From Chloroflexota bacterium (GTDB lineage: Bacteria > Chloroflexota > Anaerolineae > UBA1429), in contig JAIOAW010000001.1 of the NCBI GenBank assembly GCA_019873625.1, positions 124,001 through 188,000 of the forward strand: 64,000 nt of DNA, written 5' to 3'. A model generated the notes under the pieces. That model made no database searches. It was not told the origin of the DNA and saw only the letters and a list, made by a program, of their open reading frames with translations. Below, one piece after another: positions 1-64,000 of this stretch (position 1 is its first letter; each line of letters begins with the position of its first letter). A program made the translations under genes and the position numbers.

Positions 1-747
1 CCCTTCCATGCTGAGCACACCCGCCTGTGCTTGGAACACGGCAAAGCCGTGCTCTGCGAAAAGCCGATGGCCGTGAACGCCCGCCAGGCGCGCGAGATGG
101 CCGCTTGCGCCCGCGCCAACGGCGCCTTTTTGATGGAGGCGATGTGGTCGCGCTTTAACCCGGTGATGGCCGAGGTGCGCCGCTGGCTTCACCAAGGCGC
201 CATCGGCGAGGTGCGCCTCGTCACGGCGGATTTCGGCTTTCGCACCGCCTGGAACCCCCAAGGGCGCCTGCTCGACCTCAACCTGGCCGGGGGCGCCCTG
301 CTCGATGTGGGCGTCTATGTAGCCTCGCTCGCCTCGATGGTTTACGGCCAGCAACCCAAAACGCTCTCGGCCTCTGCCCATCTGGGCGAGACGGGCGTGG
401 ACGAGCAAACGGCGATGCTCTTCACCTACCCCAATGGGGCGCTCGCCCAGCTCTTTTGCGCCATCCGCACGGCGACCGTCGGCGAGGCGCGCCTTTACGG
501 CACGGAGGGGCATATCCACATCCCCGAGTTCTGGCGCGCCACCCAAGCCACGCTCTACCGCCCCGGCCAAGAGCCGCAGCGCATTACGGGCGAGGCCGGC
601 TACCATTTTGAGGCGGCGGAGGTGATGGCCTGCGTGCAAAGGGGCGAGCGCGAAAGCGCCGTGATGCCGCTTGATGAATCGGTCGCCATCCTCGAGACGA
701 TGGATCGGGTGCGGAGCCTCATCGGCCTCACTTACCCGATGGATTGA
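1..747 (+). CDS. Gfo/Idh/MocA family oxidoreductase, 5'-truncated by window edge
   Basis: The frame is open from base 1, so the start and most of the Rossmann fold lie left of the window; 248 residues are visible. Residues 19-22 of the visible part read C-E-K-P, the lysine motif of Gfo/Idh/MocA NAD(P)-dependent sugar dehydrogenases. A GGALLDVGVY segment follows, with Tyr where many members have the catalytic His, as in the dihydrodiol-dehydrogenase-like branch. The protein probably oxidises or reduces a sugar or cyclitol in the cytoplasm; the substrate cannot be told. An aldo/keto reductase gene starts 23 bases downstream on the same strand, so the two may be co-transcribed. Confidence 0.85.
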   Translation, partial: PFHAEHTRLCLEHGKAVLCEKPMAVNARQAREMAACARANGAFLMEAMWSRFNPVMAEVRRWLHQGAIGEVRLVTADFGFRTAWNPQGRLLDLNLAGGALLDVGVYVASLASMVYGQQPKTLSASAHLGETGVDEQTAMLFTYPNGALAQLFCAIRTATVGEARLYGTEGHIHIPEFWRATQATLYRPGQEPQRITGEAGYHFEAAEVMACVQRGERESAVMPLDESVAILETMDRVRSLIGLTYPMD

Positions 748-770
748 CCCTTCTTATGGAAGGAGCACCT

Positions 771-1745
771 ATGATGGAATATGGCACCATCCCCGGCGTG
801 AACAAGCCTGTAGCCCGCTTGGTGCTAGGCTCGATGTTCGTGGGCACGCTGGATCGCGCGCGCTGTTTCGCCCTGCTCGACGACATCTTTGCCCTGGGCG
901 GGAATACCTTTGATACGGCGCACGTCTACGCAGGGGGCAACAGCGAGCGCCTTTTGGGCGAGTGGATGGAGGCGCGCGGCAACCGAGAGCAGGTGGTCAT
1001 CCTCACCAAGGGGTGCCACCATAACGCCGACCGCCGCCGCGTCACGCCCTTCGATTTGGCCTCGGACCTGTTCGATTCGCTGGCCCGCCTGCGCACCGAT
1101 TACGTGGATATCTATGTCCTGCATCGCGATGACCCCTCCGTGCCCGTGGGGCCGATTGTCGAGGCGTTGAACGAGCATCACGCCGCCGGGCGCATCCATG
1201 CCTTCGGTGGGTCCAACTGGACCCATCAGCGCATCGCCGAGGCGAACGCCTATGCCGAGGCGCACGGCCTGGTGCCCTTTACCGTATCCAGCCCCAATTA
1301 CGGCCTGGCTGACCAAATCGAGGACCCGTGGGGCGGCGGCTGTGTTACCCTCAGCGGTCCGGCGAACACCGAGGCGCGCGCCTGGTACGTCCGGACCCAA
1401 ATGCCCGTATTCGCCTATTCCAGCCTGGCCAGGGGCCTCTTTTCGGGGCGCATCACGCGCGAAAATTTTGCCGAGATGCGCGCCACGTTGGATAATGCCT
1501 GCCTCAAGGCCTATTGCCACGAGCCAAACTTCAAGCGGTTAGACCGCGCCTTCACTCTGGCGCGAGAAAAGGGCCTCACCGTGCCGCAGGTGGCGCTGGC
1601 ATTCATCCTGCGGTCGCCGTTGAACGTCTTCCCGCTTGTGGGGGCCGTCTCAAAAGAAGAGTTTGCCGAAAACATCACCGCTCTGCACGTTCCCCTCACG
1701 CCGGAGGAGCGCGCTTGGCTTGACCTGGAAACCGACTCGCGCTGA
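771..1745 (+). CDS. Aldo/keto reductase
   Basis: A 324-residue cytoplasmic NADPH-dependent oxidoreductase of the aldo/keto reductase family. The catalytic tetrad is visible: Asp48 and Tyr53 (FDTAHVY), Lys80 (ILTKG) and His118 (VLHRD). A GGSNW segment later in the barrel is typical of the fold. The start is the ATG at 771, preceded by GGAAGGAG at good spacing; an in-frame upstream codon at 744 overlaps the previous gene and lacks a ribosome site. It follows a Gfo/Idh dehydrogenase gene by 23 bases, which suggests joint sugar metabolism. The substrate is unknown. Confidence 0.9.
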   Translation: MMEYGTIPGVNKPVARLVLGSMFVGTLDRARCFALLDDIFALGGNTFDTAHVYAGGNSERLLGEWMEARGNREQVVILTKGCHHNADRRRVTPFDLASDLFDSLARLRTDYVDIYVLHRDDPSVPVGPIVEALNEHHAAGRIHAFGGSNWTHQRIAEANAYAEAHGLVPFTVSSPNYGLADQIEDPWGGGCVTLSGPANTEARAWYVRTQMPVFAYSSLARGLFSGRITRENFAEMRATLDNACLKAYCHEPNFKRLDRAFTLAREKGLTVPQVALAFILRSPLNVFPLVGAVSKEEFAENITALHVPLTPEERAWLDLETDSR

Positions 1746-1762
1746 GGGAGGCGCCCTTTCGC

Positions 1763-1791
1763 TCGACAGCGGCACGGCTTGCGGGTATAAT
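1763..1791 (+). promoter_or_regulatory. Promoter of the CBS-ACT gene
   Basis: TCGACA at 1763-1768, a 17-base spacer and TATAAT at 1786-1791, followed about 50 bases later by the ribosome site and start of the CBS-ACT gene. Confidence 0.65.
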
Positions 1792-1844
1792 CTCGCTAGG
1801 CTCCGAGGGAACGAACGGCTCAAAGACGAGTCAGGAGGTGCACG

Positions 1845-2495
1845 ATGTTGGTCAAAGATCGGATGTCTCGCCACCCCATCACCATCCGCCCCGATGTATC
1901 GCTTCACGATGCCTTGCGCATTATGCGCGAAGAAAAGGTGCGGCGCCTGCCCGTGGTGGATAAGAACAACAAACTCATCGGCATTGTGGCCGAAAAGGAT
2001 TTGCTCTATGCCGCGCCGTCTCCTGCCACCAGCCTCAGCGTGTATGAGATCAACTATCTCATCTCCAAAATCAAGGTGGAGGATCTGATGACGCGCAACG
2101 TCATCACCGTCACGGAGGATTGCCCCTTGGAGGAGGCGGCGCGCATTATGGTGGATAACGCCATCGGCGCCCTCCCCGTGATGCGGGGCGACCTCTTGGT
2201 GGGGATGATCACCGAGAGCGACCTCTTTAAGGTCTTTCTCGAGTTGCTGGGCGCCCGTATGTGGGGCCTGCGCGTCACGATCAAGGTGCCCGAGCGGCCG
2301 GGGATGCTCGCGATGCTCACGGGGGAAATCTCTAAGCGCGGTGGGAACATCGTGGCCCTGGGCACCTTCTGGGGAGACGACCCCACCAACCGGCAAATCG
2401 CCCTCAAAGTGCAAGGGATTGACCAGATCGCGATGGAGGAAATCCTCAAAAATATCGGCGCAGAACTCCTGGATATCCGCGAGACCCTGCGCTAA
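1845..2495 (+). CDS. CBS-pair and ACT domain protein (AcuB-like)
   Basis: A 216-residue protein with two CBS motifs (about residues 1-60 and 75-135; each carries an MSRHPITI/MTRNVITV-type start and a G-I/M-V/I-[AT]-E-x-DL end), followed by an ACT domain from about residue 142 (TIKVPERPGMLAMLT). CBS pairs bind adenosyl ligands and ACT domains bind amino acids or small metabolites, so this is most likely a cytoplasmic ligand sensor, like AcuB-type proteins; its partner is unknown. AGGAGGTG lies just before the ATG. It has its own promoter upstream and a rho-independent terminator downstream, so it is probably monocistronic. Confidence 0.88.
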   Translation: MLVKDRMSRHPITIRPDVSLHDALRIMREEKVRRLPVVDKNNKLIGIVAEKDLLYAAPSPATSLSVYEINYLISKIKVEDLMTRNVITVTEDCPLEEAARIMVDNAIGALPVMRGDLLVGMITESDLFKVFLELLGARMWGLRVTIKVPERPGMLAMLTGEISKRGGNIVALGTFWGDDPTNRQIALKVQGIDQIAMEEILKNIGAELLDIRETLR

Positions 2496-2517
2496 CGCGG
2501 CTCATCTTACCCCTCCA

Positions 2518-2556
2518 AGCGAATCCCCCGCCTTTTCGGGCGGGGGATTCGCTTTT
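2518..2556 (+). terminator. Rho-independent terminator after the CBS-ACT gene
   Basis: A GC-rich stem of about 15 bp (AGCGAATCCCCCGCC pairing with GGCGGGGGATTCGCT region) with a short loop, followed by five T on the plus strand. It starts 22 bases after the CBS-ACT stop codon. Confidence 0.85.
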
Positions 2557-2562
2557 TACGGG

Positions 2563-3168
2563 TTATTCATCACCCGAAGGCGTCAGGCGCTCGAGCACGC
2601 GGCGGATGCCCTGCGCCGCGCGGGCGCGGTGGCTGATGCGGTTCTTGACTTCAGGGGGGAGTTCGGCCATCGTCGCGCCGAATTCGGGCAGGTAGAAAAT
2701 CGGGTCATAGCCAAAGCCGTTTTCGCCGCGCGGCACCTCGGCGATGTAGCCCTCGCAGGTGCCCTCGGCCGTCTCGGTGCGGCCATCGGGCCAGGCCAGG
2801 GCGATGACGCACCGAAACCGCGCCCGTCGCGCCTCGCGGGGCACCCCTTGCAGGGCTTGCAGAAGCCGCTCATAGCGCTCTCGGTCGCTCAACCCCTCGC
2901 CGCCGTAGCGGGCCGTGTGCACGCCCGGCGCGCCGCCCAGGGCTTCCACTTCCAAGCCAGAATCGTCGGCCAAAGTCAAAAGCCCCGTCCGCGCGGCATA
3001 AAAACGCACCTTGAGGAGCGCGTTCTCTTCGAACGTGCGGCCGGTCTCCTCCACGGCCTGGGAGATGCCCACCTCGCCCAAACCGACCAACGCGTACCCC
3101 AAGCCGGCGAGGAGCGCCTGGAGTTCAGCGATTTTGCCCCGGTTGTGCGTGGCAACGAGGAGTTTCAC
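2563..3168 (-). CDS. rdgB: XTP/dITP diphosphatase (RdgB/HAM1 family)
   Basis: A 201-residue nucleotide-pool cleaner that hydrolyses dITP, XTP and ITP to monophosphates and so keeps deaminated purines out of DNA and RNA. Visible family motifs are THNRGK at residues 7-12, ADDSGLEV near residue 70, [11 protein letters not shown] near 150 and the [10 protein letters not shown] end motif; the length is normal for the family. The start is GTG at 3168, whose GTGA overlaps the stop of the upstream TIM-barrel gene; this and the homology start (VKLLVATHN) argue against the longer open frame to 3342. It is the last gene of a GH32 - isomerase - rdgB operon. Confidence 0.95.
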
Positions 3169-3992
3169 CCTAACCCCTCCCCCCGCGCCGCCCAAGCGCG
3201 CCGGAGCGCGGCCAAGGCGGCGAGCGTCTCTTCGAGGTTCTGCCCCGGCCCCACTTCGAAGGTGCGCGGCCCCGCAAAGTGCAAGGCATCCAGGGCGCGC
3301 AGAAAGGCCTCCCAATCTGTGGTGCCTTGGCCGGGCAGCCAATGGAGGTCCTTGCCCAGGCCGTCATTATCTTGGATGTGCAGGGCAAAAAGGCGCGCGC
3401 CCGCCTCAAGCGCCTCTTGGGCGGCGCTCAGGCCGCTGGCGTTGCTGTGGCCCGCATCGAGGCAGATGCCCACATGCTCGCCCAGGTCCTCGGTGAGCCG
3501 CAAGACCTCATACACTCTCGCGCCGGGGCGCGGCAGGCCATAGGAGGGAAGATTCTCCACGGCCACCTTGAGGCCCAAGCGGAAGGCCTCCTCAGCGAAG
3601 CGCTCCAGCGAACGCCGGGAACGATCCCAGCACAGACCATAATCGCTCGCCCGAAAGCCATTCAGCGAGGCATTCGGATGGCAGATGACGTATTCGGCCC
3701 CCACCTCCGCCGCCGGGCCAAAACAGGCCAAGCAAGCGCGCACCGAGGCCATACGGAGCGTTTCATCGGGGTTGGCGTTATCCCACCCCGATTCGGGGGA
3801 ATGCACCGTGCGCACCCGCAGCCCGGCCGCCTCGAGGAGCCGGCGCGTGCGGGCGGGGTTAGAGAGCCAGCCATCGGGCCGGCCATCGTCGAAAATCTCG
3901 ATTTCGCGAAAGCCCATCGCGGCAAGGCGAGCGATGGCCTCCTCGATGGGGGTCTCTTTGAAGAGCGATACAGAACAGGAATAGGTGGGCAC
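3165..3992 (-). CDS. Sugar phosphate isomerase/epimerase (xylose-isomerase-like TIM barrel)
   Basis: A 275-residue AP-endonuclease-2/xylose-isomerase-like barrel. Metal-ligand-type segments are visible: [21 protein letters not shown] and ALHIQDNDG carry the Glu, Asp/His and His residues expected for the metal site. The start is GTG at 3992, six bases after AGAAAGGA; the longer frame to 4028 would run into the upstream gene. It sits between the GH32 glycosidase gene (22 bases upstream) and rdgB (four-base overlap), which suggests it processes a sugar released by the glycosidase. The reaction could be epimerisation, isomerisation or 3-keto-sugar lysis; the sequence does not decide. Confidence 0.82.
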
Positions 3993-4014
3993 GGCGTATC
4001 CTTTCTCAAGAGGG

Positions 4015-5406
4015 TTAGAGCGAGCCATTGGCCGGCCAGATGGGGGCCATCTCCCAGGCCTCGAGCGCCTCTAGGCGCGCCTCGCCGCCCAGGGCCTCCA
4101 AGGCTAGCCCCAGGCTATCGGGCCGCTCGGGGTAGATGCGTGTCGTCAAGCAGGTGTGGCCATCGGCATACAGTTCGATGACCGAGGCATCCAAAAAGAC
4201 CCGCCACGTGAGACGGTCGCCTTGCAGAGGGTAACATCCCTCATAGGGCGTGCGGTCTTGGTGCGGCGAAAGGCTGGCGCGAGAGCGGTCGCAGCGCAGG
4301 GTGCCCGCGTTGCGGTCATAGATGAAGCGCGTCTCCTCCTCGCCGCCGGGCGACCTCCGCACCGCGAGCGCGACGCCCTCCGCCGAGCCGAGTGCGATGG
4401 TTATGTAGAGTTCCAAGCCATCCCCAGACAGGCCCTCAAGGGGCAGAGATCCGGCCAGCGTGCAAGGCCCCCACCGCACAGAGCGCCGGCGCAAGGCTTG
4501 CAGTTCGGGCACGGGCTGGGCGCTCAGGCGGCCATCGGGGAGGAGCGTCAACAGGCGAGGGAGCGACATCACGCCGGCCCAGCCGGCCTCTTCGCACGCC
4601 TCGCGCGAACGCCCTTCGCGCAGCCACCCCCAGAGGATACGCCGCCCCTGCGCATCCACCATCACCTGGGGGGCATAGAGCGATCCGCCGCTATCCACAT
4701 CGCCCTCGACGAGGGGCGTAAAACGGTCCGCGGCATAGTCTCCCGTTATGTACACCGCTTTGCCCAGCGGCTGCGGCGAGATGATGAGCACATAGCGCCC
4801 CCCGAGCGCGAAAAAGTTGGGACATTCCCAGTTGTGGCCCAGCCGGCTGGCCTCGCCCTGGCACAAGGGGCCGACGTATTCCCAATCGAGGAGGTTTGGC
4901 GAGCGGTAGAGGAGCGCTGCCCCGCCGCGGCCTGGGAACCCCGAACCGAGCACAAGGCGCCAACCTTCCCCCTCTCGCCAGACGTAAGGGTCGCGGAAGC
5001 CCGTCACCTCCAACCCCGCCGGCGGCCCAGCGATGACGGGGTTGCGCGGATGCTTGCGCCAAACGAGGAGGTCTTGGCCCTCGCCGGTGGCCAGGCACTG
5101 CACTTCGGGGCGCACCCCGGTATAGACGAGCGTGGGCGTGCCAGCCCAATCCACCGCACAGCCGCTCCAGCAGCCGTCTTGGTCAGGGCCGCCGGGCGTG
5201 GGCGCCAAAGCGAGCGGCAGATGCTGCCAGTGTACAAGGTCGGCGCTCACGGCGTGGCCCCAATGCATCACCCCCCACGTAGGGCCGAAGGGGTTATGCT
5301 GATAAAACAGGTGATAGCGCCCCCGCCAATGGATGAGGCCGTTCGGGTCGTTCATCCAGTGGCGCGGCGGCAAAAAATGATAGCGCGGGCGGTGAAGGGT
5401 GATCAT
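4015..5406 (-). CDS. GH32 beta-fructosidase (sucrose-6-phosphate hydrolase / invertase type)
   Basis: A 463-residue glycoside hydrolase that cleaves beta-fructosyl bonds in sucrose, sucrose phosphate or fructans. The three catalytic blocks are intact: WMNDPNG with nucleophile Asp20, FRDP with Asp139, and the W-E-C acid/base with Glu194. No signal peptide is present, so it should act in the cytoplasm on imported sugars. The C-terminal part from about residue 320 fits the beta-sandwich domain. It is the first gene of a minus-strand operon with a TIM-barrel isomerase and rdgB. No fructokinase or PTS gene is adjacent. Confidence 0.93.
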   Translation of the reverse strand: MITLHRPRYHFLPPRHWMNDPNGLIHWRGRYHLFYQHNPFGPTWGVMHWGHAVSADLVHWQHLPLALAPTPGGPDQDGCWSGCAVDWAGTPTLVYTGVRPEVQCLATGEGQDLLVWRKHPRNPVIAGPPAGLEVTGFRDPYVWREGEGWRLVLGSGFPGRGGAALLYRSPNLLDWEYVGPLCQGEASRLGHNWECPNFFALGGRYVLIISPQPLGKAVYITGDYAADRFTPLVEGDVDSGGSLYAPQVMVDAQGRRILWGWLREGRSREACEEAGWAGVMSLPRLLTLLPDGRLSAQPVPELQALRRRSVRWGPCTLAGSLPLEGLSGDGLELYITIALGSAEGVALAVRRSPGGEEETRFIYDRNAGTLRCDRSRASLSPHQDRTPYEGCYPLQGDRLTWRVFLDASVIELYADGHTCLTTRIYPERPDSLGLALEALGGEARLEALEAWEMAPIWPANGSL

Positions 5407-5611
5407 AGGCCGGCGAACTCCTTCTGAATCATCGCGCGTTGGAGGATAATCGCCTTGGGCCTTTTCTGCAACCTAAAACCCACGCGCCGAAAGGCCCCCT
5501 AGAACGCCGGCTGGGTAAGGGCCTTCATCCGCTCGATTTTTCGCCCTCTGCCGTTTCGCTTTCCGTTTCTTCCACCCGATGTGGGGCCCCCACATCGCAG
5601 GCACGAGAGGC
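5407..5611. other. Gene-poor stretch with a short palindrome
   Basis: No convincing gene is seen between the GH32 start and the small membrane ORF. It holds the weak GH32 promoter and, at 5577-5597, a 9-bp perfect inverted repeat (CGATGTGGG / CCCACATCG) with a three-base loop. The palindrome lies 15 bases downstream of the small minus-strand ORF but has no T-run, so a terminator role is only possible. Confidence 0.4.
5443..5471 (-). promoter_or_regulatory. Possible promoter of the GH32 operon
   Basis: On the minus strand TTGCAG, 17 bases and TATCCT precede the GH32 start by about 35 bases. The -10 match is modest (4 of 6). Confidence 0.35.
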
Positions 5612-5719
5612 TCAAGTGGAAACGCCCAGTCGCGGCAAGACGAAGCGCATTAGCAAAAACCAAGCCACGAGGCCGAGCGGCCAAAGGAGGCTACGCACGG
5701 GGATGCCCAAAATATCCAT
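5612..5719 (-). CDS. 35-residue single-span membrane peptide
   Basis: This short frame starts with ATG at 5719, 13 bases after the stop of the CsoR-like regulator gene, and a GAGGAG ribosome site sits in that gap (short spacing of three bases). It encodes 35 residues: MDILGIPVRSLL, a hydrophobic span (WPLGLVAWFLLMRF) and a short basic tail VLPRLGVST. The size, single span and tight position suggest a small membrane protein co-expressed with trxA, fmdB and the regulator. No family is recognised and the function is unknown. It could be a chance frame, but a hydrophobic span plus ribosome site in an operon position is unlikely by chance. Confidence 0.5.
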   Translation of the reverse strand: MDILGIPVRSLLWPLGLVAWFLLMRFVLPRLGVST

Positions 5720-5732
5720 ACACTCCTCAACG

Positions 5733-5993
5733 TTACACACGCAAAAGGGTATTGATCATTTCTTCGATGGCCTCTGTGGAGTTCAACCCCTCCGGTTCGG
5801 CAAACCGAGAGGCCAGGTAGCCGCGCAGCAACTCCAGGCTCACCATACGCGTGGCCGCCCGCACAGAGGCGAGTTGGTTGAGCACCTCTTCACAGGGGCG
5901 ATTTTCGGCGAGCATCCGCTGGATGCCCTGCGTCTGCCCCTCGATGCGACGAAGGCGAAGGATCAATTCTTGGCGCTTTTCTGGCGAAAGCAT
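5733..5993 (-). CDS. CsoR/RcnR (DUF156) family regulator lacking the canonical metal ligands
   Basis: An 86-residue all-alpha regulator: LRRIEGQTQGI (residues 14-24) and CEEVLNQLASVRAA (34-47) are hallmarks of the CsoR/RcnR/CstR family, whose tetramers bind DNA until loaded with metal or persulfide. Copper CsoR uses Cys-His-Cys at positions i, i+25, i+29. Here Cys34 is kept, but i+25 is Tyr59 and i+29 is Arg63, so neither copper nor nickel/cobalt sites are complete. The start is taken at ATG 5993 after GGGTGGG; a TTG at 6008 is the alternative. It lies 71 bases after fmdB and precedes a small membrane ORF, probably in a trxA operon. Confidence 0.85.
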   Translation of the reverse strand: MLSPEKRQELILRLRRIEGQTQGIQRMLAENRPCEEVLNQLASVRAATRMVSLELLRGYLASRFAEPEGLNSTEAIEEMINTLLRV

Positions 5994-6064
5994 TGTGAAC
6001 CCACCCAAACGTTGGCCCTTTGGAGGCCGGAAAAGGGGCTAACCTAGCCCCGACGGGTCAGCCC

Positions 6065-6262
6065 TCAACCCGAAGGCGCGCAGGATGACGCACTTGCAGA
6101 ACTCGCCTCTTTGCCGCCCGTGGTGCCAAAGAGGGTGATGTTCTTGTGGCAGCGCTCGCTCCCACACGTGGGGCACACCACCTTGAACTCGGTCGAAACC
6201 GAACGCACGAACTTCTCAAAGACGGTTCCGCACTCTTCGCAGCGGTACTCGTAAATCGGCAT
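6065..6262 (-). CDS. FmdB-family zinc ribbon protein
   Basis: A 65-residue FmdB/CxxC zinc-ribbon regulatory protein. It begins MPIYEYRCEECG and has a second CPTCG pair near residues 35-38, making the four-cysteine zinc knuckle of the family. The tail is Ser/Ala-rich with one further Cys, as is common in the family. The function is not established; members are called putative regulators. The spacing after trxA is about 100 bases and before the CsoR-like gene about 70, so co-transcription from the trxA promoter is likely. Confidence 0.88.
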   Translation of the reverse strand: MPIYEYRCEECGTVFEKFVRSVSTEFKVVCPTCGSERCHKNITLFGTTGGKEASSASASSCAPSG

Positions 6263-6289
6263 CGCGCACTCCTCCGTTAGGTTCCACGG

Positions 6290-6336
6290 GGGCGGTCAAC
6301 CGGCTCGGCGCCTTTGCCATAACCGCTTGACCGCCC
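6290..6336 (-). other. Inverted repeat between trxA and fmdB
   Basis: Ten-base arms GGGCGGTCAA (6290-6299) and TTGACCGCCC (6327-6336) are perfectly complementary with a 27-base loop. There is no T-run on either side. It may attenuate read-through from trxA or be a protein-binding site; the role is unproven. Confidence 0.35.
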
Positions 6337-6363
6337 TCGTAGCGGTCTCATAAAATGAGGCCC

Positions 6364-6705
6364 TCAGTTCGCCTTGGCCTCGGCGAGCACGGCCTCGATC
6401 TTGCGCGCCAAGACGTTCTTGGGCACATAGCCCACGATGCGGTCGGCCTCCTCGCCGTTCCAATAAAGGATCAGCGTGGGGATGCCGCGGATGCCCAACC
6501 GGCTCGGCGTGACGGGGTTTTCGTCCACGTTCATCTTGGCCACGAGCAGGCGGCCGGTGTAATCCTTGGCCAGTTCCTCGACGATGGGGGATACCATACG
6601 GCAAGGGCCGCACCAGGGCGCCCAGAAATCCACCAACACGGGCAGGGTCGCTTGGAGCACATCCTGCTGATAGGTCGCATCGGTAACCACTTTCGGTTCG
6701 CTCAT
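6364..6705 (-). CDS. trxA: Thioredoxin
   Basis: A 113-residue cytoplasmic thioredoxin that reduces protein disulfides with electrons from thioredoxin reductase. The active site WCGPC is at residues 31-35, inside LVDFWAPWCGPC, and the cis-proline loop RGIPTLIL follows near residue 75. The length and order are standard. A near-consensus promoter lies upstream on the minus strand. Downstream follow fmdB, a CsoR-like regulator and a small membrane peptide, hinting at a thiol- or sulfur-related operon. No thioredoxin reductase gene is in the window. Confidence 0.95.
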   Translation of the reverse strand: MSEPKVVTDATYQQDVLQATLPVLVDFWAPWCGPCRMVSPIVEELAKDYTGRLLVAKMNVDENPVTPSRLGIRGIPTLILYWNGEEADRIVGYVPKNVLARKIEAVLAEAKAN

Positions 6706-6766
6706 CGTAACTCCTTTGATCTCATCGGCATAGACGGGGAGTGGGGTACCCCCCTATGGTATTTTG

Positions 6767-6795
6767 ATGATACCACAGGCCGACGGGTTTGTCAA
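6767..6795 (-). promoter_or_regulatory. Promoter of trxA
   Basis: On the minus strand TTGACA, 17 bases, TATCAT, about 60 bases before the trxA start. It is back to back with the promoter at 6805-6833. Confidence 0.75.
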
Positions 6796-6804
6796 GAACG
6801 CCGT

Positions 6805-6833
6805 TTGACGCCTTGAGGGGGGTTACGTATCAT
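6805..6833 (+). promoter_or_regulatory. Promoter of the deacetylase - NFACT - zincin operon
   Basis: TTGACG at 6805-6810, 17 bases, TATCAT at 6828-6833. The predicted transcript start is close to the ATG at 6846, so the leader would be very short. This position also argues against an upstream start of the deacetylase at 6789. Confidence 0.65.
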
Positions 6834-6845
6834 CCCTGTGGGGGT

Positions 6846-7895
6846 ATGATGGACGTTCGAACCGCGTGGTATAGATGGGCTGGGCGCTGGCGGATTCCCC
6901 TCTTGGGGGTGGTGGGCGTTCTCGTGATCGCCGGGGCCTGGGCGGCGCGCACGCCCCCTGCCCAAGCGCCCGTGACGGCGTTGCCGCCCGCCTCTCCTAC
7001 GAGCGTGCCCCCTTCGCCCACGCCCACATGGACGTTCACGCCTACCCCAAGCCCTTCGCCCACGGCGCGCCCGACGGATACCCCTGCTCCTTCGCCCACG
7101 CCCACCGTGCCGCGCGCTACGGCCACGCCGACGCCGACCGCCACCCCCACGCCGGAGCCGCTCCCCACGCCAGACGGCATAACCCGCACGCTGCGGGTGC
7201 CCATCCTGATGTATCACTACATCTCCGACCCGCCCCCCGATGCGGACGCCATCCGGCGAGACCTCTCCGTGCGCCCGCAGGTCTTTGAGGAGCACCTGCG
7301 CTACCTGAAAGAGGCAGGCTATACGAGCGTCACCTTGGCGGATTTGGCCCTGGCCCTTGAGGCCGGTTACCCCTTGCCAGAGAAGCCCATCATCCTGACC
7401 TTCGATGACGGCTACCGCGATAACTTTGAGGTGGCCTTCCCGCTCCTCCAGCAATATGGCTTCAAGGCCACCTTCTTCTTATTGACCGCCCCACTTGACG
7501 CGCAAGACCCAGCCTATCTCACCTGGGATCAAGCCATCGCCCTGGATGCCGCCGGTATGGAACTCGGCGCGCACGGCTACACCCATACGGACCTACGCAA
7601 CCGCACGGTGGACTATTTGGTTTGGCAAGTTCTCAGCTCCAAAGAGGCCATCGAGGCGCGCATCCACAAGCCGGTGCGCTTTTTCTGCTATCCTTCCGGC
7701 CAGTATGATGACCTGACCATTCAGGTGCTCCATTCGGCGGGCTACTGGGGCGCCGTAACCACTGAAGCGGGCGACCTGCACCGCTCCGGCGAACTCTTTA
7801 CCCTGCGGCGGGTGCGCGTGCACGGCCGTTACAGCGCCGAGGCCCTTGCCGCCGTGCTCGAGTGGTTTGCCGCCCAGGGGGAGGAGGCGCCGTGA
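6846..7895 (+). CDS. Membrane-anchored polysaccharide deacetylase (NodB/CE4 family)
   Basis: A 349-residue exported enzyme. An N-terminal membrane anchor (about residues 16-33) is followed by a Pro/Thr/Ser-rich linker to about residue 105 and then a CE4 NodB domain. The metal-site Asp pair is in LTFDDGYRD and the metal His in GAHGYTH. CE4 enzymes remove acetyl groups from peptidoglycan, chitin-like or exopolysaccharides outside the membrane. The start is ATG 6846 after GGGGGT (ATG 6849 is also possible). Its stop overlaps the GTG of the NFACT gene (GTGA), so translation is coupled. The substrate is not known. Confidence 0.9.
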   Translation: MMDVRTAWYRWAGRWRIPLLGVVGVLVIAGAWAARTPPAQAPVTALPPASPTSVPPSPTPTWTFTPTPSPSPTARPTDTPAPSPTPTVPRATATPTPTATPTPEPLPTPDGITRTLRVPILMYHYISDPPPDADAIRRDLSVRPQVFEEHLRYLKEAGYTSVTLADLALALEAGYPLPEKPIILTFDDGYRDNFEVAFPLLQQYGFKATFFLLTAPLDAQDPAYLTWDQAIALDAAGMELGAHGYTHTDLRNRTVDYLVWQVLSSKEAIEARIHKPVRFFCYPSGQYDDLTIQVLHSAGYWGAVTTEAGDLHRSGELFTLRRVRVHGRYSAEALAAVLEWFAAQGEEAP

Positions 7896-9664
7896 ACTAT
7901 GACGCGCTCACCCTCGCGGCCGTAAGCGAGGCGCTGAGGGCGAAATTGGTGGGCGGGCGCGTGCAGCGCGTGGTGCGGCCCTCGCCCCTTTCTATCGGCC
8001 TGGAGGTCTATACGGAGCGGCGCTACCAACTCCTTCTGAGCGCCGAGCCGCAAGGCCCGACCGCGCTCCTCAGCGATGAGAAACTGCGCCGAGGCACCGA
8101 AAAGCCCTCGCCGCTCCTTTTGCTCCTGCGCAAATATGTCGAGGGCGCTCGATTACGGGGCATCCATCAGCCAGAACTGGAGCGCGCCCTTCACATCCAC
8201 TTCGAGGGCGCCGAGGGCAAGGTAACCCTGGTGTGCGAATTGATGGGGCGCCTCAGCAACCTCATCCTCCTGGATGCCGGCGGCACGATCCTCGATGCGG
8301 CCAAGCGCATCTCCGCCGCCATCAACCGCCGCCGCACCATCTTGCCGGGCCAACCTTACCTGCCGCCGCCCGCCCAGGAGAAACTCCATCCCCTTACCGC
8401 CGATGAGCGGGCCTGGCTGAACGACCTCTTGGCGGCGGAAGGTCCCCTCTGGCGGCGCCTGGTGGAGATGGCCTTTGGCCTCAGCCCCACCCTAGCGCGC
8501 GAGGCGGTGTATCGGGCGAGCGGCGCAGTGGAGCCGCCTCCGCCGTGGGAGATGGCCCTCCTCACCGAGGTACTCCGCACCGCGCGGGACCTTTTGCGCC
8601 TCGCCGAGACGGGCGCCTGGGCGCCAAGCGTAGCCTACGAGGGGGAAGGGGCCGTTCGCCATGCCGTGGCCTACGCGCCCTATGCGCTGACCCACCTCGG
8701 AGACTATACCCCCTGTGAGACGATCGAAGAGGCCCTGCGCCGCTATATGCGCGACCGCGCCCCCGTCGAGGATATCGCTCAAGACCCTTACCTTGCCGCG
8801 CGGCGCCGCCTGAAGGAGATCATCGCCGAGGCCCAAGCCCGCCAACAGGCGCGGATAGATTCCCTGCGCAGGGAACTCCCCTCCCCAGAGGCCTTGGCCG
8901 CGCTCCAGTGGCGCGCCCAGGCCATCCTCGCTTTGGCCTGGCAAATCCAGCCAGGGCAGAGAGAACTCGTCGTGGAACCCTATGCCCTCACGGGCGACCC
9001 GGCCGATGCGCAGAAATCGCCGGTCGCCATTCCCCTCGACCCGGCGCTCTCGCCCGCCGAAAATGCCCAGGCCCTCTTTCGAGAGTACCGCAAAAGGCAG
9101 GCTGCCTTGGAAGAGATTCCCCCGCGCCTCGCCGAGGCCGAGATGGAACTGGCCTACCTTCAGCAACTCGCCACCGATGTAGACCTGGCCGAAAACCGCC
9201 CCCAACTGGAGGCCGTGGAACGCGCCCTGGCCGAGGCGGGTTACAGGCCGCGCGCGGCTGCCCTCAACCGCCGTCCGTCCACCCCTATGGCGGGGCCTTT
9301 GCGCGTTACCGCGCCGGATGGCACGCTCATCCTCATCGGGAAAAACAGCGCGCAAAATGCCGAGGTAACCTTTCGGCACGCCCATCCCGATGACCTATGG
9401 CTCCACGCGCATAACGTGCCCGGCGCCCATATCATCATCCGTTGCGAAGGGCGCCCAGTAGCCGAAGAGACGCTGATCTTAGCGGCCCAGTGGGCGGCCT
9501 ATTATTCGGCCAACCGCGCGATGCCGCGCGTGCCGGTGGATTATACCCTGCGCCGCTACGTGCGCCCCATTCCGGGCGGCCGGCCGGGGATGGTTACCTA
9601 CCGCGAAGAGCGCACGCTCATCGTCAGCCCGGCGCCGGCCCCCAAGGAGGCAGAACGCCGATGA
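7892..9664 (+). CDS. NFACT family protein (RqcH / fibronectin-binding A homologue)
   Basis: A 590-residue NFACT protein. It begins VNYDALTLAAVSEAL, has the ELMGRLSN block, a central coiled-coil with helix-hairpin region, and the NFACT-R/DUF814 domain near residues 460-570 (KNSAQNAEVTF, HPDDLWLHAHNVPGAH). Bacterial RqcH binds split 50S subunits with peptidyl-tRNA and recruits tRNA-Ala to tag stalled chains. The segment where RqcH proteins usually have Asp-Arg reads LERALHIHF, so the acid may be Glu here. The start is GTG 7892 with GGGGGAGGAGG upstream, overlapping the previous stop; the zincin gene downstream overlaps by ATGA. Confidence 0.9.
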   Translation: MNYDALTLAAVSEALRAKLVGGRVQRVVRPSPLSIGLEVYTERRYQLLLSAEPQGPTALLSDEKLRRGTEKPSPLLLLLRKYVEGARLRGIHQPELERALHIHFEGAEGKVTLVCELMGRLSNLILLDAGGTILDAAKRISAAINRRRTILPGQPYLPPPAQEKLHPLTADERAWLNDLLAAEGPLWRRLVEMAFGLSPTLAREAVYRASGAVEPPPPWEMALLTEVLRTARDLLRLAETGAWAPSVAYEGEGAVRHAVAYAPYALTHLGDYTPCETIEEALRRYMRDRAPVEDIAQDPYLAARRRLKEIIAEAQARQQARIDSLRRELPSPEALAALQWRAQAILALAWQIQPGQRELVVEPYALTGDPADAQKSPVAIPLDPALSPAENAQALFREYRKRQAALEEIPPRLAEAEMELAYLQQLATDVDLAENRPQLEAVERALAEAGYRPRAAALNRRPSTPMAGPLRVTAPDGTLILIGKNSAQNAEVTFRHAHPDDLWLHAHNVPGAHIIIRCEGRPVAEETLILAAQWAAYYSANRAMPRVPVDYTLRRYVRPIPGGRPGMVTYREERTLIVSPAPAPKEAERR

Positions 9665-10053
9665 CCGACCCTGAGCAGGATGCCCTTTCGGCCTTCGACC
9701 GCCTCGTAGACCGCGCCTTAGAAGACCTGCCGGCCTGGGTGCGGGAACGTATGGAGAACGTCGCCATCGTGGTGGCCGAGTGGCCCACGGCGGAGCAATT
9801 GCGCGCCGTGCGCACCCGGCAGGGCGAGCGCCCCGTGGGGATGCTCCTGGGGCTGTACGAGGGCATCCCCCTCACGCGGCGCAGTTACTACCACCTGGCC
9901 GCGCCGGATCGCATTACCCTCTTCCGGGGGCCGCTTCTCCTGGAGGCCCAACGCGAGGGCGACCTCGTGGGCCTCATTCGGCGCACCATCATCCACGAGA
10001 TCGCCCATCATTTCGGCTTTTCGGAAGACGCTCTGCGCAAACTGGGCTGCTGA
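9661..10053 (+). CDS. Minimal zincin metallopeptidase-family protein (DUF1025-like)
   Basis: A 130-residue protein with a minimal-zincin motif, HExxHxxGxxxD, at His112-Glu113, His116 and Asp123 (HEIAHHFGFSED). It fits the small cytoplasmic metallopeptidase family once called DUF1025, whose cleavage activity is not established. The start ATG 9661 overlaps the NFACT stop (ATGA), so the two are translated together; a link to ribosome rescue is an inference from this coupling. It ends 8 bases before the convergent penicillin-binding protein gene. Confidence 0.85.
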   Translation: MTDPEQDALSAFDRLVDRALEDLPAWVRERMENVAIVVAEWPTAEQLRAVRTRQGERPVGMLLGLYEGIPLTRRSYYHLAAPDRITLFRGPLLLEAQREGDLVGLIRRTIIHEIAHHFGFSEDALRKLGC

Positions 10054-10060
10054 ACCGCTC

Positions 10061-13000
10061 CTACCCCGTTTGGCGGCGCCATAAGGGCAAAAGGGCGCTG
10101 GTCTTTTCCTCTTTGGGCCGCTCGGGGATGACGTGCACGCGCACGCTCTCGCTTTTGACCTCGTTCCCTGCCGCGTCAAAGGCGACGACGTGAAGGGTAT
10201 GCGTCTCCGTATATCCCCTGCGAGAGACGACCGTCAACCCGCCGGAGGTCTCCACCTGGTACCCCCCTTGCGGGAACTGGATGACGCGCGTCGTCGTGAT
10301 GGCCTCCCCTTGTTGAACCGTACGGACGTAGACGCGGTTCGCCCCTTCTTGCACCACTTCTTCGCGGATTGTGCGATCCCCTTCCACGCTAAGGCGCGGT
10401 TCCGTAAGGCCGAAATCGCCCTTGGGGAGTTCATCCTTCAGCAGTTTGAGGTTCCAGCGCAAGGTATAGGGGGCCACAGTAGTAAACCCGAGGAGTTCGC
10501 CATCCATATAGAACTCCACCTTGCCCATCGAGATGTTATCCACCGCCGCCACCTGGATATTGATCCATTCGTCCTTGCCCATCTCGTACACCTGGTCGGG
10601 CGTGGGGTGGATGATCTCGGCCACGGGAGGCGTGTTATCCACGCGCACTTGGATGGAAAACTCCCTCGGCACGCCCCCATCGAGGACGTTGAGTTGCAGG
10701 GTATAGAGGCCGTCTCCCAGTGCTGTGGTATCCCAATACTCGAGGACGCCGTTCTCCACGCGATGGCCGTGATCTGGCCCGATGCGTTGCCAAGAGCCTG
10801 ACCCAAAACCGGGGCTGTATTGCAAGAAGTAATTCTGCTGCGCCCCCGCGCGCGCATTCCCCACGATGGGCACAAGGCCGCGCACGATGGCAAATTGCTT
10901 CGGCTCGATGATCGCCACATCGGCGTGGGTTAGGTTGGGGCCGTGCAAATCACAATATTCCTTGGGCGGCTGAGGAATGCCCTGCTCGCGCACCCAGTCC
11001 GCCGCTTCGGGCGGATAAATCTCAAAGACGCGCACCTCCACCTCTTCGGGCGGGCAATACGGCGTGGCCAACTTGCCCGAAACCCGATCGATGCGGAAAG
11101 GCTGATGCACATCGTCCTTTTCAGTGGGCACGGTGCCCTCGATAAAAATCTCCTGAATGCGCGCCCCCGAATATTCCGTGGGCAATTTGCCCGAGGTCGC
11201 ATCCACAATCGCCGTGACGATGCCGGGCGGCCGCGCAAAGGTTTCCACGGGCAGGCCGTCATGCAAATACAGCATGATCTTTTGCCAGAGCGGCCCCGCC
11301 ACGCGCACGCCGGAGCCATTCTCCATCGCCTCATAGTTCGTATTGCCTACCCACACGCCCACGACGTATTGTGGCGTGTAACCCATCGCCCAGCCATCGT
11401 GGTAATCGTTCGTGGTGCCCGTCTTGGCGGCCACGGGGCGGTCGGGCAGGGTCAACGGGTTATCCACGCCAAAGGCGGGGGCGCGGGCCTTGTTGTCGGA
11501 AAGGATATCCGTAATGAGATAGGCCACCTCGGGCCGGATGACTTCTTGGCGCTGCGGCTTGTATTCATAAAGGACGCGCCCTTGGGCATCCGTCACCTTC
11601 AAGATGGCCACCGGGTCGAGCCGGCGGTAGCCGGGCCGCCACTGTTCTTCGGGCACCGGCTCGCCCACCATCGTGCCGCCATTGGCAAACACGCTAAAAC
11701 CAAACGTATGGTCGAGCAGGCTCACTTCCCCGCTCCCCAGCCCCAGCGAAAGGCCATAACTCGGTTCATTCAGCGTGTTGATGCCCATCGCATGGGCCGT
11801 CGCCAAGACGTTCGCCACACCTACCTTCTGCGTCATAGCCACGGCGGGCACATTGTACGAACAGGCCAAGGCGCGCCGCAGGAGCATCGGCCCGTGAAAG
11901 GTGCGCGAATAGTTCTCGGGCACATAGGGCGCCAAATTGTACGGGTCGGGGAAACTCGTGCGCACGTCCATCACCATGGTGGCGGGCGTATAGCCCTGGA
12001 CAAAGGCCGTCGCGTAGACGTACGGCTTGAAACTCGATCCAGGCTGGCGGGGCGCGAGGGCCATATTCACCTGCCCGTCAATAGAGGGATCATCATAGTT
12101 CACGCTGCCCACCATCGCCCGAATTTCGGCCGTCTTGGCATCCAAAATGACTACCGCGGCATTATGCGCGTTGTACTTTTCTGAAATAGCCGCGATGTGC
12201 TCGCGCGCAGCCTCCTGGGCAAAGTTCTGCATATCCACATCGAGCGAGGTGATGACGTTCAAGCCGCCGTTGTAGACGAGGTCTGCCCCGTAGCGGTAAA
12301 CGAGCAAATCGCGCACGTAAAAGACAAAGTGCGGCGCCGTAATCCCCCTTTGCCGAGAAGCCAAGACGATGGGCTGCTGCTTGGCCTGCCAGGCCTCTTC
12401 CGGCGTGATGTAGCCCTGCTGGGCCATCGTATCCAAGACGATCTCTTGGCGGCGTTTGGCCTCCGCCGGGCGATCGAAGGGGTTCATCGCCGGAGATTGC
12501 CCCAGAGGCACGAGCATAGCCGCCTCGGCCAGGGTGAGGTCCTCCACATGCTTGCCAAAATAGGTCTGCGCAGCCGCCTCTACGCCGTAAGAAAGGTGAC
12601 CGTAAAAGATGGTGTTCAGGTACCATTCCAAAATCTTGTCTCGCCCTTCGACGCCGGGGTAGAGGCGGCTCAACTCCACCGTCAGGACGATTTCCTTGAT
12701 CTTGCGCGAATAACTGCGCTCCATACGCTCTTCTGGCGTCATAATGACGTTGCGGATGAGTTGCTGGGGGATGGAACTCCCTCCCCCAGCGTCTTGGCCG
12801 CGGATCTCTCCCCAGATGGCGCGGGCGATGCCCTCCCAGTTGATGCCGGCTGGGTTCGTGTAAAAGGTCTTATCCTCCATCGCGATGGTGGCATTGCGCA
12901 GATGCATCGGGATGCGTGAGAGGGGCACCCAAGTGCGCAGGCCCCCTTCGGTGGGCATTATCTCGTACAGCAGGTATTGGCCCGTCCGATCGTAGAGGCG

Positions 13001-13225
13001 CGTGCTCTGGGCAGCCGTCATCGTGCGGCGGCTGATCTCCTCCGCCGAAGGGAGGTCTTTGACGTACGAGAGATACACCCCGGCCACCGATACAGCCCCC
13101 GCCACCACAAGCCCCAAGGCGGCGAAAAGGGAAGCCGCCATCAGGCCCAGAACAAAGCGGAGGGCTAAAAGCCCTCCACTCCGTTTCTTGGGATGCGCAC
13201 GATGCACCAACAGGATCGTGTTCAT
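10061..13225 (-). CDS. Class A penicillin-binding protein (bifunctional GT51 glycosyltransferase / transpeptidase)
   Basis: A 1054-residue peptidoglycan synthase. A cytoplasmic tail and one membrane span (about 20-52) precede a GT51 domain (about 85-260; catalytic Glu in AMEDKTF, Glu117; GGSSIPQQL) and a transpeptidase domain with S397-x-x-K400, S456-Y-N458 and K601-T-G603. About 350 extra C-terminal residues form Ig-like or beta-sandwich extracellular domains, longer than in E. coli PBP1a. It starts only 3 bases after the rpoC stop, with no room for its own promoter there, so it is likely transcribed with rpoC. It assembles and cross-links glycan strands outside the membrane. Confidence 0.94.
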   Translation of the reverse strand: MNTILLVHRAHPKKRSGGLLALRFVLGLMAASLFAALGLVVAGAVSVAGVYLSYVKDLPSAEEISRRTMTAAQSTRLYDRTGQYLLYEIMPTEGGLRTWVPLSRIPMHLRNATIAMEDKTFYTNPAGINWEGIARAIWGEIRGQDAGGGSSIPQQLIRNVIMTPEERMERSYSRKIKEIVLTVELSRLYPGVEGRDKILEWYLNTIFYGHLSYGVEAAAQTYFGKHVEDLTLAEAAMLVPLGQSPAMNPFDRPAEAKRRQEIVLDTMAQQGYITPEEAWQAKQQPIVLASRQRGITAPHFVFYVRDLLVYRYGADLVYNGGLNVITSLDVDMQNFAQEAAREHIAAISEKYNAHNAAVVILDAKTAEIRAMVGSVNYDDPSIDGQVNMALAPRQPGSSFKPYVYATAFVQGYTPATMVMDVRTSFPDPYNLAPYVPENYSRTFHGPMLLRRALACSYNVPAVAMTQKVGVANVLATAHAMGINTLNEPSYGLSLGLGSGEVSLLDHTFGFSVFANGGTMVGEPVPEEQWRPGYRRLDPVAILKVTDAQGRVLYEYKPQRQEVIRPEVAYLITDILSDNKARAPAFGVDNPLTLPDRPVAAKTGTTNDYHDGWAMGYTPQYVVGVWVGNTNYEAMENGSGVRVAGPLWQKIMLYLHDGLPVETFARPPGIVTAIVDATSGKLPTEYSGARIQEIFIEGTVPTEKDDVHQPFRIDRVSGKLATPYCPPEEVEVRVFEIYPPEAADWVREQGIPQPPKEYCDLHGPNLTHADVAIIEPKQFAIVRGLVPIVGNARAGAQQNYFLQYSPGFGSGSWQRIGPDHGHRVENGVLEYWDTTALGDGLYTLQLNVLDGGVPREFSIQVRVDNTPPVAEIIHPTPDQVYEMGKDEWINIQVAAVDNISMGKVEFYMDGELLGFTTVAPYTLRWNLKLLKDELPKGDFGLTEPRLSVEGDRTIREEVVQEGANRVYVRTVQQGEAITTTRVIQFPQGGYQVETSGGLTVVSRRGYTETHTLHVVAFDAAGNEVKSESVRVHVIPERPKEEKTSALLPLWRRQTG

Positions 13226-13228
13226 CGC

Positions 13229-16200
13229 TTAGAATTCGTCCTCGTCATCCAGGTCGTGGTCATCCTCGTCTTCGTTTTCGTCATCGTCCTCTTCGAGGTC
13301 GGTCAAAGCCTCAAAAGAGAGCGACGGCCGGCCGAGTTCCCGTTCGCGCTTTTTGGCGAGAAAGACCGCGTCAAGCGCGTCGAGTTCGCTCGTCAACCCA
13401 GGGCCAAAGAGGTCCTCGTCGAAGGCGCTCATCGTCTCGAATTCCACCGGGGCCTTCTTGGCCTCCGCCTCTTCTTCAGTCTCCTCATGGGCCCGCGCGG
13501 CAAACCCCGTACCCGCCGGAATCAACTTGCCGATGAGGACGCACTCTTTGAGGCCGCGCAGTTCATCCACCTTGCCCTCCACAGCGGCGCTGGCCAGGAC
13601 GCTGATGGTATGCTGGAAGGAAGCCGCCGAAAGGAAACTATCGGTGGCCAGTGCGGCCCGGGTGATGCCCATCACCACCGGCTCGGCCGTGGCCGGCGTA
13701 CCGCCGCGCTCGATGATCTCCTGGTTGACGCGCTCGAATTCGAGGCGATCCACCAGTTGCCCGGGCAGGTACTCGCTATCGCCGGAATTGGTTACCCGCA
13801 CGCGGCGCAACATCTGGCGGATGATCACCTCGATGTGCTTATCGTTGATGACCACGCCCTGCGAGCGGTACACCTTTTGGATTTCGACGAGCAGATAGGT
13901 GCGCACCGCCTCCACGCCCAAAATGGCCATCAACTCGTGCGGGTTCTTGGAGCCTTCGGTGATCATATCGCCCGGCTCGACCCAAGCGCCGTGGCCCACC
14001 TTGAGTTGCGCTGTGATGGGCACTTCGTACTCGCGCTCGATGCGCTGCTCATAGATGATCACCACGCGCCCCTCTTCGAGGCTGACGCGCCCCGAAGCGC
14101 GAGCCAAAATCGGCTCGGCGCCCTCTTCGGTGGCGAGCGGCGCGCCCTCTTCCACCTCTTGGCCGTCTTCCACCACGACGGTATAGCCTTCGGGCACCTC
14201 ATGCGGAACGCGCTTGATCTGCTCGTTGACGATGCGCGCCCAGCGCTGGTCGCCCTGTTCGCGGATCTCCACCCGCCCAGGGATATCGGCGATGATCGCC
14301 TGCCCCTTGGGAATGCGCGCCTCGAACAGTTCCTGCACGCGCGGCAGGCCCTGGGTGATGTCGCTCGTGCCCGCCACACCGCCGGTGTGGAAGGTGCGCA
14401 GGGTCAACTGCGTGCCCGGCTCGCCGATGGATTGCGCCGCGATGATGCCCACGGCTTCGCCGAGTTTGACCACCGTGTTGCGCCCCAAATCCAACCCGTA
14501 GCAGCGGACGCACAGCCCATGTTGCAGGGCACAAGTCATCGGCGAACGCACCGTGACCTTCTTGATCTTGGTCTGGCGTTCGATGCGCCGCGCCATAGCA
14601 TGGTCAATCAACTCGTTGCGATCTACGAGCACCTCGCCCGTCTGCGGGTCCACAATCGGCTCCGCCGCAAAACGGCCGGCAATGCGTTCCGTAAAAGATT
14701 CCGCGGCCTCTTTGGATGTCTCGCGGTCAATGACGATGCCCTGGGTGGTGCCGCAATCTTCGGCGTTGATGATGACATCCTGCGCCACGTCCACCAGGCG
14801 CCGCGTCAGGTAACCCGCGTCGGCCGTGCGCAGGGCCGTATCGGCCAAGCCCTTGCGGCCACCGTGCGTCGAGATAAAGTACTCCAGAGAGGTCAACCCC
14901 TCGCGGAAGTTCGACTGGATCGGCAGCGAGATGATGCGCCCGGAGGGGTCGGCCATCAGGCCGCGCATACCGGCCAACTGGCGGATGGGCGTCAACCCAC
15001 CCTTGGTGGAACCCGAGTTAACCATAAACCCCAACGAACTGTAAGGATCCAACTCGCGGGCCACGGCCGCCGTAACCTCATCGGTGGCCTCGGTCCACAA
15101 TTCCACCGTCTTCTGGTAGCGTTCGTTCTCGGTGATGAGGCCGCGGCGGTACTGCCGCTCCACCTCGGCCACACGGGCGTTCACCTCTTCGAGGATGCGC
15201 GCCTTCTCGGGGGGCACGCGGATGTCATCTACGGCGATGGTCGTGCCGGAGCGCGTCGCATATTCGAAGCCGATATCCTTGATGGCATCCACCACCTGGG
15301 CGGTGCCTTCCATGCCCAGTTTCTCATATACGCGCGCCACGAGTTCTTTCAGTTCGCCCTTGCCGAGCGTCTCGTTCACGAAACGCAATTCTTCCGGCAA
15401 GATGGCATTGAACAGGACGCGCCCCACCGAGGTTTCGATGAGTTCCGGCTCTTTGCCGGGGGCCTGATAGTAGAACTTGATGGGCGCATGGATGTGCACC
15501 ACGCCGAGCCGATAGGCGAGTTCCACCTCTTCAAATGAGCCAAAGACCATCCCCTCGCCCTTGACGCCGGGGCGCATCGTGGTCATATAGTAGCAGCCGA
15601 GCACCATATCCTTCGAAGGGCCAACCTCCGGTTCGCCGTTGGCCGGGCGCAGGAGGTTGCGGCTCGAGAGCATCAACTCGCGCGCCTCGCGCACGGCCGC
15701 CTCGGAAAGGGGCACGTGCACGGCCATCTGGTCGCCGTCGAAATCCGCATTAAAGGCCGAGCATACCAAGGGGTGAATCTGGATGGCGTTCCCCTCGATG
15801 AGCACCGGCTCAAAGGCCTGGATGCCCAAGCGGTGCAAGGTGGGCGCGCGGTTCAACAGGACCGGGCGCGTCTTGATGACCTCTTCCAACACGCCCCAGA
15901 CTTCGGGCGCCTCGCGCTCGATGAGACGCTTGGCCCCCTTGACGTTGATGGCATAGTTGTATTCCACCAACTTGTGCATCACAAAGGGGCGAAAGAGTTC
16001 GAGCGCCATTCGCTTGGGCAAGCCACACTGGTGCAGTTTAAGGTTCGGCCCCACCACGATGACCGAACGCCCCGAGTAATCCACGCGCTTGCCCAACAGG
16101 TTACGGCGGAAGCGCCCCTGCTTGCCCTTGAGCATATCCGAAAGCGACTTGAGTTGGCGCCGCCCCCTGAGCGAGATCGCTTTGCCGCGGCGGCTGTTAT

Positions 16201-17623
16201 CAATGAGCGAATCCACCGCCTCTTGGAGCATACGCTTTTCGTTGCGCACGATGACCTCAGGCGCCTGGAGTTGAATCAGGTGCTTGAGGCGGTTGTTGCG
16301 GTTCACCACGCGGCGGTAAAGGTCGTTCAGGTCGCTCGTGGCAAAACGGCCGCCATCCAACTGCACCATAGGCCGCAGCGCGGGCGGGATGACGGGCAGG
16401 ACCTTGAGGATCATCCATTCCGGCCGGTTGCCCGATTTGCGCAGGGCCTCTACCACCTGCAAGCGCTTGATGGCCTTCTTGCGGCGCTGCTTGGAGCGAG
16501 AAGAACGAATCTCTTCGCGCAGTTCGGCGGCCATCTCGTCGAGGTTGATGCGCGAGACGATATCGTAAATCGCCTCGGCGCCCATACCGGCGGTGAACAC
16601 GCGCCCCCACTTTTTGTTCAGTTCTTGATAGGCCGTCTCGTTCAACAGCATCTTGGGGGCAAGGCTCAAGAGTTCGTCGCGGTCGGCCTCGTAACGCGCG
16701 GTGATTTCGGCGATCTTTTTCTCGAGGGTGCTTTGCAGGCTCTCGCGCCGTTCTTCGGCCTCTTGGGCGGCCTGCTGTTCGGCCTCGCCCAGCGGCTTCA
16801 GAAGCCGCTCCTGCTCGAGGGCGAACTGCTCCTCCAGGCGCGTCAATTCATCCTGCACAGCCTTGTTGAGTTGGGCGATGTGCTCGCGGGCGATGGTCTC
16901 GCCCTCATAGGCAATCACCTCGCCCGTGGGCGCAAAGACGATATCTTCGGGCGTTTCCTGGTCTCGCCAGGCATCGAGCAGGGCGCGCACGCGCGCCGCC
17001 TCGTCCATCACATGCTCGATAGCCGCATCGCGCCGCTTCTGGACTTCTTCCAAAATGCGCTGCTGGCGGAGTTCCGTCTCGCGCGCCACCTCAGAAAGGG
17101 TCTCTTCCAGGGCTTCCGTCGAGGCCTCGCTCTCTTTGGTGAGGCGAGCGATCTCGCGGTTCATCTCTTCCTCCAGGCGGTGCAGGGCGCGCTGGCGGGC
17201 CTCTTCATCCACCGAGGTGATCACGTACTGCGCATAATACAGCACGCGGTCGAGGTTCCGCTGAGACATATTCAGGAGAAGGCCGAGGTAACTCGGCGAG
17301 CGCCGTGTATACCAAATGTGCGCGATGGGCGTGGCCAGGGCAATATGCCCCATACGTTCGCGGCGCACGCGCGAATGGGTTACCTCCACGCCGCACTTGT
17401 CGCAGATGATCCCGCGGAAGCGCACCTTCTTGTACTTTCCGCAGTAGCACTGCCAATCCTTGGTCGGCCCAAAGATCGCCTCGCAGAACAGGCCATCTTT
17501 TTCGGGGCGCAGCCTACGGTAGTTGATCGTCTCAGGCTTGGTGACTTCACCGTAAGACCAAGAGAGGATCTGTTCCGGAGAGGCCAGGCTAATCCGCAAA
17601 CTTTTGATATCGTTGAGTTCCAA
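13229..17623 (-). CDS. rpoC: DNA-directed RNA polymerase subunit beta'
   Basis: A 1464-residue beta' subunit. The N-terminal zinc site is Cys59, Cys61, Cys74, Cys77; the catalytic loop NADFDGDQM has Asp627, Asp629 and Asp631; the second zinc site includes [11 protein letters not shown]. Between about residues 138 and 370 lies a Glu/Arg/Gln-rich coiled-coil insertion at a place where lineage inserts are known (for example in Thermus). The last 25 residues are almost all acidic. The start is TTG 17623 with AGGAGG five bases upstream. rpoB is not adjacent: the upstream neighbour is the divergent lgt gene. A consensus promoter and a structured leader precede it. Confidence 0.97.
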
Positions 17624-17692
17624 GGTGTCCTCCTATCCGATGCGTGCCGGTGTGGACTCGCCTTTGCTGATGTTCCGGGGCAATGTAAAGCC

Positions 17693-17768
17693 GATCAACC
17701 CCTTTCGCCTTCGCGAAATGCAGCGCATACGGGGCGAAAGGGGTGAACGGCTTCCATCACGGTTGATC
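17693..17768 (-). promoter_or_regulatory. Structured 5' leader of rpoC
   Basis: Between the rpoC promoter and start codon two nested complementary blocks can form a 17-bp helix: GATCAACC (17693-17700) pairs with GGTTGATC (17761-17768), and CCTTTCGCC (17701-17709) with GGCGAAAGG (17733-17741), leaving a 19-base bulge on one side and a 23-base apical loop containing ATGC/GCAT and TTCGCGAA. A separate 6-bp hairpin lies nearer the promoter (17796-17812). The position suggests a cis-acting RNA, perhaps autoregulatory, attenuating or processing; no known riboswitch or ribosomal leader is recognised. Confidence 0.55.
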
Positions 17769-17795
17769 GTCTTCTCACCTTGTATAAAAGAGGAA

Positions 17796-17812
17796 TGCGC
17801 TCTTGAAGCGCA
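17796..17812 (-). other. Small hairpin in the rpoC leader
   Basis: TGCGCT / AGCGCA, a six-base-pair stem with a five-base loop, about 30 bases after the predicted rpoC transcript start. Confidence 0.4.
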
Positions 17813-17841
17813 CATAGAGAGGCCTAATCGCAAGCCACTAT

Positions 17842-17868
17842 ATTATATGCTTTTTGGAAAATTGTCAA
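17842..17868 (-). promoter_or_regulatory. Promoter of rpoC
   Basis: On the minus strand a perfect TTGACA and a perfect TATAAT separated by 15 bases (17 if TAATAT is used as -10). The surrounding 40 bases are AT-rich in an otherwise GC-rich region. The predicted leader is about 210 bases. Confidence 0.75.
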
Positions 17869-17915
17869 AAATGCTCTTGCCGCCCTTTCGCGCCTCCGGA
17901 ATAACGCCATAGCAT

Positions 17916-17943
17916 TTGGCCGCAGGGGGGCGCGGTGTATAAT
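17916..17943 (+). promoter_or_regulatory. Promoter of lgt
   Basis: A perfect TATAAT at 17938-17943 with a weak TTGGCC 16 bases upstream; the lgt ATG follows 62 bases later. With the divergent rpoC promoter it accounts for the 382-base gap 17624-18005, which holds no gene. Confidence 0.55.
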
Positions 17944-18005
17944 AAGGGCGCTCGGCGGCGAGCCGCTTGCGTGCGGCGCCCCACCTTTGGCCTAACGGAG
18001 GCACT

Positions 18006-18845
18006 ATGCAGCCCAACCCCGTCTTCCTACGCATTGGCCCCATCACCATCTATTGGTACGGCGTGCTCATCGTGGTAGGGGCGATGCTGGCCGCGCACAT
18101 CGCGAGCCGGCTTTCGCGCCGCAACGGGCACAACCCCGAGGTGGCGTGGAACCTCTTGCTGGTCGTCCTCATCACGGGGATCATCGGGGCGCGGCTTTAC
18201 CACGTCATCTCCAGTTGGGATTATTACCGCCAGCACCCCAACGAGATTTTTGGCCTGCAGATGGCCGGCTTTGGCATCTTTGGCGCCTTCTTTGGGGGCC
18301 TGGTGGGGGTATGGGCCTTTACCCGCTTTTACCGCCTGCGCTTTCTCGAATGGGCCGATTACTGCGCGCCGGGCCTGCTCCTGGCACAAGCCATCGGGCG
18401 TTTTGGCAACTATTTCAATATGGAACTCTACGGCCCGCCCACCGATTTGCCCTGGGGCATCTATGTGCCTCCTTCACACCGCCTGCCGGAATACATTATG
18501 TATGAACGCTTTCATCCCACCTTTTTCTACGAATCGGCCCTGGACTTTTTAGGGGCGATGTTGCTCCTTTACCTGGCCTATCGCTGGCAAAAAGGGCGCC
18601 TTTGGGGAGACATCCTCTTTCTCTATGGGATGATCTATCCCTCTATTCGCTTCTTCATCGAGTACCTGCGGCCCGACGCTTGGAAGATGGGCGGCATCCC
18701 TGTGGCGCAACTCGTCTCCATCGCCTGTTTCGTCTTTTTCGGGGCGCTTTTCGTGATACGGCGCATCCTGCGGCGGCCGGCGATGATCTACACGCCGGGC
18801 ACCCCCTGGCAGCCGCCCCAAGAGGAGACGAAATCCCCGTCTTGA
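18006..18845 (+). CDS. lgt: Prolipoprotein diacylglyceryl transferase
   Basis: A 279-residue integral membrane enzyme that moves diacylglycerol from phosphatidylglycerol to the lipobox cysteine of prolipoproteins, the first step of lipoprotein maturation. It shows about seven membrane spans and the Lgt signature AIGRFGNYFNMELYG in mid-protein, plus FHPTFFYE and the IRFFIEYLR block near the C-terminus. The start is ATG 18006 with GGAGG upstream; the longer frame from 17967 lacks a ribosome site. A terminator follows directly, so it is probably monocistronic. The ZnuA lipoprotein at 57315-58286 is one likely substrate. Confidence 0.96.
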   Translation: MQPNPVFLRIGPITIYWYGVLIVVGAMLAAHIASRLSRRNGHNPEVAWNLLLVVLITGIIGARLYHVISSWDYYRQHPNEIFGLQMAGFGIFGAFFGGLVGVWAFTRFYRLRFLEWADYCAPGLLLAQAIGRFGNYFNMELYGPPTDLPWGIYVPPSHRLPEYIMYERFHPTFFYESALDFLGAMLLLYLAYRWQKGRLWGDILFLYGMIYPSIRFFIEYLRPDAWKMGGIPVAQLVSIACFVFFGALFVIRRILRRPAMIYTPGTPWQPPQEETKSPS

Positions 18846-18847
18846 GC

Positions 18848-18886
18848 AAATCCCCGCAGAGGCAACCCTCTGCGGGGATTTTTCTT
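18848..18886 (+). terminator. Rho-independent terminator after lgt
   Basis: A 15-bp stem AAATCCCCGCAGAGG / CCTCTGCGGGGATTT with a four-base loop, followed by a T-rich tract, 3 bases after the lgt stop. Confidence 0.9.
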
Positions 18887-18912
18887 TTCCTCACGAGGCC
18901 GCACCCCAAGGG

Positions 18913-19773
18913 CTAGACGAAGAGGGGCTGCATCCCCAACCGCGCCACCATCGCCTCCATCTCCTCATCGCTCGGGGCCTCGCGAAAGCGGCTCGCGGCA
19001 TCGAGGATGCGCGGCAGGAGATGGATGTCTCCCGAGGTGTTCAAAAAGACCTGAGGTTGCCTCCCCAACAGCCAATGCACGGCGCGGTCAATATCCGCCT
19101 GGTCCTCCAGCGGCTCATACCAGGTGCTGCGCGCGCGGGGCTTATCTCCCCACGGGCCTACGGCCAACGATTTGATCGTCTGCACAGCCACGTTGCGCTC
19201 CCGCGCCACCTTGAGGAGCGCCTCGAAATCGGCGGCGTATTGGGGGTTCTTCATCATAAGGTAGTTGCAGGGCAAAAGCACGCTATCGAAATCGAAACGC
19301 TCGAGGCTCTTGAGGTGCATCCTGGGGGCCGTTACCCCATGGCCCGTCACACCGATAAAGCGCACCAACCCCTCTTCGCGGGCCTCGATGGCGGCGCGCA
19401 GCGCGCCCTCTTCGCCCATAGCCGTCTCCCACTCGGCGGGGTCCACCAAGTTGTGGAGTTGGATAAGGTCCACGTAATCCACGCGCATACGTTCCAACGA
19501 ACGGCGGATTTGCTCGCGCGCAGCTTGGTAGGTGCGCTCGCCCGTTTTCGTTGCCAAGAAAAAGTCTTGGCGGTGCGCGGCCATCCATGGGCCGATGCGA
19601 TCCTCCGCCTCGCCATACGAAAAGGCCGTATCAATATGGTTCACGCCGTAGCGCAGGAGCACCTCCAAGGTGGCGTCGGCCTCGGCTTGGGTTACATGCC
19701 CCAGGGCCGCCGCGCCAAAGAGGGTGCGCGTGCTCTCGTGGCCCGTTCGCCCAAACATCATTTTGGGGATCAT
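18913..19773 (-). CDS. Aldo/keto reductase
   Basis: A 286-residue aldo/keto reductase of the YeaE/Tas-like branch. The active-site residues are present: Asp and Tyr in [12 protein letters not shown], Lys in LATKTGER and the barrel His in LIQLHNL. The start is ATG 19773 with GAGGAGG upstream; the open frame runs further to 19947 but that part overlaps the promoter region and looks like low-complexity non-coding translation. It is NADPH-dependent and cytoplasmic by family; the substrate is unknown. A good promoter lies about 80 bases upstream. Confidence 0.88.
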
Positions 19774-19854
19774 CTCTCTTACCTCCTCGATGGATACACA
19801 ACGTCCGCCTGCTATCCGTACTCGCCCACGGAGGCCCTCCTCCGCAGCGTCGTC

Positions 19855-19883
19855 ACGATACCACGGTGGGGTTCGCGCGTCAA
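19855..19883 (-). promoter_or_regulatory. Promoter of the 18913-19773 aldo/keto reductase gene
   Basis: On the minus strand TTGACG, 17 bases, TATCGT. The -35 element overlaps the stop codon of the upstream DUF2007-like gene. Confidence 0.6.
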
Positions 19884-20128
19884 CCCTCCGGGGTCGGCGC
19901 CTCGCCCAAGGGTTCCTCCTCAAGGATTTGGCGGGCGGCCGCTTCATCTTCTGGGCGCACCAGCACTTCCACGCGCCCCAGGCCGTCCACGGTCAGCCCG
20001 AGTACCCGGCCCACGGCCTCATAGCGCAACATCGCCGGGATACCTTCGGCCTCTAATTTGCTCTTGGCCACCTCAGCCCCCAGCGGCCCTTGAGAGACGT
20101 ACACGACGATGAACTCTTCTTGCGGCAC
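19880..20128 (-). CDS. DUF2007-like putative signal-transducing protein
   Basis: An 82-residue small protein. It begins [32 protein letters not shown], a ferredoxin-like pattern of a strand followed by a helix typical of DUF2007 proteins, in which a residue set reports 'which paralogue' through an alpha-beta fold. The start is GTG 20128 after GGGGAGAGGAAC; the longer frame to 20218 would cover the divergent PHP promoter. The function is unknown. It is divergent from the PHP-domain gene and lies upstream of an aldo/keto reductase. Confidence 0.7.
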
Positions 20129-20211
20129 GGTTTGTTCCTCTCCCCTTACAAGGCGCTGCCGCCCTCCTCCCTCTTTTTTGACGTTCGAGAGGGGCGCCCA
20201 AGGCAGCCATT

Positions 20212-20240
20212 TCGACAACTGGGCACACCGCGATTATACT
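20212..20240 (+). promoter_or_regulatory. Promoter of the PHP-domain gene
   Basis: TCGACA at 20212-20217, 17 bases, TATACT at 20235-20240; the start codon follows 30 bases later. Confidence 0.65.
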
Positions 20241-20269
20241 CATTTCAGCCTGAAAGGGGGGTATGCGCC

Positions 20270-20959
20270 TTGAAAGTTGACCTGCACGTTCACACGCGCT
20301 ATTCGCCCGATTCCTTGACCACGTTGCGAGACGTCCTCCGGTGGGCCGCGCGGCGCGGCCTGGGCGGCTTGGCCATCACCGATCACAACACCCTGGCCGG
20401 CGCCCGCGCCCTGAGCGCGATGGCCCCTTCGCTTCGTGTCATCGTCGGCGAAGAGATTATGACCACCGCCGGCGAGATCATCGGCCTCTTTCTGGAAGAA
20501 GAGATACCGGCCGGCCTTTCGCCCGCCGAGACGGCCGCGCGCATCCATGCCCAAGGGGGCCTCGTCTATGTGCCGCACCCGATGGATCGCCTGCGCCAGT
20601 CGGCGCTGGGGTTGGAGGCATTAATCGGCATCATTGACCAGGTGGATCTCATCGAGGCCTTGAACGCCCGCGTGACCTTCGCCCTCGATAATCGCCATGC
20701 CCAGGCCCTGGCGCGGGCCTACCGCCTGCCCCAAGCGGCGGGGAGCGATGCCCATCAAGGGTTCGAGATCGGCCGCGCCTATGTGGAGATGCCCCCCTTT
20801 CACGATGCGCCCAGTTTTCTGCGGGCCATTCGCCAAGGCACGGTGCACGGGCATATCTCCTTCCCGCTGGTGCACGTGGGCAGCACCTATGCACGGGTAG
20901 CCAAGGAATTGCTGGCTATGGCGCCCTTTGCCGGCAACAAGGGGACGTTCCTCCACTGA
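20270..20959 (+). CDS. PHP-domain phosphoesterase
   Basis: A 229-residue PHP-family metal-dependent phosphoesterase. The four family motifs are visible: DLHVHTRYS near the N-terminus, ITDHN, a YVPHP segment, and AGSDAH. Stand-alone PHP proteins of this size hydrolyse nucleoside 3',5'-bisphosphates or short oligonucleotides (RNase AM type) or sugar phosphates; which applies here is not shown. The start is TTG 20270, preceded by GGGGGG at 9 bases; there is no in-frame ATG or GTG nearby, and an out-of-frame ATGCGC five-codon frame overlaps it. Confidence 0.85.
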   Translation: MKVDLHVHTRYSPDSLTTLRDVLRWAARRGLGGLAITDHNTLAGARALSAMAPSLRVIVGEEIMTTAGEIIGLFLEEEIPAGLSPAETAARIHAQGGLVYVPHPMDRLRQSALGLEALIGIIDQVDLIEALNARVTFALDNRHAQALARAYRLPQAAGSDAHQGFEIGRAYVEMPPFHDAPSFLRAIRQGTVHGHISFPLVHVGSTYARVAKELLAMAPFAGNKGTFLH

Positions 20960-20993
20960 AAAGGGCCTAGGCCGGCTCATAGCACACGAGGGG

Positions 20994-21086
20994 ATGATGC
21001 ACGATCAACAACACAGAACGCCCGTGATGGGTGAACCCTCTGGGGTGGCCTCTGCGGGCCAGCCCCGTAAAAGATTGGGGCTATGA
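20994..21086 (+). CDS. Possible 30-residue ORF coupled to the PrsW-like gene
   Basis: ATGATG at 20994 opens a 30-codon frame (MMHDQQHRTPVMGEPSG..., ending PRKRLGL) after the purine-rich CACGAGGGG. Its TGA overlaps the ATG of the PrsW-like gene (ATGA). No family or hydrophobic span is seen. The overlap is the only support; it could be a translational-coupling leader or a chance frame. Confidence 0.3.
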   Translation: MMHDQQHRTPVMGEPSGVASAGQPRKRLGL

Positions 21087-22060
21087 CGCTCCTTTCCCCT
21101 TTGGCGAGCGCCCTCTTGACTGTGGGCTACGTCCTGCTCATCTGGCGGATAGATCGCTACGAGCGCGAACCCCTCAAACTCCTCGCGATCGCCTTCCTTT
21201 GGGGCGCCCTCCCCGCCGTCATCGCCTCGGCCCTGTTCGAATCGGCCCTGGGGCGCTTTTGGGTCGCCCTCTTTGCAGATTACGCCGAGTGGCTCTCCAC
21301 AAGCCTTGTGGCGCCCCCCATCGAAGAAGTGCTGAAGGGGCTGGCCGTTGGGGCCATCTACCGCCTAGCGCGCCACGAGTTCGACGGCGCTCTGGATGGC
21401 ATCGTCTATGGGTCGCTCGTGGGGTTCGGCTTTGCGATGACGGAAAACGCGCTCTATTTCTGGGCGGCCCAAGCCCAAGGGGACCTAAGCCACTGGGCCG
21501 CCGTCGTGGCGGGGCGGGGGCTGGCCTTTGGGCTGAACCACGCCCTATTCACCTCGTTCACCGGGATTGGCCTGGGCGTGATGCGCTATTGGAAGCATCC
21601 CACCGCCAAGGCCGCTGCGGCCCTCTTGGGGCTGGGGGCGGCTATTCTCTCTCACACCCTCCACAATGCCTTTGCGGCGAGCGACCTCTGCTTGGTGAGC
21701 CTGGTGCTCGATTGGGCGGGTGTGCTCGTGGTGCTAGGCATTATCCTGCTCGCCTGGCAACGGGAGCAGGCCTGGATGCGAACCCATCTCGCCGAGGAGG
21801 TCGAACGGGGCCTCCTGACGCAGGATGAACTCGATCTCGTCACCTCGCGCGGGCGCCGCTACCGCGAACTTGTGCGCGCCCTGGGGCGCGGTGGGAACCT
21901 AAAACGAGCGCGCCTCTGGCAGGATTTCGCGAATACGGCCGCTGAACTGGCCTTCAAAAAACACCAACTTGCCGTGATGGGCGAAGAACGCAACAATAGC
22001 GCGTACATTGCACATTTGCGCGAGCGATTACAGGCCCTGCGGGCCAAGTTGGCCGCGTAA
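21083..22060 (+). CDS. PrsW-like intramembrane metalloprotease (CPBP/PrsW superfamily)
   Basis: A 325-residue protein with about seven membrane spans in the first 235 residues and a cytosolic, charged tail. The metal-site pattern of PrsW proteases is present: Glu81-Glu82 (PPIEEVLKG), Glu121 (GFAMTENALYF), His153 (GLNHALFTS) and His191/His194 (LSHTLHN). PrsW cleaves anti-sigma factors at site 1 in Bacillus; here no sigma/anti-sigma gene is adjacent, so the substrate is unknown. The stop lies 24 bases before a Gfo/Idh gene, which may be co-transcribed. Confidence 0.87.
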   Translation: MTLLSPLASALLTVGYVLLIWRIDRYEREPLKLLAIAFLWGALPAVIASALFESALGRFWVALFADYAEWLSTSLVAPPIEEVLKGLAVGAIYRLARHEFDGALDGIVYGSLVGFGFAMTENALYFWAAQAQGDLSHWAAVVAGRGLAFGLNHALFTSFTGIGLGVMRYWKHPTAKAAAALLGLGAAILSHTLHNAFAASDLCLVSLVLDWAGVLVVLGIILLAWQREQAWMRTHLAEEVERGLLTQDELDLVTSRGRRYRELVRALGRGGNLKRARLWQDFANTAAELAFKKHQLAVMGEERNNSAYIAHLRERLQALRAKLAA

Positions 22061-22084
22061 AACGGCCCCAAAGGAGGATCACCT

Positions 22085-23341
22085 ATGGTCAAAACGCGTT
22101 ATGCCCTTGTGGGCACCGGGGGGCGCGGGTTCAGTATGTTCGCCCGGCCCTTGGTGCGAGATTTCGCCGACGTCGCCGACCTCGTGGCCCTGTGCGACCG
22201 CAACCCCAAGCGTATGGCTGCCGTCACCCAGCGGCTGGGCAGGGATATCCCATCGTTTACCTCATTTGAAGAGATGCTCGAGGAGGCGCGGCCCGATGTG
22301 GTCATCGTCTGCACGATGGACGGCACGCACCATGCGTACATCTTGCGCGCCCTGGAGGCGGGCTGTGAGGTCATCACCGAAAAACCGATGACCACCACGG
22401 CCGAGCGCGTCCGCGCCATCCTCGATATGGAACGGCGCACGGGGCGCAGGGTGCGCGTCAGTTTCAACGCGCGTTACGGCGCGGCAGCGGAGGCCATCTA
22501 TCGCCTTTTGCGCCAAGGCGTCATCGGCGAGGTCCTCTCCGCCGATTTTGTCGAGTACCTGAACACCTCACACGGCGCGGACTATTTTCGGCGCTGGCAC
22601 CGCCGCAAAGAGAATTCGGGCGGCCTCATCATCCACAAGGCCACCCACCATTTTGACCAACTGAACTGGTGGATCAGCGCCGACCCCGAACTCGTCTATG
22701 CCCAAGGGAGGCTGGCCTTTTATGGGCCAAAGCGCGAGGCGCGCGGCGAACGGTGCCTCACCTGTCCGCACAAGGCGCATTGCGCCTTCTATCTCGATTT
22801 GACGGCCAATGAAACCCTCCGTGCCCTATACCTAGAGGCCGAGGAGGCCGACGGCTACTGGCGCGACCGCTGCGTCTTTGCGGAGGAAATAGATATCGAG
22901 GATACCCTGGCGGTGATCATCCGCTACCAAAATGGCGTGCTCGTTACCTATGCGCTCAACGCCTTTGCCCCCTTTGAGGGGCAGCGCATCGGGTTCAACG
23001 GCACCCAAGGCCGCCTGGAGGTGGATTTAGTGAACGAGTACCACGGCCCTGACGAGGCGGGCCGCGTGCGCGTCTACCCGCTCGATGTGCCGGCCGTGGT
23101 GCGCGTAAACCCGCTCTTTGGGCACCCCTATACGGTGCCCATCGAGGCGCGCGAGGCGGGCGAACACGGCGGGGCCGATGCGCGCATTCGCGAGCATCTC
23201 TTCCGCGAGGGCCTGCCCGACCCCCTTTCCCAGCGCGCCGGCTCTTGGGCGGGGGCGATGTCTGTGCTCATCGGCGTGGCGGGCAACCTCTCGATGGAGA
23301 CGGGCCAGCCCGTGAGGATTGGGGATCTATTGAACCCATAA
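22085..23341 (+). CDS. Gfo/Idh/MocA family oxidoreductase with cysteine cluster
   Basis: A 418-residue NAD(P)-dependent dehydrogenase. The Rossmann loop VGTGGRG is at residues 9-15 and E99-K100-P101 is the catalytic-lysine motif. The C-terminal domain has IIHKATHHFDQLNWW in place of the usual D-x3-H helix start. Unusual is a Cys cluster at Cys224, Cys227 and Cys233 (ERCLTCPHKAHC) with Cys263 further on, which could hold zinc or an Fe-S centre; similar cysteine-bearing members are recalled but not characterised. AAAGGAGG precedes the ATG. It follows the PrsW-like gene by 24 bases and ends before a strong palindrome. The substrate is unknown. Confidence 0.9.
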   Translation: MVKTRYALVGTGGRGFSMFARPLVRDFADVADLVALCDRNPKRMAAVTQRLGRDIPSFTSFEEMLEEARPDVVIVCTMDGTHHAYILRALEAGCEVITEKPMTTTAERVRAILDMERRTGRRVRVSFNARYGAAAEAIYRLLRQGVIGEVLSADFVEYLNTSHGADYFRRWHRRKENSGGLIIHKATHHFDQLNWWISADPELVYAQGRLAFYGPKREARGERCLTCPHKAHCAFYLDLTANETLRALYLEAEEADGYWRDRCVFAEEIDIEDTLAVIIRYQNGVLVTYALNAFAPFEGQRIGFNGTQGRLEVDLVNEYHGPDEAGRVRVYPLDVPAVVRVNPLFGHPYTVPIEAREAGEHGGADARIREHLFREGLPDPLSQRAGSWAGAMSVLIGVAGNLSMETGQPVRIGDLLNP

Positions 23342-23389
23342 TAGCGCCGCAGAAGATCCTTTGGCGTGCGAAAGATACGCTTCCGCAAG

Positions 23390-23417
23390 GGGGAGCGAGG
23401 GATATCCCTCGCTCCCC
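23390..23417. terminator. Perfect palindrome between convergent genes
   Basis: A 28-base perfect palindrome (GGGGAGCGAGGGAT and its complement, centre GATATC) between the convergent Gfo/Idh gene (ends 23341) and isomerase gene (ends 23430). It probably acts as a two-way terminator; it lacks a T-run. Confidence 0.55.
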
Positions 23418-23429
23418 TCCCATTGGGGC

Positions 23430-24830
23430 CTAACTGTGTTGGTACACATCCCAGCCGAAATAGGTCTCAAAGGCCTCCGCCAAAATGCTCGCCGCAGGGG
23501 CGGGGTTCACGGCACAGTGGTGCTCAAACCCATTCTTGCAGACGTATTTGAGGAGCGATTGCAGGTTGGGCACCTCCACCACAGCGCGCCCGCCGAAGGT
23601 CTCCAAGGGGTCATCCGTAAAGCGGCCATCCCCTACGTAGGCGCGAAGGATGCCGTTCCAATCATCCGTGGTGATGCGGGCGTAACTCATCGGCCCAGCC
23701 GGCACGCGCCCGGCGATGGTGCCCCAGGTATTCGCCGACCCGAGCGTGGTGCCGAGGATCTCGCCATAGGCCATCTCGGCCTCTTGGAAGAAACTCTTGG
23801 GCCAGTTGGAGCAGTGGAAGAGGACACACTTGTTCGGGTCATCGCCATAGTTGTTGTTCCAATCCACCAGGGCGCTAGGCTTGCCCGTGGCGAGTTGCAG
23901 GGCATACATCGAGAGGGCGCCCGTTACGTCCACCTCGCAGGCGGAGGGCATCAGCCGCTCGCTCATCATACTCATCACGCTGCAGGCCATGCTGCCCCAG
24001 TTGTGCTGGAGCGAGGTCCAGCACTGCACCGCCGTGATGTGGATGCTATTCGCCGTCATCCATGCCTCGAGCGCGGCGGCCAGTTTCGCCATCTGCATCA
24101 GGGGCCGAGAGGGCACCCGGGCCGTGGGCACATAGGCGCGGAGGGCCTCCAACTTGGCCTGCACCGGGGCGCTGTCATCCGCCAGCCTCTCCGCATTCCC
24201 CAAGATCTCCGAGAGGTCCACCGTAACCACGCTGATGCCATAGGCCTGCAAGAGTTTTTCGCTGTAGCGCACCGTGTTAAAGGCCCCTGGCCGCGCCCCC
24301 ACGGCGCCCACGCGGGCCTTCCTCAACCCATTCACCACGCGGCACACCCCCAAAAAGCGCTCCAGGTCGGCCTTGAAGGCCTCACTCAAGGGCGCCACCG
24401 TGTGCGTTTCGGTGAGCGTAAAGGGGTAGCCGTACTGCTTGAGGTTGTTGCACACCGAGATCTTGCCGCAAAAGGCATCTCGCCGCCGCTCGACGCGCAG
24501 TTGGCCCAAATCATCGGGGTAGGCCTGCACGAGGATGGGCACCCTCAGGCCGGAGAGTTTGATGGCATCGGCCACGCCGCGCTCATCGCCAAAGTTCGGG
24601 AGGGAGACGAGGATGCCTTCAATCTCATCGGCGTGGGCCTTGAATAGCGCGGCGCACTTCTGGGCATCTTCCCAGGTCTCCACGCCGCCCAGTTTGGTGG
24701 CGGATTCATCCAACCAGATGGGCGTGATGCCCATCTCGGCAAAGACCTTGGCCAAATCTTGCCGGGCCTCTTGCACCAGGATATCAGGGAAAAAGTCGCG
24801 GTTCCCAACGATCACCCCAAGCGTTGCCAT
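23430..24830 (-). CDS. L-fucose/L-arabinose isomerase family protein (COG2407)
   Basis: A 466-residue member of the L-fucose isomerase superfamily, which interconverts aldose and ketose sugars with Mn2+. The ligand set is visible at Glu299 ([10 protein letters not shown]), Asp323 (LVDWNN) and His339 (LFHCSN). It is shorter than true FucI (about 590), so it belongs to the uncharacterised COG2407 branch. The start is ATG 24830, six bases after GGAGG; an ATG two codons earlier abuts the ribosome site. It is the last gene of an operon with a VOC protein and a COG4091 oxidoreductase. Confidence 0.88.
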
Positions 24831-24867
24831 CGTCATCCTCCTTTCGTGATAAGAGCATTTCTGAATC

Positions 24868-25404
24868 CTAAGAAGCGGCGGATTTCTCAGCACCCTCTTC
24901 GGGGGGATAGGTCTTTTCCGGCGCGGTGCGCCGTAGGGGCCGTTGGATGAGTTCAACGGTTACCCCCAAGAGCGGCTCCGTATCGAGATAGGCGTAATAG
25001 CCATCGCCATCGGCCCCAAAACCGGCCCCTTCCTGCGTCACGCGCAGCCCCGCAGCCTTTGCCCGGTGTAGCGCCTCGGTCATATCCTCCACAAGGACGC
25101 CGATATGATGCACGCCATACCCATGTTCGCGCACGAAATCGGCATACACCGTCTCTCCCTCGCCGAGTTCAATGAGTTCGAGGCGCAAGGCACCGACATA
25201 GGCTAGGGCCAAACGCATCGAGTACTCCACGGGCCGGCCCTGGTAGGTCATCTTGTTCAGGAGCGGCTTGCCGTAGGTGTAAAAGTGCCACGGCCCGATG
25301 CCGAAAAGGCGCACATAGGCCTCGACGGCCTCCTCGAGGTTCGGCACGATGAGGGCGATCTGCGCGATGCTCTTTGCGAGGAAGGGGAGCGCTCCGGCGA
25401 GCAT
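24868..25404 (-). CDS. VOC family protein (glyoxalase / methylmalonyl-CoA epimerase-like)
   Basis: A 178-residue two-module vicinal-oxygen-chelate protein. Metal-ligand positions read Gln ([12 protein letters not shown]), His ([11 protein letters not shown]) and Glu (GVTVELIQ); Gln in the first slot is common in the glyoxalase_4 branch. About 25 polar residues follow the fold. It likely isomerises or dehydrates a metal-chelated sugar or acid in the same pathway as its operon neighbours, the COG4091 oxidoreductase (20 bases upstream) and COG2407 isomerase (37 bases downstream). The substrate is unknown. Confidence 0.85.
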
Positions 25405-25424
25405 ATCTCACGCTCCTTGGCGCC

Positions 25425-26744
25425 CTAGGCGCTGGGCGCCGAACGCACCGTGCGGGCGAAACCGACCATGCTATCCTGCAGTTGGCGCAACCGATAGACG
25501 AAACGCGTCGTATCGGGCGCCACATTGGCATAGGTGAGGATCTCGCCCTTGGGCACCTCCTGCACCACCTTGCCGCCCGCCGCCAGGCCCACCGGAAGGC
25601 CGCCGAGCGCTACGGCCTCTCGATAGGTATAGATGCGGCCAAAATAATCGGCCTCGCCGATTTCGCCGAGGGTTTCGCCGGGTCGCAGGTTTCGTTTGGC
25701 CACGGCCACCACCTCGCTTGCCATCGCCCGGGAGGCGATCGTCTCCTCATGGTAGAGGACCGCCTCGGCCACGGCGAGGGGCGTCTCGATATTGCAGAGG
25801 TGATAGGGACGATAGAGGGTGAAATAAGGCCCTGGCCCCATCCCCACGAACCCCATATCCGTGGCGATGCGGCGATCATCCGTGGCGACGATGACGAACA
25901 CGCCCGGTGCCACCTTGCCCGTGGAATAATCCACCCGCCCGCGCCCGCTGAGGATGCCCCCATCCTCCTTGGGGACGAGCACCTTGCAGAGGTCGGGCAC
26001 ATCCACCTGCGGGCCGTGCATCCCGGGCACATCGGGGATCAACCCCGTAGCGTTAGAGACGGCGGCCATCTCCACCATCGTCTTGGTACCATCTTTGAAG
26101 GCCGCGAGCATCTTGGGGTTCATCCCCCGGCGCAGGGCCTCTTCGCGGCAGGAATCGGGCGTGGCGTCATAGTCTATGGGGTTATTCTTCCCCTTGCCCA
26201 CGCAGACGATCTCGAACCCCAAAGCGTCGGCCTGGTTGAAGAGCATCTTACAAACGCCCGGCTCATCGCCAAAGGCGGCGGTGTAGACGACGTCAGCCCG
26301 CAGAGCCACCTCTCGGAGGAGTGGGCCGACGGTTACATCCGTTTCCACATTGAGCATAATGACGTGCTGCTCGGAGAGGATGGCGCTCCAGGCCACCGTA
26401 GCGCCCACCTCCGGCGACCCCGTCGCCTCCACGATGGCATCGAGCTGTTCGAGTTGGGTCAAGAGGAGCGCGTTCGGCGTTACGACGTATTCGCCGCGAT
26501 CCAGGGCATCGGCGGCTATTCCAAGGTTCTCCGTAACGCGGATCCTCTGCCGTGGGATGCCCATAGCCCTGAGGGCCTCTAAGGGGCGCTGGATATCCAC
26601 ATCGGCCACGGCCACGCACTCCATACCGGGCATAGCGTGCATCACGTGCATCAGGCCAGAACCCATCTGCCCACATCCCACCAACCCCACCTGGATGGGG
26701 GTCCCTTCCGCCTCGCGCTCGCGCAAAAGGTCATTCAATGGCAT
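25425..26744 (-). CDS. Homoserine-dehydrogenase-like NAD(P) oxidoreductase with C-terminal SAF domain (COG4091)
   Basis: A 439-residue protein. The N-terminal Rossmann fold has [12 protein letters not shown] (about residues 20-31) and an [10 protein letters not shown] segment as in homoserine dehydrogenase-like NAD_binding_3 domains; the C-terminal part from about residue 350 ([12 protein letters not shown]) fits a SAF domain. The COG4091 family is annotated as predicted homoserine dehydrogenase, but the context here is a sugar-type operon with VOC and isomerase genes, so it more likely works on a sugar acid or polyol derivative. Strong ribosome site AAAGGAGG before the ATG. Confidence 0.82.
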
Positions 26745-26769
26745 AGAACCTCCTTTTCTGCCCCTCCGG

Positions 26770-26800
26770 CCCTCTCTCAGGTTTGAAACCTGCGGGAGGG
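26770..26800. repeat. Palindromic repeat, copy 1 (imperfect), forming the methyltransferase 3' end
   Basis: CAGGTTTGAAACCTG is a perfect 15-base core, flanked by CCCTC...GAGGG with two mismatches. The right arm AACCTGCGGGAGG is shared with copies at 32036-32068 and 45120-45152. Read on the minus strand, it encodes the last eight residues and stop (PSRRFQT) of the DNA methyltransferase gene. Confidence 0.75.
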
Positions 26801-27715
26801 TATGCTGTTTTCCCGCTTCCTAGACCGGCTCGCCTTGGTCTCCTCTGCCATTTCTTCCCGTTCCTCCGTCAGGCCCACCTTATCGAACCGCGCGATCAGC
26901 TGGAGTGGGCGGAGGTCAAGAGGTTGCTTGATTCGGGTATTTGCCAATTGCACGTACTTCTCGATAACCTCATAGCCAACATACCTGCGCCCCAGCCAGT
27001 AAGCCACTTTGAGCGTCTGCCCAGACCCTGCAAAGGGGTCGAGCACCAAATCGCCGGGATAAGAGTACAACGTAATGAGACGATAGGGAATCTCTTCTGG
27101 GAAGGGGCAAGGGTGATCGAGATAATTCGGGGGCACGGGCGCGATATGCCAAACGTTATTGGCGATATCCATCGTGAAAAGGCGGTTGATAGGAAACGCA
27201 GCCTCTGCCTTTTCCTCATCGCTTCGGTTTTGATAGATCATCTCCCCGGGCTTGCGAAAGACAAGGATGTATTCGGTCATAATGTTCGGGTAATAATAGC
27301 CCGGGTAGGGCTTTTGGATCGTAACGCCCGCCCGTTTTACCCCTGCGGTCGTCTTGTGCCAGATAATATCCTGGTGAAACTCCCACCCTTTTTGGGTGAG
27401 CCTCGCGGTTACATCGAAAGGCACGGGGTAATGTTTGCCTTCCAGAAGAACCGTTCCGATGACAATAGCACAAAACCCACCCGGCTTGGTGACGCGCCAA
27501 ACCTCGCCAAAGATCTTGTCGAGCCAGTCAATATAATGGTCATATTCCTTGTAGCCATTCCCATATTTGCGCGTGCGATAGAAGCGTTCTTTATCAGCCG
27601 CATGGATGTCATAATCTATGGCGTTCCAATAGGGTGGAGAGGTTACCGTCAAAGCGACGCTTCCATCGGCGAGCTCGGGCATAGACTCGCACGAGTGCAA
27701 AAAGATCTCGTTCAT
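26777..27715 (-). CDS. DNA methyltransferase (N4-cytosine/N6-adenine, beta class), orphan
   Basis: A 312-residue methyltransferase with catalytic motif IV TSPPYW at residues 25-30 coming before SAM motif I ([11 protein letters not shown], about 240), the order of the beta class. It transfers a methyl group to the exocyclic amino group of cytosine or adenine; the target site is unknown. No restriction nuclease gene is adjacent. Codon use and base composition are more AT-rich than neighbours, suggesting transfer. The start is ATG 27715 with GGAGG upstream. The last residues are encoded by a palindromic repeat, so the native C-terminus may have been replaced. Confidence 0.9.
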
Positions 27716-27812
27716 CGGCCAATCCTCCGGAGCGGGGCCATCTTGCATAGGCCCCTAACAGGTCCCTCAAAAGGCGCACAGCAAGCTACCTCTTTGCTCG
27801 GTTTCTGCAATA

Positions 27813-27848
27813 GCGCGCAGAGGGTGCACATCGGTGCACCCAGCGCGC
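27813..27848 (-). terminator. Long hairpin after nagA
   Basis: GGGTGCAC / GTGCACCC (8 bp, four-base loop) extended by an outer GCGCGC / GCGCGC stem across a small internal loop, three bases after the nagA stop. No T-run is seen; it may terminate or protect the rhaB-nagA transcript. Confidence 0.45.
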
Positions 27849-27850
27849 CC

Positions 27851-29023
27851 TCACCCCTCCCGGCGAAAGACGATTTGCCCGCCGACCACGGTCAGGCGCA
27901 CGCCGCCCGCCTCATCCAAGGCGACGAGGTCGGCATCCATCCCTACGGCGATGGCCCCTTTACGGTGCCCCAGCCCTAGGGCGCGCGCGGGCACGGCGCT
28001 CCCCATCTTCCAGGCCGCCTCGAGGGGCAACCCCGTAGCCGCCATAATGTTCGCCACGGCGCGCTCCATCGTGAGCGTGCTCCCGGCCAGGGTGCCATCC
28101 GCCGTGCGCGGCGCGCCCCCTCGCACCGTGACGGAGATGTTCCCCAACACGTATTCACCATCGGGCATACCGGTGGCGCTCATCGCATCCGTCACCAAGA
28201 TGACCCGGTCTACCCCCTTGGCCTGCACCACCAACCGCAGCACGGCCGGGTGGATATGGATGTTATCCGCAATGAGTTGGCAATCGAGCGCCTCCAAGGT
28301 CAACGCGGCGCCCACCAGCCCCGGCGCGCGGTGGTGGAGGGCATCCATCGCGTTGAACAGGTGGGTCACTTGGCTCGCGCCTAACTCCACGGCGCGGCGG
28401 GCCACCTCATATGAGGCGCGGCTATGCCCTAACGAGACCACGGCCCCCTTCTCCACCGCGTAACGGATGAGCGCCTCGTGCTCAGGATACTCCGGCGCCA
28501 GCGTGATGAGCCGCACGACGCCCGACTCGAAAAGGCGCCTATACTCGGCGGCCTCCGCCCGGCGCAATTGGGCGGGGTCGTGGCAGCCGCGGCGCTCCAC
28601 ATCGAGATATGGCCCCTCGATATGAGCGCCCAAGAGGGCCGCGCCCCCCGTGCCGGAGGCCCTCACGGCGGCGATGGTACCAAGCGCCGCAAGGATTTCC
28701 TCCTGAGGGGCCGTCATCGTCGTGGCCAAAAAGGCCGTCACGCCGTGTGCGGCGTAAAACCGCGCCATCCGTTCCAGGGCCTCGGGCGTGGCGTCCATCG
28801 TATCGGCGCCCAGGGCGCCATGGGTATGCAGGTCTATCAGCCCCGGCGCGAGGAGGGCACCGGCCAAATCCCACATCGGCGCATCCACGGGCGGGGGCGC
28901 CCCCTCCCCTAAGGCAGCGATGCGCCCCCCTTCGACGAGCAGCCAGCCATTGCGCAGGCGTCCTGCCCTGGTCAAAAGATCGGCCCCCGTAAGCAGCAAA
29001 CGCGCCTCTTCCCTATTTGCCAT
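27851..29023 (-). CDS. nagA: N-acetylglucosamine-6-phosphate deacetylase
   Basis: A 390-residue amidohydrolase that removes acetate from N-acetylglucosamine-6-phosphate in the cytoplasm, feeding amino-sugar breakdown or cell-wall recycling. Visible motifs: DLHTHG, AHIEGPYL, SLGHSRAS, THLFNAM and LVTDAMSATG, which carry metal and substrate residues; the length is normal. The start is ATG 29023 after GGAGGGGCCTG and overlaps the end of rhaB by 11 bases, so the two are translated together. nagB (glucosamine-6-phosphate deaminase) is not adjacent. Confidence 0.93.
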   Translation of the reverse strand: MANREEARLLLTGADLLTRAGRLRNGWLLVEGGRIAALGEGAPPPVDAPMWDLAGALLAPGLIDLHTHGALGADTMDATPEALERMARFYAAHGVTAFLATTMTAPQEEILAALGTIAAVRASGTGGAALLGAHIEGPYLDVERRGCHDPAQLRRAEAAEYRRLFESGVVRLITLAPEYPEHEALIRYAVEKGAVVSLGHSRASYEVARRAVELGASQVTHLFNAMDALHHRAPGLVGAALTLEALDCQLIADNIHIHPAVLRLVVQAKGVDRVILVTDAMSATGMPDGEYVLGNISVTVRGGAPRTADGTLAGSTLTMERAVANIMAATGLPLEAAWKMGSAVPARALGLGHRKGAIAVGMDADLVALDEAGGVRLTVVGGQIVFRREG

Positions 29024-30509
29024 CAGGCCCCTCCGTGAGAATGTGCAAAAAGCGGCCGTAAGCCTCATCCCAGGGCGCCGCGGGGCCAGGCTCAAACGAT
29101 TGAAGCGCGCACGAACGCCGCACCACCTCGCGGGCCTCCTCCAGCGAACCGATGCGCCCCGTGGCAATGGCCTGCATCAGGATGTTCCCAAGGGCCGTGG
29201 CCTCCACTGGGCCCGTCAGCACCGGCCGTTGGGTGGCATCGGCGGCAAACTGGCTCAACAGGTGGTTCTGCGAGCCGCCGCCGACGATGTGGATGACGTT
29301 CAGCCGCCTCCCCAGCATTTGCTCCAGTTTCTCGAGCACCCAACGGTATTTGAGGGCCAGGCTCTCCAGCACGCACCGCACGATTTCTCCCTTGCTTTCG
29401 GGGATGCGTTGGCCCGTGCGCGCACAAAAGGCGCGCAGCCGGGCCGGCATATCGCCGGGGCGCAAAAAGTCGTGGCAGTCGGGGTCCACCACGGGGCCAA
29501 AGGCGGGCGCCTGGGCGGCCAGGGCAGTCAGTTCATCATAGGAGTGTTCTTGGCCCTCTTGCGCCCAGGTGCGCCGGCACTCTTGCACCAACCACAACCC
29601 CATAATGTTTTTCAAAAGGCGGAACGTCCCGAACACGCCCCCTTCGTTCGTAAAATTATAGCGAAGGCTCTCCGCCGTGATGACCGGCTCGCGCACCTCC
29701 ACGCCCATCAGCGACCAGGTGCCCGAACTGATATACACGAAATCTCGGCCCCGCGCGGGCACAGCGGCCACCGCCGAGGCCGTGTCATGCGTCCCAGGGG
29801 CGATCACCCGCACACCGCTCAGCCCCACCTCCTCCGCTACGGAGCCGTGTAGGGGGCCTAAAACGGTCCCCGGCGGCACGATGGGCTGCAAAAAGTGAGC
29901 GGGCAGGTCGAGCCGTTCCAAAAGGGATCGTGCCCAATCTTTGGCGCGCGGGTCGTAACACTGGCTCGTGGTGGCATCGGTGAACTCGCAGGCGCGCACG
30001 CCCGCAAGCCAGTAGTGAAAGAGGTCGGGCATCATCAGCAGGGCCGAGGCTTGGTCCAATGTGGGGTCCCCTTTGATCTTCATCGAGAGCAACTGATAGA
30101 GCGTATTGATCTCCATAAATTGGATGCCCGTGGCCTCGAAAATCTCCTCGCGGGGGACGCGCCGAAAGGCTTCCTCCAGCATACCCTCGGTGCGCGCATC
30201 GCGATAGTGGTGAGGGTTGGCGAGGAGCTGGCCATCTCGCCCGAGGAGGGCGAAATCCACGCCCCAGGTATCCAGGCCGAGGCCTTCCAGAGCGTTCCCT
30301 ACCTGCCGACGAAAGAGGCCCAGCGCGGTTTTGATCTCGCCAAAGAGGCGCAGCACGTCCCAATACAGGCTATCGAACACCCTCACGGGGCCGTTGGCAA
30401 AGCGATGCAACGTCGAGAGCGACAAGGTCTCCCCGTCAAAGGCCCCCAGCATAGCGCGCCCGCTTTCGGCCCCCAGGTCAAACGCCACATAGTTGCACGT
30501 TTGGCGCAT
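29013..30509 (-). CDS. rhaB: Rhamnulokinase (FGGY family)
   Basis: A 498-residue FGGY kinase that phosphorylates L-rhamnulose at O-1 using ATP. The N-terminal phosphate loop AFDLGAESGRAM, the GLDTWGVDFALL block and HYRDART match rhamnulokinases rather than xylulo- or glycerokinases; the C-terminal ATP-binding VGGGSQN loop is present. AAGGAGGGAG precedes the ATG. It leads an operon with nagA. No rhamnose isomerase or aldolase gene is in the window; the COG2407 isomerase lies in another operon. Confidence 0.9.
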   Translation of the reverse strand: MRQTCNYVAFDLGAESGRAMLGAFDGETLSLSTLHRFANGPVRVFDSLYWDVLRLFGEIKTALGLFRRQVGNALEGLGLDTWGVDFALLGRDGQLLANPHHYRDARTEGMLEEAFRRVPREEIFEATGIQFMEINTLYQLLSMKIKGDPTLDQASALLMMPDLFHYWLAGVRACEFTDATTSQCYDPRAKDWARSLLERLDLPAHFLQPIVPPGTVLGPLHGSVAEEVGLSGVRVIAPGTHDTASAVAAVPARGRDFVYISSGTWSLMGVEVREPVITAESLRYNFTNEGGVFGTFRLLKNIMGLWLVQECRRTWAQEGQEHSYDELTALAAQAPAFGPVVDPDCHDFLRPGDMPARLRAFCARTGQRIPESKGEIVRCVLESLALKYRWVLEKLEQMLGRRLNVIHIVGGGSQNHLLSQFAADATQRPVLTGPVEATALGNILMQAIATGRIGSLEEAREVVRRSCALQSFEPGPAAPWDEAYGRFLHILTEGPDGK

Positions 30510-30541
30510 CGTCGTTCTCCCTCCTTATGCGTTCTATGCCC

Positions 30542-30570
30542 AGTATAAACGCGCCCTAAGGAGAGGGCAA
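30542..30570 (-). promoter_or_regulatory. Promoter of rhaB-nagA
   Basis: On the minus strand TTGCCC, 17 bases, TATACT, about 30 bases before the rhaB start. Confidence 0.6.
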
Positions 30571-30577
30571 GAGATGG

Positions 30578-31084
30578 CTAGGGCCGAGGGGAACGGCGTT
30601 CGCGAAGATAGTCCGCCACTTCGCGAAGCGATGCGATGAGGGGCACGGCAAGGAGGGCGCCTAAAGGGCCGGCCAAAGCGGCCCCCGCGATGACCCCCAA
30701 GAACACGATGAGGGGTGGCAACCGTAGCCGTGCGCCGAGCAGGTGCGGCTCGATGAAAAGCGTAACCACTTGCTGGAGGGCGATATACGCGCCAACCGTG
30801 ATGAGGGCGAACCAGCCGTTCGCCACTGGGATGACGGTAGAACCCTTCCAAAGGGCCACCGCCACGGCGGGGATGGCGGCCAGAAGCGGACCGATGCTCG
30901 GCACCAGTCCCAATATCCCGCCTACGGCACCCAAGGTGAGCGGAAAATGGAGGCCAATGGCCGCGCTCACGATTCCGATCAAGCCGCCGTTGATGAGCGC
31001 GATGAGGAGTTGCCCCTTGGCATAGGCCAGCCAGACGCGCCCGAGGCGCTGCAGGAGCGGAGTGGACGACGAAGGATCGGCCAT
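30578..31084 (-). CDS. Half-length AI-2E family transporter-like membrane protein
   Basis: A 168-residue hydrophobic protein that matches only the C-terminal half of AI-2E/PerM-type permeases (usual length about 350): GQLLIALINGGLIGI, GAVGGILGLVPSIGPLLAAIPA, FIEPHLLGARLRLPP and GPLGALLAVPL are typical blocks, with about four or five spans. The start ATG at 31084 overlaps the stop of the EamA gene (TGATG). The upstream part of the frame is the out-of-frame translation of that gene, so no hidden N-terminal half exists here. It may be a truncated gene or a short variant that dimerises; transport substrate unknown. Confidence 0.75.
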   Translation of the reverse strand: MADPSSSTPLLQRLGRVWLAYAKGQLLIALINGGLIGIVSAAIGLHFPLTLGAVGGILGLVPSIGPLLAAIPAVAVALWKGSTVIPVANGWFALITVGAYIALQQVVTLFIEPHLLGARLRLPPLIVFLGVIAGAALAGPLGALLAVPLIASLREVADYLRERRSPRP

Positions 31085-31965
31085 CAGCGCGAACGCCCGA
31101 TTTGGGGCAGCCCGTTGACGAGGATGAGGCTGATGAAAATCAGCCCCAAGGCCGCAAAGGCATGCCAAGAAAGGACCTCGCCCAGGATGATCCGCCCCCA
31201 AAAGATGCCAAATAGGGGGACGATATAGGTTACGAGAGAGGTGGCCGTGGGGCCGATTTCCCGCAAGAGGCGGTAATAGAGGATATACGCCAAGGCCGTG
31301 CCGATGACCCCGATGGCCAAGGCGGCCCCCATGGCGCGCGAGGTGAAGGTCTGCTGCCAAGGGAGTTCCGCCAAGGCAAGCGGCACGAAAAGCGCAGCGC
31401 CCATGCTCACCTGCCCAAAGGCAGTGAGGAGCGGCGGTTCTTGGGCGAGGCGCCGTTTGGCATAGAGGATGGCCACGGCATAACTCAAGGAGGCGATAAC
31501 GATGGCCACCTGCCCCCACACCTCCGACCGAATGCCCGCTTGAAGTTTGGGCCAGGTCAATACCGTGATGCCCAGAAAGCCCACCACCAGCCCCAGCGCT
31601 CGGCGAAGGCTCAAGGGTTCATCGCCGAGGAGCACGGCGAGGCCAAAGGTGAAAAGGGGCATCGTCGCGTTGAGGATGGCCGAAAGGCCGCTGGCGATAT
31701 ACTGCGTGCCCCAGGCGATGGCCCCAAAGGGGATGACGATGCCCACCGCACCCATCACCATAAGCCGCCCCCAAAGGCGCTTCCCGCGCGGTAAGGGGAG
31801 CCTGCGCAACGCGATCACCCCCAAAAGCACGGCTGACCCGATGAGCACCCGCAGGGTGGCAAAGGTCAGAGGGCGCACGTCGCTCACGCCGATTTTGATG
31901 AACAGGAACGAGGCGCCCCACATCGCGCCCAATAGGAGCAGTTCCCCCAAGGCAGATAGGGCCAT
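31084..31965 (-). CDS. EamA/DMT family transporter
   Basis: A 293-residue drug/metabolite transporter with ten predicted spans in two EamA repeats (LLLGAMWGASFLFIKIG at the start; second repeat from about residue 150). These carriers export or import amino acids, sugars or other metabolites; the substrate is not predictable. The start is ATG 31965 right after GGAGAGGGAAGG; the longer frame to 32025 overlaps the promoter. Its stop overlaps the start of the half AI-2E-like gene. Confidence 0.9.
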   Translation of the reverse strand: MALSALGELLLLGAMWGASFLFIKIGVSDVRPLTFATLRVLIGSAVLLGVIALRRLPLPRGKRLWGRLMVMGAVGIVIPFGAIAWGTQYIASGLSAILNATMPLFTFGLAVLLGDEPLSLRRALGLVVGFLGITVLTWPKLQAGIRSEVWGQVAIVIASLSYAVAILYAKRRLAQEPPLLTAFGQVSMGAALFVPLALAELPWQQTFTSRAMGAALAIGVIGTALAYILYYRLLREIGPTATSLVTYIVPLFGIFWGRIILGEVLSWHAFAALGLIFISLILVNGLPQIGRSR

Positions 31966-31998
31966 CCTTCCCTCTCCAAACACGGGCTGTAAGGCCAG

Positions 31999-32027
31999 AT
32001 TATAATGCCCCTTTGAGAGATTCACAA
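31999..32027 (-). promoter_or_regulatory. Promoter of the EamA gene
   Basis: On the minus strand TTGTGA, 17 bases and a perfect TATAAT, 34 bases before the start codon. Confidence 0.6.
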
Positions 32028-32035
32028 TCTTTGCG

Positions 32036-32068
32036 AACCTCCCGCAGGTTCACAACCTGCGGGAGGTT
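32036..32068. repeat. Palindromic repeat, copy 2
   Basis: AACCTCCCGCAGGTT (32036-32050) and its exact complement AACCTGCGGGAGGTT (32054-32068) with a three-base loop. It lies between the divergent promoters of the EamA and DUF2298 genes, so it is not a terminator here. Confidence 0.85.
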
Positions 32069-32084
32069 CAACCTTCAAAAACCG

Positions 32085-32113
32085 TTGACGAACGGCGGAT
32101 TTCGTGTTATATC
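32085..32113 (+). promoter_or_regulatory. Promoter of the DUF2298 gene
   Basis: TTGACG at 32085-32090, 17 bases, TATATC at 32108-32113. Confidence 0.55.
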
Positions 32114-32139
32114 GCGGGTAAGCCTAGGAGAGGGAAGCG

Positions 32140-34470
32140 ATGTTCGCCATTTTGGGGTGGTGGTTGGCGCTTTCGGTAATCGGTTGGGCAAGTTGGCCGC
32201 TCGTGGCGCGCGTCTTTGCGCACGCGCCGGGTAAAGGCTATGCCTACGCCCGAACGGCCGGGCTGCTCTTTGTCAGTTACCTCTTTTGGGCCTCGAGCCA
32301 TCTATGGGGCGTGCCGAACCGCCCGACCATCTTATGGGCCTTGGTGGCGCTCATCGGCCTCTTGGGAGCGCTCGTTTGGGTGCGCTACGGCGCGGCGTTG
32401 CGCGATGCGCTGCGGCAAGAGCGCGCCCACATCCTCATTGGCGAGTTCCTTTTTACGGCGTGCTTTGTGCTCTATGCCATACACCGCAGTTATGATGCCG
32501 CCATCGCCCACACCGAACAGCCTATGGATTTCGCCTTTCTGAATGGCATCTTGGCCAGCGCGCGGATGCCGCCCGCAGACCCCTGGTTTGCGGGCGCAAG
32601 CATCCACTACTACTACTTTGGCTACCTGATGGCCGCCGTGATGACCCGCCTTGTGGGCCTTCCTAGCGGCGTGGGATATAACTTGGCCTTGGCCCAAACC
32701 TTCGCCCTCACGGTGCTCACCGCGTATGGCCTGATCTATGACATCGTGCAAGCGCACACGAGGGTGGAATTCGCCGGCCGAACGCGCGCCTACGCGGTAG
32801 TCGGCGCTCTGGCGCTCGCCTTGGCGAGCAATTTGGAAGGCATCCTGGAAGGGGTCAAAGCAGCCGGCTGGGGCAGCGAGGAGTTTTTCCGCTGGTTCGG
32901 CGTGCCCGGCCTGGCGGAAGCCGCCGAGGCCCACTCTTGGCCGCCCGAAGGCCTCTGGTGGTGGCGGGCTAGCCGCATCCTCACCGATATGCGGCTGAAC
33001 GGCCAGGCCGTGCAACTCATCACCGAGTTCCCCGCCTTCAGTTTCATCTTGGGCGACCTTCACCCCCACCTGATGGCCCTGCCATTCCTCCTCTTGGCCC
33101 TGGCCGCCGCGTTTGAAATCTATGCCACGGCCAGCCACGGTTGGGACGGGGCTTGGTGGAAGGCTCTGCGCTTCTGGGCCATCCCCTTGATGATCGGCGC
33201 TTTGGGGGCCATCAACACGTGGGATTTGCCCATCGCCCTGGTCATTGCGCTCATCGCCCTTCTCCTCGGGGGAATCGTCTCCCCCTATCGCTCGAGCGGG
33301 CATTGGGCGCGCTATGCCTTGGCCGCCGTATGGCTCATCGCCTGGAGCATCATCCCCTTCTTGCCCTACTATGCCCTTGTGCGTTTGCCCGTGCGCGGGT
33401 TGGGGGTCGCCACTCTGGCCAAAACGCCGCTCAGGCATTGGGGGCTTTGCTTTGGGTTATGGCTTGTGCCCATCGCGGGGGAACTATGGGCCAGCCGCGT
33501 CGCCGCGGGAGACGCCGCATGGAGCCGCGAACGGGGCAAAGGATGGACCTTCTGGGTGGCTTGGCCGCTCATCCTCATCGTGCCTTGGGCCGGCGTGGCC
33601 CTTTTGGGGGGATGGCCGAGAGCGGCCTTGGGGATCGTCTACGCCATCGCGCGTGGCCCCTGGTTGATCCTAGCCCAAAGCGCCCTTTTGGCCGCGCTCC
33701 TAGCCGATTTGAGCGCCTGCCTGGGCCTGGAAGAGGCTCTGCGCGACGATAGCCGCATCTTCGCCCGCCTCTTGGCCATTGCGGGCGTAGGCGTTACGTA
33801 CGCCGTCGAATTCCTCTACGTGCGCGATGTGTTCGAATCGCGGATGAATACGGTGTTCAAACTCTATTATCAGGCGTGGGCGCTCCTGGCCATCGCCGCC
33901 CTCTATGCGGCCTTTCGGTTAAGGCAAATGGAAGGCTGGCCGCGCATCTTTTATCTTTTGGGCGGATTGCTCCTGATCGCCTGCGCCTACTATCCGCTGG
34001 CCGCGGCCTATACCCAGGGGGGCGGCTATCGTAGCCATGCCACGCTCGATGGCACGGCCTTCCTCAGGCAGGCCTCTCCTGCCGAGTACCGGGCTTACCG
34101 CTACCTTCTTGAAAACAGGCGAGAGGGCGATCTCATCATCGAGGGGCCGGGCGAATCGTATGCCCCCGAGATGAACCGCCTTTCGGCGTGGACGGGCGTG
34201 CCCACGCCCATCGGCTGGGTGGGGCACGAAATCCAATGGCGGGGAGAGGACGAGGTCTTGCGCCGCAAGGCGGATATCGAACGCCTCTACACCGTGCCCG
34301 ATCCCTTCACGGTAAAGGCCCTTTTGCGCCATTACGGCGCAACCCTTCTGTACGTCGGCCCGGCAGAGCGCGAGCGTTTTGGCATAGACGAGCGGCGCCT
34401 GGCCTGGTTCGCCTCGTTCCTGCCCATCCGCTATGCCGATGAGGAGATACGCCTTTTCGGCGCCCCGTAA
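32140..34470 (+). CDS. DUF2298 (Chlor_Arch_YYY) polytopic membrane protein
   Basis: A 776-residue protein with many membrane spans and the HYYYFGY motif at residues 156-162 that names the 'YYY' family of Chloroflexi and Archaea. The domain resembles GT-C glycosyltransferases, which use lipid-linked sugars outside the membrane; short loops such as EQPMDFAFLNGIL and DLHPHLMALPF could hold acidic or metal residues. The C-terminal 130 residues form a soluble domain. The function is not established, but a role in cell-surface glycan or glycoprotein synthesis is likely. AGAGGGAAGCG precedes the ATG. Confidence 0.88.
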   Translation: MFAILGWWLALSVIGWASWPLVARVFAHAPGKGYAYARTAGLLFVSYLFWASSHLWGVPNRPTILWALVALIGLLGALVWVRYGAALRDALRQERAHILIGEFLFTACFVLYAIHRSYDAAIAHTEQPMDFAFLNGILASARMPPADPWFAGASIHYYYFGYLMAAVMTRLVGLPSGVGYNLALAQTFALTVLTAYGLIYDIVQAHTRVEFAGRTRAYAVVGALALALASNLEGILEGVKAAGWGSEEFFRWFGVPGLAEAAEAHSWPPEGLWWWRASRILTDMRLNGQAVQLITEFPAFSFILGDLHPHLMALPFLLLALAAAFEIYATASHGWDGAWWKALRFWAIPLMIGALGAINTWDLPIALVIALIALLLGGIVSPYRSSGHWARYALAAVWLIAWSIIPFLPYYALVRLPVRGLGVATLAKTPLRHWGLCFGLWLVPIAGELWASRVAAGDAAWSRERGKGWTFWVAWPLILIVPWAGVALLGGWPRAALGIVYAIARGPWLILAQSALLAALLADLSACLGLEEALRDDSRIFARLLAIAGVGVTYAVEFLYVRDVFESRMNTVFKLYYQAWALLAIAALYAAFRLRQMEGWPRIFYLLGGLLLIACAYYPLAAAYTQGGGYRSHATLDGTAFLRQASPAEYRAYRYLLENRREGDLIIEGPGESYAPEMNRLSAWTGVPTPIGWVGHEIQWRGEDEVLRRKADIERLYTVPDPFTVKALLRHYGATLLYVGPAERERFGIDERRLAWFASFLPIRYADEEIRLFGAP

Positions 34471-34485
34471 ATCATTTCACACAAA

Positions 34486-34526
34486 CAAGACAACACCCTC
34501 CCCCACTGGGCAAGGGCGTTGTCTTG
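34486..34526 (-). terminator. Rho-independent terminator of the tRNA-rpsT transcript
   Basis: CAAGACAAC / GTTGTCTTG arms around a further GC stem; on the minus strand the stem is followed by a TTGTTTGTG tract. It lies between rpsT (minus) and the convergent DUF2298 gene. Confidence 0.75.
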
Positions 34527-34548
34527 ATATCTCCGAAAGGATAGATGC

Positions 34549-34830
34549 CTATTCCTGCGCCGCGGCACCCATCGCGCTGTTAACACGCTTCATCAAGCGA
34601 GACTTGCGCCGCGCCGCCTGGTTGCGATGGATGACGCCCTTTTGGGCGGCTTTATCAATCTGGCTGACGGCGGCGCGCACGGCCTCCGTTACCTCTTCCG
34701 GCGAAGCACGCCCGATGAGCGCCTGCGCTTTGCGGATAAAGGTGCGCATCCGCGATTTGACCATGCGGTTGCGCAGATAACGCTTCTTTTCCTGGCGGAT
34801 CCGCTTGATGGCGGATTTCGTATTAGCCAA
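34549..34830 (-). CDS. rpsT: 30S ribosomal protein S20
   Basis: A 93-residue S20 that binds 16S rRNA in the body of the small subunit. It begins MANTKSAIKRIRQEKKR, with the lysine/arginine-rich helix bundle and the GVIHRNQAARRKSRLMKRVN block that marks S20. The length is normal. AGGAAAGACC lies before the ATG. It is downstream of three tRNA genes on the same strand and appears to share their promoter, an arrangement that ties its transcription to tRNA supply. Confidence 0.96.
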   Translation of the reverse strand: MANTKSAIKRIRQEKKRYLRNRMVKSRMRTFIRKAQALIGRASPEEVTEAVRAAVSQIDKAAQKGVIHRNQAARRKSRLMKRVNSAMGAAAQE

Positions 34831-34878
34831 TGGTCTTTCCTCCCAGCCCTAAAACTCGATACCCCTGGTCATCATCCA

Positions 34879-34950
34879 AGGCGACGGTCGGACTTGAACC
34901 GACGATCGGGGTTTTGCAGACCCCTGCCTTAACCTCTTGGCTACGTCGCC
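34879..34950 (-). tRNA. tRNA-Cys (GCA)
   Basis: A complete cloverleaf on the minus strand: acceptor GGCGACG/CGTCGCC with discriminator U, anticodon loop CTGCAAA (GCA) and T-loop TTCAAGT. CCA is not encoded. Confidence 0.95.
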
Positions 34951-34999
34951 GCAAACAATCACGGTTCCTTGCCGATTGGGGAAAGGAACCGCGATCTCT

Positions 35000-35074
35000 T
35001 GGAGCGGAAGACGAGATTCGAACTCGCGACCCTCTCCTTGGCAAGGAGATGCTCTACCACTGAGCCACTTCCGC
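35000..35074 (-). tRNA. tRNA-Gly (GCC)
   Basis: A complete cloverleaf on the minus strand: acceptor GCGGAAG/CTTCCGC, anticodon loop TTGCCAA (GCC) and T-loop TTCGAAT. The 3' CCA is encoded (35000-35002). Confidence 0.95.
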
Positions 35075-35102
35075 TCAATAGGCTATGCCTTCCGCCCTCA
35101 GG

Positions 35103-35175
35103 TGCCGAAGCCCAGACTCGAACTGGGGACTCCTTGATTTTCAGTCAAGTGCTCTACCAACTGAGCTACCTCGGC
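35103..35175 (-). tRNA. tRNA-Phe (GAA)
   Basis: A complete cloverleaf on the minus strand: acceptor GCCGAGG/CTTCGGC with one G-U pair, anticodon loop CTGAAAA (GAA) and T-loop TTCGAGT. CCA is not encoded. Confidence 0.95.
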
Positions 35176-35189
35176 CCGTGTGCGCTTAT

Positions 35190-35218
35190 ATTTTATATAA
35201 AGGGCGCGGCGCTGTCAA
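35190..35218 (-). promoter_or_regulatory. Promoter of the tRNA-Phe/Gly/Cys - rpsT transcript
   Basis: On the minus strand a perfect TTGACA, 17 bases and TAAAAT, within an AT-rich stretch, about 15 bases before tRNA-Phe. Confidence 0.75.
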
Positions 35219-35264
35219 AAATTGGCGGGGGAACTCATTGGGAGGTTGTGTGAATTCCAGCCCT

Positions 35265-35819
35265 TCAAACCGACTCATCGGCGTCAATCAAAATGACTTT
35301 GACAGGAACAGCGGGAAAGTGCCGCTTCAATCGCTCAATATCATAGACGAGTTGCTCGCCATATGACACGCCGGTAGACATTTGCGTGTGCAACGCATGG
35401 CATGGCACAATCTCGATGCCTACATCGGCTTTGTTCTCATTAAAGAAATACTGAAACTTGGCCATATCGTAAAACATAAAGGCATATTTGCCGAATTGCA
35501 CCTCGACTAGAACTTTGCCTTTTACAAAGTCAATCTGCTTGAAAGCGCCTCGAATCTCAATATCGCTATTAGGCAGCGTGATGGTGTACGTATCGCGCAG
35601 TTCCATATACCCTTTCGATCTGAAAGCCTCTCGAAACTGGTCATTCATATCCTTGGGCGAAAAAAGCGCCCGCCCGGGCATCGTTTTCTCGCTACTGATC
35701 TTGTTTTTCTGCGCCTTTACCCTCGAGATAACGTCGGCGATTTCGCGCTCACAGTCGGGGTACCGTACCTGGAGAATCTCTGCTCCCCCGAGGTGAGAGT
35801 ATTCGTAAACAATTCTCAT
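35265..35819 (-). CDS. Type II restriction endonuclease, BglII/BstYI family
   Basis: A 184-residue nuclease close to BstYI: it begins MRIVYEYSHLGGAEILQV, and the family core QIDFVKGKVLVEVQFGKYAF holds Asp97, Glu106 and Gln108 with the same 9- and 2-residue spacing as the D84/E93/Q95 active site of BglII. VGIEIVP and MSTGVSYGEQ blocks also match BstYI as remembered. BstYI cuts R^GATCY and BglII cuts A^GATCT, so a GATC-centred hexamer is the likely target. The start overlaps the methyltransferase stop (ATGA). The gene is AT-richer than its surroundings. Confidence 0.88.
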   Translation of the reverse strand: MRIVYEYSHLGGAEILQVRYPDCEREIADVISRVKAQKNKISSEKTMPGRALFSPKDMNDQFREAFRSKGYMELRDTYTITLPNSDIEIRGAFKQIDFVKGKVLVEVQFGKYAFMFYDMAKFQYFFNENKADVGIEIVPCHALHTQMSTGVSYGEQLVYDIERLKRHFPAVPVKVILIDADESV

Positions 35820-36772
35820 TTCCCCTGCTCCGGCGCGATGTAATGCGAATCCGTTTCGAAAAGCTCGGGCTGGGCAACACGCGGCCTTAAGTGAATGACC
35901 TGGGGAGGAACATTTGCCGAAGGCATATCGGGGTCATAAACCGAGCGCGTCATAGGTCGAATGCGTAAAGCACCTTCTTCTGCGAGACGAACGCGTTCTC
36001 TCGCAATTTTCACATATTCAGGCATAATCTCCGCGCCGATGGCTTTACGGTTATGCATAAGGGCAGCGATTGCGCTCGTTCCTACGCCAATAAACGGGTC
36101 TAAAACCCAGTCACCTTCATCGGTCATCGCTAATACGAGGCGTTCAATGAGTTCAACCGGAAATTGACAAGGATGGATCGTCTTTTCTACGTGATTTGCT
36201 TTCACATTGGGAATTTCCCATACGTCGCTCGGGTTCTTTCCTAATGGATTCCCCGAGAGAAGCCCTTTTTTGGGCCCTTTGAAATACTTTTTTTGAGGAT
36301 ACTTCTGAGGGACACGCACCGCATCTAAATTGAATGTATAAGTATCGCTTTTCGTAAACCAAAGGATGACCTCGTATCGGCCGGAGAACCGTTTCGACGC
36401 ATGCAGCCCATGACCGAAATGCCAAATAATGCGGTTGCGTAAATGCAAGTGGAAGGCATCAAAAATCGGATAGAGCACAATATCGAGGGGAATGATCTCG
36501 CCATTTTCTACATAGTTACCCACTTGCCAACAGATGCTGCCAGTATTCTTGAGAACCCGCACACACTCAGCAATCACCGTTTTCTGTTGCGCTAGATACT
36601 CACCCATATCGAGGCGGCTCTCATAAGGTTTGCCAAGGTTATACGGTGGCGAAGTTACGATGAGCTGTACGAATCCATCAGGAATTTGAGATAGAAGGTC
36701 CAAGCAATCTCCCTCGTAAAGGATAACGTCTGCCGATGGATCGAACGACGCCGCGATTTTGATATAATCCAT
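35816..36772 (-). CDS. Type II DNA methyltransferase partner of the BstYI-like nuclease
   Basis: A 318-residue beta-class amino-methyltransferase: catalytic TSPPY at residues 40-44 precedes SAM motif I (VLDPFIGVGTS, about 250). SPPY-type motifs are common in N4-cytosine enzymes, as in BglII/BamHI systems, so m4C is the likely product. It protects the host against the nuclease encoded directly downstream with a four-base overlap. The start is ATG 36772 with GAGGGGAG upstream; the longer frame to 36994 covers the promoters and the divergent VOC gene. Base composition is AT-rich, as for the nuclease. Confidence 0.93.
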   Translation of the reverse strand: MDYIKIAASFDPSADVILYEGDCLDLLSQIPDGFVQLIVTSPPYNLGKPYESRLDMGEYLAQQKTVIAECVRVLKNTGSICWQVGNYVENGEIIPLDIVLYPIFDAFHLHLRNRIIWHFGHGLHASKRFSGRYEVILWFTKSDTYTFNLDAVRVPQKYPQKKYFKGPKKGLLSGNPLGKNPSDVWEIPNVKANHVEKTIHPCQFPVELIERLVLAMTDEGDWVLDPFIGVGTSAIAALMHNRKAIGAEIMPEYVKIARERVRLAEEGALRIRPMTRSVYDPDMPSANVPPQVIHLRPRVAQPELFETDSHYIAPEQGK

Positions 36773-36815
36773 GCGATCTCCCCTCTGGCTTCCACACACC
36801 TTTCGTAGCACTTGT

Positions 36816-36844
36816 ATTTTATCTACTATAAAATAATTCTTCAA
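36816..36844 (-). promoter_or_regulatory. Promoter of the restriction-modification operon
   Basis: On the minus strand TTGAAG, 17 bases, TAAAAT, about 45 bases before the methyltransferase start. Confidence 0.55.
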
Positions 36845-36856
36845 ACCCCTGAAAGG

Positions 36857-36885
36857 TTGCCCTGCTTCCCCAAGGCGCCTATACT
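36857..36885 (+). promoter_or_regulatory. Promoter of the 36918 VOC gene
   Basis: TTGCCC at 36857-36862, 17 bases, TATACT at 36880-36885; AGGAGG and the ATG follow. Confidence 0.55.
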
Positions 36886-36917
36886 GCGCCCATCCGCTTT
36901 TTAGGAGGAACCCGACT

Positions 36918-37370
36918 ATGCCCGAAGGAATCCTTTCGCCGCAAGCCATTTGCCAAGTCGCTATCGTGGTCGAGGATATCGAGGCAGCCGCCAAGGCATG
37001 GGCGGCCGTCCTGGGGGTGCCCGTGCCCGCTTGGCACGTCGCGGGAGATCAGCCCGAGGCGAACACGCGCTACCACGGCCAGCCCTCCTCGGCCACCGCC
37101 AAACTCGCTTTCTTCGATATGGGCCAAGTGCGCCTCGAACTCATCGAGCCAGATGAGACGCCCAGCACCTGGCGCGATTTCCTCAATGCGCACGGCCCAG
37201 GCCTTCATCATATCGCCTTCAACGTGGGCCATATGGAGGGGGCGGTAGCGCGCCTGGAGGAAGTGGGCATTCCGGCCGTGCAAACGGGAGATTTCCCCGG
37301 CGGCTGTTATGCCTATTGCGATGGCACGGCACAGTTGGGCGCCATTTTGGAACTCTTGGCGCGGCGCTAG
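36918..37370 (+). CDS. VOC family protein
   Basis: A 150-residue vicinal-oxygen-chelate protein of the glyoxalase_4 branch: Gln in ICQVAIVVEDIEAA, His in GLHHIAFNVGHM and Glu in AILELLARR mark the metal site. It resembles the 24868-25404 VOC protein and may act on a related hydroxyacid or sugar derivative; the substrate is unknown. TTAGGAGGAA precedes the ATG. Its 3' end overlaps the convergent EamA gene by four bases. Confidence 0.85.
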   Translation: MPEGILSPQAICQVAIVVEDIEAAAKAWAAVLGVPVPAWHVAGDQPEANTRYHGQPSSATAKLAFFDMGQVRLELIEPDETPSTWRDFLNAHGPGLHHIAFNVGHMEGAVARLEEVGIPAVQTGDFPGGCYAYCDGTAQLGAILELLARR

Positions 37371-38245
37371 ATGACGAGCATCACACCTGCGATGGTCAGG
37401 ATGGTGCCGAGCAAAGTGTAGCGAGTGGGGCGCTCTTTGAGAAAGAGCGCCGTGAGCGGCACGGCAAAGAGGGGCGAGGCCGCGCCGATGGTGGCCATAC
37501 GCGTCGGGCCAACGGCCTCGACCCCCGCCACATAAAGGGTGCTGCCCAACCCAGCGCCCCATAGGCCCGTGGCGATGAGGAGGATCAGGCTGCGGCGGTC
37601 TATTTGCCGAATAGTGGGCAGTTTGCCCCGCACCGCCGCGACCAAGAGCGACCCCACAGCCACCACAGGCATACGCACGCTGTTCGCCACGGCGCTGTGC
37701 ACCTCGCGTAGGCCGATGGAGAGGATGACCGTATTCAGCCCCCAGAGGATGGCCGCACCCCCCGCCATTGCCAGCCCTTGCAGAAGCAAGCGGCGATCAG
37801 GTGCCGGTTCCTCGCGGGGGGCAATATGCTTTTTGGGGCGCGCCACAAAGTACACGCCGGCCATCACCAGGATCATCCCGGCCAGCATCTCCCACGTAGG
37901 AGGAGTGCCCAAGAGGAGCACGCTGAAAAGAAAGGTGAACAAGGGGTAACTGTTCGCCACAGGGAAGGCCCGCCCCACGCTGATGCGCTGAAGCGCGCCG
38001 ATATAGAGCGAATCTCCCAACACACCGCCAAGGATGACCGATCCCCCCAGGAGGGCGACCAAGCCCGGCGTGAGGGCGGCATACCCTTGAGGCCCCTCGG
38101 TCAGTAAAGCGAGAGGGACGACCAAAAGCAGCCCAACCGCTGTGCGCAGGCCGTTGGCCAAAAAACTATCCATGCGCGCGGCCAAACCGCGCAGCATAAT
38201 CGTCGTACAAGCCCAACTAAAGGCCGAAGCAAAAGCCACCCACAT
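37367..38245 (-). CDS. EamA/DMT family transporter
   Basis: A 292-residue, ten-span carrier with two EamA repeats (AFASAFSWACTTIMLRGLA at the start; second repeat from about residue 155, GGAAILWGLNTVIL). A cytosolic charged loop (ARPKKHIAPREEPAPD) joins the halves. It is a different subgroup from the 31084-31965 transporter. Substrate and direction are unknown. It has its own promoter and ends convergently with the VOC gene. Confidence 0.88.
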   Translation of the reverse strand: MWVAFASAFSWACTTIMLRGLAARMDSFLANGLRTAVGLLLVVPLALLTEGPQGYAALTPGLVALLGGSVILGGVLGDSLYIGALQRISVGRAFPVANSYPLFTFLFSVLLLGTPPTWEMLAGMILVMAGVYFVARPKKHIAPREEPAPDRRLLLQGLAMAGGAAILWGLNTVILSIGLREVHSAVANSVRMPVVAVGSLLVAAVRGKLPTIRQIDRRSLILLIATGLWGAGLGSTLYVAGVEAVGPTRMATIGAASPLFAVPLTALFLKERPTRYTLLGTILTIAGVMLVI

Positions 38246-38291
38246 AGGGCGCCCTCATCTCTAGCGGTATGTTCGGAGCCACAAAGCGCGA

Positions 38292-38320
38292 GTATCCCAC
38301 ACTTTGCGCGCGCCGTCAAA
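38292..38320 (-). promoter_or_regulatory. Promoter of the 37367-38245 transporter gene
   Basis: On the minus strand TTGACG, 17 bases, GATACT, about 45 bases before the start codon. Confidence 0.5.
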
Positions 38321-38334
38321 AGCCTGGGAGGCGC

Positions 38335-38350
38335 CCCACGCGCGTGGGGT
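38335..38350. terminator. Palindrome after the DUF4012 gene
   Basis: CCCCACGCGCGTGGGG, a 16-base perfect palindrome just after the DUF4012 stop; on the minus strand a TTTT follows about 15 bases later. Weak terminator candidate. Confidence 0.4.
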
Positions 38351-38352
38351 CA

Positions 38353-40266
38353 TCAGGGGCCTTCCCACCCTATGGTTATGCCGGCGAGATCGGCTTCCAG
38401 ATGGGTTTTGAGAAGGAGGGTCTGCGCGTCGAGGGCCTCCCACGGCGGTGGGGCAACCAACGTGCCCTGGAGAGCACGAACCGTAACCGCCAAGGGCACG
38501 CCCTCGATGCCGGCTTGTTTCTGCACCGTGAGGCGGTAAGCCCTATTGCCCCCCTGACCGCCGAGGATATAATCGGGCAAGCGGTACGTCAGGCATATAG
38601 AGCGCTCCTCCTGCGGGGGTACGACGAGAAGTGCCCCAAACGTCCGTTTACCCTCCTCCTCGCCGATGCGCACATCGCCCTCCACGCCCTCCGCGCTGAG
38701 CAGATCGCTCCCCTCGGGCACAAAGACGCGCACGTAATCCCAATAGCACTGCTCGGTGAGCGCTTCGTAGGAATCCCCATACGCGGCGCGATGTTCACAA
38801 CGTTCGAGGTGCACGTTGGCCTGGTTACGGTATGTGAGGCAGATGCGCCCCTCAGGGCGCTCCCCAAGCGTAACCTCATAGGCGATAGCACGGGCGATGT
38901 GCCGATCCACCTTATTCCAGCCCATATTCGTATCCACTACCAAAAGGTAATCGCCCTCGCCTTGGGCCAAGGCGCCCGCCATACCGAACCGTTCTATGGC
39001 TTCCTGGGCGCGGGGATCCGCCGCCCAGAATAGAAGGTGTTTCTGCTCAACCGCCGGGCCGATGGCACTCGCCAAACGCGCCCCGTCGCGTACGCTGAGC
39101 GCGCGGGCGCGCGCCAAGATAGCCTTCAACACCGCACCGCCGAAATCCTTGCGGTGCGCGAGCCAAGCCTGAAAATCCATCTGCCGCTCGCGGATGGAGG
39201 GCGCGCCGATGGGCGCCTCCCAAAAACCGATAGCCACCTCGATGGCATTCTCTTGGGTGATCGTAACCTCATAGCCAGGCACGGGAACCGCGCCTAACGC
39301 ACCGAGGAACATCCTGACGAAGGCCGTATCCATCGCGATCACGGCAGAGACCTCTTCGCCCGTGCCGCTCTGGTAGAGCGAGGCCAACACGTGGGCCGAG
39401 GTGGGGAAATCTGGCGACCAATTCGCATCGCGGAAGACGAGCACGGGCGCGAGCATAATCTCGCGCAAGGGGTCGGGCGGTGCCGGCGGTGGCTCGGGGC
39501 CGGTGGGGATATCGTAACTATTCCGGTAATCCGCCGAAAGGAGCCTCGCCCCATCGAAGCGCAGCACCACCACGCCGCTGATGAACCCCCCTGTGGCGCG
39601 CAACTCGTCGCTATTTTGCACGAGGAGAAGCACCGTGTGCTGCCCTTGGCGAAAAAGGTGCGGCGCGATGACCAGTGCCCGTGCCCCCCAAGCGCCGGCC
39701 TCAGCATAGGGCGCGAGGTCGGCAAGCCGGCCCCCGGCCTGCCGGGCGATAGCGGCCGCTTCTGAAAAATGCCCTTGGGCTTGAACGAGACGCTCGCGAT
39801 CCTGCGCGAACGATTTGAGGGCGGCGAGGAGGGGATCCTCTTCCATCACAAAAGGGGTGCCCGTAGCCGTCGTGATGAGGCCGAAATGATCCGCCGCACT
39901 TTCCAAGCGCACGGCGGCCCACCAAGCCGCCGTAGCCAGGTCGGCCGTTGCGCTCAGCGTGTGCTGGAGAAAAGCGACGCGCCTCTCCAGCCAGGGCCAC
40001 CAGCGCGGCCTAGGAAGGTGCCGCCCGAGCCTTTCGAAGGTGCGCAAAAAACGTTCCAGGCTCTCCATATCGCGTCGCAAAGCGCCTGCCCGGTCTGGGC
40101 TGGGCATCCCCGCGCTTTGCACCTCTTGGTAGAGGGCCACCCCATCCTCTCGCAGGTGCCGAAGGGTTGTCCTCAGCCCCCAATAGGTCGTTACCCCTTC
40201 GTAAACGGCCGCACAAAAGGCCACAACCAGGAGCCAAAAGGCGAGTTGCCGAATAGAGCGCCTCAT
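38353..40266 (-). CDS. DUF4012 domain protein, membrane-anchored
   Basis: A 637-residue protein with one N-terminal membrane anchor (LAFWLLVVAFCAAVYEG, about residues 8-24), a helical segment, and a DUF4012 domain from about residue 205 (LLLVQNSDELRATGGFISG is the family hallmark). DUF4012 proteins are found in Gram-positive and Chloroflexi surface-polysaccharide loci; the biochemical role is unknown. The start overlaps the stop of the glycosidase gene (ATGA). It is the last gene of the NusG-paralogue - sortase - glycosidase operon. Confidence 0.88.
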   Translation of the reverse strand: MRRSIRQLAFWLLVVAFCAAVYEGVTTYWGLRTTLRHLREDGVALYQEVQSAGMPSPDRAGALRRDMESLERFLRTFERLGRHLPRPRWWPWLERRVAFLQHTLSATADLATAAWWAAVRLESAADHFGLITTATGTPFVMEEDPLLAALKSFAQDRERLVQAQGHFSEAAAIARQAGGRLADLAPYAEAGAWGARALVIAPHLFRQGQHTVLLLVQNSDELRATGGFISGVVVLRFDGARLLSADYRNSYDIPTGPEPPPAPPDPLREIMLAPVLVFRDANWSPDFPTSAHVLASLYQSGTGEEVSAVIAMDTAFVRMFLGALGAVPVPGYEVTITQENAIEVAIGFWEAPIGAPSIRERQMDFQAWLAHRKDFGGAVLKAILARARALSVRDGARLASAIGPAVEQKHLLFWAADPRAQEAIERFGMAGALAQGEGDYLLVVDTNMGWNKVDRHIARAIAYEVTLGERPEGRICLTYRNQANVHLERCEHRAAYGDSYEALTEQCYWDYVRVFVPEGSDLLSAEGVEGDVRIGEEEGKRTFGALLVVPPQEERSICLTYRLPDYILGGQGGNRAYRLTVQKQAGIEGVPLAVTVRALQGTLVAPPPWEALDAQTLLLKTHLEADLAGITIGWEGP

Positions 40267-41168
40267 CGGGCTTTAGACCTCAACGCCGCAATCGCATCGC
40301 GGTAGGCTTGCCCATAAGGAGTCAACCCCCCCTGGGCGTCATAAAGGTCGCCGCCAAATCGCCCTTGGGTATCGTTGGCAAACCAGGCCCAACTTTGGAC
40401 GTAACCCGTCTCCGCGAGCCAGCGGACGCTGGCTCGCATAAAACGGATGACCTCTTCCGGGGGCACTTCGGATCCATCTGCCAGGCGCTTTTGGGGCACG
40501 CCAAACTCGCTCAAGACGAGGGGTTTATCTCCCTCGCCTACACGGGCCATCCATTCTCGAAAGGTGATGATGCGTTCTTGGAAGGCCTGCAAGTCCCACG
40601 GGGCGCGTTCCGGTTCAAGGATATAATTGTGAATATTCCAGGCATCCACAGGGGGGTAACGGCCATACTGGGCGCGGTAACTTGCGCGAAAGTCATGCGC
40701 CCAACCCCAGTCGGCATTGGCGATGCCGGCAGGCATTATGCGACAGGTGGGGTCCAGGCGGCGCGCCGCCTCGACAAAACGGTGGTAAAAGGCGGCATAG
40801 GCCGCCGGCGAAAGGTTATCTTGCGTGGGGTCGTTCGGCTCGTTGCCCACCATCCACCACTGGCCGGGGTGCTCTTTGAGGGCGCGCGCTAGGGCCTCGT
40901 CGTCATAGTGCCAGGGGACGAGGTAAACGCGCTCATAGCCCGGCACCGTGGGGCCGCTGAAGCCATAGGTGTAATACCAGAGGGGCGCGATCTGCCCCAG
41001 TTGAGCGGTTGTGGGCCACACCGCAGCCACCAAGCCCGGCCCACCCGGCGGGCGGCGCAACCAAGGCCCGCCCGCCGCACGTTGTAGAGCGGCGATCAGC
41101 AAGAGGCCGATGAAAGCCGCCACCCCACGGCCGAAAACCTCCCAAGGAGAGCGTTGCTGTTCCATCAT
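40263..41168 (-). CDS. Membrane-anchored clan GH-A glycoside hydrolase
   Basis: A 301-residue protein with an N-terminal anchor (about residues 11-30) and a TIM-barrel glycosidase domain. The acid/base Glu110 sits in the V-G-N-E-P motif and the nucleophile Glu221 in LVLSEFG, the paired glutamates of retaining clan GH-A enzymes (GH5/GH39/GH53-like). It probably acts outside the membrane on a cell-surface glycan; the exact family is not clear. The start is ATG 41168, overlapping the sortase stop (ATGA); the adjacent ATG 41165 is an alternative. Its own stop overlaps the DUF4012 start. Confidence 0.82.
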   Translation of the reverse strand: MMEQQRSPWEVFGRGVAAFIGLLLIAALQRAAGGPWLRRPPGGPGLVAAVWPTTAQLGQIAPLWYYTYGFSGPTVPGYERVYLVPWHYDDEALARALKEHPGQWWMVGNEPNDPTQDNLSPAAYAAFYHRFVEAARRLDPTCRIMPAGIANADWGWAHDFRASYRAQYGRYPPVDAWNIHNYILEPERAPWDLQAFQERIITFREWMARVGEGDKPLVLSEFGVPQKRLADGSEVPPEEVIRFMRASVRWLAETGYVQSWAWFANDTQGRFGGDLYDAQGGLTPYGQAYRDAIAALRSKAR

Positions 41169-41992
41169 CCACGGTAAGGGCGTGCGATGACCACCACCCG
41201 ATGGGTATAGGCCCATTCGGGCCAACAGGTGATGAGCGTCAGCCGATCGTCTTCGGTGGGGTCCATATAGCGGGCGTTTTGCAACCTCTGTTCCAGGCTC
41301 GCCCCCACCTCTTGCAGTTTGAGGACCTCCTCAACGATGTACAGATATTCTTGCCCCTCGCGCGTGATGATCCACACCTCATCGCCCGGTTGGAGGTCCC
41401 ACAGTCGGCGAAACACGCCGCCGCCCTTCCCCCCTGTATGCCCCGAAAGCACCGTATTGCCAGGCCCCCCCAGAGGGGCGCTACCGCGATGATGCCCCAC
41501 GGCCCCGCTCAACGTATCCCACACGGCCACCCTCTGCCCGCCGATTTCCTCGATATGCCAGCCCACCTCGAGGATCGGCGCATCGCGCTCAATCGCGGGG
41601 ATGACGATGCGCCCGATGGCGCCGCGAGGCATATCCCCCCAAGCCGTCACGGGGAAGGGCGTCGGCGAGGGGGGCAGAGTGGGCGTCAAGGTCAGCGTAG
41701 GGGTCGGCGTCTTGGTAGGGGGCGCAGGCGTCGGCGTGAGAGCCTGCGTTGGCGGGGGAGCCGTGACCGTGGGGGAATGGGTTGGAATGGGCGTGTGTGT
41801 CGGCTCGGTGGGAGAAGGCGCGAACCCCTCTGCCGCCGTGGGCGCGACCTCCACAGAGGGCGAAGGGGCCTCTTGGCCTAGCCCCGCCACGATGAGCCGC
41901 ACGGCGATAAGCCCCAAGAGGAGCGCCCATATCACGTGCCCTAGGGTGAGGCGAAATCCCTTCCTAGGCCAAAAGAGCGGGAATCGTTTCAT
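41165..41992 (-). CDS. Sortase (class D/E type) with Pro/Thr-rich linker
   Basis: A 275-residue membrane transpeptidase. After a membrane span (about residues 17-37) comes a Pro/Thr/Ser linker (about 42-115) and the sortase beta-barrel with His185 (LSGHTG), Cys256 in the TLITC motif and Arg265 (THRVVV). Sortases cleave LPxTG-like signals and attach proteins to the wall or pilus. No LPxTG protein is encoded in this operon, so substrates lie elsewhere or differ. The start is ATG 41992, after the NusG-paralogue stop; a TTG two codons upstream is less likely. Confidence 0.92.
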   Translation of the reverse strand: MKRFPLFWPRKGFRLTLGHVIWALLLGLIAVRLIVAGLGQEAPSPSVEVAPTAAEGFAPSPTEPTHTPIPTHSPTVTAPPPTQALTPTPAPPTKTPTPTLTLTPTLPPSPTPFPVTAWGDMPRGAIGRIVIPAIERDAPILEVGWHIEEIGGQRVAVWDTLSGAVGHHRGSAPLGGPGNTVLSGHTGGKGGGVFRRLWDLQPGDEVWIITREGQEYLYIVEEVLKLQEVGASLEQRLQNARYMDPTEDDRLTLITCWPEWAYTHRVVVIARPYRG

Positions 41993-41998
41993 CGGCAA

Positions 41999-42526
41999 TC
42001 AGTTCTGCGATGCATACCCCACGCGCCACACGGCAGGTCCTTCCACCGGTTCGAGCGCGCTGAACTCGACCTCACAGCGCGTCAGCCGCCCCAAGATCTC
42101 AAGGAGCACGCAGGCCCGCTTGGCATCCGAACAAGGGCGCTCAAAGATGGCCTCCAGGTTGGCCAGGGGGTGCCCCTCTTGAAAGCGCACCCGTTGGCCC
42201 GCTTGGAAGGGCACTTGATGAGGGTCACCGCACTCGGCAATGCGCCGTTGAATATGGGCAATGATCTCCTCGGGCACCCGGGCATATTCCTCGCCAAACC
42301 GCAAGATGCTCACCAACCCCGGCGTCCAGCGGATGGCATCGAGCGCCAAGGCCTCAAACTCCCACCGCGCAAAGAGATAGCGCGGGAAGAGCGGCCTGGG
42401 CGCCCGTCGAGAGGCAGTCAAAGGGTAAAACGGCAAATAGACCTCGACGCCCTGTTTGGCCAAACGGTCATACACGGCGCGCTCTTTTAACGGCTTGGTA
42501 AAGAGGACGTACCAAGGTTCCGCCAT
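41999..42526 (-). CDS. NusG paralogue (RfaH/UpxY-like specialised antiterminator)
   Basis: A 175-residue protein with a NusG N-terminal domain (WYVLFTKPLKERAVYDRLAKQG..., about residues 1-95) and a C-terminal KOW-like domain (VPFQAGQRVRFQEGHPLA, then VLLEILGRLT). The ILGR ending and 'F-x-R-Y-L-F-A' segment are features of RfaH/UpxY/LoaP paralogues rather than housekeeping NusG, which is also normally beside secE and rplK. Such factors ride RNA polymerase and suppress termination in long surface-polysaccharide operons. It is the first gene of a sortase - glycosidase - DUF4012 operon and probably promotes its expression. Confidence 0.87.
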   Translation of the reverse strand: MAEPWYVLFTKPLKERAVYDRLAKQGVEVYLPFYPLTASRRAPRPLFPRYLFARWEFEALALDAIRWTPGLVSILRFGEEYARVPEEIIAHIQRRIAECGDPHQVPFQAGQRVRFQEGHPLANLEAIFERPCSDAKRACVLLEILGRLTRCEVEFSALEPVEGPAVWRVGYASQN

Positions 42527-42557
42527 GCCTCCACCCCATCCATCGGAATTGCCCGCG

Positions 42558-42586
42558 ATTGTATCGCCCCGCGGGAACCAAGGCAA
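42558..42586 (-). promoter_or_regulatory. Promoter of the NusG-paralogue - sortase operon
   Basis: On the minus strand TTGCCT, 17 bases, TACAAT; the start codon follows about 30 bases later, giving a short leader. Confidence 0.6.
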
Positions 42587-42599
42587 GCGCCCTGCGGCC

Positions 42600-43979
42600 T
42601 TATACCAAACCGGGCAGGTAAGCCTTATTCGCCTCGAGCATCTCTCGGAACATCGCCCACGCACGGTCTATGGGCAAATGCGTGAGCGGATCGCTGAAGA
42701 CGGCCTGGAAGGCCAAATCCACATTGCGCGTCAGGGCGGCCTCGACGATCATCTCCTGATTGCGCACGTGAGGCTCGACCAGGTTGAGCACGCCCGGCGG
42801 CAGCGCACCCGCCACGATGGGCCGCACGCTATCCTGAGCAAAGTAGGCGTTCGTCTCTACCACGGCCCCCAGCGGTAAATTGGCAATCTGCCCCTCGTTG
42901 GGCAAATTGCAGTTCGTCATCATATCGCCCAAGCCCAAAAGGGCGCACATCTGCTGGACGCCTTCCTCCCCCGAAGGCTTCAATGCGAAGGGGCGTTCGC
43001 CCGCCATAAGGGCGCGTGTTTGCTCCGGTGCTTCGGCCCACCGGGCATAGCGGTAAGACATAGGGGTGAGCGAAAACCCATAGCGGTACACCGTCTCCTC
43101 ATCCACCGTAAACCCCGGCACGAACTCGGCGATATGCCGGTCCCCCGCCGCGGGCAAAAGCCCGTAGCGTTCGAACAGGCTGAATTTCACCTGATGCGCG
43201 CAGGTGAAATAGTTCCCCCAGGAAAGCACCTCTTCGCGGGTGTAGGGGCGCATAACCCCTTCCTGGGCGATGTGGTGCCGCACCAGGGCGAGCAAATCCC
43301 TCCCGCGATAGGTGGCGCGGTCAATCCACGTGAAATGGTTGATGCCGAGCACGTTGACTTCGATTTCCTGGCGACGAGGCCGGGGAATGCCCCAATACTG
43401 CGCGGCCAAATCGGCCAGCAGTTCTTGCGCGCCGAACACCTCATGGCAGCAGCCAAAGACCTTTAGGCCGGGGCAAGCCTTGGTCAGCGTGCGAGTGCAG
43501 ATGGTCATCGGGTTGGTGTAGTTGATGATCCAAGCCCCTGGGCAGAATGCCTCGATGTTGTGGGCAAACCCCTCATAGATGAGCGCCGCGCGCAGGCCGC
43601 GCATCAGGCCGGGCGCGCCGATGGTATCTCCCACCGGGTAAAGCAGCCCATAGCGCGCGGGGATGGCCAAATCTTGCTCCATAGCCTCCAGCGGCCCCGG
43701 CTGGATGGAGCACACGACGAAATCGGCGCCGCGCAGGGCCTCTTCGAGGGTGGGCACAGCGCGGTAGCGCCAATCGGCCACCACGCCGGGCTGCCGCTGA
43801 ATCCAATTCCCCAAGGCCTCGTTCAGCCGAGCGGCCTCCAGATTGATGTCATACAGGTACACCTCGCCCCCTAAGGAGGGGCACAGGGCCAAATCTTGCA
43901 TAAGCATCCGCGCCCAACCCCGGCTGCCACCCCCCAAATAGGCGATCTTGAGCCGGATGGGCGCCTCGTTCCCGACCAT
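42600..43979 (-). CDS. Alpha-galacturonidase (GH4, CHEV motif)
   Basis: A 459-residue family 4 glycosidase using NAD+, Mn2+ and a redox elimination mechanism. The Rossmann loop YLGGGSRGW is at residues 14-22, NYTNPMT is the metal-side block and C178-H179-E180-V181 is the CHEV motif described for alpha-galacturonidases (Bacillus LplD, Thermotoga), as opposed to CHSV or CHNV of other GH4 enzymes. It would release galacturonate from pectin or rhamnogalacturonan oligomers in the cytoplasm. The start is ATG 43979 after GGGAGGTG. It is monocistronic by layout but close to uronate-type genes. Confidence 0.9.
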   Translation of the reverse strand: MVGNEAPIRLKIAYLGGGSRGWARMLMQDLALCPSLGGEVYLYDINLEAARLNEALGNWIQRQPGVVADWRYRAVPTLEEALRGADFVVCSIQPGPLEAMEQDLAIPARYGLLYPVGDTIGAPGLMRGLRAALIYEGFAHNIEAFCPGAWIINYTNPMTICTRTLTKACPGLKVFGCCHEVFGAQELLADLAAQYWGIPRPRRQEIEVNVLGINHFTWIDRATYRGRDLLALVRHHIAQEGVMRPYTREEVLSWGNYFTCAHQVKFSLFERYGLLPAAGDRHIAEFVPGFTVDEETVYRYGFSLTPMSYRYARWAEAPEQTRALMAGERPFALKPSGEEGVQQMCALLGLGDMMTNCNLPNEGQIANLPLGAVVETNAYFAQDSVRPIVAGALPPGVLNLVEPHVRNQEMIVEAALTRNVDLAFQAVFSDPLTHLPIDRAWAMFREMLEANKAYLPGLV

Positions 43980-44009
43980 CTTCACCTCCCAGCAAGCGCA
44001 GTGAGGCCA

Positions 44010-44039
44010 AGTATAACCTTTCTTGCCGCGCAATGTCCA
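44010..44039 (-). promoter_or_regulatory. Promoter of the alpha-galacturonidase gene
   Basis: On the minus strand TGGACA, 18 bases, TATACT, about 25 bases before the start codon's ribosome site. Confidence 0.55.
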
Positions 44040-44079
44040 GCCTTCGAACGGGGCGGGCCTTGCAGTTGCATTTTCTCTG

Positions 44080-44085
44080 TATAAT
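44080..44085 (+). promoter_or_regulatory. -10 element of the zinc-ribbon RDD gene
   Basis: A perfect TATAAT 58 bases before the ATG. No convincing -35 is seen at 16-18 bases; TTGCAG lies 14 bases upstream. Confidence 0.45.
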
Positions 44086-44142
44086 GGGTTACACTGCGAG
44101 TATCGGCTGATCCCTGACCCGTATCACAAGGAGGATGATCGT

Positions 44143-45057
44143 ATGCGGTGCCCACGTTGTGGGGCAGAAAATGCCCCGAATTACCGATTTTGCCGCGAAT
44201 GCGGCGCGCCGCTCCCCCTCACGTGCCCGCAGTGCGGCCAAGAGGTGGAGCCTGGCGTCAAGTTTTGCCCTTATTGTGGCCAGCGCCTTGCCGCCGAGGC
44301 CCCGGCCCAACCGGCGGCATCCGCGCCTGTAACGCCGCCACCCCAGCCATCTGCCGCGCCCGTAACGCCGCCCCCGGCCTACGTACCCCCTAGCGCGCCG
44401 CCCGCACCTGGGCCGGCCTACCGCGCAACGCCGCCCCCTCCGCCGCCGGCGGGCGCGCCTTACAGCGCCGGACCTACCTACGGGCCTAGCGCCCCGTACA
44501 CACCGCCTTCGGCGCCCCCTCCTGTCTCCACCCCGCCGGCCTATACGCCGCCTTTTGTGCCGCCCCCGCCGGCCTACGGCGCGCCGGCTGCCCTTGGGCC
44601 TTCGGCCCCGGGCTATATGCCGCCTGGGGAGATGGCCCCACCGGCGTTTAACTACAAGGGCGTTTGGCCTCGCTTTTTCGCGGCGCTCATTGACGGCGTC
44701 ATCTTGAGCATCCCGACGTATTTACTGATGGGCGCCACGCTGATGCGCGCAGCGCGTACGGGGTACGTCAATCCGGGGAAGATCTATGGCCCGGCGTTCC
44801 TCGTCTCCATCATTGGCATCGCCTACTATATCGTGCTGGAGGCCTACGGCGGCACCTTGGGCAAGCGCATCTTGGGGATGCGCATTGTGGATGCCAACGG
44901 CAACAAGCCCGGCTTTGGCAAGTCTCTCGTGCGCAACCTATTGCGCATTGTGGATGGGCTGTTTGGCTACATCGTGGGGGCCATCATCGTCGCCTCTTCG
45001 CCCACCAAGCAGCGCTTGGGAGATAAGGTGGCGGGCACCTACGTGGTGGGGAAATAG
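44143..45057 (+). CDS. Double zinc-ribbon, proline-rich RDD-family membrane protein
   Basis: A 304-residue protein. Two zinc ribbons (CPRCGAENAPNYRFCRECG and CPQCGQEVEPGVKFCPYCG) open it, followed by a Pro/Ala/Tyr-rich disordered linker (about residues 60-170) and a C-terminal RDD membrane domain with three spans (WPRFFAALIDGVI, the RDD hallmark; GTLGKRILGMRIVDANG). The order ribbon-linker-RDD is common in Chloroflexi and Actinobacteria, but its role is unknown; RDD domains may move ions or small molecules. AAGGAGG precedes the ATG 44143. Confidence 0.9.
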   Translation: MRCPRCGAENAPNYRFCRECGAPLPLTCPQCGQEVEPGVKFCPYCGQRLAAEAPAQPAASAPVTPPPQPSAAPVTPPPAYVPPSAPPAPGPAYRATPPPPPPAGAPYSAGPTYGPSAPYTPPSAPPPVSTPPAYTPPFVPPPPAYGAPAALGPSAPGYMPPGEMAPPAFNYKGVWPRFFAALIDGVILSIPTYLLMGATLMRAARTGYVNPGKIYGPAFLVSIIGIAYYIVLEAYGGTLGKRILGMRIVDANGNKPGFGKSLVRNLLRIVDGLFGYIVGAIIVASSPTKQRLGDKVAGTYVVGK

Positions 45058-45067
45058 GGTTTACGAG

Positions 45068-45101
45068 AACCTCCCGCGCGTTCGGGAGCGCGCGGGAGGT
45101 T
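45068..45101. repeat. Inverted repeat after the RDD gene (variant of the palindromic family)
   Basis: AACCTCCCGCGCG (45068-45080) and CGCGCGGGAGGTT (45089-45101), a perfect 13-bp stem with an eight-base loop. It shares the AACCTCCCGC/GCGGGAGGTT ends of the other palindromes and may act as a two-way terminator between the convergent RDD and Gfo/Idh genes. Confidence 0.7.
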
Positions 45102-45119
45102 TCACGCGGCGAACCAGTC

Positions 45120-45152
45120 AACCTCCCGCAGGTTTTGAACCTGCGGGAGGTT
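45120..45152. repeat. Palindromic repeat, copy 3
   Basis: AACCTCCCGCAGGTT (45120-45134) and AACCTGCGGGAGGTT (45138-45152) with a three-base loop: the arms are identical to copy 2 at 32036-32068. It ends 7 bases before the Gfo/Idh stop. Confidence 0.85.
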
Positions 45153-45159
45153 GAGGTCT

Positions 45160-46287
45160 TTACTCCGTGGGGAGTTCCGCAAGCGCCTCAAGAGGCAAGG
45201 TCTCGAAGGTGGTCACGAGTTCCTGCGTTTGCCCCGTGGCCGCCGCCTGGTAGCCCTTGTCAATGATTTCGATAACGTGGCGGGCGTGCTCGGCGGTGAC
45301 GATGGTGGGTTTATCCTCGCGGATCCAATCCACGAGTTGCATCATATCTTCGAACACGTGGCGCTCTTGCATCGTGGCGTGCGGGCCTACCTGGTGTGGC
45401 TCAAAGTTAGAGGGCTTGGTGAGGTCCATTTCTCCAAACTTGAACCCCTCGATAGCCCCCTCGGTGCCATAGATGTTGGGCTGGAACCCCACCGTGGGGT
45501 GCCCCGTCACCGCGCCGTACACGTAGGCATAGAAGGCATCTCCAAAATCGAGCACGAGGAAGGTGTTATCGTCCATATCGCAGGTGAACTTTTCGCCCCG
45601 GAACTCGCGCTCCTTGATGAGGAGGCCCGAAAAGCCCGTGACGCGCTTGGCCGGCCCCACGATGCCCGTGAGGATGTGCAGGCAGTAGACCGTTACGTCA
45701 TACTGCGGGCCGCCGCCCGGCTTGCGGAAGTACCAAATGGGGGCGATGTTGCTCAAGACGTCGCTCCCTTGGCGCACCGGCTCGTTCAGATGATAGTTCC
45801 CCACGCCGGCCGCCCCGGTGAGCGCCCAGGCGAGAAGGCCCAGTTTGCCCTCCAAGATGAGCCGACGCGCCCTCTGGTTGGCCGGGTAGAGCATCATCCC
45901 AGGGGAGGCCACGAGTTTGACCCCTTTGGCCTTGGCCTTGGCGATAACCTCATCCGCCTCGGCCAGGGTGATGGTCATCGTCTTGTTAAAGTGGATGTGC
46001 TTCCCCGCTTCGATGGCCATCAGGGCCTGCTCATAGTGCAGCCCAATGGGCGAGCAGAGCGTAACGGCATCCACATTCGGGTCAGCCAAAAGGTCCTCAT
46101 AGGAGAGGTACCAGGCCTTGACGCCGTACTTTTTGGCGGCCGCCTCGGCGCGGCCGGGGACGGGGTCGCACACGGCGGCGAGATAGACGCGATCCTGCAC
46201 ATCGGGCAGGCTCAGGTGCTCGAGCGCCGCGCGGATGCCGATAGACCCCGCACCGACCACTCCCATTCCCACAGCACTATTTTTCAT
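45160..46287 (-). CDS. Gfo/Idh/MocA family oxidoreductase with N-K-T motif
   Basis: A 375-residue dehydrogenase, last gene of a five-gene operon. The Rossmann loop VGAGSIG is intact, but the family E-K-P motif reads N101-K102-T103 (HFNKTMT): the catalytic lysine is kept and its neighbours differ. The C-terminal domain starts GGGPQYDVTVY, with Tyr at the usual His position. The 49268-50392 protein has the same replacements and is its paralogue. It is likely a cytoplasmic NAD(P)-dependent enzyme on a sugar, sugar acid or cyclitol; the substrate is unknown. Confidence 0.9.
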   Translation of the reverse strand: MKNSAVGMGVVGAGSIGIRAALEHLSLPDVQDRVYLAAVCDPVPGRAEAAAKKYGVKAWYLSYEDLLADPNVDAVTLCSPIGLHYEQALMAIEAGKHIHFNKTMTITLAEADEVIAKAKAKGVKLVASPGMMLYPANQRARRLILEGKLGLLAWALTGAAGVGNYHLNEPVRQGSDVLSNIAPIWYFRKPGGGPQYDVTVYCLHILTGIVGPAKRVTGFSGLLIKEREFRGEKFTCDMDDNTFLVLDFGDAFYAYVYGAVTGHPTVGFQPNIYGTEGAIEGFKFGEMDLTKPSNFEPHQVGPHATMQERHVFEDMMQLVDWIREDKPTIVTAEHARHVIEIIDKGYQAAATGQTQELVTTFETLPLEALAELPTE

Positions 46288-46343
46288 ATCGAACCCTCCT
46301 TCGAACGTAAGAGGGGCACGCCCAAAGGCGTGCCCCGGCGAAC

Positions 46344-47120
46344 CTATTTCCCCTCAAGGCGCCAGCGGTCAAGGACGTTGCGGATGCGCGCGATTTGTAG
46401 ACCCAACTCGGCATAACTATCGCTCACCAGTTCGGCGCTATAGTAGCCTTGGAACCCCGCATCGCGCAACATCGCCAGTTTGGCGGGCAGTTCGGCCTCG
46501 GGCGTGGAAGGTGTTACATGGGCGTGCATCACCCACGGGGCCACCATCTCATCGCCTTGGGCGGCGTTCTCGCCGCGCCACCGGCCGATGTGCAGGAGCA
46601 CACCAAAGGCGGGGCTATCCACCGCCTGGCACAGTTTGACCATATTCTCCGGCACATCCTCCGGCCCCCAGTGGTTCTCAGGGCCGATCTTGTAGCCGTT
46701 ATCGTAGGCGCGCTGAGCATACTTGCGGAACATCTCGGCGATATAGTCGAACTGCTCGTTCGTCCACTCCATATTCTCCCGCGCGCCGCCCGCGTCAATG
46801 CGGATAGTCTTGGCCCCGAGGTACTCGCCCGCTTCGATGTGCGCCCAGGCGCTCTCGTTCATCTTGGCGCGCAGGTCGGGGTCATCCTCCCACACGTGGC
46901 AGCGGTCGCAGGCCAGGTCCGCCAAGACGAGTTCGCGTTCGCAGAGGGCAGCTTTCACCTTAGCCAGATAGTCCTTATCCAGGCTGGTGAGCATAAAGTT
47001 CCAGATATCCGCCGCCTCTAGGCCGAAACGGTATTTTACCGTCTCTAGGTAGCCGAAAACGTCCACGGTGCCCGCCTGCATCATCCGCACGAAAGCAAAG
47101 GAAATGATCGAGACTTTCAT
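46344..47120 (-). CDS. Sugar phosphate isomerase/epimerase (TIM barrel)
   Basis: A 258-residue xylose-isomerase-like barrel. Segments carrying likely metal ligands are GPENHWG (Glu), AVDSPAFGVLLHIGR, MHAHV and YSAELV (Glu). The fold is used by epimerases, isomerases and by the C-glycoside and 3-keto-sugar cleaving enzymes found beside Gfo/Idh proteins. It lies between two Gfo/Idh genes on the same strand (56 and 16 bases away), so it should act on the product of one of them. The exact reaction is unknown. Confidence 0.82.
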   Translation of the reverse strand: MKVSIISFAFVRMMQAGTVDVFGYLETVKYRFGLEAADIWNFMLTSLDKDYLAKVKAALCERELVLADLACDRCHVWEDDPDLRAKMNESAWAHIEAGEYLGAKTIRIDAGGARENMEWTNEQFDYIAEMFRKYAQRAYDNGYKIGPENHWGPEDVPENMVKLCQAVDSPAFGVLLHIGRWRGENAAQGDEMVAPWVMHAHVTPSTPEAELPAKLAMLRDAGFQGYYSAELVSDSYAELGLQIARIRNVLDRWRLEGK

Positions 47121-47136
47121 CCTGCATTCTCCTTGT

Positions 47137-48252
47137 TTAGGCCGGCCGGTAGGTGGCTGGGTCAGCCGCTTCGATCTCGGCAGCGGTTACCTCGCGCCCT
47201 AGGTGCTGGGAGAGATAGACCCCTTCGGTGATGAAGGCCGTCTTGAGGGCGATGCCCGCCGTATCGAGGAGCGGCACGTACCCCAACTGGGCGCCCATCC
47301 AGTGCTTTTGCGAAGAGGTGTACCACACCGTCTCGGGGAAGCACTGCTGCCAGCGCCAATCGGCCTGCTTAACGTCAAAGGTCGCGTCCATCTCCATATC
47401 GGAGAAGGTGGTAAAGTAGGTGAGCGGCGCCGGCGAGATGCGGATGCCGGCCTTATCGCCATAGATGTAATCCGCATCGGGGTCCTCGGAGTGGATGGCC
47501 CAGGCCTCCTCCAACCAGAGGCTGACGCCGCCCGCCAGGCGCGCGAACCCCATGCCGAGTTCCTCGACGTTATATTTGCCGCTCTCGCGCCGATCGGGGT
47601 ACATATTGCCCCAGAGTTTCTGATAGGTGCTGCCCGAAACGCTGATGAGATCGGGGTTCCCCAGGAGGTACACCATCCGCGCGATGTGGTAGACGGCCAT
47701 ATCGAGCATCGCGCCGCCGCCGGAGGTGGAGGTGTTTACAAAGGCGGCCGAGCCGTAACCATCCACCCACGGCCGCCCGCGCCGGCGATAGTGGATCGTC
47801 TTGGCGAAATAAATCTCGCCCAACTGGCCGTCATCAATGAGCCGCTTGGCGGCGCGCGCCTCCGCCGCATAGAGCGTGCCCAGTTGGATGTGCAGCATCC
47901 GCCCCAACTGCTTGGCCGTGTCGTACATCAACTTGGCCTCTTTGTACGTCCAAGACATTGGCTTTTCGCAGTAGACGTTTTTCCCCGCCTTGAGCGCATC
48001 CACCGTAACCTGGCAATGGAAGCGGTTGTGCAGGCACACATCCACCGAGGTGATGTCATCGCGCTTGAGCAGTTCGTGGTAGTCGGTGTACACGTCTTTG
48101 ATGCCGAATTTCTGCGCCACGGCCCGCGCCACATCCTCGCGGACGTCGCACACCGCCACCATCTCGGCCTCGGGAATCTGCGCATAGTTCTCAATATGGC
48201 GCGTCCCGATTTGGCCCGTTCCGATAATCCCAATTTTCACCCGATTTGCCAT
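47137..48252 (-). CDS. Gfo/Idh/MocA family oxidoreductase
   Basis: A 371-residue dehydrogenase with the standard features: IGIIGTGQIGTRH Rossmann loop, C-E-K-P in the YCEKPMS block and GGGAMLDMAVY opening the C-terminal domain. It therefore differs from the two N-K-T paralogues in the same operon. The start is ATG 48252 after AGGAGAGAAC; the frame upstream to 48360 overlaps nothing coding. The C-terminal third is longer than in minimal members and may shape the substrate site. Substrate unknown. Confidence 0.9.
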   Translation of the reverse strand: MANRVKIGIIGTGQIGTRHIENYAQIPEAEMVAVCDVREDVARAVAQKFGIKDVYTDYHELLKRDDITSVDVCLHNRFHCQVTVDALKAGKNVYCEKPMSWTYKEAKLMYDTAKQLGRMLHIQLGTLYAAEARAAKRLIDDGQLGEIYFAKTIHYRRRGRPWVDGYGSAAFVNTSTSGGGAMLDMAVYHIARMVYLLGNPDLISVSGSTYQKLWGNMYPDRRESGKYNVEELGMGFARLAGGVSLWLEEAWAIHSEDPDADYIYGDKAGIRISPAPLTYFTTFSDMEMDATFDVKQADWRWQQCFPETVWYTSSQKHWMGAQLGYVPLLDTAGIALKTAFITEGVYLSQHLGREVTAAEIEAADPATYRPA

Positions 48253-48338
48253 CTTGTTCTCTCCTATGAGAAGATGATATGGGCTTACAGCCCTAGAAAA
48301 CCCCTGTTCCCTCGCGAGGGGCGCGATATATCGCGCCC

Positions 48339-49241
48339 CTATTTGAGGTAATCTCGCCAACTATGTTTGGGCGTCCAGCCCACCACCTCTTGGGCGTGCT
48401 CCACCGAGAAGAAAGCGCGGTGCCCCGTCATCTTTTGCGAGACGGGCAAGAGGTCCGGCCGGAATTTTTCGATGACCTCCAAACTCGGCTCAAGGAGCGT
48501 GCTATCCAGCCCGTTGGCCACGAATACATCGTGCGGCGGGAGTTGCTCGGCCTTTTCCATCAGCATCAACTGGAGTTCGGCGAGGTCCTCGCTCGCCACA
48601 TAGCCCCACATCCAGTCCGACCAGCCCGTGCAGGGCGCCGCAGTCTCGGCCATACGCTGGAGCCGCTCGGGCGGGCAAATGCCGGCCGGGCGCGTCATAT
48701 AGGTGCGCAGGCCGTAGGCGCGGGTGAACCACGCGAGCATCTCCTCGCCCACCAACTTGGAATAGGAGTACGAGTCCTCCACATCCGAGGGGTGCTTCTC
48801 ATCGAGCGGCAAATACTTGATGGGGAAGGGTCTGCCGGAGGTGCGGAACCCGTGACCGAAGGCGCAGTTCGACCCCGTCATCACGACGATCTTGACCCCT
48901 GCCTCCACCGCCGCCTTGAGGAGATAGTACGTGCCCATAATGTTCGTCATCATCGTCGCGTCAAAGGGGCGTGGCGGCAGGCCCATCGCGGCGCGCCGCT
49001 CGTTATAGCCCGGCACATCGCTGGGCGAGGGCACGGCGCCGAGATGCTGGATGGCATCCACCCCCTGCACCGCACGGAGGCAATCCTCATAGTTCGTGAG
49101 GTCGCCCTGAACCCACGGCAAGTCGGCACGATCCTCCGGCGGTTGAGACCGCGCAAAGAGCACGATATCGTGCCGGCCGCGCAAGGCCTTGACCATAAAC
49201 TCCGCAAACCGACCGCTGGCACCCGTTACAAGGACCTTCAT
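48339..49241 (-). CDS. NAD-dependent epimerase/dehydratase family protein (uronate-dehydrogenase-like SDR)
   Basis: A 300-residue extended SDR. The Rossmann motif is TGASGRFAEF (residues 7-16), slightly off the usual GxxGxxG, and the catalytic pair is Tyr158 and Lys162 with Ser124 before them. The general layout (MTGSNCAFGHG, DSYSYSKLVGEE) is similar to uronate dehydrogenases and nucleotide-sugar epimerases. Because an alpha-galacturonidase gene and Gfo/Idh genes are near, oxidation of a uronate or related lactone is a fair guess, not proven. The operon neighbours are both Gfo/Idh genes. Confidence 0.82.
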   Translation of the reverse strand: MKVLVTGASGRFAEFMVKALRGRHDIVLFARSQPPEDRADLPWVQGDLTNYEDCLRAVQGVDAIQHLGAVPSPSDVPGYNERRAAMGLPPRPFDATMMTNIMGTYYLLKAAVEAGVKIVVMTGSNCAFGHGFRTSGRPFPIKYLPLDEKHPSDVEDSYSYSKLVGEEMLAWFTRAYGLRTYMTRPAGICPPERLQRMAETAAPCTGWSDWMWGYVASEDLAELQLMLMEKAEQLPPHDVFVANGLDSTLLEPSLEVIEKFRPDLLPVSQKMTGHRAFFSVEHAQEVVGWTPKHSWRDYLK

Positions 49242-49267
49242 TTTCCCTTTCCTCCCTTTTTTCGAAC

Positions 49268-50392
49268 CTAGAACGTCGTCGTGATCTCTTGGACTTGGCC
49301 CGTTTGGGCCGAGCGATACCCCGCCTCAAAAATCTCGATGACGTGCCGCGCATGTTCCGCCGAGACGACCGGCTCCTTGTCATTCAGCACGCAATCCACC
49401 AAGTGCATAATATCCGAAAAGACGTGGCTCTCCGGCAAATTCACGTGCACCCCCGTAACATAGGGCAGGTTGCCGAAGGCGCTCGCCGGCGCCTCCAGTA
49501 CGGCCTGCCGCACGCCAAAGAGCGCCGGGTCGCCGTACACTTTGATGCCCTCGCGCCCCAGGTCCATACTCCCCGAGGAACCGGAGAACTGGAGTTCGGG
49601 CCGCCGCGGGCCAGAGGCAAACGTCCCATACACGTGGGCGAACACGCCCTTATCGAATTCGATGAGGAGGTGCGTGTTATCGTCCATATCCACCACGACG
49701 CGCTGATCTTTGAAGCGCCGCTCCGGCAGGCCGATGCCGGACATACCCATCACCCGCTTGGCCGGGCCGAGGATGCCCGTGAGCGTGTGCATCGAATAGA
49801 CGACCATATCGTACATTGGGCCGCCGCCGGCGCGCTTCTGATAGTACCACAGGGGGTTCACGTTTGAGATGATATCCTCGCCTTCGCGGAAACTCTCATA
49901 CTCGTGGCCGATCCACGAGCGGCCTGTGATGGCGCAGTACAGTTGCCCGATGACGCCCTCTTGGAGAAGGCGCTTGGCCTCTTGGTGTATGGCCCGCTGC
50001 ATTTGCCCCGGCGAGGCCACCAGTTTCACGCCTTTCGCCTTAGCCGCGGCGATCAGTTCGTCGGCCTCGGCCTTGGTGGTGGTCATCGTCTTGTTAAAAT
50101 GGACGTGCTTGCCCGCCTGGACGGCTTTCATCCCCTGCTCAAAATGAAAGCCGATGGGCGAGGCGATGACCACCACGTCCAGATCGGCCTTCTCGAGCAT
50201 CTCGTCATAATCCTCATACCACAGCGGGATGTGATACCGTTCCGCCGTGGCTTTGGCGCGGCCCTCCACGGGGTCCATCACCGCCCGGAACTCGATCCGA
50301 TCCCGCAGATCGGGCTGGGAGAGGTGAGGAATCAACCCCCGTTGAGAGACGCTCCCACAACCGGCCAACCCCACTTTGAGAATGCGAGACAT
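49268..50392 (-). CDS. Gfo/Idh/MocA family oxidoreductase with N-K-T motif
   Basis: A 374-residue dehydrogenase, first gene of the five-gene operon. It has a VGLAGCGSVSQRG nucleotide loop and, like its paralogue at 45160-46287, N100-K101-T102 (HFNKTMT) in place of E-K-P, and GGGPMYDMVVY at the start of the C-terminal domain. The two share long stretches such as the SP-I-G-x-H-x-E-Q block and the C-terminal SAEHARHVIEI/TAEHARHVIEI block. The substrate is unknown. AAGGAGGGAG lies before the ATG. A TTGACA sits about 90 bases upstream without a good -10. Confidence 0.9.
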   Translation of the reverse strand: MSRILKVGLAGCGSVSQRGLIPHLSQPDLRDRIEFRAVMDPVEGRAKATAERYHIPLWYEDYDEMLEKADLDVVVIASPIGFHFEQGMKAVQAGKHVHFNKTMTTTKAEADELIAAAKAKGVKLVASPGQMQRAIHQEAKRLLQEGVIGQLYCAITGRSWIGHEYESFREGEDIISNVNPLWYYQKRAGGGPMYDMVVYSMHTLTGILGPAKRVMGMSGIGLPERRFKDQRVVVDMDDNTHLLIEFDKGVFAHVYGTFASGPRRPELQFSGSSGSMDLGREGIKVYGDPALFGVRQAVLEAPASAFGNLPYVTGVHVNLPESHVFSDIMHLVDCVLNDKEPVVSAEHARHVIEIFEAGYRSAQTGQVQEITTTF

Positions 50393-50491
50393 ATCTCCCT
50401 CCTTACTCCGCCGGAGTTGCCCTTCCTAGGGGCGCACCGATACATCTTGCGACGTTCTTGAGGTGCTGTCAAGCAAAAAAACGGGGTAAGA

Positions 50492-50520
50492 TTGACACGC
50501 TCTCTCGCCGATGCTATACT
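50492..50520 (+). promoter_or_regulatory. Promoter of the HNH nuclease gene
   Basis: A perfect TTGACA at 50492-50497, 17 bases, TATACT at 50515-50520. Confidence 0.75.
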
Positions 50521-50553
50521 CATAAGCAAACCGTGTGGGCACAGGGGTCAACT

Positions 50554-51078
50554 ATGGATGCCGTTCTGGTGCTCAATGCCACCTACGAACCCCTCAGCGT
50601 CGTCAGCCTGCGGCGCGCCATCGTGCTCTTGCTCAAAGACAAGGCCGAAATCCTCGAGGCGGCGGATCGCTACATCCACGCGGCAAACGTCTCTTTGCCC
50701 ACGCCGCTCGTGATCCGCCTGGTGTACTATGTGCGCGTGCCTCGGCAGGTCAATATCCCGCTCACGCGGCGGGCGCTTCTCCTGCGCGATAATTACACCT
50801 GCCAGTATTGCGGCGCCACCCCGCCCAAATCCGAATTGACGATGGATCACGTCATCCCCAAAGTGCGCGGCGGCACCACCACGTGGGATAACGTCGTCTG
50901 CGCCTGCAAGGCGTGCAACTTGCGCAAGGGTTCGCGCACCCCCGAAGAGGCCCATATGTCCCTGCGTTCCCGCCCGAGCAAACCGCACTATTTGGCCATC
51001 GTCATCTTTGCCCATGCGCCGGCGCACGAGGTATGGAGCAAATACCTCTCGTACGCCGTGCCAGCGAACCCCGCTTAA
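50554..51078 (+). CDS. HNH endonuclease family protein
   Basis: A 174-residue protein with an N-terminal region (MDAVLVLNATYEPL) typical of a widespread bacterial HNH family and a C-terminal HNH domain: zinc cysteines Cys83/Cys86 and Cys118/Cys121, with Asp98-His99 and Asn113 as the active-site residues. HNH domains nick or cut DNA; this stand-alone family has no known target or partner and may work in repair or defence. AGGGG precedes the ATG 50554. It is monocistronic with its own strong promoter and faces the convergent glycosyltransferase gene. Confidence 0.9.
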   Translation: MDAVLVLNATYEPLSVVSLRRAIVLLLKDKAEILEAADRYIHAANVSLPTPLVIRLVYYVRVPRQVNIPLTRRALLLRDNYTCQYCGATPPKSELTMDHVIPKVRGGTTTWDNVVCACKACNLRKGSRTPEEAHMSLRSRPSKPHYLAIVIFAHAPAHEVWSKYLSYAVPANPA

Positions 51079-51085
51079 CTCTCGC

Positions 51086-53524
51086 CTATTTGCCCACTTT
51101 GAGGCGAACGACCGCATCGAGCAGGGCGCGGTCGCCGAGCGAATGCCCGTCTTCGGCAAAGGCCGGCAGCCTCTCGCCGCTCGCCAGGTCATACAGGCCC
51201 ACTTCAATCTGATAATCCCCTTCGGGGGCCTCCGCATCGAGGACGAGGATATGCCGATCGACGATGCGGTCTCCGGCGCGCCAGGCGCTCGTGGGCCAGG
51301 CCCCCTCCACAGGGGGCGCATCGTGCTGGCCCCAGACAGGCCCTTGCGTGCGCGGGTTATAGGCCGCGCCCAAGAGGTGGGTAAAGACGGTAAAATCCTG
51401 CGGCGGCGTATCTAAGGCGCGCCAGTACAGGTCGAGGATGACCGTATCGCCCGAGGGGCGCCGTAAAAGGCCTGGGCGCATCCCCCGGTAAAGGGCATAC
51501 CCTTCGAGGAGGATAGACTCTCCAAAGCGCACGTTCAGCCGCGCTTGAGGCTCCCCCGCTATAGGCCAACCGCGAATGCCCACCACGCGGATCGTCCCCA
51601 ACGTCTTGCCCTCCGGCAAGGGGGGCGAGACCTCGAACGTATAGACGCCCGGCGCCAGATGCGGCCCGATGGGGAAATCGAACTGCTGGCGCATAAAGAG
51701 CGCCCCCGCCGCCTGGCTAGCCGTGCGCCGCATCACGGCCTGGCCCTTCGGCCCGCGCAGGATGATCTCCACGGGTTCGGTGGGCGTCCGCGCCCAAAGG
51801 AGCGAGAGATGCACCACGGCATCCTGCGGCACGCGGCGGATGGGGAGATCCCACCCCCACAGCAGCCCCGCCCCTCCCACAGGGGCGTTTGCCGCCACCT
51901 GAGGCCCCAAGCCCGTCGCCGTGAGCATCGGTGGCCTCCCCTGGCGGTCATAAAGCACCAAGCGGTTCGCGCCATAGTGCCATTCCGCCACCTGCTGATA
52001 GGCCTTATCGAGGTGCTGGGCGATGAGGCGTTCGGGGTCGGTCAGAGCCACGTCCACCTCGGCAAGCCAGATGCGCTCATAGAGGGGAGCCTTGGCGGCC
52101 ATCCAGGCCTCCACCTGATCCTCGCGGAGCGGCTCTTCGGCGAGGGATACCGCCTCAAAGGGGGGCTTCCAAACCCCCGAGGGTAGGCCGTCATAATCGT
52201 AGAGGAAGATGGGGTAGCGCCCGCCCGAATCGAGCAAGACAGCATCTCCCGGTTGGGCCTGGCTCACGATGGCGCGGACCATCGTCTGGAGCGTATCGCG
52301 ATAAAAGCGCCCCGCATAATAACTCGGCAAGACGGCCAGCCACTGGGCCAAGAGAAGCCCGGCCAGCACCCCGCCTAGAACGCGCCAGCGCCGCCGAAGG
52401 TGCGCCAAGGCAGCACCGAGGAGCACCCAAAAGGCCGGCGCATAGGGCAAAAAGTACCGCGCCTCTAAACGGGGGGTGTAAAAGAGGCCCCGTGGGATGG
52501 TGCTCGCATACACCGCAGCGGCCGGCACCGTAGCCGCCAAGGCAAAGAGCGCCCCTTCCACCCGATCCGCACGGTGGGCGCGACCTTCCATCCCGCCGCG
52601 CCGCAGGAAGAGCAGCCCCCCCAGCGCCAGGGTCGCCAAAGGCACAAAAAGGAGGCCCCCATAGCGGTAGATATAGGTGGAAATGCCCGTCGTGAGGAGC
52701 GTGGCATAGAGTTGGACAAAAAAGCCCACGCCCGGCGGCCCCTCCGTGCGAGACCAGGTGGGCATTCGCCCCCAGGCGAAGAGAAGCCAGGCCCCGATCG
52801 CCACGAGGATGGTCGCCTGCGCGGCGAGCCACCCTTTGGCCAACGCACCCCGTCGTTCCTTGGTGGCGAGCCAGAGTACCCCTACGACGAGGTTCTCGAC
52901 GACGAGGACCGAGGCCGTGAGGTAGACCGTATACAGCGCCCCAGCGGAGGCGGCCACATAGCCCAGCCAAAGGAGGTGCGGGTGGCGCGCCGCAACGAGA
53001 GGATCGCGATACATCACGCGCAGCCAGCGGACGAGGAAGACCAAGGAAAGGAGCACCAAGAGACCGGCCAAGGCGTACATACGCATCTCTTGCGACCACC
53101 AGATGTGAAAGCGCGCCAAAGCCACCAACAGGCCGCTCCACAGGGCCGCCTCGCGGCCTATACCCCGCCGCTCGCCGAGGAGCCACCCGGCCCGATAGGC
53201 TGCAAGGGCCGTGCAGGCGCCCAAAAGGGCCGAGAGGGAGCGCATTGCAAAAGGCGTGGTGCCCAACGCCTTGACCCAAACCCACAACGCCCAGAAATAG
53301 AGCGGCGGGTGGACGTCTCCCGCCGTCCAAAGGGTTACACCGACGAACCCTTTGCGCACGGCCCAAATCGCCAGGGCCTCATCCCACCACAGGTTGGCCT
53401 CGCCCAAGCGCCACAGGCGCAAGGCCAAGGCCAGGAGGAAGATCGCCGTGGGAGGCGCCCACGCGGGCCAGCGCCATTGCGGGCAGGCCGCCCAAGCGGC
53501 CTTACCCCTGCGCCACCACCTCAT
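51086..53524 (-). CDS. GT-C family membrane glycosyltransferase (PMT/ArnT-like)
   Basis: An 812-residue protein with about eleven membrane spans in the first 480 residues followed by a large soluble part. LWWDEALAIW near residue 47 and GDVHPPLYFW near 70 are the acidic loop motifs of PMT/ArnT/GT83-type enzymes, which move sugars from polyprenyl-phosphate donors outside the membrane. The last 270 residues are predicted to be beta-rich and extracytoplasmic. Acceptor and donor are unknown. It overlaps the upstream unknown gene by 23 bases and belongs to the plsX operon. Confidence 0.88.
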   Translation of the reverse strand: MRWWRRGKAAWAACPQWRWPAWAPPTAIFLLALALRLWRLGEANLWWDEALAIWAVRKGFVGVTLWTAGDVHPPLYFWALWVWVKALGTTPFAMRSLSALLGACTALAAYRAGWLLGERRGIGREAALWSGLLVALARFHIWWSQEMRMYALAGLLVLLSLVFLVRWLRVMYRDPLVAARHPHLLWLGYVAASAGALYTVYLTASVLVVENLVVGVLWLATKERRGALAKGWLAAQATILVAIGAWLLFAWGRMPTWSRTEGPPGVGFFVQLYATLLTTGISTYIYRYGGLLFVPLATLALGGLLFLRRGGMEGRAHRADRVEGALFALAATVPAAAVYASTIPRGLFYTPRLEARYFLPYAPAFWVLLGAALAHLRRRWRVLGGVLAGLLLAQWLAVLPSYYAGRFYRDTLQTMVRAIVSQAQPGDAVLLDSGGRYPIFLYDYDGLPSGVWKPPFEAVSLAEEPLREDQVEAWMAAKAPLYERIWLAEVDVALTDPERLIAQHLDKAYQQVAEWHYGANRLVLYDRQGRPPMLTATGLGPQVAANAPVGGAGLLWGWDLPIRRVPQDAVVHLSLLWARTPTEPVEIILRGPKGQAVMRRTASQAAGALFMRQQFDFPIGPHLAPGVYTFEVSPPLPEGKTLGTIRVVGIRGWPIAGEPQARLNVRFGESILLEGYALYRGMRPGLLRRPSGDTVILDLYWRALDTPPQDFTVFTHLLGAAYNPRTQGPVWGQHDAPPVEGAWPTSAWRAGDRIVDRHILVLDAEAPEGDYQIEVGLYDLASGERLPAFAEDGHSLGDRALLDAVVRLKVGK

Positions 53525-54197
53525 CCAAAAGTCTCCGCAAGGCTTTTTGTTTGGCCGTTGTGAGCACAGGCATCGTGCGAGGGCTTTCTTTGAGAAAGCG
53601 GGGCAATTCCTCCGCCGTGACGGCCGGCACGGGGGGCTGATCTTTGAGGTTCAGGGTCACCTTGGGGTTCGTGAAAACGATGATGCCGTTCACGGGAATC
53701 TCTTCCTCGGGCATGGCCTTCTCGACCCACTCCTTGACCCATTTGATCTCTTGCAGAAGGTCTTGGTCAGGCCGGCCCAAGGTAGGCTCGCCGAAAATCT
53801 GCAAGATTTTCCGCCACCCTGCCTGATGATGCCAACGCCCCTTTTGAAAAGTGATCTCGCCGCTTTGGGCGCGCGGCTCAAGCACCGTCAACCCCAGGTG
53901 AGAGGCCAACACGTGGTTGCTCGGCAGATAGTAACTATACAGGGCAAAGCGCTTATCCAGCCCATCGAGGGCCTGCGCCAAAACCTGATCGGCCCGAGGC
54001 TCGCGCACGTAATGGTTCGCCATATACGAGCCGATGGCTGCCCCCAAAAGGCCGATGAGCAAAAAGGCATAGGAAAGAAGGGGGTAGCGCATACTGCTCA
54101 TCAGCCCGATAAAGAGCGCCCCCAGGCCCACGTAACTGCCCCAGCGGGCGATCTTGGCGCGTTTGGTTAAGAACGGTTGATTGACAAAATGCTCCAT
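53502..54197 (-). CDS. Unrecognised two-span membrane protein
   Basis: A 231-residue protein with two hydrophobic spans near the N-terminus (GSYVGLGALFIGLMSS; YPLLSYAFLLIGLLGAAIGSY) and a cytosolic domain. The domain has a strand-rich part (YLPSNHVLASHLGLTVLEPRAQSGEI), a GRPDQDLLQEIKWVKEWVEK helix and NGIIVFTNP, a layout faintly like NERD nuclease-related domains, but the usual catalytic residues are not clear. It lies between plsX (24 bases) and the GT-C gene (23-base overlap). The function is unknown; a role in envelope biogenesis is suggested only by context. Confidence 0.75.
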   Translation of the reverse strand: MEHFVNQPFLTKRAKIARWGSYVGLGALFIGLMSSMRYPLLSYAFLLIGLLGAAIGSYMANHYVREPRADQVLAQALDGLDKRFALYSYYLPSNHVLASHLGLTVLEPRAQSGEITFQKGRWHHQAGWRKILQIFGEPTLGRPDQDLLQEIKWVKEWVEKAMPEEEIPVNGIIVFTNPKVTLNLKDQPPVPAVTAEELPRFLKESPRTMPVLTTAKQKALRRLLDEVVAQG

Positions 54198-54221
54198 ACC
54201 TGCTCCAGCAAAAGGGTTGGC

Positions 54222-55262
54222 TTATGCCTCAGGGCTGGCATCTGGGGCGGCGCCCACCAATGCCTGCACGGCGGCGATCTCTTGGCGGATGACCTCCACC
54301 ACGTTCGCGCGGACGGCCTCCACGGCCACGCGGATGGCGTTCTCCATCGCGAGGGCATCGGATCGGCCGTGGGCGATGATGACCACGCCGTTCACACCCA
54401 AGAGCGGCCCCCCGCCGTATTCGCGGTAATCGAGCACGCGCGCCACGACGCGGAAGGCGGGCTTCGCCAGGAGCGCCCCGATGGAGGCCAATGGCCGCCG
54501 CTTGATTTCGCGGCGCAGGAGGGTTAGGAGCATCGCGGCGGTGCCTTCGGCCGTCTTGATGGCCACATTGCCCGCAAACCCGTCGGAGACGATGACATCG
54601 GCCAGGCCCTGGGTGAGGTCTTTGCCCTCCACATTCCCGATGAAGCGAAGGGGCAATTGTTTGAGGATGGCGTGCGCCGCCTGCACTGCCTGGCTCCCCT
54701 TGGTCTCCTCCTCGCCGTTGGAAAGAAGCCCCACGCGCGGCTCAGAAATGCCCAGCACCTTCTTGGCATAGGCCGCGCCCATCATCGCAAACTGCGCCAG
54801 CCACTCAGGGCGGCAATCCGTATTCGCGCCGATATCGAGCATAAAACTGCGCCCCGTGAGCGTGGGGAGAATGGTCGAGATCGCCGGCCGCGAGACGCCC
54901 TCAATGCGCCCGATGCGCCCCACGCTCAAGAGCGAGGCCGCAAGCACCCCGCCCGAGTTCCCCGCCGAGACGACGGCATCCACCTGCCCCTCTCGCAAAA
55001 GGCGCATCGCCACCACAATGGAGGCATCGCGCTTGGCGCGCACGGCCTGGCTGGGGTGTTCGGCCATCTCCACCACTTCGCTCGCGTGGACGATGGGCAG
55101 CGCTAGCCCCGCCGTATCGTGGCGCGCCAACTCGCGCTCGATGGCCTCCTGGCGCCCCACCAAGACCACCTCCACCCCAAAGCGCCGCGCCGCGCGCACG
55201 GCGCCCTCCACATCCACCGAGGGGGCACGGTCGCTCCCCATCGCATCAAGAGCAATGCGCAT
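54222..55262 (-). CDS. plsX: Phosphate acyltransferase PlsX
   Basis: A 346-residue enzyme that makes acyl-phosphate from acyl-ACP for phospholipid synthesis with PlsY. It begins MRIALDAMGSDRAP, and shows SAGNSGGVLA, MLDIGANTDC and the SDGFAGNVAIKT block of PlsX. The length is normal. The start is ATG 55262 after GGGGAGGTGAG; the open frame extends to 55460 across the tRNA-Leu gene and is not coding there. It heads an operon with a membrane protein and a GT-C glycosyltransferase. Its promoter shares a -35 region with the divergent tRNA-Leu promoter. Confidence 0.96.
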   Translation of the reverse strand: MRIALDAMGSDRAPSVDVEGAVRAARRFGVEVVLVGRQEAIERELARHDTAGLALPIVHASEVVEMAEHPSQAVRAKRDASIVVAMRLLREGQVDAVVSAGNSGGVLAASLLSVGRIGRIEGVSRPAISTILPTLTGRSFMLDIGANTDCRPEWLAQFAMMGAAYAKKVLGISEPRVGLLSNGEEETKGSQAVQAAHAILKQLPLRFIGNVEGKDLTQGLADVIVSDGFAGNVAIKTAEGTAAMLLTLLRREIKRRPLASIGALLAKPAFRVVARVLDYREYGGGPLLGVNGVVIIAHGRSDALAMENAIRVAVEAVRANVVEVIRQEIAAVQALVGAAPDASPEA

Positions 55263-55313
55263 TGTCTCACCTCCCCAGCCCGCCGAGGGCGTCCTCTTGT
55301 GGCACTGCCCTTG

Positions 55314-55341
55314 ATTGTAGTGCCAACGGCCTAGTTGACAA
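55314..55341 (-). promoter_or_regulatory. Promoter of plsX
   Basis: On the minus strand TTGTCA, 16 bases, TACAAT. Its -35 hexamer overlaps by five bases the -35 hexamer of the divergent tRNA-Leu promoter. Confidence 0.65.
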
Positions 55342-55362
55342 GTCCGCCAAAGGGGATATAAT
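55335..55362 (+). promoter_or_regulatory. Promoter of tRNA-Leu
   Basis: Perfect TTGACA (55335-55340), 16 bases, perfect TATAAT (55357-55362), 11 bases before the tRNA. Confidence 0.85.
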
Positions 55363-55373
55363 GGGCCTTGCTT

Positions 55374-55459
55374 GCCCCCGTGGTGGAATTGGCATACACA
55401 GCAGGTTGAGGGCCTGTGTCCGTCAGGACGTACTGGTTCGAGTCCAGTCGGGGGCACCA
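55374..55459 (+). tRNA. tRNA-Leu (GAG)
   Basis: A complete class II tRNA: acceptor GCCCCCG/CGGGGGC, anticodon loop TTGAGGG (GAG), a long variable arm (GTCCGTCAGGAC), T-loop TTCGAGT and an encoded CCA. Confidence 0.95.
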
Positions 55460-55488
55460 AAAAGGCTCCTTGATCAGGGGCCTTTTGT
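55460..55488 (+). terminator. Terminator-like hairpin after tRNA-Leu
   Basis: AAAAGGCTCC / GGGGCCTTTT with one mismatch and a six- or seven-base loop, right after the tRNA CCA end; the T-run is part of the stem. Confidence 0.6.
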
Positions 55489-55505
55489 AAATAAATACAG
55501 GATGC

Positions 55506-55578
55506 GCCACCCTAGCTCAATCGGCAGAGCAGACGCTTCGTAAGCGCCAGGTTTCGAGTTCAACTCTCGAGGGTGGCT
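55506..55578 (+). tRNA. tRNA-Thr (CGU)
   Basis: Acceptor GCCACCC/GGGTGGC with discriminator U, anticodon loop TTCGTAA (CGU), D-arm GCTC...GAGC and T-stem TCGAG/CTCGA. One A-C mismatch lies in the anticodon stem. CCA is not encoded. Confidence 0.92.
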
Positions 55579-55589
55579 TGTTTTTTTAG

Positions 55590-55620
55590 GGCTGTGCCTG
55601 CGCAGGCACAGCCTTTTTTT
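55590..55620 (+). terminator. Rho-independent terminator after tRNA-Thr
   Basis: A self-complementary 24-base arm pair GGCTGTGCCTGC/GCAGGCACAGCC followed by seven T. Confidence 0.92.
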
Positions 55621-55669
55621 GCATCTTCGCGCTTGTGGCGGGCTTTGCCCTGCCGAGGCGCAACCTTGC

Positions 55670-56515
55670 CTACTCCTGCAAAGGGGTGAGCGCAAAGCGA
55701 GAGGCGGCCTTGCGCGCGCGCCAGCGCACCCCAACGAGGCTCGCCAGATAGGCTAACCCCGCCACCATAATGATGCTCGCGCCGGAGGTCAAGTTCAGCG
55801 CGTACGAGATGCCCAGGCCCACCACGCTGAAAAGGATCGCCAACCCCGCCGCAAGCACCATCGCCCGCCGCAGCGAAGGCACCCACTGCACGCTGATGGC
55901 CGCTGGAATGGTGAGGAGCGCGATGACCATAATCAGGCCCACCACGCGCATCATCATCACCACCGTGAGGCCGATGAGGCACACCAGAAGGAGATAGAGC
56001 GCATCCACCGGCACGTTCTGCACGGCGGCAAAGGTCTCGTCGAACGAGATGGCCAACAGTTCCTTGTACAAAAGGAGCACCACCAGGAGGATAAGCCCGT
56101 CAAGCACGGCCATAAGGATGAGATCCCCCGTAGGGACGGCCAAAATGCTCCCAAAGAGGTAACTCATCAGGTCGGCTTTGTAGCCGGGGGTCAAATCGAG
56201 CAGGATAATGCCGAAGGCCATGCCGATGGCCCACATCACCCCGATGAGCGTATCGGCCCGTTGGCGCGTCTTGCGCTGTGCCCAGCCCATCCCCAACGAG
56301 GCGAGCAAACTGAACCCAATGGCCCCCCACACGGGCGGCAGCCCCAGGAAATAGGCCAGGCCGATGCCCCCATAGGCGGCGTGGGCAATGCCCCCGCTCA
56401 GAAAGACGATGCGGTTGACCACCACATACGTGCCGATGATGCCGCAGGCAATGCTCACCAAAATGCCCGCGAGGAGCGCGTTGCGCATAAAGGCATATTG
56501 CAAGGCCTCGATCAT
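55670..56515 (-). CDS. znuB: Zinc/manganese ABC transporter permease
   Basis: A 281-residue ABC-3 family permease with eight or nine spans. It begins [35 protein letters not shown] and contains GGIAHAAYGGIGLAYFLG and ISFDETFAAVQNVPVD, the blocks typical of ZnuB/MntB/TroC permeases. It forms the membrane channel for metal delivered by ZnuA and driven by ZnuC. Its start overlaps the znuC stop by four bases (ATGA). It is the last gene of a Fur-family-led operon, so zinc is the more likely metal; manganese cannot be excluded. Confidence 0.93.
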   Translation of the reverse strand: MIEALQYAFMRNALLAGILVSIACGIIGTYVVVNRIVFLSGGIAHAAYGGIGLAYFLGLPPVWGAIGFSLLASLGMGWAQRKTRQRADTLIGVMWAIGMAFGIILLDLTPGYKADLMSYLFGSILAVPTGDLILMAVLDGLILLVVLLLYKELLAISFDETFAAVQNVPVDALYLLLVCLIGLTVVMMMRVVGLIMVIALLTIPAAISVQWVPSLRRAMVLAAGLAILFSVVGLGISYALNLTSGASIIMVAGLAYLASLVGVRWRARKAASRFALTPLQE

Positions 56516-57291
56516 AGCGCCCTCCTTTCGGTGGGGTCCTCGTGCTCCGCAAACACGCGGTGCGGCAGCCCGTGGGCGATGAGGTCAATCGGGCACTGAT
56601 AGGCGTGCTCCATCATCTCCTCGGTGATTTCCCCGCCCCCATGGTAGAACAAGCGGCGGTTCAAACAGCCCACCGTCTTCACATAGGCCGAGATCACCCC
56701 CACATCGTGAGAGATGAGCACGATGGTTACCCGTTCGTTGAGGGCGCGCAAGAGTTCATAAATATGCGTGCGCACTTGGGGGTCCACGCTGGCCGTCGGT
56801 TCATCCAAGAGGAGCAGCCGAGGCTCGGCGGCGAGGGCGCGCGCGATGTACACCCTTTGCTTTTGCCCGCCAGAAAGTTCCCCCATCGGCCGATTGCGGA
56901 GGTCCCACATCTCCACATCGCGCAGGGCGCGTTCCACAGCGCGCTCATCTTGTGCGCCGTAGCGGCGAAAGAGGCCCCTTTGCCCCAGCCGCCCCATCAT
57001 CGCCACATCCCACACGCGGATGGGGAACTCGTGATCCATCTCCACCCGCTGAGGCACATAGCCCACCCAGCGGCGGCCGCGTCGCACATCGTGCCCGAAG
57101 AGGCGCACGCGGCCGCGCATCGGCTCAAGAAGGCCCAAGATGACCTTGAGAAGGGTCGTCTTGCCGCCCCCGTTCGGGCCGATGAGCGCGAGAAAATCTC
57201 CCTCCTCCACGGTGAGGTTGACATCCTCGAGCACGGCCTCGTGGTCGTAGCCGGCCCAGAGGTGTTCGATCTCAATCGCGTGTTCTGCCAT
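56512..57291 (-). CDS. znuC: Zinc/manganese ABC transporter ATP-binding protein
   Basis: A 259-residue ATPase that powers import by the ZnuB-type permease. Walker A is GPNGGGKT at residues 38-45, the signature is ELSGGQKQR, Walker B is [10 protein letters not shown] and the switch His lies in VLISHD. The start is ATG 57291 after AGGAGGGGAG. A short His/Glu-bearing C-terminal tail is present. Gene order and four-base overlap with the permease show one metal-uptake system. Confidence 0.94.
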
Positions 57292-57314
57292 CTCCCCTCC
57301 TTGCCATCGCACGG

Positions 57315-58286
57315 CTATGGGTTGGCTGCCGCGGCAAAGGCGCGGGCCACCCCGCGCAGGTTGCCCAACCAGTCATACGCCAGGGGACTGATAAGGAGCA
57401 CCTGGCCGCCGATCTCGCGGGCGATGGCCTCCGCCGCGCGCGTGCTGAACTCGGGCTGGGCAAAGATGACGCGAATCTTTTCCTGCTTGGCCAGGGCGAT
57501 AATACGGGCCAACTCCTGCGGGCTGGGTTCCTGGCCGCCCACCTCCACGGCGAGCATTGTCAGGCCGTAATCTCGCGCGAAATAGCCCCAGGCGGGGTGA
57601 AACACCATAAACGTGCGCGATTCCAACCCCGCCAGCGATTGGGCAATCTCCTGATCGAGCGCAGCAATATCCGCGAGGAATTGTGCCAAGTTGGCCTGAT
57701 AGGCCTCGCGGTGGGCGGGGTCCAACGCGGCAAGGGTCTCATAGATGATCTGGGCCTGCTGGCGCACCGCGCGCGGCGAGAGCCAAACGTGCGGATCCAT
57801 CTCCTCTTCGGGGGCGGGGGTAGCCCCTCGGCCGAAGATGGCCCTCAGCCGATCGCGCAGGGTAAGGCGCGAGGCCTCGTTATGGGCCGCCATCGGCAAG
57901 CGCTCGATGCCCTGGGTCGTATCCACCACGCGCAGCGAGGGGTTCGCCGCCAAGATGCGCCCCATCCACGCCTTCTCGAACTCGACGCCGATGGTGAAAT
58001 ACACCTGCGAACGCGCCAAGGCGCGCAGTTGCGCCGGTTTGGGTTCGTAGGTGTGGGCATCGGCCCCCGGCGGCACGAGCACATTCACCTGAACGTGCTC
58101 CCCGCCGATGCGTTCCACAAAGTACTGCTGAGGGAGGATGCTCACCGTCACAGCGAGTTTGCCCTCTTGGGCAGGAGGGGCCTCCCCCGTTCGGCAGCCG
58201 ACCAAGGCGCCTATGGCGGCCAAGCCCATCACCACCCGCAAGGCCATTGGAATGAGGGCGCGATGCCAAATGCGGCGGGCGTTCAT
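57315..58286 (-). CDS. znuA: Zinc-binding lipoprotein of ABC importer
   Basis: A 323-residue solute-binding lipoprotein of cluster A-I. A signal peptide with lipobox ending at Cys31 (GALVGC) precedes the fold. Metal-ligand histidines are visible in GADAHTYEPKP, DPHVWLSPR and FHPAWGYFARDYGL, with an acidic ligand near AQPEFS. The His-rich loop of E. coli ZnuA is replaced by a short Glu-rich stretch (APEEEMDPH). The start is ATG 58286 after GGAGGAG and overlaps the regulator stop (ATGA). It captures zinc or manganese outside the membrane; Lgt would add its lipid anchor. Confidence 0.93.
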   Translation of the reverse strand: MNARRIWHRALIPMALRVVMGLAAIGALVGCRTGEAPPAQEGKLAVTVSILPQQYFVERIGGEHVQVNVLVPPGADAHTYEPKPAQLRALARSQVYFTIGVEFEKAWMGRILAANPSLRVVDTTQGIERLPMAAHNEASRLTLRDRLRAIFGRGATPAPEEEMDPHVWLSPRAVRQQAQIIYETLAALDPAHREAYQANLAQFLADIAALDQEIAQSLAGLESRTFMVFHPAWGYFARDYGLTMLAVEVGGQEPSPQELARIIALAKQEKIRVIFAQPEFSTRAAEAIAREIGGQVLLISPLAYDWLGNLRGVARAFAAAANP

Positions 58287-58735
58287 ATTTTCTCCTCCAA
58301 TGGGTAAGGTTCTATCGCCTCTTCTTTTTGGCACGCGGGGCATAACCCCGCCAACTGCAAGAGGTGGTCGCACACCCGATAACCCGTCTGTTCCTCAATG
58401 CGCCGAAAGAGGCCCTCCAAATCCTCATCGCCGGGGAATTCGACGGCGCGATGGCATTTTTGGCAGATGATGACGTGATGATGCCCCTGAGTGGCGGGCA
58501 AAAACCCGTGGCAGGCCCGATCGCGATGGGCGCAACGCACCAATTCGAGCGCGTTGAGCACATCCAACGTGCGGTAAACCGTAACCAGCCCGAGCGAGGG
58601 GTGCAGTTGCCGGGCCTGTGCCAGGATCTCCTCCGGCGTGAGGGGTTGAGTGGCCCCTTGGAGCACGAGGAGGATGGCGCGGCGGGGCGCCGTAACTCGG
58701 TAGCCGTTTTGCGCCAAGACTTCTTCCCAGGCCAT
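58283..58735 (-). CDS. Fur-family metal regulator, probably Zur
   Basis: A 150-residue winged-helix repressor. The DNA-binding part has YRVTAPRRAIL and VTVYRTLDVL; the structural zinc is held by Cys91/Cys94 and Cys132/Cys135; HHH at residues 86-88 with the upstream cysteine C68 and C75 may contribute sensing. With bound metal such repressors block uptake genes. Here it is the first gene of the znuACB operon, so Zur is the likely role. The start is ATG 58735, six bases after AAGGG; ATG 58741 abuts the ribosome site. A palindrome at the transcription start suggests autoregulation. Confidence 0.9.
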   Translation of the reverse strand: MAWEEVLAQNGYRVTAPRRAILLVLQGATQPLTPEEILAQARQLHPSLGLVTVYRTLDVLNALELVRCAHRDRACHGFLPATQGHHHVIICQKCHRAVEFPGDEDLEGLFRRIEEQTGYRVCDHLLQLAGLCPACQKEEAIEPYPLEEKI

Positions 58736-58748
58736 AGCCATCCCTTTT

Positions 58749-58763
58749 TGAAAAATATTTTCA
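58749..58763 (-). promoter_or_regulatory. Candidate Zur/Fur operator
   Basis: TGAAAAATATTTTCA, a 15-base near-palindrome (six of seven arm positions match), lies at the predicted +1 of the zur-znuACB promoter, where a bound repressor would block transcription. Confidence 0.6.
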
Positions 58764-58768
58764 GTAAC

Positions 58769-58796
58769 ATCATAGGCCGAAGGCTTTTCCTGTCAA
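58769..58796 (-). promoter_or_regulatory. Promoter of the zur-znuACB operon
   Basis: On the minus strand perfect TTGACA, 16 bases, TATGAT; the transcript would begin near 58762, inside the candidate operator. Confidence 0.8.
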
Positions 58797-58836
58797 ATGC
58801 GCCTTTTTTACCCCGGAAGGGGAACGCGCTCCTGCC

Positions 58837-59035
58837 CCCTCACCCTAGCCCTCTCCCACTCGACGTGGGAGAGGGAACGCTGTATGCGCGCCCCTTTCTT
58901 CCCCCTCTCCCGCGTTGACGCGGGAGAGGGGTTGGGTGAGGGCAAAACACCCTCCCGCAGATTCGGAAGGGGAGCGCGGGCCTCCCGGCCCGCACGCGAG
59001 GCAGGAGCCTCGCGCTCCTGCCCCAAAGGCTGGGG
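58837..59035. repeat. Cluster of five intergenic hairpins
   Basis: The gap of 364 bases between zur and the galactonate-dehydratase gene contains no gene. It holds five successive stems: 58849-58875 (11 bp), 58902-58931 (14 bp, two-base loop), 58976-58993 (7 bp), 58995-59014 (8 bp) and 59021-59035 (5 bp). The first two are enclosed by outer arms CCCTCACCC (58837-58845) and GGGTGAGGG (58934-58942), which extend to 21 bases with three mismatches. This is a known type of repetitive intergenic element in GC-rich genomes; open frames across it give low-complexity peptides and are not genes. Confidence 0.75.
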
Positions 59036-59038
59036 CGT

Positions 59039-59068
59039 TTGACAGGCCGCCCTGCCCTCGTCTACACT
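59039..59068 (+). promoter_or_regulatory. Promoter of the galactonate-dehydratase gene
   Basis: TTGACA at 59039-59044, 18 bases, TACACT at 59063-59068, 32 bases before the ATG. Confidence 0.6.
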
Positions 59069-59099
59069 GCCCATAGATACCTGGCCGCGGGAGGGCAAG

Positions 59100-60242
59100 A
59101 TGAAGATCCGTGATATCACCTGCTACCCCGTTTGGGGAGGGCACCGCAATTTCCTCTTTGTGGTGGTGGATGGCGAAGATGGCCTTTATGGCGTGGGCGA
59201 AGCGGGGTTGACGGGCCGCGAACTGGCCGTGATGGGGGCCATCGAGCATTTCAAGCCGCTCCTCATCGGCCAAGATGCCTTTCGCACCGAGCACCTGTGG
59301 CAGATGCTCTCCCGTGGGGGATTCTTCCCTCACGGCAAGGTGCTGGGGAGCGCCATCGCCGCCATAGACATCGCCCTGTGGGATCTCAAAGGCAAGGCCC
59401 TGGGCGTGCCCGTGTATGATCTCCTAGGCGGGCGCGTGCGCGATAAGGTGGTCTGCTATTGCCACCTCGCCGGGGGGCATACGCCGGGCGTCGAGACCCT
59501 GGTGGAAGATGCCAAGGCGCGCGCAGCCGAGGGTTGGCGCTTTCTGCGCTGGGGTTTGCCCAATGAGGGCGATCTTCTCCACCCCACGCGGGCCATCAAA
59601 CAGAGCATCGCCCAATTCGAGGCCCTGCGCGCCGCCGTGGGCGAGGAAATCGAACTGTGCTTCGATGCCCACACGCGCCTTTCCCCGCCCGAGGCGATCA
59701 CCCTCTGCCAGGAGGTCCAGCGCTTTCGCCCCTTTTTCATCGAGGACCCCATCCGCTCCGAAAGCCCGCAGGCCTTTCACCTCCTTCGCCAAAAGATAGA
59801 TGTGCCCTTGGCCGCAGGCGAGCAGTTTTCGAGCAAGTGGGAGTTCCGCGAACTGATTGACCACGACCTCATAGATTATGCCCGCATTGACCTGTGCATC
59901 GCCGGGGGGTTCACCGAGGCGCGCAAGATCGCCGGCTGGTGTGAAGGGCATTACATAGACGTGGCCGTGCATAACCCCTTGGGGCCTGTGGCCACGGCGG
60001 CCTGCTTGCAGTTCAACCTGGCCATCCCCAATTTCGCCGTGCAAGAACAGCCGCGCCAGCCCGGCACCAGCCTGACGGACGTGGTGCCGAACCAACCTCG
60101 TTGGGAAGATGGCTATCTCCTCCCACCGGAGGGGCCAGGCCTAGGCATCGCCTTCGATCGCGAGGCGGCGGCCAAGCACCCCTTCCGCCTCACGGAACTG
60201 CCGCACCTACACCGTGAAGACGGCAGTTTCACCAACTGGTAA
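59100..60242 (+). CDS. Mandelate racemase/enolase superfamily dehydratase (galactonate-dehydratase-like)
   Basis: A 380-residue enolase-superfamily enzyme. The metal ligands are Asp189 (CFDAH), Glu215 (FIEDP) and Glu241 (AGEQF); His191 in the FDAH motif and His291 (VAVHNPLGP) fit the acid/base residues of galactonate/mannonate-type sugar-acid dehydratases. It should remove water from an aldonate to give a 2-keto-3-deoxy acid, following a sugar dehydrogenase. The exact sugar acid is not clear. AGGGCAAG precedes the ATG. A large coiled-coil protein gene follows 20 bases later. Confidence 0.88.
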   Translation: MKIRDITCYPVWGGHRNFLFVVVDGEDGLYGVGEAGLTGRELAVMGAIEHFKPLLIGQDAFRTEHLWQMLSRGGFFPHGKVLGSAIAAIDIALWDLKGKALGVPVYDLLGGRVRDKVVCYCHLAGGHTPGVETLVEDAKARAAEGWRFLRWGLPNEGDLLHPTRAIKQSIAQFEALRAAVGEEIELCFDAHTRLSPPEAITLCQEVQRFRPFFIEDPIRSESPQAFHLLRQKIDVPLAAGEQFSSKWEFRELIDHDLIDYARIDLCIAGGFTEARKIAGWCEGHYIDVAVHNPLGPVATAACLQFNLAIPNFAVQEQPRQPGTSLTDVVPNQPRWEDGYLLPPEGPGLGIAFDREAAAKHPFRLTELPHLHREDGSFTNW

Positions 60243-60262
60243 GCGCCAAGGAGGTAAGCACG

Positions 60263-62887
60263 GTGCTGATTTGGCGAGCGTTGGTGCTCTTGATTGATGT
60301 ATATCTCATCGCCTCGCTGGGGCCTTGGGTGGCCCTGCGGGCCATCTATGCCTGGATCCTTCGCGGGGGAGATTGGCCCTACGACGAAAAGAGGCGCCTA
60401 GAACGTCTTATGGAGGGCGAGCGCGAGCAAAGCGGCCTGTGGCCCCCCAAACCCCGCCCTGGCCGCTATGAGGAAATAGATCGCCAAGGGCAAGAAAGCC
60501 TGGCCGCCCTGCGAGAGGCCATCCGCACGGCCACCCCTGCCCTCGCCTCGGCGGGGGATGGCACGATCCCCTCGTTGGGCCTTCGAGAGATCGCCACCTT
60601 GGGCGCTTGGGCGCCCCTCTTGGCCGCCGTGCGCACCTTGCGCGCTGTGCGCATCTTGCGGCGCGCCCTCACCGAAGGCGAGGAACGGCTGGCCTTTTTG
60701 GAGGGCCAGCACCGGGCCGCGCGCGATGTTCCGGAGCGTATGCGGGGCCTCCTGGCGGAGATGACCGCCGAACTGCGCCGCGTGCAGGCGCTCTATGAGG
60801 CAGAGCGCGAGGCCGGCACGCTCGGCCTTGGCGAGATCGAGCACCGCTTGCAGATGACCGAGGCGCGCCTAGCCCATGCCCTCGCCCAATTGGAGGGCGC
60901 GGAGGCCGAACGGCTGGATGACGCCGTGCAATTCGCCGATGCCGAGGCCACCCATGCCGCCGCCGAAATCGAGGAAATGGATCGCCAAATCGGCGAGGTG
61001 GCCGCCATCCGCCAAAAGGCGCGCAATCTCCTCGAGCGCGTCGAGAGCGGCCTCCGCCTGGCCTCTCAACGATGGGAGGCCCTCCAGGCGCGCGGGGCGC
61101 AGGATGAGGCGGTTACCTCGCTCTTGGAGCGTGCCCGCGAACTGGCCCTCCGCCTAGCGCAGACGGCCAAGGGCCATACGGCAGAGGCCTATAACCAGGT
61201 CATCGCCCAGGCCGGGGAGTATGACCGGGCCTTTCAGGAGGTGTCGGCAGCGCTCGATCGCCTCGATGAGATGATGCGCCAAAGCAAAGAGGCCGTCGAA
61301 GGGGACGTCCAGCGCCTGGCCGAATGCCAGGCCTTGTGCGAGGAGATGACGGCCCAAGAACCCCTCCTCGAACTCGACGAGAGCGCCGAACTCATCCGCC
61401 AGGCGAGCGAGGCCTACCGCGAGGCCGAAGATCAGCGCCATTTGGGGACCATCGAAGGGTACGAGCAAGCCATCCGCCTAGCCCACCACGCCCAAAGCCT
61501 GCTCGAGCAGGCCGCCTCGGCCGCCGCCTCGGTGATGGAGCAGGCAACCGAAGCGCGCACCCTTCTGGAAGCCCTTTCGCCGGAAAAGCGCGCCCAATGG
61601 CGCGAGCGCGTGGAGGCCGCGCGTGAGCACCTGGCCGCCTACCCGGCGCACTGGGGCGCCGGCCTCGATAGCGCCTACGCCGAGGCCCTGGCCCAACTGG
61701 ATGCCGTAAATGCCGATTTGGACGAAGTGCCCAGCGACATCCGCTTTCAGCGCGTTTTGCGCCAATCTGAATTGGCGGCGGGCCTGGAACCTCTGCGCCG
61801 CGCCGCGCGAGATTTTCAGCACGCCCAGGAGATCATCGCCGACCTGGAGCGCGAGCAAGAGCGCATCCTCACGCGCCGCGAGGAGTTAGAGCGCGCCCTC
61901 GAGCGCGTCAACAACGAATTCCTCCCCGCTTTGCGCGCCCAACGCGAAGAGATGCTCCCCGAACTCCGCGAGCGGCTGGAGACGCTGGAACTCGCCTATA
62001 GCGAGCATTGCGCCTCGTTTGAGGACCCCCTGCAACTCGATTACGATGACGAAGTGGGCGAGTGGCTCCCCTCCATCCTGCGAGAGATGGATGAAATCCG
62101 CCTGGCCCACGAGAATGACATCCAGCACTATCGCTTGGCCCTGCGAGAGGCCCTCAGCGCCATAGATCGCCAATGGGCGCGCCTCGTGCGCCTGGAGCCT
62201 CAGCGCCCCCCGCGCCCCGATGAGGATGTGTCGCAACTTGCCGCCGATCTCGACGCCTGGCGCGAAAAGGTCGAAAGCGCCCAGAACAACCCCTTGGCTA
62301 TGCGCGACCTCTTGGGGCAAGAGGCGACGGCCCTTCAGCGGCGCATCGAGGCGGCGCAAAATCAGATCATCGAAGGGCGGCGCACGCTCGACACGTTAGC
62401 GCGGCAGTACCGGCGGCTTTCGCGGAGCGTGCAGGACCTGCGCAGCACGGTGCGCACCCTGCGCACAAGCAGCCCCTGGCCCCAGTTAACGTGGGATGAG
62501 CGCGAGGCCGAGGCCCTGTGGGAGGAGGCTACGGCCACCCAGCGCGAGGCCGATTCCGCCGAGCGCATCTCCTCGGCCATCAACACGCTCCAACGGGCCG
62601 TGAACCTCGCCGAGCAGGCCGAACGCGCCTATGGCCGTTTGGAATACCAGATGCGCACGGCCCTGGCGCGCCTGAACGAGGAACTGGCCGCCGTGGCCGG
62701 CCGCCTAGAAAAGCAGCAGCGCCTGGCCGATCAAATCCGCGAACTAGGCCCTTCCGATGATTTGGCGGCGCTCGACGCGCGCAACGAACGCGTCGAGGCG
62801 CTCATTGATATGGCCCGCGCCGCCACCACGATGGACGATGCCCTGCGCCACCTGCGTGAGGCAGCTGACGTGCTCAGCGAAGCATAA
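60263..62887 (+). CDS. Membrane-anchored long coiled-coil protein (EzrA-shaped)
   Basis: An 874-residue protein with a single N-terminal membrane span (ALVLLIDVYLIASLGPWVALRAIYAW region) and then almost continuous Glu/Arg/Ala/Gln-rich heptads to the end. This topology (short N-terminal anchor, long cytosolic spectrin-like repeat array) is that of EzrA, the FtsZ-ring regulator of Firmicutes, but no sequence homology is recognised. The start is GTG 60263 with AGGAGG eight bases upstream. It lies 20 bases after a sugar-acid dehydratase gene with no obvious promoter of its own. Function is unknown. Confidence 0.85.
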   Translation: MLIWRALVLLIDVYLIASLGPWVALRAIYAWILRGGDWPYDEKRRLERLMEGEREQSGLWPPKPRPGRYEEIDRQGQESLAALREAIRTATPALASAGDGTIPSLGLREIATLGAWAPLLAAVRTLRAVRILRRALTEGEERLAFLEGQHRAARDVPERMRGLLAEMTAELRRVQALYEAEREAGTLGLGEIEHRLQMTEARLAHALAQLEGAEAERLDDAVQFADAEATHAAAEIEEMDRQIGEVAAIRQKARNLLERVESGLRLASQRWEALQARGAQDEAVTSLLERARELALRLAQTAKGHTAEAYNQVIAQAGEYDRAFQEVSAALDRLDEMMRQSKEAVEGDVQRLAECQALCEEMTAQEPLLELDESAELIRQASEAYREAEDQRHLGTIEGYEQAIRLAHHAQSLLEQAASAAASVMEQATEARTLLEALSPEKRAQWRERVEAAREHLAAYPAHWGAGLDSAYAEALAQLDAVNADLDEVPSDIRFQRVLRQSELAAGLEPLRRAARDFQHAQEIIADLEREQERILTRREELERALERVNNEFLPALRAQREEMLPELRERLETLELAYSEHCASFEDPLQLDYDDEVGEWLPSILREMDEIRLAHENDIQHYRLALREALSAIDRQWARLVRLEPQRPPRPDEDVSQLAADLDAWREKVESAQNNPLAMRDLLGQEATALQRRIEAAQNQIIEGRRTLDTLARQYRRLSRSVQDLRSTVRTLRTSSPWPQLTWDEREAEALWEEATATQREADSAERISSAINTLQRAVNLAEQAERAYGRLEYQMRTALARLNEELAAVAGRLEKQQRLADQIRELGPSDDLAALDARNERVEALIDMARAATTMDDALRHLREAADVLSEA

Positions 62888-62926
62888 GGGGGCTATCTTT
62901 CCGAATAAGCGCCCTGCGGCAGACCG

Positions 62927-63874
62927 TTAGGCCGTGGGGCCGTTTTCTTTTTCCTCAGGCCAAACGGGCACGAACATCAGCCACTGGTCGGGCGCCTGGC
63001 GGATCATCTCCTCAAGGAAGGCGAGCACCCGCAGGGCGTTGTGGCGAATGTCTCGTTGGCGATCGTAGGTGCGCTCCATCTCCAGCGGGGGAGACATAAC
63101 GAGCGCGTAACGCCCCGTCGGCTCTTGGATGCAGGCGGCCACGATGACGTGCGCGTTCGTCTGCAAGGCCAGGCGAATGTGCCCCGTGGGCAAGCGGGCA
63201 GGTTTGCCGAAAAAGGGCAGGGGTTCGTCATGGTCAGAGACCGGCCGATCCACCCCTGTGGCGATGACCCCGCCATTTTGGAGGCGCTTGAGCGCGGCGC
63301 GCAGGGAATCTATCCCCACGGGGGTCACGATGACCCCGCGCCGCCGGCGAATCTCGTTCACCACGCGGGTGCCAATATCGGGCTGAGCCAGGCTGAGGGC
63401 CTGAATCTCCACGCCCTGCGCCGCGATCCATTGGGCGGCCAGGTCAAAATTGCTCATATGGGCGCCGGCGATGATCACCCCCCGCCGATCTCGCAGGGCC
63501 GATTTCACCTGCTCCCACGTCTCGGGTGAAGCGCGCAGGGCGATGTCATACTGCCGTAGGCTATCGCGCCGCTGGCGGAACATATCGTAATAGGTGCAGC
63601 CCGCGTGATAGATGGCGCGCTCCGCCATATCGTCGAGCGCCTCATCGGGGGTGCCAGGGCCTACCACCTGGCGAATGTTCGCCCGGATGGTGGTGAATAG
63701 GTTATTGCGGCGTTTGCGCATCGCGCGCGCGATGCGCCGCGAAACCCAATACCCCACCCCAGGGGGCACGATGCGGGCCACGGCCATGCCTAGAAGGATA
63801 GCCGGGGGACTGCCTAAAACCTCTTGAACGCGCATGCCCAGCCTCAACGTGAATAGGATAGATAGGGGCCACAT
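62927..63874 (-). CDS. LpxL/HtrB-type lysophospholipid acyltransferase (PatA-like)
   Basis: A 315-residue acyltransferase. The catalytic H-x4-D motif is His139/Asp144 (AGAHMSNFDLA); further family blocks are GVDRPVSDHDEPLPFFGKPARLPTG and the C-terminal QWLMFVPVWPEE. In Gram-negatives the family acylates lipid A and in actinobacteria PatA acylates phosphatidylinositol mannosides. An anchored hydrophobic N-terminus is present. Because Chloroflexi usually lack lipid A, a glycolipid substrate is more likely. A partial gene of unknown type ends 13 bases upstream. Confidence 0.88.
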   Translation of the reverse strand: MWPLSILFTLRLGMRVQEVLGSPPAILLGMAVARIVPPGVGYWVSRRIARAMRKRRNNLFTTIRANIRQVVGPGTPDEALDDMAERAIYHAGCTYYDMFRQRRDSLRQYDIALRASPETWEQVKSALRDRRGVIIAGAHMSNFDLAAQWIAAQGVEIQALSLAQPDIGTRVVNEIRRRRGVIVTPVGIDSLRAALKRLQNGGVIATGVDRPVSDHDEPLPFFGKPARLPTGHIRLALQTNAHVIVAACIQEPTGRYALVMSPPLEMERTYDRQRDIRHNALRVLAFLEEMIRQAPDQWLMFVPVWPEEKENGPTA

Positions 63875-63887
63875 CGTGGCCCCTGCC

Positions 63888-64000
63888 TCAAGCGGAGGGG
63901 CGGCTGCCGCGCAGGGCCGGCACGGCCTCCACCACCACGGGGATGCCCCTCGCCAGGCAAAAGGCCACCGAAATCCAACTGCTCACGAGAAAGACCAACC
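63888..64000 (-). CDS. Partial CDS, C-terminal end only
   Basis: A frame on the minus strand enters from the right window edge and ends with TGA at 63888-63890, 13 bases before the acyltransferase start. The 36 visible residues (VFLVSSWISVAFCLARGIPVVVEAVPALRG and a short tail) are hydrophobic with an I-P-V-V-V-E-A segment. They are too few to name a family; a GT-B glycosyltransferase end or a CDP-alcohol phosphotransferase end are possible. It is probably co-transcribed with the acyltransferase. Confidence 0.55.
   Translation of the reverse strand, partial: LVFLVSSWISVAFCLARGIPVVVEAVPALRGSRPSA

Follow-up and report, generated by a model that had tools for sequence, protein, structure and literature searches.

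LytR-CpsA-Psr (LCP) enzymes take glycans linked to a lipid pyrophosphate and attach them to peptidoglycan (PMC7831098, PMC6381275), and in Actinomyces oris LCP-mediated glycan transfer is directed to a sortase-anchored protein, with the LCP enzyme and the sortase acting on one and the same surface protein (PMC6381275). At the level of transcription, NusG paralogues boost capsule operons and others related to them (PMC7593976, PMC7819879). DUF4012 has been found in candidate phyla radiation bacteria (PMC6744442) and in Bifidobacterium, where the CPS locus of B. longum 105-A has it placed with the priming transferase gene on one side and wzz on the other (PMC5412050). The domain is widespread in Chloroflexota and carries no assigned function.

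Here, we analyzed a minus-strand block (42526-38353) in a 64,000-nucleotide stretch of Chloroflexota DNA, referred to as the window, which encodes a NusG paralogue, a sortase, a GH-A-type glycosidase and a DUF4012 protein in tightly packed frames, all of them intact. Its features are as follows.

42558..42586, minus strand: candidate sigma70-type promoter, TTGCCT-17-TACAAT, 9/12 consensus matches (a consensus match only)
41999..42526, minus strand: specialised NusG paralogue, RfaH-like; 528 bp, 175 aa; ATG with a GGAGG-like ribosome site
41165..41992, minus strand: sortase; starts 6 nt past the NusG stop
40263..41168, minus strand: Glyco_hydro_cc (PF11790) glycosidase; ATGA overlap with the sortase stop
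38353..40266, minus strand: DUF4012 protein, 637 aa; ATGA overlap with the glycosidase stop
38977..39669, minus strand: predicted LCP-fold core of the DUF4012 protein, residues 200-430

All four genes listed by an earlier note on this DNA were confirmed, as were their close joins (a 6-nt gap between NusG paralogue and sortase, followed by two ATGA overlaps), and the block is a real operon, if less anomalous than first supposed. Each protein passes its Pfam cut-off (E-values: NusG 6.7e-15, Sortase 8.4e-24, Glyco_hydro_cc 1.1e-18, DUF4012 4e-27). In the sortase, an N-terminal membrane segment and a PT-rich spacer precede the sortase domain (PF04203, 84.1 bits) with its catalytic His, Cys and Arg motifs (LSGHTG, TLITC and THRVVV); the protein reaches no cut-off of classes A-F, the best being class E at 52.6 of 160 bits. 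The Glyco_hydro_cc domain scores 68.2 bits and contains two catalytic glutamate motifs, WMVGNEPN (NEP) and VLSEFG (SEFG). A hydrophobic segment at the N-terminus of this enzyme accounts for its earlier description as "anchored": the segment is present, and the anchoring would follow from it. A NusG start at 42586 was set aside in favor of the more likely one at 42526; the frame is open further upstream, yet the longer version overlaps the neighboring GH4 gene.

The genome (2.76 Mb, 97.6% complete) contains two NusG domains, a housekeeping copy at C7:85299 (115 bits) and the block copy (58 bits), and our search detected one sortase and one DUF4012 gene, both in the block, so that the sole copies detected of sortase, DUF4012 and NusG paralogue are clustered here. 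The best family for the block NusG is RfaH at 106.3 bits, under the curated cut-off of 144.5, and it likewise falls under the cut-offs for UpxY (49.7 of 100 bits) and LoaP (35 of 125 bits). A tree of 30 rows split the specialised NusG proteins from housekeeping NusG at 100/100. With a separate housekeeping copy in the genome and a tree that separates the two, the possibility that the block gene is the genome's only NusG, named earlier as a refuting outcome, is excluded.

The position of this gene at the head of the operon proved less clear-cut. It is the first gene of the block and has its own sigma70-like site, the candidate promoter above, but a same-strand GH4 gene ends 73 bp 5' of it with no clear terminator in the gap that holds the promoter, so that transcriptional read-through into the block is possible. 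In two relatives, -10-like sequences were also seen by eye upstream of the NusG paralogues. GH4 was itself considered as an operon member and set aside (cytoplasmic-type family; own promoter-like site), with read-through still possible. The earlier note had pointed to the leader as the place for an ops-like pause site; at up to one mismatch to GGCGGTAGNNT none was found in the operon leader, which was also read directly, and across the window the same pattern gave 11 matches versus 16 expected.

To place the block among its relatives, we relied on one scan of GTDB genomes with the DUF4012 profile, which yielded 79 loci, nearly all from Chloroflexota. A TMEM260-related GT-C protein was counted at 54 loci, GT2 at 41, a DUF11-type protein at 26, Glyco_hydro_cc at 23, sortase at 21, a priming transferase and a flippase-like LPG_synthase_TM at 16 each, Wzz at 13 and Wzy at 11, all of which are lower bounds obtained with home-made local profiles on many incomplete loci, kinship being ignored. 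The sortase-glycosidase-DUF4012 core, part of the four-gene block that the earlier note suggested looking for in related genomes, does recur, interleaved with Wzy, Wzz, priming sugar transferase and glycosyltransferases within polysaccharide loci. Gene orders in same-family relatives read sortase-NusG-secreted protein-Wzy-Wzz-glycosidase-(cohesin/dockerin proteins)-glycosidase-DUF4012 (L094/L113) and sortase-secreted protein-priming transferase-glycosidase-DUF4012 (L105/L178), and a recurring order in Caldilineaceae is sortase-GT2-DUF11 protein-TMEM260-like-DUF4012.

Because relatives carry the same core inside polysaccharide loci, the contrast first drawn, with long polysaccharide operons on one side and a short set of surface enzymes on the other, is unsupported. 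No other gene of the window matched our local profiles for priming transferase, Wzz, Wzy or glycosyltransferase, and the most plausible view of the block is as a pared-down version of the relatives' locus type. Since the longer form occurs in several same-family genomes, gene loss would be the simpler reading of the short block. The missing polysaccharide genes would also fit a decaying relic of a lost locus that has no present function, but four open frames, preserved catalytic motifs in sortase and glycosidase, tight junctions and a sortase substrate still encoded in the genome make this very improbable.

The NusG paralogue is an optional component, present in 14 of 41 genomes (our own and 40 relatives), and DUF4012 was found in 12 of these 14 versus 26 of the 41 overall; the sortase-DUF4012 core also occurs without it (L105, L106, L107). 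In the tree, the window NusG clusters at 99/96 support with paralogues from three same-family genomes, G002, G007 and G004. The first adjoins a priming transferase and Wzz, the second adjoins Wzy and a glycosyltransferase, and the third lies inside a sortase-Wzy-Wzz-glycosidase-DUF4012 cluster. The varied gene contexts of the paralogue across the class, together with two priming-transferase loci with glycosyltransferases elsewhere in the genome (contigs C36 and C14), are what one might expect if the paralogue, as RfaH does in E. coli, acted in trans and chiefly served polysaccharide operons to which it is not linked, its adjacency to the sortase being incidental; the shortness of the block would also fit, known targets of NusG paralogues being long (PMC7593976). 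We nevertheless consider this explanation unlikely, if well worth retaining. A NusG-domain gene accompanies 7 of the 79 DUF4012 loci, and after removal of one that is housekeeping by tree (L173), specialised paralogues remain within 10 kb of DUF4012 at six; at three of these, all in Anaerolinea, the paralogue immediately follows DUF4012. Moreover, the window operon leader and the C36/C14 loci showed no common element longer than 9 bases. No k-mer common to leaders of the NusG paralogues, or to these and the genome's priming-transferase loci, exceeded 12 bases, the limit for pairs with the window leader being 9; the G004 leader has two copies of GGTAGCTCT, none of which was seen in the window leader.

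The principal new result concerns the DUF4012 protein, for which a model built from 48 sequences (pLDDT 93.8, pTM 0.92) predicts an N-terminal membrane helix with coiled helices, an LCP-fold core and a large beta-rich C-terminal part. LCP structures were among other matches in a whole-chain Foldseek search, and when the core was modelled alone (residues 200-430, pLDDT 93.0), all 32 PDB matches at E<0.01 were LCP glycopolymer transferases (E 1.4e-6 to 5.7e-3; TM-scores mostly 0.4-0.55), the first match beyond these having E=0.066 and probability 0.08. They include Cps2A with octaprenyl pyrophosphate (3tep), TagT with wall-teichoic-acid lipids (6mpt, 6mps), and the LcpA proteins of S. aureus (6uex) and A. 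oris (5v8c). A few of the 32 are structural-genomics entries titled "transcriptional regulator", which we take to be the old LytR-type name and counted as LCP. Given that all 32 matches are LCP proteins, we propose that DUF4012 may be a divergent LCP-like transferase, passing a lipid-linked glycan to an envelope acceptor.

Sequence comparison was far less telling. At E<=0.001 Pfam reported DUF4012 alone for the protein, with no PF03816 match, and a search of solved structures by sequence gave just helical or coiled-coil matches at the N-terminal helices. Profile comparison with the single LCP protein of the same genome was not significant; against 30 Chloroflexota LCPs it gave 26% probability over 34 columns, not significant alone, in an alignment that covers an equivalent helix-strand-helix-strand (LGVPVHYYVRVNFTGFVKIIDAMGGLTI with GEEVSAVIAMDTAFVRMFLGALGAVPV). 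The link to LCP is absent from Pfam and was not found in open-access papers mentioning DUF4012, though other databases could have it. Of 31 genomes searched for canonical LCP genes, 30 have them, among these the genome studied here with one copy, and DUF4012 would thus be an addition to LCP enzymes rather than a replacement.

None of the LCP sequence motifs is present in the DUF4012 core, where the SIPRD arginine has no clear counterpart. The non-conservation of the canonical arginine motifs, like the large additional beta-rich C-terminal part, could also mean that DUF4012 resembles LCP proteins in fold without being an enzyme, serving as a structural accessory that binds or guides polysaccharide. 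We find that rather doubtful, as the invariant or near-invariant charged residues of the core, E221, R223, R279, D280, R372 and K373, suggest an active site. Candidate catalytic residues in DUF4012 are the (near-)invariant R223, R279 and R372/K373; the arginines of A. oris LcpA are R128, R149 and R266, and we draw no residue-to-residue equivalence between the two sets.

With regard to the sortase, the earlier statement that no substrate is encoded nearby is borne out in the flanks. Elsewhere, at C13:68427-69206, the genome does encode a canonical LPSTG protein, which came to light after a search with a DUF11 profile. Its 259 residues include a signal sequence and end in LPSTGDPTGRDAGYALLGGAAFIFAVLGYQRVLRRARKRA (LPSTG...RRARKRA), a canonical sorting signal; its gene lies about 40 bp upstream of that for a giant DUF11-repeat protein and is unlinked to the sortase block. 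This protein is tied to the operon solely as the one sortase substrate detected. The Gram_pos_anchor profile brought no protein of the genome over its cut-off, and a custom anchor profile found just the C13 protein from which it came, so that the substrate list may be incomplete.

In relatives, many secreted proteins adjoining the sortase lack a membrane tail and carry, at their very end, an LPxTG-like motif (LPEVGE, LPSVGK, LPDTGV or LPEAGGQ, and LPxF-x in Caldilineaceae). Such a terminal motif was seen in 23 of 38 sortase-adjoining secreted proteins and in 31 of 5344 other frames; since the pattern was drawn up after viewing the C-termini, several of the 38 are closely related or come from a locus that was retrieved twice, and the 5344 frames are for the most part non-genes, we treat these candidate motifs as a lead, not as proof.

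Taken as a whole, we lean slightly toward seeing the block as a surface-polysaccharide operon reduced to its finishing and attachment steps. The suggestion, made earlier, of a wall-glycan attachment or remodelling system gains support, and a more specific form, through the predicted LCP-like core fold of DUF4012. Polysaccharide genes are absent from the block itself, which counts against the reduced-operon view and leaves no glycan donor assignable from the block. Under the reduced-operon view, the NusG paralogue would be made first, from its own promoter, and would ride RNA polymerase along the operon, and perhaps along unlinked glycan operons too, aiding elongation. The DUF4012 protein, with its N-terminal helix as membrane anchor, would transfer an undecaprenyl-linked glycan to an envelope acceptor, the wall or a surface protein. 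Enzymes encoded outside the block, possibly at the C36 and C14 loci, would supply this glycan. The glycosidase would trim or release the glycan that DUF4012 attaches, and the sortase would covalently anchor LPxTG proteins, for example the C13 protein, which may itself receive the glycan, a part that GspA plays for the LcpA and SrtA of A. oris.

A broader and more tentative idea, which we consider rather unlikely, sees in DUF4012 a second family of LCP-like glycopolymer transferases, diverged in sequence. In Anaerolineae this family would work together with a sortase whose targets are secreted DUF11-type proteins with terminal LPxTG-like motifs and no membrane tail, and the resulting sortase/glycan-ligase pathway to surface glycoproteins would repeatedly have acquired a NusG of its own. 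The proposed LCP-like role is an unexpected functional assignment for DUF4012; if true, it would account for the domain's place in capsule gene clusters, and glycan-to-envelope ligation would then also take in organisms with poorly understood envelopes. The recurrent pairing of NusG with DUF4012, including in Anaerolinea thermolimosa IMO-1, also provides a system for studying a Chloroflexota antiterminator.

Compared with described systems, the block resembles those of UpxY, RfaH and LoaP in that a divergent additional NusG-domain protein is encoded within or next to a surface-glycan operon. RfaH scores best, but the window NusG is under all three cut-offs, its operon is short and no ops element was found. 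With LytR-CpsA-Psr proteins (PF03816), DUF4012 has in common the predicted core fold and an N-terminal membrane anchor, and it differs in lacking Pfam-level similarity and the canonical arginine motifs and in its extra beta-rich C-terminal part. The A. oris LcpA-GspA-SrtA system (PMC6381275) likewise combines an LCP-fold transferase, here predicted, with a sortase, there acting on one surface protein; in A. oris a canonical LCP gene is linked to the acceptor gene, whereas here DUF4012 is linked to sortase and glycosidase with no acceptor gene. Finally, although the window block is without the priming transferase, Wzz, Wzy and glycosyltransferase of Wzy-dependent capsule/EPS loci, its relatives, like the B. 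longum 105-A cps locus, carry DUF4012 among priming transferase and wzz genes.

Secreted proteins of the DUF11 type adjoin a sortase in the following loci:

L178:6702-7211, L115:7213-7758, L114:8055-8699, L113:1826-2485 and L130:1-588, DUF11-type secreted proteins in relatives
Caldilineaceae loci, for example L138, L154 and L186, further proteins of this type

In these loci, the proteins share QTVP after the signal peptide and end in an LPxTG-like or LPxF-x motif that forms their extreme C-terminus, with no membrane tail behind it; these features suggest that they may be tail-less sortase substrates.

The window's own genome encodes a substrate of canonical form on another contig, C13. The gene immediately downstream of it encodes a giant protein of DUF11 repeats, which extends past the contig end. 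A repeat frame on contig C41 resembles this giant protein and may be its other half.

C13:68427-69206 (L222:427-1206), canonical LPSTG sortase substrate
C41, L224:1125-3938 and L224:4028-6856, genes for a peptidase of family C25 (Pfam Peptidase_C25) and for a repeat protein, respectively

The two C41 products have similar short C-termini, YFLPLIRKR and YHLPILAR, respectively, which could possibly represent a shared secretion or sorting signal.

Further features of the DUF4012 protein and of genes on either side of the block include:

38353-38976, beta-rich C-terminal part of DUF4012
35265-36994, minus strand, BglII-type restriction endonuclease and adjoining N4/N6 DNA methylase
42600-44033, minus strand, family 4 glycosyl hydrolase (GH4)

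Oligosaccharyltransferase ribophorin I and M1 aminopeptidases were among the non-LCP matches of a whole-chain DUF4012 structure search, and we attribute them to the modelled C-terminal beta-rich region. The endonuclease and methylase are a compact restriction-modification pair. GH4, which has a promoter-like site of its own, ends 73 bp ahead of the NusG gene; near it lies a sugar oxidoreductase-like gene cluster (45160-48360), recognized by sequence reading only.

Upstream of the NusG paralogue in a same-family relative, we inspected the leader:

L094:15664-16182, G004 NusG paralogue

Two GGTAGCTCT copies follow a TATACT box in this leader, and none was seen in the window leader. In the relative, the copies recall by resemblance the GGTAG core of ops, the leader element associated with RfaH.
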